In this document: piece by piece, positions 1 to 22,894 of the stretch | Layout: each line of letters starts with the position of its first letter | Position numbering within the stretch: the first letter of the stretch is position 1 | Origin: a virus | IMG/VR virus record: IMGVR_UViG_3300010885_039673 | Coordinates: 1-22,894 of that record | Reading direction: 5' to 3' (one strand) | DNA length: 22,894 nucleotides | The notes under the pieces: generated by a model | Told to the model about the DNA's origin: nothing | The model's database searches: none | Seen by the model: the letters and a program-made list of their open reading frames with translations, nothing else | Translations under genes and position numbers: made by a program

Positions 1-1
1 A

Positions 2-439
2 CAGTTCGAGGACGAAAAGCCACTTAATCCGTTCGACTTTTGGGAAGGTGCAAACTTTAAATTAAAAATTCGTAATGTGGAAGGATATCGCAATTACGAT
101 AAATCAGAGTTTGATACACCAAGCCCAATTTCCGAGGATGATTCTATTATCGAGAACATTTGGAACAAGCAACATTCTCTTACAGCGTTTCTTGACCCTA
201 AAAACTTCAAGTCATATGAAGATCTTAAGAAAAAACTAGATATGGTTCTTTCTGGAGGCACAACTGCAATTAAGAAAGCAGAAGAAGTTACATTGGGTGA
301 AGATGCAAATTATGTGCAACCTGCAACAGCTGCAGCACGCTCAGCAGCCGCGCCAAAGGCAGCTCCCAAAAAGGAAGTTGACTTTGATGACGATGATGAA
401 TCATTGTCATATTTCTCAAAACTAGCGAGCGATGATTAA
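2..439 (+). CDS. 32: Single-stranded DNA-binding protein gp32, C-terminal part (5' end outside window)
   Basis: T4-type single-stranded DNA-binding protein, which coats ssDNA in replication, recombination and repair and recruits partners through its acidic tail. The frame is open from base 2, so the N-terminal part lies upstream of the window; 145 residues are visible. The first residues contain NPFDFWEGANFKLKIRNVEG, matching the end of the gp32 DNA-binding core, followed by NYDKSEF. A linker rich in Ala and Pro (about bases 318-380) leads to an acidic C-terminus with DFDDDDES and ending LASDD, the hallmark protein-interaction tail of gp32. The GTG at 77 would be a false internal start because homology extends upstream of it. 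The stop codon is TAA at 437-439. The identification rests on recalled family sequence and is strong. Confidence 0.95.
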   Translation, partial: QFEDEKPLNPFDFWEGANFKLKIRNVEGYRNYDKSEFDTPSPISEDDSIIENIWNKQHSLTAFLDPKNFKSYEDLKKKLDMVLSGGTTAIKKAEEVTLGEDANYVQPATAAARSAAAPKAAPKKEVDFDDDDESLSYFSKLASDD

Positions 440-470
440 GCTTGCGACTATTCTTTTTGGAGAAGATAAC

Positions 471-716
471 ATGAAATCTCTTATTGTATTTCTAGCCGCA
501 ATGGCTATGGCTCATTCTGGTTTTGCAGCAGAACCTGCAGAAACGAAAAAAGAGCCAGCAAAAGCTGTAAAGGCAAAACCTGCAGCAACGACGCCCACAG
601 CAACACCGGGTGTTATTAAAATAGAGAAAAAGGAAGGGGCGGCCAAAGAAGAGAAACTTCCAAAACCAACTGTTAAACGACCTGAAGAGTTAGCTGCCGA
701 AAAAGCTAAGAAGTAA
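471..716 (+). CDS. Small exported Ala/Lys/Pro-rich protein of unknown function
   Basis: I do not recognise this 81-residue protein. The start at 471 is chosen because GGAGAAG (459-465) sits at ideal ribosome-binding distance; an in-frame ATG at 432 would overlap gp32 and bury the signal sequence. Residues 1-21 (MKSLIVFLAAMAMAHSGFAA then EP) form a classical signal peptide with a positive N-region, hydrophobic core and an AxA-type cleavage site after FAA. The mature part, about 60 residues, is almost entirely Ala, Lys, Glu, Pro and Thr, with no cysteine, so it is not a lipoprotein. It looks disordered and basic. It lies 31 bases after gp32 and ends at a terminator, so it is probably cotranscribed with gp32. 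It could act in the periplasm or at the envelope; no function is assigned. Confidence 0.75.
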   Translation: MKSLIVFLAAMAMAHSGFAAEPAETKKEPAKAVKAKPAATTPTATPGVIKIEKKEGAAKEEKLPKPTVKRPEELAAEKAKK

Positions 717-720
717 AAAG

Positions 721-748
721 AAAAGCCCAGTTAATTCTGGGCTTTTTT
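721..748. terminator. Bidirectional intrinsic terminator between convergent genes
   Basis: A perfect 10-bp stem is formed by AAAAGCCCAG (721-730) and CTGGGCTTTT (737-746) around a 6-base loop TTAATT, followed by further T residues on the plus strand. The A run at 716-724 gives a T tract on the minus strand as well. It lies between the stop of the small exported protein (716) and the stop of the convergent minus-strand gene (753), so it can terminate both transcripts. Confidence 0.9.
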
Positions 749-752
749 GTCT

Positions 753-2384
753 TTATAATTTACCGTCTACTCTTGCTTGCCAAGGACTATATCCACTTGG
801 TGTTGGATAAGGTTTTGGTGGCGAGGTTACAAATGTCTGAGTACTATTATCTACAGTTCTATTAGATATCATAGGTGCAAGTATTTGCGACATGGATTCT
901 GTTGAGGTTTTTAAATCCATATTTTCATTTTCCAATTGTTTTAACAAATCTATTTTTTGATCGCCGGTCATAGCCGCTTGCAATTGTTTAATACCCTCAG
1001 TTGTAAAACTATTACCAAGAGTTGATTCCAATGATTGATCTTGCTTTGGCGCAACATTTTCTGCAGTTGCAGCTGATTGTTTTGTTTCAATATTGGCATA
1101 GCGGTTTAATCTTGCGGTTTCTGCCGACATTTGATCTGGCATATCCGCAGTGGGAATACGTTTGTTTAGCGTATCGATATCAGTCTGCAATTTATCTCTA
1201 TATTCTGCATTAAGCATTGGTCCAGATGTCTTAAGGGTTTGTTCTTTTATTTTAATTTGTTCTTTTAAATCTTTGGAAGAACCAGAACTTTGAAAATCAG
1301 TATTAGCTATTTTTAATAGTGCTTCTCTACCACCCAATTTTTCTACATCGCGGTCACTGCCGCCAAGAGCATTTCTTGCTTCTTCCGGAGTCATGCCCAT
1401 TTTATTTGGATCAATTGTTTGTCCTCCAACGGGAGTAACTGCTTTATTTTCAGAGTTAACTTTACTTGTTGGGGGTCGTTTATCTTCGGTAGGGTCAATC
1501 ATTCCAAATGTTAACCCGCTAGCAATATTCCTTCCGGCATTTTTAAATTTTTGACCGGTTGTTGCATTTGGGTCTGCATTAAACCCTTCGATTCCGTCAT
1601 ACGCTGCCATTCCTGCCGTAAGTGGCAATGCAAGTTTTCCAGCAACTCTGCCTGCAAAATTTAAACCCTTACGAAAAAGTCCTCCGGGTTTCTTTTTTGC
1701 ATCGGGTACTTCAGGTGTTTTACCTAATAATTTACTTAGACCAAGCGTTTCAAGTATACTTGAAATAATTCCACCACCACCTTCGGAATTTCCTAATCCA
1801 ATATTTTTTAATTTATTGGCAATTGCGTCTGCTAATAGTTCTCTATCACGTTGTTTATCCTCGTCTGAGTTAGGTTCTAACCCTGTTCCGGATAATGCAG
1901 ATACTGCAGTTTTATTATCACCGAGCCCTGCTTTTTGCGCAACAATTTTTCGTATTATAACTACTTCTGCAAGTAAATTCTTTTCTAATTCTGTATTTTT
2001 CATCTTTAGCAATTCATTTTTAAATTGCGATAATGTCAATACTTTATTTTCAGATTTTTCTTCGCCTTCTTCTGACTTTAAATCTATACCGGGTGGCATT
2101 GTATTTTTGCCACCAAAAATATATTTTTTTGCGTCAGTAACCGGAGAAATAAATCCTTTTCCAAAATCTTTAATATCTCTTAACAGTGTTCTTGGTTTAT
2201 CTTCTTTTTCTGCAGTAGGATCAGAAGACTTTTTAACTTTACCTACCCGTCTATCCAAAATCTTAGATAAATTATCTATTGATTTTTTCAATGCCTCAAT
2301 GTCTTTATCTTTAGTCGTTGCGGTAAAAGACTCCATAAATGAAGTCATAATTCCCGAAGAATTAACTGGGTTTTTAGTAGCCAT
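753..2384 (-). CDS. Candidate tail tape-measure / virion structural protein
   Basis: A 543-residue protein with no clear T4 counterpart by eye. Residues 1-60 are polar and helical (ALKKSIDNLSKILDRR). Residues 115-155 form another charged helix. Residues 195-220 are Gly-rich and amphipathic. Residues 235-297 contain a Gly/Ala hydrophobic stretch (GRVAGKLALPLTAGMAAYDG, then GRNIASGLTFGM) of the sort found in tape-measure and internal virion proteins that contact membranes. The C-terminus is polar and ends in a Pro/Ser-rich segment. It is the last gene of the minus-strand late operon, downstream of the gp26 chaperone-like locus and the holin-like gene, and its ATG overlaps the end of the holin gene by one base. 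T4 gp29, the tail-length determinant, is 590 residues, so the size is suitable. Alternative: another baseplate hub or structural protein. The function is inferred from position and composition. Confidence 0.5.
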   Translation of the reverse strand: MATKNPVNSSGIMTSFMESFTATTKDKDIEALKKSIDNLSKILDRRVGKVKKSSDPTAEKEDKPRTLLRDIKDFGKGFISPVTDAKKYIFGGKNTMPPGIDLKSEEGEEKSENKVLTLSQFKNELLKMKNTELEKNLLAEVVIIRKIVAQKAGLGDNKTAVSALSGTGLEPNSDEDKQRDRELLADAIANKLKNIGLGNSEGGGGIISSILETLGLSKLLGKTPEVPDAKKKPGGLFRKGLNFAGRVAGKLALPLTAGMAAYDGIEGFNADPNATTGQKFKNAGRNIASGLTFGMIDPTEDKRPPTSKVNSENKAVTPVGGQTIDPNKMGMTPEEARNALGGSDRDVEKLGGREALLKIANTDFQSSGSSKDLKEQIKIKEQTLKTSGPMLNAEYRDKLQTDIDTLNKRIPTADMPDQMSAETARLNRYANIETKQSAATAENVAPKQDQSLESTLGNSFTTEGIKQLQAAMTGDQKIDLLKQLENENMDLKTSTESMSQILAPMISNRTVDNSTQTFVTSPPKPYPTPSGYSPWQARVDGKL

Positions 2385-2884
2385 TATACAGGTCTTCTAA
2401 CTTTAGGCTTAGTAGGTGTTATACCAGTGTCTGACGAAGCAGGACTCATGCTAAATTCAGTTGTTGTTTCTGTAGTATTAAATGACTGTGATCCGGCAAA
2501 ACTTGAAGGTGAGTTGTTGAATCCGTTATATGATGGCGGCGCGCTGCTTAACTCCGGAGTGTATACATTGGTTGAAACATTAGACGCACCTGCAACTTTT
2601 TCTTGTGTTCTCCCGTAAGCAGAAACACCCAATACTGCACCCATTGCTACGTGGAATAATCCGCCACCTTGTAATGTGATAGGAACCCATTGTCTAAATG
2701 CGTCATTCGCAACAGCTGTTTCCCAAAACTGCACTGCAGTGAACATGATTGGGAATATTACAAAGTCAAATAAACAACAAGACATATACATTATTGCCAT
2801 CATTGGTCGCCATTTTTTTGTCATCCAATCTTCATCAGATTTTTTTTCTACTTTAACTTCTTGAGTTTTATTTTTAATTGCCAT
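2384..2884 (-). CDS. Holin-like membrane protein (GTA_holin_3TM type)
   Basis: A 166-residue membrane protein, probably the inner-membrane lysis holin. The N-terminus (1-25) is charged and cytoplasmic in appearance. Residues about 28-54 (MMAIMYMSCCLFDFVIFPIM) form the first membrane segment. Residues 66-90 (WVPITLQGGGLFHVAMGAVL) form the second, followed by GVSAYGRTQEK. The pattern WRPxMA, then CLFDFVxxP, then WxPxTLQGGGLFHxAMGA matches, from memory, the GTA_holin_3TM family of alphaproteobacterial gene-transfer agents and marine phages. The C-terminal 70 residues are Ser/Thr/Pro-rich and look disordered. AGGGGT (about 2898-2893) provides a ribosome-binding site. The start lies 5 bases after the stop of the gp26 -1 frame, so coupling is likely. 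A structural membrane protein is the alternative. Confidence 0.7.
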   Translation of the reverse strand: MAIKNKTQEVKVEKKSDEDWMTKKWRPMMAIMYMSCCLFDFVIFPIMFTAVQFWETAVANDAFRQWVPITLQGGGLFHVAMGAVLGVSAYGRTQEKVAGASNVSTNVYTPELSSAPPSYNGFNNSPSSFAGSQSFNTTETTTEFSMSPASSDTGITPTKPKVRRPV

Positions 2885-2889
2885 AGTAA

Positions 2890-3081
2890 TTACCCCTGTT
2901 TTTTATTTTGTATTTTACGATTTTCTTCACTAATATAATTAATCAACATAGACACATAAATTTCTCTTTCCCACGGAATCATATTTTCAATTTCTGTTAA
3001 TGAGTATTTATGGTGCTGCATTAACGAGAAATTCAATTGATAGTAGTTTACTAAACTATCATGAGAAAGAGTTAGACGAAA
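2890..3081 (-). CDS. -1 frame extension of gp26 (probable programmed frameshift product; gp51-position)
   Basis: A minus-strand reading frame, -1 relative to gp26, opens after a stop at 3120-3118 and ends with TAA at 2892-2890. Its conserved-looking part contains HDSLVNYYQLNFSLMQHHKY, then SLTEIENMIPWEREIYVSML. No ATG, GTG or TTG occurs before the sequence LVNYYQ. The first TTG lies inside this domain and the first ATG falls further in, so independent initiation would destroy it. A slippery heptamer at 3087-3081 lies in the overlap. Slippage gives gp26 residues 1-229 plus 63 residues, 292 in all. The PWEREIY type of motif resembles, from memory, small gp51-like baseplate proteins of marine T4-like phages and the T-domains of tail-assembly chaperones. 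That the domain is translated is well supported; the frameshift mechanism is inference. Confidence 0.75.
   Translation of the reverse strand, partial: FRLTLSHDSLVNYYQLNFSLMQHHKYSLTEIENMIPWEREIYVSMLINYISEENRKIQNKKQG
3039..3060 (-). other. Inverted repeat downstream of the gp26 slippery site
   Basis: On the minus strand GATAGT and ACTATC can pair as a 6-bp stem over a 10-base loop; a competing hairpin TAGTTT/AAACTA with a 3-base loop overlaps it. It begins 21 bases after the slippery heptamer, farther than the usual 5-9 base spacing of a frameshift stimulator, and it is AT-rich, so any role is doubtful. Confidence 0.3.
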
Positions 3082-3767
3082 AAATTTTGCAGACCCTCTA
3101 AATCCACTGTATTTTTCTTACCGCATGTTGGGCAATCGGCCTCAATATGATGCACAATTCTTGGTAATTTCTCAAAGAATTTTTCTAACAGATCAAACTG
3201 TTTCTTTGAGAATGAATTAATAAAGTCGTCTAATTCTTTTTCAGAATAAGTGTCTTTATCAAAGTATTCTGTTTTTGTGTATACCGCATCTATACAATTT
3301 CCCACTAATGCTAAAATTTTATCAGAATTTGAGTTTTCGTAGATATCTAATATTTCGTCAAATCTAGGATATCGCATAACAACCCCGATATCTTCAGTCA
3401 ACATAATTTTGTTTTCTATGCCTGTTGGTTTATCCACTTCAACTTTGGTTAAATCCATGGCATAGTCTATTTTTTCCCCGCAGTCGCAATTGATAATAAT
3501 ATCAGTAGTTTCGCTAATAGACCTTGCTCGTATGTTTAAGAATAAATATTCTATATCAAAGCTTGCTAATTTATCAATGTCTAATTTTTTAAATGTGCAA
3601 TTATCCACAAGTTCTGTAACTATTCTAGATATCTCTTTGCTTTCTGCTTCCATTGTTGTTAGTAGAATTTTATATTCCTTAACTAAGAATGGTCTGTATT
3701 TGATTTTCTTGCCAGTTGATGGTAACAGCAATTCATAGTTTGGCGTTTCTAATATTGGTAAAGGCAT
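3072..3767 (-). CDS. 26: Baseplate hub assembly protein gp26 (T4_baseplate family)
   Basis: A 231-residue homologue of T4 gp26 (208 residues), a protein needed for baseplate hub assembly. The N-terminus carries the family pattern of a Pro-rich start followed by LLPSTGKKIKYRPFLVKEYK (15-34), then ILLTTMEAES. A CxC pair at C94/C96 (INCDCGEKI) and a CxxC pair at C212/C215 (DCPTCGKK) form a likely four-cysteine zinc site. RYPRFDEI (132-139) is another family landmark. AGGAAC gives a good ribosome-binding site before ATG at 3767. The gene lies 14 bases after the tube-protein gene. The last codons CAA AAT TTT TTC GTC TAA include a slippery heptamer leading to the overlapping -1 frame, so a long and a short form are expected. 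The zinc site and family are read from the sequence; the chaperone role is inference. Confidence 0.88.
   Translation of the reverse strand: MPLPILETPNYELLLPSTGKKIKYRPFLVKEYKILLTTMEAESKEISRIVTELVDNCTFKKLDIDKLASFDIEYLFLNIRARSISETTDIIINCDCGEKIDYAMDLTKVEVDKPTGIENKIMLTEDIGVVMRYPRFDEILDIYENSNSDKILALVGNCIDAVYTKTEYFDKDTYSEKELDDFINSFSKKQFDLLEKFFEKLPRIVHHIEADCPTCGKKNTVDLEGLQNFFV
3081..3087 (-). promoter_or_regulatory. Candidate -1 ribosomal frameshift slippery heptamer A AAT TTT
   Basis: Read on the minus strand in the gp26 frame, the bases are the last A of CAA, then AAT, then TTT. This is an exact X XXY YYZ heptamer in the correct register for tandem -1 slippage. It lies 3 codons before the gp26 stop and inside the overlap with the -1 frame ending at 2890. 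See the extension entry for the product. Confidence 0.75.
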
Positions 3768-3781
3768 AATAAGTTCCTATG

Positions 3782-4393
3782 TTAAAAAGATTGTCCGAGT
3801 ACTGCGCCAGATGCAAAATCGGATAAGTTGGGATTAAAATTTAGTCTGTTTAAAAATTCACTTTCAGGAAACCATCTTCTGTATGCAAATGTAACATTTA
3901 ATTTATGCACTTGATTGGTTGCTCCCATGTTTAAATCCAGCATATTTACTGCTCTTGGAAATGCGTCTTCTAAATATACCGAATAACTTTCATTATTCTT
4001 TTCATCTAATTGTGATATTTTAATTTGTGAAATGTATTCTTTCTGATAACTAACATTAAAAGAATTTGGATTAACAACTTTAAACATCCAGGCATCAAAG
4101 AAAGATTTAACTTCCATTTGGTTATCTATATAAAAAGATAATGTTATGCCATCCCCATTAAAATCTGACGATACTGGTCGTTGATAACTTGCACCGTAAA
4201 TTCTAAAAGGTTTTGTAGATACCGTCATTGCAGGTAAACTAGCAGACTCGCACATTAAACTAACGAATCGACCGCTTCCAGTTAGAAGTCCTAGTCCTGC
4301 GGGAGGAAGTATAAAAACTTCAAATCTAGAAGGTCTAGCTAACCCTCTATTGTTTACTTCAGAAATGAAATTTGATATGCTAAAGTTTGACAT
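3782..4393 (-). CDS. Tail tube-fold protein, gp19/gp54 family (probable baseplate tube initiator)
   Basis: A 203-residue protein of the T4 gp19 tail-tube family. Residues 1-33 include NRGLARPSRFEVFILPP, then a variable loop. CESASLPAMTVSTKPFRIYG (49-68) is the typical tube-protein strand motif, followed by YQRPVSSDFNGDGITLSFYI and later FFDAWM. The C-terminus has LEDAFPRAV and LNVTFAYRRW, again typical. In assembled phages this fold stacks into the inner tube. The major tube gene normally sits next to the sheath gene, which is not present here. This copy lies with hub and tube-cap genes, so I favour a gp54-like baseplate tube initiator over the major tube protein. T4 gp54 is longer (320 residues), so orthology is uncertain. 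Ribosome-binding site AAAGGA precedes ATG at 4393; the upstream gene ends 8 bases away. Confidence 0.78.
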   Translation of the reverse strand: MSNFSISNFISEVNNRGLARPSRFEVFILPPAGLGLLTGSGRFVSLMCESASLPAMTVSTKPFRIYGASYQRPVSSDFNGDGITLSFYIDNQMEVKSFFDAWMFKVVNPNSFNVSYQKEYISQIKISQLDEKNNESYSVYLEDAFPRAVNMLDLNMGATNQVHKLNVTFAYRRWFPESEFLNRLNFNPNLSDFASGAVLGQSF

Positions 4394-4401
4394 TATGTCC
4401 T

Positions 4402-4962
4402 TTATAGTGAGCTGTTAAAGTCTTGCCAGACTTTAGTTTTCTGTGCACCGACAAATTTTTCAACTGGTAATTGAGAAGCAGTTACCCAATCCGTATAGGG
4501 TATTTTATAAAGACGAGATTTGACGTGTGAATTTAAATAATGTTTTACTGCAAATTTTGCCGGATGCAATCTTGAAGATGCATTCAATAATCTCCAAGAC
4601 AATTGAATTCGTGTATCTTCATCTCTGCCGGTTGCATAATCAGATAAAAGTCCCAATATTCTGAATCGCATCATGTATGGTAAGTAATGTAGATTTATTC
4701 CATAAAAACCATCTGGTACTTTTCTAAAAGGTAGCACCAAAGGTAGTCTATCATAGTAAGGCAAAGTATCTTTGTGTTTGGGATCATAGAAAAACAAGTA
4801 CATTTCTCCAGGAATCAACCTAGTAGCAATTTTTGTATCTTTTAATATCTGATTGGTATTTGTTAGTTTACCCAAAGATGAAATTTGCTGCCTATACCAT
4901 TGATAGGACTTTTCTTCTCCGGCGGCATTTAGCCTAATTGTTTCAAAAGCGTTTGTAGCCAT
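4402..4962 (-). CDS. Conserved myovirus protein with LPYYD motif, function unassigned
   Basis: A 186-residue soluble protein of a family widespread in T4-like and other large myoviruses as far as I recall. The core reads GEMYLFFYDPKHKDTLPYYD (52-71), then PLVLPF and GINLHYLPYMMRFRILGLL (88-106), then HYLNSHVKSR and a C-terminal basic segment. The N-terminus has a YQWYRQQI segment also typical of the family. The gene overlaps gp4 by one base (TAATG) and precedes the tube-protein gene, so it is translated with head and tail completion proteins. Annotations for relatives vary, including a DNA end protector (gp2-like) label which I cannot confirm. A role in head or tail joining is plausible from context only. 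No enzymatic motif is visible. Confidence 0.65.
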   Translation of the reverse strand: MATNAFETIRLNAAGEEKSYQWYRQQISSLGKLTNTNQILKDTKIATRLIPGEMYLFFYDPKHKDTLPYYDRLPLVLPFRKVPDGFYGINLHYLPYMMRFRILGLLSDYATGRDEDTRIQLSWRLLNASSRLHPAKFAVKHYLNSHVKSRLYKIPYTDWVTASQLPVEKFVGAQKTKVWQDFNSSL

Positions 4963-5411
4963 TATTTTGATAATCCTAAATCTTTTTCGGTTAGTACTAA
5001 AAATTTCATATTTCGATCAGTGCAAAATTCAAATGCCGCCTTCCACTTAGCTTCATTTACTCCGTACTGAAAAACTTCGTCAATAAATCGTTTTGTTTTC
5101 TTTTTTGGAATTTCTGGCGGTTTAGTAAATTTTTCGGGTTTTATTTCTATGAGGTACTTCTCAGTTGTATTATTCTTAGATTTAACTTTTATATAGAAAT
5201 CCACAAAATATCTATGCACCTTTCTATCAACCGGAGATACATAGGGTATAATAACAGTCTCAGATCCCCATTCTATAATAGAGGGGCTCTGATCGCACCA
5301 TTTCATAAATCTAAGTTCCCATAGAGACCTATAGATTACAGTAGTAATATCGCCTTTATATTTTGCGGGATTCAATACCCTAAATCGGCCTTTGTAGGTT
5401 TTGGTGTACAT
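4962..5411 (-). CDS. 4: Head completion protein gp4, TnsA-like nuclease fold
   Basis: A 149-residue homologue of T4 gp4 (also called gp50/4, 150 residues), a head completion protein required for mature capsids to accept tails. The start YKGRFRVLNPAKYKGD (6-21) and VIYRSLWELRFMKWCD (25-40) match the family closely. Residues that form a PD-(D/E)xK-type nuclease site are present: E32 in the first helix, D71 in FVDFYIK, and E89-x-K91 in LIEIKPE. This supports a TnsA-like endonuclease fold, perhaps trimming DNA ends after packaging; activity is inferred. It is the first gene of the minus-strand late operon, 23-24 bases downstream of the predicted transcription start. No strong ribosome-binding site is visible before ATG at 5411. 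Confidence 0.92.
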   Translation of the reverse strand: MYTKTYKGRFRVLNPAKYKGDITTVIYRSLWELRFMKWCDQSPSIIEWGSETVIIPYVSPVDRKVHRYFVDFYIKVKSKNNTTEKYLIEIKPEKFTKPPEIPKKKTKRFIDEVFQYGVNEAKWKAAFEFCTDRNMKFLVLTEKDLGLSK

Positions 5412-5417
5412 AACTCA

Positions 5418-5425
5418 TATAAATA
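5418..5425 (+). promoter_or_regulatory. T4-type late promoter element for the gp48 operon
   Basis: TATAAATA exactly matches the T4 late promoter -10 element recognised by the gp55 sigma factor. The predicted start of transcription is near 5431, giving a leader of about 25 bases before gp48. There is no -35 requirement in this promoter class. It lies in the only divergent intergenic gap in the window. Confidence 0.8.
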
Positions 5426-5439
5426 ATTAATAACTATAA

Positions 5440-5447
5440 TATTTATA
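5440..5447 (-). promoter_or_regulatory. T4-type late promoter element for the gp4 operon
   Basis: The plus-strand bases TATTTATA read TATAAATA on the minus strand, an exact late promoter match. The predicted start is near 5434, giving a leader of about 23 bases before gp4. It lies downstream of the plus-strand element, inside the leader of the opposite transcript. Confidence 0.8.
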
Positions 5448-5455
5448 GGCAAAAT

Positions 5456-6586
5456 ATGGCAGATATCCCAAAAGACATACGAACATATACGGAAAATAGA
5501 GCTAGGAAATACGATGCTCCCTTTAGTTTTCCGGAATCAAACAAGTATAACGTCAATCAGCATACATATCCTAGCGGTGTGGGCAAATCCCCCGACTTAC
5601 AACACTATGTAGCATTCTTTGTTAATATTCGAGGTAAGTCTAAATTTATACAATCTTATCAAACAAATGATGTTAAGGTATCAAGTTCTATTAATAATAG
5701 AACGAATAATATAGATTTACAATTTTCCGGAGAAGGAACCGTTAAAAAATTAGGAACGGTTACTGCTGGCGCTGGTATTTTTGGCGCAATTGCTGGGGGA
5801 TATAATGCTTCAGGGGGTGCGCGTAATCGAGGAAAAGAAGCTGCTGCTACGGGATTAAAAACTGCCGCGATTGTTGGCGGTCAAGCAGCAGCCGTAGTAA
5901 GTCTGGCAACATTAAGTCCCAATTTGAAACCGGATAACAGATCAAGATTAAAAGATGTAATAACCTTGCATTTGGAAGAAAGACCTAGTGTTAAATACGG
6001 AATAAATTATCAAGATAAAGATATGGGAATACTTGGAGGATTTTTAACAGATAATTCTTCATTATCCCAATCTCTTAGTAACGATGGTGGAGAATTGGGA
6101 AGTGCGTTTGCATTAAATGTTGCAAAAATTCCATCCATAATACCTGGATTTGGTAGTGCAGGATTAGTTGGCCTTGCTGAATTAAGTGCAAAAGTTAAGA
6201 CAAATCCTTTTAGAGAAGTATTTTTTGAAGGTGTAGATTACAGGCAGTTTAATTTTAGATATAAATTTATGCCAAAAGATAAAGCAGAGTCTCAAGCAGT
6301 GTATAATATTATTCAAACATTCAAAGAACATATGCATCCCGAATTATCCAAAGGAGGATATTTTTACATTTATCCTTCGGAGTTTGAGATTGTGTATTAC
6401 TACAAAAATAAAGAAAATCCATACTTTAATAGAATTGCTCAATGTGCGTTAACTGATATGTCTGTTGATTACGGCGGCGAACAGTTTGCAGGATTTGCTG
6501 ATGGCTCACCTACAGAAATCAATATAACATTGAGTTTTAGAGAGTTGGAATTGTTAACTAAAGATTCTATTCGACAAGGATATTAA
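5456..6586 (+). CDS. 48: Baseplate tail tube cap gp48
   Basis: A 376-residue protein assigned to gp48 (364 residues in T4), which caps the baseplate hub and starts tube assembly. The N-terminal 70 residues are polar. Residues 95-160 form a Gly/Ala-rich hydrophobic segment (GTVTAGAGIFGAIAGGYNAS, then a later AAIVGGQAAAVVSLATL). The C-terminal domain (from about 255) has the conserved tube-like pattern FREVFFEGVDYRQFNFRYKF, MPKDKAES, YFYIYPSEFEIVYYYK, FNRIAQCALTDMSVDYG and SFRELELLTKDSI. This matches marine T4-like gp48 from memory. The next gene is gp53, directly abutting. The ribosome-binding site is weak (ATAGG). gp54 is the main alternative, since the two share the C-terminal fold. Confidence 0.82.
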   Translation: MADIPKDIRTYTENRARKYDAPFSFPESNKYNVNQHTYPSGVGKSPDLQHYVAFFVNIRGKSKFIQSYQTNDVKVSSSINNRTNNIDLQFSGEGTVKKLGTVTAGAGIFGAIAGGYNASGGARNRGKEAAATGLKTAAIVGGQAAAVVSLATLSPNLKPDNRSRLKDVITLHLEERPSVKYGINYQDKDMGILGGFLTDNSSLSQSLSNDGGELGSAFALNVAKIPSIIPGFGSAGLVGLAELSAKVKTNPFREVFFEGVDYRQFNFRYKFMPKDKAESQAVYNIIQTFKEHMHPELSKGGYFYIYPSEFEIVYYYKNKENPYFNRIAQCALTDMSVDYGGEQFAGFADGSPTEINITLSFRELELLTKDSIRQGY

Positions 6587-7180
6587 ATGTTTTTTAGTAA
6601 ATTTCCATTATTTGCGTACACACTTGATAACAGAAGTACATATCAAGTTGTGCCTGATATTTTAAGACGAATAAAATTGTCAGGTCAATTAAAAAACAAT
6701 GATACGTTTTTTGATAAGTATGATGTCCGCGACGGTGAGACTCCTGAAATTTTAGCTGATAAATTTTACGGAGATTCTAATTTTCATTGGATCATATTAA
6801 TGGCAAATGATATAATTGATCCTAGATTTGATTGGCCGATGGATTTTAATATGTTGAATGAATATTGTAAAGGTAAGTATGGCGCTGCGTCGGTATATCA
6901 TATTCATCATTACGCAAATCAATCAGAATACGTTATTAACGGTTACCGAATGTTACAACCCGGATCTACAATTAGCAATCCACTTTCATTAGTAGTTCAA
7001 AGTTCTGGAACATTTTCATCGCCAATTGTAGGCCAAGATGCTCCTACTAATAATTTATTTCCAATTACAAATTTTATGTATGAGGATGCGCTAAATGAAA
7101 ACAGAAGACGTATTAGTATTCTAAAACCTGAATTGGTATCAGGAATAGATTCTGATTTTAACAAGATTATAAAAGAATGA
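6587..7180 (+). CDS. 53: Baseplate wedge protein gp53
   Basis: A 197-residue homologue of T4 gp53 (196 residues), which clamps adjacent wedges around the hub. Residues 41-90 form the LysM-like domain: YDVRDGETPEILADKFYGDS, FHWIILMANDIIDP and FDWPMDF. The N-terminus FSKFPLF is also typical of gp53. The start codon directly follows the gp48 stop, with AAGGA upstream. The stop overlaps the next start as ATGA, indicating translational coupling. Confidence 0.93.
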   Translation: MFFSKFPLFAYTLDNRSTYQVVPDILRRIKLSGQLKNNDTFFDKYDVRDGETPEILADKFYGDSNFHWIILMANDIIDPRFDWPMDFNMLNEYCKGKYGAASVYHIHHYANQSEYVINGYRMLQPGSTISNPLSLVVQSSGTFSSPIVGQDAPTNNLFPITNFMYEDALNENRRRISILKPELVSGIDSDFNKIIKE

Positions 7181-8517
7181 GTACCACGGTTCAAGACGGG
7201 CTACAAACCCCAGGCGAAATATCAATAGAAGAATTATCTTTGATAAATAATGATGGAAAATCTATATTTTTATTGGATTATCTTATAGAATTAAATATCT
7301 ATGAAAGTATATTTAGCAATGTATTGACTGGTGAAATTATATTGTCGGACAGCGCGAACTTAATAAAATATTTTCCAATTACCGGAGAAGAATATTTAAG
7401 TGTGCGATTACGAACTCCAGGATTTGATGATAGCAACAAATATAAAATTGAAAAATTATTTAGAGTGTTTGCAGTTGAAGATAGAATTTTAGCAAGAGAT
7501 CAAAATACTCAAATCTACAAATTAAAGTTAATATCAACTGAAGCAATTGTAGATTCGTATTCAATATTATATTCTCCATTTAAAGGTAACATAACAAAAA
7601 TAGTGCAAGATCTTTTTGATAATAATTTAAAAATAGATAAAGATTTGATTATTTTTTCCGGCGCGGATAACAATGTAAAATTTATTAGTAATGGTTGGAG
7701 TCCTTTCAAGTGTATAAATTGGTTAGCAAAGAAAACTATACCTAGCGATGGAAAAGCCTGTAATTTTTTATTCTGGGAATCAACGAAATCATTTTATTTT
7801 GGCAGTTTGGAAACTTTATTTGAAAATGGAAATTCTATAGGGGATTATAGATACGCTGCAACAAGTGTATCTGTGGGCACAGACGATATAGAAGAAAAGA
7901 TGACGTTGATTACGCAGCTATCTATAGAAAATGGACTTGACTATGTTGTGGGATTGGATTCTGGATATTTTGCAAGTAAATTAATCGCATTAAATTTATA
8001 CAATAAAAAACAAGAAGTTACAGAATACGATCACGTTGAACAATACTCAAACTATAAACACTCGACGCAATATAATCCTTCACCATTATTTTCAAAGAAT
8101 TCTGTTACACGCAATGTAAATTCTCATGTGCGAGTTTATCCTAAATATCCCAATTTACATACCGGAGTTAAAAAGAACTACAATGAGCGCATGGGAGAAA
8201 TATATGGTAATAGATTGTCAAATATGAAAGAATTAGATAATCTAAAATTAAATATAATAATACATGGTCGAACAGATATAGAGGCAGGGCAATTTATAAA
8301 CGTAAAATTTCCAGACATGGAACCTCCTAGCGAAGCTGACATTGCCAGAGACAAAGTTGATTCTAAGTATTCTGGTAGATATTTAATAACTGCAATCAAT
8401 CATAAAATTAACTTGTTGAATCATAGTATGTCTATGGAAGTAATAAAAGATTCGTTTGATCCTGCTGCTGCAACTTTAATAGATGCAACAGATGTATCTA
8501 CTCCGACTGCATTCTGA
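7177..8517 (+). CDS. Baseplate hub protein, gp27 equivalent
   Basis: A 446-residue protein that I assign as the gp27-type trimeric hub, which joins the tube to the gp5 spike; T4 gp27 has 391 residues. The N-terminal region (18-120) is a hub tube-like domain: ISIEELSLINNDGK, LNIYESIFSNVLTGEIILSD, SANLIKYFPITGEEYLSV and KLFRVFAVEDR. The middle has FISNGWSPFKCINWLAKKTI, typical of the gpD/gp27 hub superfamily. The C-terminal region has GRTDIEAGQFINVKFP and GRYLITAINHKI, the second hub barrel. The position between gp53 and gp5 agrees. Sequence similarity to T4 gp27 itself is not obvious by eye, so no gene symbol is given. Confidence 0.78.
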   Translation: MSTTVQDGLQTPGEISIEELSLINNDGKSIFLLDYLIELNIYESIFSNVLTGEIILSDSANLIKYFPITGEEYLSVRLRTPGFDDSNKYKIEKLFRVFAVEDRILARDQNTQIYKLKLISTEAIVDSYSILYSPFKGNITKIVQDLFDNNLKIDKDLIIFSGADNNVKFISNGWSPFKCINWLAKKTIPSDGKACNFLFWESTKSFYFGSLETLFENGNSIGDYRYAATSVSVGTDDIEEKMTLITQLSIENGLDYVVGLDSGYFASKLIALNLYNKKQEVTEYDHVEQYSNYKHSTQYNPSPLFSKNSVTRNVNSHVRVYPKYPNLHTGVKKNYNERMGEIYGNRLSNMKELDNLKLNIIIHGRTDIEAGQFINVKFPDMEPPSEADIARDKVDSKYSGRYLITAINHKINLLNHSMSMEVIKDSFDPAAATLIDATDVSTPTAF

Positions 8518-8526
8518 AAGATAATT

Positions 8527-10593
8527 ATGAATAACATATATGGCGGACAAAATTTTACTTGGTGGGTAGGGGTGGTCGAAGATAGAATGGATCCCGAAAA
8601 GTTAGGTAGATGTAAGGTAAGAATATTTGGATATCACATAGATGACTTAGTACTGTTGCCCAAGAAAGATTTACCTTGGGCTATTCCTATGCAACCGATA
8701 ACATCTGCAGCAACATCAGGCATAGGCATTGCGCCGGTTGGGCCGGTTGAAGGTACATGGGTGTTTGGTTGGTTCTTGGATAATGAAGAAGGCCAACAAC
8801 CTGTAATGATGGGAACACTTGCGGGCAAAAATGAAAAGCATCCAAACGCAGATAAAAAAATTGCGCAAGATCAATTAGCGGCAAATAATCTATTAACAAC
8901 TTCTTCCGGCAATCCCGTAACTGATAGTTCAGGAAATCCAATACAAACAGGAACAACCGTAGCAGATTCTAATTATGATCAGAATGCCTCAATTTTAAAT
9001 CATCCCAATAATCCCAAAGCAACATCTTCAGGTCCTTTAAATAACCCATCAGATGTTAAGCCTAAAGCATTTAAAGATCCCAACGGAGTATATCCTAAAA
9101 TAGAGTATTCAGAAAAACCGGATACTAATAAGTTAGCGGCTGAGGATAAAACACATAAGTATTTTGCGTTAAAAAAGAAAAATAGAAAAACAAACATATC
9201 GCAAGCACAAACAACCGGAACATGGGATGAGCCAGAGTCAGCATACAATGCATTATATCCATACAACCAAGTTATTGAAACTGAGGCTGGTCATGTTATT
9301 GAATTAGATTCCAGCCCAAATGCCGAAAGAATTCACATATATCATAAAAAAGGTTCATACATTGAAATTGACGTTAACGGGTCATCTGTTAAAAAAACCA
9401 TAGGTGATAGTTATGAACTAACTGATAAAAATGGTTATGTTTATGTTAAGGGTGCGTACAATTTAACTGTAGGTGGGTCTACAAAAATATTAGTACAAAA
9501 CGATGCAGACATTCAAGTTGATGGAGATGCTAGTATATTAACTCATCGTTCAGCTTTGGTGCAGGCAGCACAAACGGTACAAGTAGTGGGTGACGATATT
9601 AAACTATCGGGTAAATCTAGTTTACAAATTACGAGCGACGGACCTGTAAATATTCAAGGTAGTAGCATTACACTAAATGCAAAAACGGGGGCATTTGCTG
9701 CAAAGGCTGCTAAAGAAGTGGCATTGCAGGCAGGTACAACTGCTAGCGTAAAGGGCGGCTTAGAGTTATTATTAGATGCAGCAACCGTGAAAACAAAAAT
9801 GGGGTCCATACAAGTATCCTCTACTAAACTTTTAGTACCAACTCCGCCAGAAGTTAAATCTCCTACTCCTGTAGTTATTAAAGATTCTGTTAGACCAGAT
9901 AGCCCAGAAAGTATATTCTTGGGAGATTCTTTAGATAAAAGCGCAGAAACTTTTACTGCATCACGAATTAAAAATGGTGAGATTTCCACAAATCTAGAAG
10001 ACCTAACAACCCTATCCAGAGATACCAATACAGAAAAATCTTCAGCAGTAACCGGAGGCGTTAAACCAACCCCCGTAGATGTATCCGAATTTACAGGTTT
10101 AAAAGAATTCCCAGATTCAATGAAGCTATCAAAATACTTTACATTGGGAGATCTTTCAACCAGAGCCGCGGCTTCATCATACCCAGTCAAGGATCAAGGT
10201 GGATTAACATCCTCACAGATTGTGGGAAATCTAAAACACTTGTCTGTGAATGTACTAGATAAGATAAAGGACCAATATCCCGATATGATTATAACCAGCG
10301 GGTTTAGAAGCAAAAATGAGGGATCGGATCACGATAAGGGGCAGGCAGTAGATATACAATTTACTGGAAAATCTAACAATGATTACTATGATATTGCAAC
10401 ATGGATTGAGGCAAATACACCATATAAACAAGTATTACTTGAATATGCTAAAAAATCCGATGGAAGAATAGTAGCATGGATACACGTTGCTGCATCCCCT
10501 GATGGATCAAAATCTGCAATGCCTGTGGGCACACTGGTAAATCACAGTGCTAAATCTCCAGGGGCACAAAATTCCTTTGTAAATTATGGATAA
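8527..10593 (+). CDS. 5: Baseplate spike gp5 with C-terminal M15 peptidase domain
   Basis: A 688-residue tail spike hub protein. Residues 5-100 form the gp5 OB-fold (FTWWVGVVEDRMDPEKLGRC, later PVGPVEGTWVFGWF and QQPVMMGTL). Residues 100-250 are a polar linker. Residues about 250-440 form the triple-stranded beta-helix, with short repeats such as GSYIEIDVNGS, YNLTVGGSTKILVQ, and ADIQVDGDAS. After a Ser/Pro-rich linker, residues about 525-678 resemble a zinc D-Ala-D-Ala peptidase (M15/VanX-like): SDHDKGQAVD fits SxHxxGxAxD with ligands H602 and D609, and WIHVA gives H653 as third ligand; E639 is a candidate base. T4 gp5 instead carries a lysozyme domain between OB-fold and helix, and none is visible here. 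The peptidase presumably opens peptidoglycan during DNA entry. Nine bases separate it from the preceding gene. Confidence 0.9.
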   Translation: MNNIYGGQNFTWWVGVVEDRMDPEKLGRCKVRIFGYHIDDLVLLPKKDLPWAIPMQPITSAATSGIGIAPVGPVEGTWVFGWFLDNEEGQQPVMMGTLAGKNEKHPNADKKIAQDQLAANNLLTTSSGNPVTDSSGNPIQTGTTVADSNYDQNASILNHPNNPKATSSGPLNNPSDVKPKAFKDPNGVYPKIEYSEKPDTNKLAAEDKTHKYFALKKKNRKTNISQAQTTGTWDEPESAYNALYPYNQVIETEAGHVIELDSSPNAERIHIYHKKGSYIEIDVNGSSVKKTIGDSYELTDKNGYVYVKGAYNLTVGGSTKILVQNDADIQVDGDASILTHRSALVQAAQTVQVVGDDIKLSGKSSLQITSDGPVNIQGSSITLNAKTGAFAAKAAKEVALQAGTTASVKGGLELLLDAATVKTKMGSIQVSSTKLLVPTPPEVKSPTPVVIKDSVRPDSPESIFLGDSLDKSAETFTASRIKNGEISTNLEDLTTLSRDTNTEKSSAVTGGVKPTPVDVSEFTGLKEFPDSMKLSKYFTLGDLSTRAAASSYPVKDQGGLTSSQIVGNLKHLSVNVLDKIKDQYPDMIITSGFRSKNEGSDHDKGQAVDIQFTGKSNNDYYDIATWIEANTPYKQVLLEYAKKSDGRIVAWIHVAASPDGSKSAMPVGTLVNHSAKSPGAQNSFVNYG

Positions 10594-10601
10594 AATTACC
10601 A

Positions 10602-10609
10602 CATAAATA
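10602..10609 (+). promoter_or_regulatory. Late-promoter-like element before gp25
   Basis: CATAAATA differs from the T4 late consensus at one base and lies in a 56-base gap between gp5 and gp25, 40 bases before the gp25 start. No hairpin terminator is visible in this gap. The gp25 start lacks a Shine-Dalgarno sequence. Confidence 0.45.
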
Positions 10610-10649
10610 ATAATGTTCTAGCCCCTTACCAAAAATAATAAATATAAAA

Positions 10650-11051
10650 ATGGCAACCGTAAATCGAACTGTACGAAGATATACAGATTTAAACCTGGTA
10701 TTTAAGCCACATCCCTATTCAAAGGATGTTTTAACTAGAACAAATGATGACGCAGTAAAAACTGCTATTCAGAATTTAATTCTGACAAAAAATTATGAGA
10801 GACCATTTCATCCGGAAATAGGTAGTCAAGTTAGTGCGTTGATTTTTGAAAATTTTATACCATCTACAATTACCGCATTAGAAAAATCAATTGAAACCAC
10901 TATAAGAAAATTTGAGCCAAGAGCAAGAATTATAGATATTCAGATTATTGATAATTCTGATAAAAATGCAATTGATATAGAAGTAACATTTGCACTTAGT
11001 AATACCGAAGAACCTATAACCGTATCAACAACTATTAGCAGAGCAAGATAA
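10650..11051 (+). CDS. 25: Baseplate wedge protein gp25
   Basis: A 133-residue homologue of T4 gp25 (132 residues), the sheath-initiator wedge protein of the GPW_gp25 family found in all contractile injection systems. Landmarks are YTDLNLVFKPHPYSKDVLTR (12-31), DDAVKTAIQNLILTKNYERP, FHPEIGSQV, LFENF-type IFENFIP, and the closing strand VTFALSNTEEPITV. The stop overlaps the gp6 start as TAATG. There is no Shine-Dalgarno motif in the 20 bases upstream, which are A/T only apart from two C residues. Confidence 0.95.
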   Translation: MATVNRTVRRYTDLNLVFKPHPYSKDVLTRTNDDAVKTAIQNLILTKNYERPFHPEIGSQVSALIFENFIPSTITALEKSIETTIRKFEPRARIIDIQIIDNSDKNAIDIEVTFALSNTEEPITVSTTISRAR

Positions 11052-12925
11052 TGTCCAATCTAAGAATATCTGAATTAGATTTTGATACAATAAAATCAAA
11101 TCTAAAAGACTTTTTAAAAAATTACGTGGATGAAGATGGTACGCCATACTTCACAGACTTTGATTATGAAGGATCCGGGTTGTCCATTCTGTTGGATGTG
11201 CTATCCTACAATACCCACTATAATGCTTATTTGGCAAACATGGTAGTTAATGAGATGTTTTTAGACTCGGCGGTTAAAAGAGCATCTGCAGTTTCTATTG
11301 CAAAGCATCTGGGGTATACGCCATTTTCTACACAAGGTGCAAGAGCATTGATAACATTCGATGTTGCTGCACCCACAAACAATCCAAACTTTTTAACACT
11401 TGAAAGATTTACTCCGTTTACAACTACTATAAATGATAATTCATTAACATTTGTCAATTTAAATTCTGTAACGATTCAGCCAAATGTGGGTACATATACA
11501 TTTACTGATGTTGAAGTTGTAGAAGGAATTCCCTTAGAATATATATTTACTGTGGATGTTCCTAGTACCGCAGAAAAATATGTGTTACCTAATGAAAATT
11601 GTGACATTTCATCTATTCAAGTTATTGTGCAGAATTCAGTATCAGACACAACAACTACGGTATACTCATTATCAGAAGATACTTTAAACATTGATGGTAC
11701 ATCTAATGTTTATTTCTTAGAAGAAAACACCGCTGATAGATATCAAATTCATTTTGGAGATGGCGTTTTAGGTAAAAAATTAAATAGAGGAAATCTTGTT
11801 AAAGTTACCTATTTAATTAGTAATGGTACTCTTGGAAATGTTTCTGGTAATATTTCTCAAGAATTTTTTTGCGGTTCGCAAATTGGTGGCGGCACAGTTA
11901 CTGGTATAATCACACCCACTTCAAATTCAAGAGGCGGAACTTCTAAAGAAACAATTGAAAGCATTAGATTTAATGCCCCTAAATTTGGATCTTCACAAAA
12001 TAGAGCAGTTACTGCTGAAGATTACAAAGTTCTAATATCTAAGAATTATCCGTTAGTTGAATCCATATCGGTATGGGGCGGAGATGATAACGACCCGCCA
12101 AAATATGGCAAAGTTATTATTTCATTAAAACCCTATGATGGATATGAAGTAACACAACAAACCAAAGATGACATTTCAAATTTAGTTCTACAGAGCAAAC
12201 AAGTATTATCAATTGTTCCGGAATTTATTGAACCAGATTATTTTTACATTAATTTAGCAGTAAATGTAAAGTATAATTCCAAAACTTCCACATTGTCAGC
12301 AACACAAATTAAAAATTTAGTGGTGTCAACAATACAAACGTATTTCAATAATGATTTGCAACAATTTGATAAAGATTTTGTTTATTCTAAATTATCAAGA
12401 ACAATTGATATTGCGGACAATTCAATTGTGGGCAATTTAATGACTGTTAAGTTACAGAAAAGAATAACCCCTATATTAAACTATGATAATAATTATGTTA
12501 TCGGTAATACAATTAAATTCAAAAACGGCATTGAGCCTGGTAGTTTAGAGACTACTAGATTTGTTGTTTCGCAAAACGGCAATTCTGTTGAAGCTAGAAT
12601 TAAAGATGTGCCTAACGATATTGTACCTAACAGATTAGGTTCCGGCACACTTAAATTAGTTAACGCAGATACTGATAAAACTATTATAGCAAGCTACGGA
12701 ACTATTGACTATAATGCAGGCATACTTTCAATAGACTCATTATATCCTACAGGATACACGGAAGATAGTACAGATGTTAGATTATCTGTAACAGTTCAAG
12801 ATGCCTACCTAGATGTTATGGTTAGCAAAAATGAAATTTTATTATTAGATGATAGTACGTTCAACGGCGCCGCAAATAGATTGCAAGGATTAACTGTTAA
12901 CACGATTGCAGTTGTAACCGAATGA
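11051..12925 (+). CDS. 6: Baseplate wedge protein gp6 (baseplate J-like)
   Basis: A 624-residue homologue of T4 gp6 (660 residues), the protein that forms the baseplate inner ring and drives its expansion. The N-terminal part has LDFDTIKSNLKDFLKNYVDE, FTDFDYEGSGLSILLDVLSY and YNAYLANMVVNEMFLDSAVK, the conserved gp6 and baseplate-J start. FGDGVLGKKLNRGN (about 236-249) and the RFNAPKFGSSQNRAVTAEDY segment (about 308-327) are further hallmark motifs. The C-terminal part ends in a beta-rich domain. It overlaps gp25 by one base and the next gene by four (ATGA), so wedge proteins are probably translationally coupled. Confidence 0.95.
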   Translation: MSNLRISELDFDTIKSNLKDFLKNYVDEDGTPYFTDFDYEGSGLSILLDVLSYNTHYNAYLANMVVNEMFLDSAVKRASAVSIAKHLGYTPFSTQGARALITFDVAAPTNNPNFLTLERFTPFTTTINDNSLTFVNLNSVTIQPNVGTYTFTDVEVVEGIPLEYIFTVDVPSTAEKYVLPNENCDISSIQVIVQNSVSDTTTTVYSLSEDTLNIDGTSNVYFLEENTADRYQIHFGDGVLGKKLNRGNLVKVTYLISNGTLGNVSGNISQEFFCGSQIGGGTVTGIITPTSNSRGGTSKETIESIRFNAPKFGSSQNRAVTAEDYKVLISKNYPLVESISVWGGDDNDPPKYGKVIISLKPYDGYEVTQQTKDDISNLVLQSKQVLSIVPEFIEPDYFYINLAVNVKYNSKTSTLSATQIKNLVVSTIQTYFNNDLQQFDKDFVYSKLSRTIDIADNSIVGNLMTVKLQKRITPILNYDNNYVIGNTIKFKNGIEPGSLETTRFVVSQNGNSVEARIKDVPNDIVPNRLGSGTLKLVNADTDKTIIASYGTIDYNAGILSIDSLYPTGYTEDSTDVRLSVTVQDAYLDVMVSKNEILLLDDSTFNGAANRLQGLTVNTIAVVTE

Positions 12926-14706
12926 GCCGAATAAAAGAAAAATTATCTAGAATATTTGCAAAGCAGATACCTGAATTTCTGCGTGTATCTGAATCTGAAG
13001 CAGCAACTTTTGCAACTGGCTCTACTGTTGCTGGGTCTGATATTGTAACTGTAAATACTAGTATAGATATTGAGGCAGGAGATAAGCTATCGCATGCGCA
13101 AATTTCTAGCGCAATTTATGTCATAAGTATTTTATCAAGTACTAAAATTCAAATTAATGTGGTTGCACCCGTAACATTAACTTCTGTAAAATTAAATTTT
13201 GTAAAAACAAATACCAATTCAAATTTTATAAAATTTTTAGAAGCATACTATAAATTTTTAGAACAGGATCAACACCCACAAGAGTTATTGCAAAATGCAA
13301 GACAATATGCTGATAGTGAAACTACAATAGATTCACTAATTGAAAACTTCTTTAAAAATTATGGTAATGATATTCCTCGTAACATCATTACAGATAAACG
13401 TGCGTTTATTAAACACTTTAAAGATATTCACAAGACAAAGGGAACTGAAGAAGCATACAAATTATTATTTAGAGTAATATTCAATGACGAAGCCAGTTTC
13501 TTTTATCCAGATACAGTAATTTTAAAAGCTTCAGATGGTATCTGGATAAAAGATTATACTTTAAGAGTTATATCTATAGATAATTCTAATATATTTGATT
13601 TTGTTAATACCAAAATTATAGGGGATATATCTGGAGCATCTGCTGTAGTAAATAACGTTGTCAAAATTAGACCCGATGTAGGATATTTAATTGATGCATA
13701 TGAATTAACCCTTGAAAAAATTAAAGGTAATTTTTTAATTGAGAATATATCTGCTAGTAAATTAATCAATCCTACTACAAATACAAGAAAAAAATTAAAT
13801 GCAGGTATAATTCCGCAGATAATTAAAATTGACATATTTGACGGAGAAAATGGATATACTGCAAATACTAAAATTTTAGTACAAAATGCAAATGTAAGAA
13901 TAACAGCTTTAACGGATACGGGGACAATTCGAACAGTTAAAGTAGTTAATCCTGGAGTATACGCAGGAGGTGCACCAATAAACGGAGTACTTCCTGTAGG
14001 ATTTTTTGTTAATGCATCTATAGAAGATCCATTAAATGTAGTGCAAGGAAATGTTCGACTTAGTAATACTATAGGCACATTTACCAGTACAGTTCCTCAT
14101 GGGTTATCTAGAGGGAAAAATGCCAATTTAATTTTTTATGGGAATTCTAGTAGTTATCTAAATGGGACACAAAATGTAATTACTGTCACCACAATTTTGG
14201 ATGATACTCGTTTTAGATTTACAATGACAGGGTTGAATCCAACTGCTATTTCTGCAAATTTAAAATATACAAGAGCCGCTAATTTATTTAGTAATATTGG
14301 AGCAGTTCGCGAGAGCGAAGGATACTGGTTAAATAATAGAGGAAAACTCTCTGAATTAATATACGTCCAAGGGCCTGCCGCAGATTCCACAAATAAATCT
14401 AAAATATTCTATCAACCGTATTCATATGTTGTGCGAAGCGGAGAATCTATTGATAGTTGGAAAGACATTGCTAAAGCTACTGTTCATCCTGCAGGAATGG
14501 AGGTGTTCGGTGAAATTTATATCAATAATCAAATTTCAGCAAATGTTGAAACAACAGTTAATAACGAGGTTTGGGATTATTTAGGTATTACCGCAGATAT
14601 GAGTATACCACCATTTGATGCAAGTATGACATCTTATTCAAATAGTCGAGTACAAAATTTACCTATATCTACGGATCATGTGTATTACATATTCAATATA
14701 CTGTAA
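12922..14706 (+). CDS. Baseplate wedge/tail protein in gp7 position
   Basis: A 594-residue structural protein between gp6 and gp8, the place of T4 gp7 (1032 residues). Residues 1-20 include KLSRIFAKQIPEFLR. Residues about 100-195 contain FIKFLEAYYKFLEQDQHPQE, IDSLIENFFKNYGNDIPRNI, HKTKGTEEAYKLLFRVIFND and FYPDTVILKASDG. This block is conserved in marine T4-like phages as far as I recall. Residues 305-352 carry a GYT...VVNPG beta module that recurs in gp8. The C-terminal region has YQPYSYVVRSGESIDSWKDI and KATVHPAGMEVFGEIYI, also typical. The homology to T4 gp7 is by context, so it could equally be a distinct wedge component. It overlaps gp6 by four bases. Confidence 0.75.
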   Translation: MSRIKEKLSRIFAKQIPEFLRVSESEAATFATGSTVAGSDIVTVNTSIDIEAGDKLSHAQISSAIYVISILSSTKIQINVVAPVTLTSVKLNFVKTNTNSNFIKFLEAYYKFLEQDQHPQELLQNARQYADSETTIDSLIENFFKNYGNDIPRNIITDKRAFIKHFKDIHKTKGTEEAYKLLFRVIFNDEASFFYPDTVILKASDGIWIKDYTLRVISIDNSNIFDFVNTKIIGDISGASAVVNNVVKIRPDVGYLIDAYELTLEKIKGNFLIENISASKLINPTTNTRKKLNAGIIPQIIKIDIFDGENGYTANTKILVQNANVRITALTDTGTIRTVKVVNPGVYAGGAPINGVLPVGFFVNASIEDPLNVVQGNVRLSNTIGTFTSTVPHGLSRGKNANLIFYGNSSSYLNGTQNVITVTTILDDTRFRFTMTGLNPTAISANLKYTRAANLFSNIGAVRESEGYWLNNRGKLSELIYVQGPAADSTNKSKIFYQPYSYVVRSGESIDSWKDIAKATVHPAGMEVFGEIYINNQISANVETTVNNEVWDYLGITADMSIPPFDASMTSYSNSRVQNLPISTDHVYYIFNIL

Positions 14707-14712
14707 TAAATA
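14705..14712 (+). promoter_or_regulatory. Late-promoter-like element before gp8
   Basis: AATAAATA differs from the T4 late consensus at the first base. It begins within the stop codon of the gp7-position gene and lies 22 bases before the gp8 start. In DNA this rich in A and T a chance match is possible, so support is mainly positional. Confidence 0.35.
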
Positions 14713-14734
14713 ATTAAAAATTAATGGAATTATA

Positions 14735-16042
14735 ATGGCACAAATCATTACAGAAAATTTTAGAGTATTCAACGCTACTCGTTTCATAGAGTATGTGGTT
14801 GATACCAATAACCTGTATCTTTTTATAGGTAGACCACAAAGTTGGGAGAATGAACCAGCCGCACCTACACCGGTAAATGTTCCATATCAAGATACAGTTT
14901 ATTGGACAGACACAGTTGCACTAAAAAGAATTGTTCCTAATGATTTTAAACAAGTTGTACAACGTAAGAATTGGTCTGCAGGTATAGTATATTCGCAGTA
15001 TGATAATGCAAGTTCAACCCTATATGGGTCTAATTTTTATGTACTAACACAAGATAATAATGTTTATAAATGTATATCAAATAATTTTGGTGCAACATCA
15101 TCTATTAAACCTACTGGAACATCAACAAATGTTATAACAACAGCGGACGGGTATCAATGGAAATATTTGTATTCATTATCTGATACAGATTTATTGAAAT
15201 TTTTAACAGGCGATTTTATGCCAGTTAATTTAAATTACGATATAACGTCAACCGCAATTAAAGGCACTATAGATAATGCAGTGGTAGTTAATTCTGGAAG
15301 TTCTTATAAAACGAATTCAAATATTATTGTTAGTATATTAGGAAATGGTAGCGGGGCTACCGTAGGAAGTATTTTAACTACCGGCGCAAATACGATTGAT
15401 CGTATTATATTAAGTGCTCCAGGATCTAATTATACTTATGCAAATTTAGTAATTCAAGGCGGTGGCGGAGGAAATGCAACTGCAAGAGCAATTGTTTCTC
15501 CTATAAATGGACATGGCTCAGATGTGTTAACTGAGTTGGGTGCTAGATATGTAATGATTAACACGCGACTTAATTATGCCGAAGGTGGCGGAGATTTTCC
15601 AGTAGTAAATGATTATAGAAGAATTGGTATAATAAAAAATCCAATTTCAACTGCAACATCTATAGTGGCAACAGAAACAACACTTGATGCAACGATTACT
15701 CTAAAGGTTTCAAATGTTACTGGTACCTTCTCATTAGATGAATATATTCGCGGAGATAACACAAATTCAAATGCATTTATAGTTAGCGCAAATGCAAATG
15801 TTACATCTGGAAATGTTACTATTAGATATATTACCCCTGTTGAATTATTTGCGGGCAATATTATATTTTCAGCAGGGGAAAAAATTCGCGGAGCAAATTC
15901 ATTAGCAGTGGGAACTATTAGTACAATAACACCTGCTGAGGTACAGAAAAATACTGGTCAAATTTTATATGTGGAAAACCGCGCTAAAATTACAAGAGCT
16001 TCAGACCAAGCAGAGAATATTCATATAGTTATAGAATTCTAA
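14735..16042 (+). CDS. 8: Baseplate wedge protein gp8
   Basis: A 435-residue homologue of T4 gp8 (334 residues), an outer wedge protein. The N-terminus has NATRFIEYVVDTNNLYLFIG, RPQSWENE, and later YGSNFYVLTQDNNVYKCISN and DGYQWKYLYSLSDTDLLKFL, all conserved in gp8. Residues about 186-262 hold a Gly-rich beta insertion (GSSYKTNSNIIVSILGNGSG, later GGGGGNATA and ING-HG) that is typical of marine relatives. Residues about 330-400 contain two GExIRGxxS-type segments (LDEYIRGDNTNS and AGEKIRGANS). The protein ends with LYVENRAKITRASDQAENI, a gp8 signature. The additional 100 residues relative to T4 reflect the inserted beta modules. Confidence 0.9.
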   Translation: MAQIITENFRVFNATRFIEYVVDTNNLYLFIGRPQSWENEPAAPTPVNVPYQDTVYWTDTVALKRIVPNDFKQVVQRKNWSAGIVYSQYDNASSTLYGSNFYVLTQDNNVYKCISNNFGATSSIKPTGTSTNVITTADGYQWKYLYSLSDTDLLKFLTGDFMPVNLNYDITSTAIKGTIDNAVVVNSGSSYKTNSNIIVSILGNGSGATVGSILTTGANTIDRIILSAPGSNYTYANLVIQGGGGGNATARAIVSPINGHGSDVLTELGARYVMINTRLNYAEGGGDFPVVNDYRRIGIIKNPISTATSIVATETTLDATITLKVSNVTGTFSLDEYIRGDNTNSNAFIVSANANVTSGNVTIRYITPVELFAGNIIFSAGEKIRGANSLAVGTISTITPAEVQKNTGQILYVENRAKITRASDQAENIHIVIEF

Positions 16043-16054
16043 GGTAAATCAAAA

Positions 16055-19000
16055 ATGGCCGTAAATTTAACAACAAATCCGTATTATGACGATTTTGACA
16101 ACACTAAGAATTTTTATAGAATTCTTTTTAAGCCGGGCACGCCTGTGCAGGCAAGAGAACTTACACAAATTCAAAGTATTTTACAGGATCAGATAAAGAA
16201 ATTTGCAAATCATATTTTTGTAGATGGAAGCAGAATATTAAGTGACGATCCCGTAGCAGTTACTATTAACGATGCCGGCAGAGCAGTTAAATTACAAGTA
16301 AACACAAATACTGCAAATTTACAGGTATATCTAAACAAATATGTTTCAGGTACTACTTCTAACATTATTGGCAGAGTAGATTTTGTGTTTGACGCAGATA
16401 ATCCTGATGTAGGAGATCCACCCACATTTGTGATGTCTTTAATTAAATCAGAAGGAACAAGTGAATTTAATTCAGGCGAAACTTTATATTTCTATGATAC
16501 AATTGCCGCCGCAAATTCTAAAACTGCCAGTGCTCTAACAGTATCCGCTGTTTCAGATTCCTACATTGTAGGTAATGCAAGTATAAACGAATACACTGAT
16601 ATAATTACTCTATCTGCATCTGCCGGAACGATTAAAGTCGGCGATCAAATTATTGCATCAAGTTTGCGATCTGATTTGTTTGTAGTTGAAGTTATTACAA
16701 GCACTAGTATAAGAGTTAATAGAAACTTAGGAATTACTGATAGTAACGTTAGTATGCAGTTTAAACGAAGAAATACTAGTCCAACATTGATATTTGGAAC
16801 TAGTGCCGGCACCTATTATAAAAATGGTTTCTTTATACAAACTGCGAAACAAAAAATTGTACCTCAGAAATATACAGCATATCCTACAAAATCTATTGTT
16901 TTAAGATATCGAGAATATATAGTTGATTACAATGATGATAGCAGCTTGCTTGATCCAGCATTTGGTAGCTCAAATTATTTAGCTCCCGGTGCTGATAGAC
17001 TAAAAATGGAATTAATTTTAGATAGCGTAGATTTAACATCTAATAATAAGCCAGATATAACTGGAACATTTTTAGAAATAGGTCGATACAAAAATGGTAA
17101 TTTGGATTTAGTTGAGTCTACCGGAGATTCTAAATACGCAGAGCTTGCAAAAACTCTGGCATCAAGAACATATGCAGAATCTGGAAATTACATAGTTTCT
17201 CCTTTTAAATTGCAGACTGCTGGACCATCGCCGGATGGAATAAATGAAAATTTTTATGTTACTCCGGGACGAGCATTTGTGGGTGGGTATGATATTGCAA
17301 CATCTGGCAAAACTGAAATTGCAATACCCAAAGCAACAACAACGGATACTATAGAAGCACTGAATATAGATACATTTTTTGGAACTTATGTTGTAATTGA
17401 AGCACCTACTTTTGGATTACCGCAATTAGCAGATTTAGATGGCAAAGATTTCTACGAGTGTCATTCTACAACTAATAGAACTGCAATGAATAATTCCACA
17501 CTTGTAGGATATGTGGTACCTAAACATCTGCAGTATGAAACTGGATATGGGGCAAATTCATCTTTTAGATTTTATTGGTATTATTATGAGCAAGCCTCCA
17601 CAACATTAACGCCTGATAGTATTAGATCTGTTATAGGGGTTCAAAATCCATTCTCAATAAATTATGGCAATAATGGTACTTATGCCAAACCTACATTCTT
17701 TGCGAATATACATCCAACGTATGGATTAGTTGATAATAGATTAAGATACTATGATGTTGGACAAAATAGAAATGTTTTTAGAATACCAAAAAATAATGTT
17801 AAGGAAGTATTAAATAATAAAGTTGTTTATTCTCAATTATATCCTAATACTTTAGGTTCTGGTGGAATTGTAACTTTAAGTACGGGATCTCCTAATAAAT
17901 TTGTTGGTCCATTGGGATCGTCTTTGCCCGACTCAATAAAAAGAGAATATTATACCATGGTAGTACGAGACTCATATTCCGTGGGATATCCTGGCAACAT
18001 ATTTGTTCCTATGGAAAATATTACAGCAACTTTGGATGGCACAGGCACACAATTAACTATAAATTTTAATAATGTAGTGTTATCCGGCACCGTTGATATT
18101 ATTGCAACTTTGGAAAATGATACCTTACAAAGAAGAACAAAAACGTTAGTTGAAAATCAAACATTCAATGCCAACATTCAAGTTTCTCAGGTAAATTATT
18201 CAGTACTAAAATCGGATGTGTATGCATATAAAGGAATTTATAAAATAGGAAGCAATTCCTACGTAGGAAATTATAATTCAGCTACCACTTATGCTACAAA
18301 CAATTTAGTTCAGTCTAATGGATTAATTTTTAGAGCGAACACTGCAAGTACCGGCGCATCATTAACGAATATTTCATATTGGGAAAAGGTCAAGAAAGAA
18401 TCGCTATTGTCGTATAGTTTAGATACCGGGCAAAGTGATAATTGGTACGACCACGGATCTGTTAGATTCTTGGGGGCACAAAATGATGTGCCAGGTAATG
18501 TATTAATTACTTTTGATTATTTCACTCATTCTGGCACCGGTGCATTAGATGCCGGATCATATCCTGCAAATCTATACACCAGAATCCCTACTTATAGATC
18601 TGTAATAGATGCCGCAGAATTTAATTTAAGAGATTGTTTAGATTATAGACCACGCAGACAAGATGATACTGCGTTAAGCGTTCAGCCGGGATACGATGGC
18701 AGAACGTCAAATATATTTTATTTTGATTCTCATATTAAACCAAATCCATCCGAAGTACCAGGTACAGAAGCAGATGTGGAATTTTATTTAGGTAGAATTG
18801 ATAGACTCTATTTAAATAATAGAGATGCTAGTGTAAACAAAACTCAAAATAAATTTAGTATTGATTCAGGTATACCTGATTTAAATCCAAAAGCACCAAA
18901 AGATTTTACGGATAGTACTAGACAATTGATTGCTACACTGTATGTGGATCCATATACTGCAAGTTATCAAGATATATTGATAGAATATAATGATGCGCCT

Positions 19001-19678
19001 CGTTATACTATGAAAGATATTTCTATAATTGATCAAAAATTAACCTCATTAGAAAAACGTGTTAAGAAACAAGGATTAGATATTATTGCTTTAAACAATG
19101 TGGTGTTTGATAGAAATGGATCTCAGGGAAATATATTATACAAAACAGGAATGCTTGTAGATAATTTTTCAGGATACGGTCCAGGGTATGTAAGGAGCAC
19201 GGACTTTACCGCAGCTATAGACACTGCCAGACAAGAATGTAGACCCGCATTTTCTGCAATAGAACATAATTTATTTTATGTGACAGATCCAGATGTTTCA
19301 ATCTTAAATGATTTAATCTATATGAATTATACTGAAGAAGAATTTATTAGTCAAACTATTGCAAGTAGTAGAAATGTTAATCCTAATCCAGACGGAATAA
19401 TTGGAGATAATGGAAGAGCAGTTATTTATCCTCCGGTAATTACAGGTGGCGGAGATCTTGCATCGTTGGTTTATGACAATATTGTGCAAGAAAATCAATT
19501 AACAGTTCAGCAACAAAATGTTACAACAGATCAAACATCAGGAGTAACAGGTGCAACATCCACAATTGCTGGCGAAACAAACACAGTTACAACTATTGTT
19601 AAATCGTCATCTACCGATTCTACTGTATCAGCTTCAAGTTCTGCCGGCGATTACATGGGCGGCGATGGCGGAGAATAG
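16055..19678 (+). CDS. Large DUF4815-type tail structural protein with carbohydrate-binding-like module
   Basis: A 1207-residue protein, the largest in the window. The N-terminus (1-60) has NPYYDDFDNTKNFYRILFKP, GTPVQARELTQIQSILQDQI and FVDGSRI, the signature of DUF4815 proteins of marine T4-like phages. Beta-rich segments follow. Residues 738-777 (GNYNSATTYATNNLVQSNGL, then IFRANTASTG, ending YWEKV) match the pattern of carbohydrate-binding CBM5/12-like modules with Tyr/Trp positions. Residues about 850-1000 have DCLDYRPRRQDD, IKPNPSEVPGTE and YDPYTASYQD-like strands. The C-terminus (about 1130-1207) is Ser/Thr/Gln-rich and ends in SAGDYMGGDGGE. It lies just after gp8, where T4 has gp9 and gp10, so it probably forms the outer baseplate and the adhesin platform; this is inference. 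Confidence 0.78.
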   Translation: MAVNLTTNPYYDDFDNTKNFYRILFKPGTPVQARELTQIQSILQDQIKKFANHIFVDGSRILSDDPVAVTINDAGRAVKLQVNTNTANLQVYLNKYVSGTTSNIIGRVDFVFDADNPDVGDPPTFVMSLIKSEGTSEFNSGETLYFYDTIAAANSKTASALTVSAVSDSYIVGNASINEYTDIITLSASAGTIKVGDQIIASSLRSDLFVVEVITSTSIRVNRNLGITDSNVSMQFKRRNTSPTLIFGTSAGTYYKNGFFIQTAKQKIVPQKYTAYPTKSIVLRYREYIVDYNDDSSLLDPAFGSSNYLAPGADRLKMELILDSVDLTSNNKPDITGTFLEIGRYKNGNLDLVESTGDSKYAELAKTLASRTYAESGNYIVSPFKLQTAGPSPDGINENFYVTPGRAFVGGYDIATSGKTEIAIPKATTTDTIEALNIDTFFGTYVVIEAPTFGLPQLADLDGKDFYECHSTTNRTAMNNSTLVGYVVPKHLQYETGYGANSSFRFYWYYYEQASTTLTPDSIRSVIGVQNPFSINYGNNGTYAKPTFFANIHPTYGLVDNRLRYYDVGQNRNVFRIPKNNVKEVLNNKVVYSQLYPNTLGSGGIVTLSTGSPNKFVGPLGSSLPDSIKREYYTMVVRDSYSVGYPGNIFVPMENITATLDGTGTQLTINFNNVVLSGTVDIIATLENDTLQRRTKTLVENQTFNANIQVSQVNYSVLKSDVYAYKGIYKIGSNSYVGNYNSATTYATNNLVQSNGLIFRANTASTGASLTNISYWEKVKKESLLSYSLDTGQSDNWYDHGSVRFLGAQNDVPGNVLITFDYFTHSGTGALDAGSYPANLYTRIPTYRSVIDAAEFNLRDCLDYRPRRQDDTALSVQPGYDGRTSNIFYFDSHIKPNPSEVPGTEADVEFYLGRIDRLYLNNRDASVNKTQNKFSIDSGIPDLNPKAPKDFTDSTRQLIATLYVDPYTASYQDILIEYNDAPRYTMKDISIIDQKLTSLEKRVKKQGLDIIALNNVVFDRNGSQGNILYKTGMLVDNFSGYGPGYVRSTDFTAAIDTARQECRPAFSAIEHNLFYVTDPDVSILNDLIYMNYTEEEFISQTIASSRNVNPNPDGIIGDNGRAVIYPPVITGGGDLASLVYDNIVQENQLTVQQQNVTTDQTSGVTGATSTIAGETNTVTTIVKSSSTDSTVSASSSAGDYMGGDGGE

Positions 19679-19715
19679 ATACTAGTTATATGGTATTCTA
19701 ATTATATTTTAGCGT

Positions 19716-19723
19716 AATAAATT
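19716..19723 (+). promoter_or_regulatory. Weak late-promoter-like element in 59-base gap
   Basis: AATAAATT shares the ATAAAT core of the late consensus with two flanking mismatches. It lies only 14 bases before the start of the following gene, so the leader would be very short. No hairpin is visible in the gap (19679-19737). Confidence 0.2.
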
Positions 19724-19737
19724 ATTTAAGGTAAAAA

Positions 19738-20412
19738 ATGGCGAATTTTTTCAAAAAATTAGTTAAAGTACTTCTATTTCCAAGCGTTGCAGCCACTGCA
19801 ATTGCACTGGTAACCGGATTAGGAGGATCTAAAAAAGCTGCTATAGATTTAGCAAAACTTATTCTTAAAGATGAGAATAAAACCAACAGTTCAAATACAA
19901 ACGGATTATTATTAACTGTGCAAAATATAAATGTTATAGCTACTGCAGATGCTATAAGAGATTTAAAAATAAATGAAACTGCAACTGGCAGAGCAATTGC
20001 AGATACAATTACTAATAAAAGTTCGGGAAATGTTGTAAATCAAATTGCAATTGAAAATACTAGTAGAAGTATTCCTGCAAATTTTAATACCGCAAATGGA
20101 ATTGTTGTAAATAGTTTTCAAGTAATTATTCCTGAGAAAAAATTCTACAGTAATATTATTGGATTTTCTTCAAACATATCCGCTCTAGATTCTTTTGTTA
20201 ATACTACATTAAATACAAATAATGTTTATGTTACGTCTAATATAACAACATCTTCAGACTATACAATAAATAACGGATACCTAAATTCATACATTCAAGT
20301 ATCTTCTAGAGATTTAGATTTATCGCCGCATACAACGGGCGTGCAAGATTTAGCAGAAGAAAATTTAGCAAAATTGAAAACTGCATTTTTAACTAACAAC
20401 TTTTTAAACTAA
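19738..20412 (+). CDS. Unrecognised structural-region protein, 224 residues
   Basis: I do not recognise this protein. Residues 1-30 (MANFFKKLVKVLLFPSVAAT then AIALVTGLGG) are hydrophobic with three Lys near the start; this could be a membrane-interacting helix or a packing helix rather than a cleavable signal. Residues 30-50 form an amphipathic helix (KKAAIDLAKLILKDEN). The rest is rich in Asn, Thr, Ser and Ile with beta character (VVNQIAIENTSRSI, VVNSFQVIIPEKKF). Residues 190-224 form a charged helix (VQDLAEENLAKLKTAFLTNN). AAGG gives a ribosome-binding site. It is located between two large tail proteins and is followed 4 bases later by the next, so a virion or adhesin-assembly role is likely but unproven. 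Confidence 0.6.
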   Translation: MANFFKKLVKVLLFPSVAATAIALVTGLGGSKKAAIDLAKLILKDENKTNSSNTNGLLLTVQNINVIATADAIRDLKINETATGRAIADTITNKSSGNVVNQIAIENTSRSIPANFNTANGIVVNSFQVIIPEKKFYSNIIGFSSNISALDSFVNTTLNTNNVYVTSNITTSSDYTINNGYLNSYIQVSSRDLDLSPHTTGVQDLAEENLAKLKTAFLTNNFLN

Positions 20413-20416
20413 AAAA

Positions 20417-22132
20417 ATGAATAATGTAACACGTTTATCCTCTTCTGTTGTTAATTTTGATGTATTTAATTTGCCACCCTACACTAGAATTTTGATTCAA
20501 GTTGGCGGAGTAGATCATAGTTCTATGTGTGTAAACGACAACGGCACAGCAGGCGACCCACCAATATCAGATAGTACAGGTAGACTAAAAGGTAAACTTA
20601 TATTAAATAAGTGGTGGTCTTCTTATACGTCTGGCGATATACAAATTACGTTTGGTAGCTCAGAGGGAGGAACAGATGCATTTGATCCTCCGATTTACGC
20701 CATTGTTAATTTATCTAATAGATTAGATACCGTATTAACAAGCGGCGGCAAAGTTGTTGCTCCAACAAATGCCGCAGGCATACAAGAAGCAACTACCACA
20801 TTGAGCCCAGTAACACAAACATTTTTTGTGCCCGAAAGGTATAGCCAAGGAATTGTTATTACTTCGATTGAATTATTTTTTGCCACAAAGGATTCAGAGT
20901 TGCCCGTCTCTATAGAATTAAGACGTCTTATAAATGGCTTGCCATCTGCAGGAACCTTTATAACAGATACTACGGTGGTTAAGAATCCTTCAGAGGTAAA
21001 TGTTCCGGCTAATCCAAATTCGGGTATAGGGTCCTCCACAAAGTTTTCATTTCCGCCTGTATATTTAGCTCCGGGAGAATATTCTTTTTGTGTTTTATCA
21101 AATTCACCAAATTATACATTGTTTGCAGGAAAATTAGGAGAAACTATTTTAGGTAGTACTTCTATTGTAAGTAAAGAACCCTACACTGGAAGACTATTCA
21201 AAGCACAAAATACAAATCAATGGTTAGAAGAAACAAACACCGATTTGTGTTTTAAAATAAACAAAGCAAAATTTGTAACTGGCGTAAAGAGTTTTGAATT
21301 ACAAACTGCAGCAATTCCAAGAACAGAATTTGATAATATCTTTTTAGATACTGCACAATATAATTTTGGTGATTTAACAAAGATAGATTACGAAGTTAAA
21401 GGTACTCGTTGGTACGATAATGTACAACAATCATACGTATCCTTTAAAGAAAAAACTCCATTTAAACTTGTTGCTAGATGGGTAACTGAAAATGTAGGAG
21501 ATGCCAAAGTACAAGTTACATTTACCAACAATTCTACAGATGTCTCCCCTGCAATAGATAAAGCAAGAACTAAACTATACTCATTTAAAAATTTAATTGA
21601 TCCTTTTGAGGTAGATACACGGGCTTCAGAATTACAATATAATAATGGTGTTGCGCAATCTAAATATATTAGTAAGATTGTTACGTTGGAAGATGGATTT
21701 GATTCTACAGGATTAGAAGTTAAATTAGACGTTAATAGGAAAACAGGTACAGATATTGATGTGTTTTGTCGAGTAATTAGTTCAGCTGACAACGGAAGAG
21801 ACGCTTCAATAGAAAAGAAAAATTGGAGATTGTTGCCATTCTTTAATCAAACGGCAAATGCTATTAATCAAAGTAGTATTAGTGGAAATATTGGTAAAAA
21901 ATATGTTGCCGGATCTGAAACAGAATTTAATACTGAAACATATAAGATTTTAGAAGGCGACTCTTTGGTAACAACCGGTACTCCTAATTTATCATATACT
22001 TCAAATGTAGGTGAAGGGGCAGCTACAACATTTACATCCTTTAACAAGTTTCAAGTTAAGGTTGTATTTTATGCAGAAAATACCACAATTGTGCCAAAAA
22101 TTAAAAACTTAATAGCAACCGCGGTAATTTAA
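20417..22132 (+). CDS. Tail structural protein, 571 residues, with beta-sandwich repeats
   Basis: A beta-rich structural protein located after the DUF4815-type protein. Residues 1-100 have FNLPPYTRILIQVGGVDHSS and LKGKLILNKWWSSYTSGDIQ. Residues about 120-300 contain TQTFFVPERYSQGIVITSIE, FFATKDSELPVSIELR, KFSFPPVYLAPGEYSFCVLS and LFKAQNTNQWLEETNTDLCF. This block matches, from memory, C-terminal segments of large virion structural proteins in marine T4-like phages, where it is often fused to the DUF4815 region. The final 270 residues have VARWVTENVGDAKVQVTFTN and SKYISKIVTLEDGFDSTGLE, suggesting further beta-sandwich domains. No Shine-Dalgarno motif is present, but the previous stop is 4 bases away, so coupling is likely. 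Confidence 0.72.
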   Translation: MNNVTRLSSSVVNFDVFNLPPYTRILIQVGGVDHSSMCVNDNGTAGDPPISDSTGRLKGKLILNKWWSSYTSGDIQITFGSSEGGTDAFDPPIYAIVNLSNRLDTVLTSGGKVVAPTNAAGIQEATTTLSPVTQTFFVPERYSQGIVITSIELFFATKDSELPVSIELRRLINGLPSAGTFITDTTVVKNPSEVNVPANPNSGIGSSTKFSFPPVYLAPGEYSFCVLSNSPNYTLFAGKLGETILGSTSIVSKEPYTGRLFKAQNTNQWLEETNTDLCFKINKAKFVTGVKSFELQTAAIPRTEFDNIFLDTAQYNFGDLTKIDYEVKGTRWYDNVQQSYVSFKEKTPFKLVARWVTENVGDAKVQVTFTNNSTDVSPAIDKARTKLYSFKNLIDPFEVDTRASELQYNNGVAQSKYISKIVTLEDGFDSTGLEVKLDVNRKTGTDIDVFCRVISSADNGRDASIEKKNWRLLPFFNQTANAINQSSISGNIGKKYVAGSETEFNTETYKILEGDSLVTTGTPNLSYTSNVGEGAATTFTSFNKFQVKVVFYAENTTIVPKIKNLIATAVI

Positions 22133-22133
22133 A

Positions 22134-22355
22134 ATGCATGTAAAATTAGAAAATGAAAATAGTTTTGTAAAAAACATAGAAAATCTTGCATTAATTAATC
22201 GTGATATTGCAGGATTGAAAGAGTATAGAAATAAAAAAGAAACAAATACCAAAATGATGCACATCTCAGATGAAATAAATAATATGAAATCGGAAATTAA
22301 CGAGATAAAATCATTGATTCAACAATTGGTAAATAATTCTCAGTCGGGAAAATAA
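22134..22355 (+). CDS. Small coiled-coil phage protein
   Basis: A 73-residue protein beginning MHVKLENENSFVKNIENLAL, then INRD, and ending with a heptad-like charged helix (HISDEINNMKSEINEIKSLI, QQLV). The start FV+NxxNxALIN followed by a C-terminal coiled coil resembles a small conserved protein next to fibre genes in T4-like phages, from memory. It starts one base after the previous stop and its stop directly abuts the next start, so it is a coupled operon gene. A fibre chaperone or connector is a guess. Confidence 0.7.
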   Translation: MHVKLENENSFVKNIENLALINRDIAGLKEYRNKKETNTKMMHISDEINNMKSEINEIKSLIQQLVNNSQSGK

Positions 22356-22894
22356 ATGGCAAACACATATTCTGTAAGTAACATAAATGTAGGCGCAGTT
22401 GCAAATGACGGCCAGGGCGATCCTTTACGCACGGCGTTTTTAAAAATAAATCAAAATTTTGCAAACGTATATGCTTATGCAAATTTAGCTTATTATAGCG
22501 GGGTTGGTGGCAATGCAAATGCTGGAGGCGGAGGAACCAATGTAATTTATTATAATAATAATATCTCAAACATATTTACAAACGTAACGTATTATACAGG
22601 TAGCAATATAAATGTAATTGGACTTGTAAACTTAACATTACTTAACGCTGAGTTGGCAAATATACGAGCAATAGATTTATCAAATTTAAATAATAGATTG
22701 GCAAATCTTACAATTGACTTGGGTATATTAGACAACAGACTTGCAAATGTATCCGTTGTAAATTTGGGAGCTGTTACAAACGCATTGGCAAATATTAGCA
22801 ATATTACCTCATTGGGAAATTTGGGTAATATTATTGGGGCAATTGCAGCAAACGCAAATGCAGTGGCAAGAGTGTCATTGGTATCTAATTTATC
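22356..22894 (+). CDS. Tail fibre/adhesin protein, N-terminal part (continues past window)
   Basis: The frame is open to the window end, 179 codons seen. Residues 13-35 (GAVANDGQGDPLRTAFLKIN then QNF) match the DGxGDPLRTAFxKINxNF motif common at the N-terminus of tail fibre and structural proteins of marine phages. Residues 50-80 are Gly/Asn-rich (GNANAGGGGTNVIYYNNN). From about residue 100, LAN recurs with 14-15 residue spacing (ELAN, RLAN, RLAN, ALAN), suggesting a repeating helical or beta-helix shaft. GGGAAAAT before the start supplies a ribosome-binding site. It is the likely receptor-binding fibre, with the receptor domain outside the window. Confidence 0.8.
   Translation, partial: MANTYSVSNINVGAVANDGQGDPLRTAFLKINQNFANVYAYANLAYYSGVGGNANAGGGGTNVIYYNNNISNIFTNVTYYTGSNINVIGLVNLTLLNAELANIRAIDLSNLNNRLANLTIDLGILDNRLANVSVVNLGAVTNALANISNITSLGNLGNIIGAIAANANAVARVSLVSNL
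22653..22812 (+). repeat. LAN repeat within fibre gene
   Basis: Four copies of a Leu-Ala-Asn unit are spaced 14-15 codons apart (ELAN, RLAN, RLAN, ALAN). The repeats diverge between the units, and the nucleotide copies share TTGGCAAAT-like sequence with variations. The array may continue past the window end. Confidence 0.55.

Follow-up and report, generated by a model that had tools for sequence, protein, structure and literature searches.

A putative -1 ribosomal frameshift joining gp26 to a gp51-like domain in a T4-like phage contig

The gp26 gene and the frame that overlaps its end

The window considered here is the whole of a 22,894-nucleotide stretch of viral DNA (IMG/VR record IMGVR_UViG_3300010885_039673), in which a gene of the gp26 family overlaps a second open frame on the minus strand (Table 1). 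The 3’ end of gp26 reads GAG GGT CTG CAA AAT TTT TTC GTC TAA. The -1 frame is free of stop codons from 3117 to 2890, overlapping the end of gp26, and matches phrog_634, annotated as ‘baseplate hub assembly catalyst’ (gp51), with E=1.9e-31. A -1 shift would join 230 gp26 codons, through TTC, to 62 codons that begin with CGT at 3078, giving a fusion of 292 residues, the length that a preliminary description of this DNA had proposed. The junction peptide would be QNFFRLT and is identical whether A AAT TTT or T TTT TTC slips.

Table 1. Features of the gp26 locus in the window.
Feature	Position	Strand	Remarks
gp26, short tail assembly chaperone (TAC-N)	3767-3072	minus	231 aa, zero frame; PF12322 1.5e-62, phrog_150 1.5e-65
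GAGGG, candidate internal Shine-Dalgarno-like stimulator	3098-3094	minus	9 nt upstream of heptamer; predicted duplex -6.3 kcal/mol
A AAT TTT, heptamer first proposed	3087-3081	minus	in register; not conserved
T TTT TTC, slippery heptamer, putative shift site	3084-3078	minus	NNT TTT TTN in 175/175 related loci
-1 frame extension, gp51-like C-terminal domain (TAC-C)	3078-2890	minus	62 codons plus TAA 2892-2890; phrog_634; low pN/pS only in -1 frame
gp26 TAA stop	3074-3072	minus	one codon past slip site, as in 124/130 relatives
Possible weak AT-rich hairpin, TGATAGT...ACTATCA	3061-3038	minus	about 16 nt past slip site; -5.9 to -7.1 kcal/mol
Holin-like gene	2384-2884	minus	166 aa; 3-TM holin of gene-transfer agents, PF11351, 4.7e-07
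Candidate tape measure gene	753-2384	minus	543 aa

The -1 frame contains no ATG, GTG or TTG upstream of 3036, which bears out the earlier remark that no start codon precedes the domain. The first start codons encountered are TTG 3036, ATG 3021 and ATG 2982, all of which lie within the conserved domain, and a Shine-Dalgarno (SD)-like sequence is absent at each of the three (best +0.2 to +0.6 kcal/mol). SD energies at four of the six neighbouring genes tested range from -4.0 to -6.7 kcal/mol (gp26, -4.2; the holin-like gene, -6.7). An independent gp51 start in the window, having neither a start codon before 3036 nor an SD sequence, was therefore rejected. The scanned ORFs of the window, which is a 22.9 kb fragment, included no further PF12322 gene carrying the domain in frame.

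The holin-like gene sits between the chaperone gene and the presumed tape measure gene, the latter being a 543-aa ORF located two genes downstream of gp26. Searches of Pfam and PHROG gave this ORF no match with E below 0.001. The corresponding position in the phiM12 record is occupied by a gene labelled ‘tape measure-like’, and location suggests that the ORF is a candidate tape measure protein. Within gp26 itself, the cysteine pairs CDCG and CPTCG (~3490-3470 and ~3136-3118, minus strand) resemble a zinc ribbon. Similar pairs are retained in T4 gp26 and in several clades, but many gp26 proteins of the cyanophage type have NPxTG in place of the second.

Slip site and reading register in related phages

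Relatives were compared at 175 loci, 130 of them nonredundant, drawn from IMG/VR and from isolates. The in-frame core listed in Table 1 is invariant. It is written TTTTTTC in 123 of the 130 nonredundant loci and T TTT TTT, TTA or TTG in the remainder, while the codon that precedes it varies (AGT, AAT, TCT, GAT, GCT or TAT). The preliminary description had placed the slip one codon earlier, at A AAT TTT. That heptamer is in register, but its first codon is not conserved among relatives, and it was rejected as the slip site; T TTT TTC was assigned instead because NNT TTT TTN is invariant and the preceding codon is variable. Taken alone, A AAT TTT is uninformative because such heptamers are common in a window of 34% GC, in which 7149 codon positions contain 12 in-frame A AAT TTT and 75 X XXY YYZ heptamers. 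The conservation that had been anticipated for the heptamer and its register thus holds for the -1 register and for T TTT TTC, not for A AAT TTT. Phe-Phe is written TTT TTC in 123 of 126 instances at the site, compared with 18 of 131 at other places in those genes (Fisher p=6e-49). In three loci, L164 (Mosig), L154 and L135, the gp26 stop lies eight codons past the slip site and not one, and the overlap between frames is longer.

Of the 164 loci examined first, each containing both parts, every one has the domain in the -1 register. This register was found in every one of the diverse anchors, namely Vibrio phage ValKK3, Aeromonas phages Aeh1 and AP1, and Sinorhizobium phages phiM12 and phiM9, and also in Rhizobium phage AF3, Acidovorax phage ACP17, Pelagibacter phage Mosig, and Synechococcus and Prochlorococcus phages. 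A sequencing or assembly indel in the T run, or the decay of a once in-frame gene, might be suspected wherever a single contig has a homopolymer at the junction. However, the register is identical in all relatives, isolates and metagenomes alike, and both parts are under purifying selection. Sequencing error is ruled out by the relatives that share the register, and an indel or decayed gene is vanishingly improbable as an explanation of the locus.

The codon-position pattern changes frame at the slip site. Over the segment from the slip site to +41, where no start codon has yet occurred, the -1 frame has a pN/pS of 0.36 in the window-like clade and of 0.40 in the 45 of 130 loci that have no ATG, GTG or TTG ahead of a conserved YY motif; in the other frames the value is ~1. 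In every one of these 45 loci the 0 and +1 frames run into stop codons, and the -1 frame stays open. Over the stretch that separates the slip site from any start codon, the -1 frame alone is under purifying selection.

These measurements bear on whether gp51 might be an independent small protein, its translation coupled to that of gp26 or reinitiated at a start codon close to the gp26 stop, without any frameshift. In favour of this, gp51 has a gene entry of its own in databases, and in 56 of the 130 relatives the gp26 stop is followed, two bases on, by an ATG. Such a start is unavailable in the 45 loci described above and in the window before 3036, and selection on the -1 frame sets in at the slip site itself, ahead of any start. 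Reinitiation also leaves unexplained the invariant T TTT TTN and its placement relative to the SD-like element, and T4 has both parts in one protein. A separately initiated gp51 is therefore a very unlikely account of the locus. The preliminary description had named two arrangements in relatives that would speak against frameshifting: the domain in a different register, or with a conserved start and ribosome-binding site of its own. No other register was found in the loci checked; an ATG of its own does occur in the 56 relatives, yet the slippery site is retained there too. Reinitiation may add free gp51 in those ATG-bearing relatives, though not in the window.

The T run at the shift point has six residues in 127 of the 130 loci and seven in 3, so that every locus offers a T6 run on which RNA polymerase could slip and produce mRNAs reading the second frame. 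The bacterial examples of transcriptional slippage that the Atkins 2016 review covers occur on runs of nine A or T (PMC5009743), and transcriptional slippage is unlikely on run length. The codon phase, the SD-like element and the stem-loop present in many relatives are instead the anatomy of a ribosomal -1 shift. Transcriptional slippage is accordingly regarded as highly improbable, and ribosomal slippage on T TTT TTC is the reading adopted below.

Stimulatory elements around the slip site

The codons just before the slip site encode L-E-G-L in most loci. The Glu codon of this motif is GAG in 73 of 101 cases (72%), against a background of 26% (p=3e-21), and pairing with the anti-SD sequence at or below -4 kcal/mol occurs at 86% of sites compared with 13% of random gp26 positions. 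This comparison argues that the upstream SD-like GAGGG is under selection, and in the window it would be expected to pair with the 16S anti-SD sequence.

Downstream of the slip site, many relatives have a stem-loop that starts 5-7 nt past the heptamer. Folding z averages -2.48 over the first 40 nt, compared with -0.27 for a segment starting 20 nt further on. Of the 130 loci, 41 have their longest stem beginning 5 nt past the slip site. Stems of 11 bp are the most frequent (30 loci), and the stem position 13:27 shows compensatory change (T-A in 22, A-T in 19). In many marine relatives (e.g. L017:2711-2772), the presumed gp51 ATG is found inside the 5’ arm of the stem-loop; with that ATG two bases past the gp26 stop, the signals for frameshifting and for reinitiation overlap.

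The strong stem-loop of the relatives is absent from the window's own clade, and a conserved downstream hairpin in that clade was rejected as unsupported. The possible weak hairpin at 3061-3038 differs in close relatives and is probably not a conserved stimulator. Because the window's clade is without the stem, the SD-like site is the only convincing stimulator there. E. coli dnaX likewise has an upstream SD-like stimulator together with a heptamer, and the window resembles it in both respects (GAGGG at 9 nt), whereas the stem-loop occurs only in many of the window's relatives; a stable stem-loop of the dnaX type, 5-9 nt downstream, was not found in the window's clade. The dnaX gene is unrelated to gp26, and its shift yields a shorter product (PMC5009743).

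The T4 arrangement, the proposed mechanism and its meaning

T4 provides a natural comparison, as it contains the same protein parts in a different arrangement. T4 gp51 (249 aa) is gp26-like over residues 1-201 (PF12322, 3.9e-52), and residues 147-246 match phrog_634 (1.2e-23), with phrog_150 spanning almost the whole protein. The alignment is gapless across the junction between gp26 and the domain. T4 gp51 is thus a gp26-like domain followed by the same C-terminal domain, in frame, and the T4 proteins are homologous to those of the window. In T4, however, genes 26 and 51 are separate and divergently transcribed, with no heptamer: the Phe-Phe of T4 gp26 is retained but is written GAG TTC TTT, and a slippery heptamer was found in 0 of 9 complete gp26 3’ ends of the T4-type, two-gene arrangement. 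All 11 frameshift-type phages contain one PF12322 copy, and T4 and RB43 contain two. The relatives use one frameshifted gene and T4 uses two genes. In an unrooted tree of 47 proteins, a branch (99/95) divides the frameshift type from the two-gene type, a pattern that fits a single ancient duplication between the two arrangements; being unrooted, the tree gives no direction.

Vladimirov, Gautam and Davidson are said to have reported in 2022 that several groups of T4-like phages conserve the frameshift and that T4 relies on genes 26 and 51. Their paper (Virology 566:9-15) identified the tail assembly chaperones of T4-like phages, as cited in PMC10885494 and PMC12846349. According to these citing papers, poly-T -1 signals are known in the TAC-N genes of T4-like phages (PMC12846349), and some T4-like phages have separate short and fused genes (PMC10885494). 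The doubt voiced in the preliminary description as to whether a frameshift had been described for T4-type gp26 is answered by these accounts of the 2022 work, although a 2016 review still treated T4 as the exception to G-T frameshifting (PMC5009743). As far as the citing papers describe it, the published TAC-N/TAC-NC pair is the same gp26/gp51 gene pair, and the window adds a further case, from a viral contig that is unannotated and does not belong to the named isolates. The upstream stimulator and the clade-specific stem-loops may be new details.

From the sequence comparisons, the window phage is T4-like and very probably makes a 292-residue long form (TAC-NC, gp26 plus the gp51 domain) by -1 ribosomal slippage on T TTT TTC; a programmed frameshift of the G/G-T kind, as first suggested for this locus, was supported by every test run. 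In the proposed mechanism, a minority of ribosomes would be delayed at T TTT TTC as the upstream GAGGG paired with the anti-SD sequence of 16S rRNA, both Phe tRNAs would re-pair one base back, and the shifted ribosomes would pass the gp26 stop into the -1 frame to produce TAC-NC. What the comparisons establish is the -1 register, the conserved site, the change of frame under selection and the in-frame T4 fusion; slippage itself, its efficiency and the chaperone role are inferred.

The phage lambda slip heptamer is G GGA AAG, compared with T TTT TTC in the window. In other respects lambda gpG/gpGT (Levin 1993; Xu, Hendrix and Duda 2004, 2014) is alike, with a short chaperone, a -1 extension entered just before the stop, and a long form that gains a C-terminal domain (PMC5009743). 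The window's gp26 differs in belonging to its own T4-baseplate family, PF12322, and the likeness to gpG described here is one of arrangement. Lambda gpG and gpGT bind the tape measure, recruit the tube protein and then leave (PMC5009743). T4 gp26 and gp51 are both classed as chaperones of hub assembly, and T4 gp51 is needed for assembly and is not in the final particle (PMC3004832). By analogy with both systems, the short and long forms of the window may have the same chaperone roles, jointly readying the tape measure or hub for assembly of the tail tube before they leave. Comparison with the PDB by sequence found nothing, and a PDB fold search with a model of T4-type gp51 found no solved structure alike (no E below 0.001). 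In a viral fold search the matches were gp26-family and T4-like baseplate proteins, along with weaker, mostly uncharacterised ones.

A tentative and rather doubtful extension is that lineage-specific RNA stimulators tune the ratio of short to long chaperone, with the SD-like site alone in the window's clade and the SD-like site plus a stem-loop in many marine relatives, and that free gp51 is a third product of reinitiation where the ATG sits in the stem-loop arm.

In hundreds of records from cyanophages and other T4-like phages, ‘gp51, baseplate hub assembly catalyst’ either stands as a gene in its own right, its start chosen arbitrarily, or is absent. The suspicion that such small genes are extensions with wrong starts is supported here; they are probably misannotated, and the records need correcting to a -1 frameshift extension of gp26. 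Set beside the T4 pair, the frameshift phages offer a clean case of one recoded gene in place of two paralogues.
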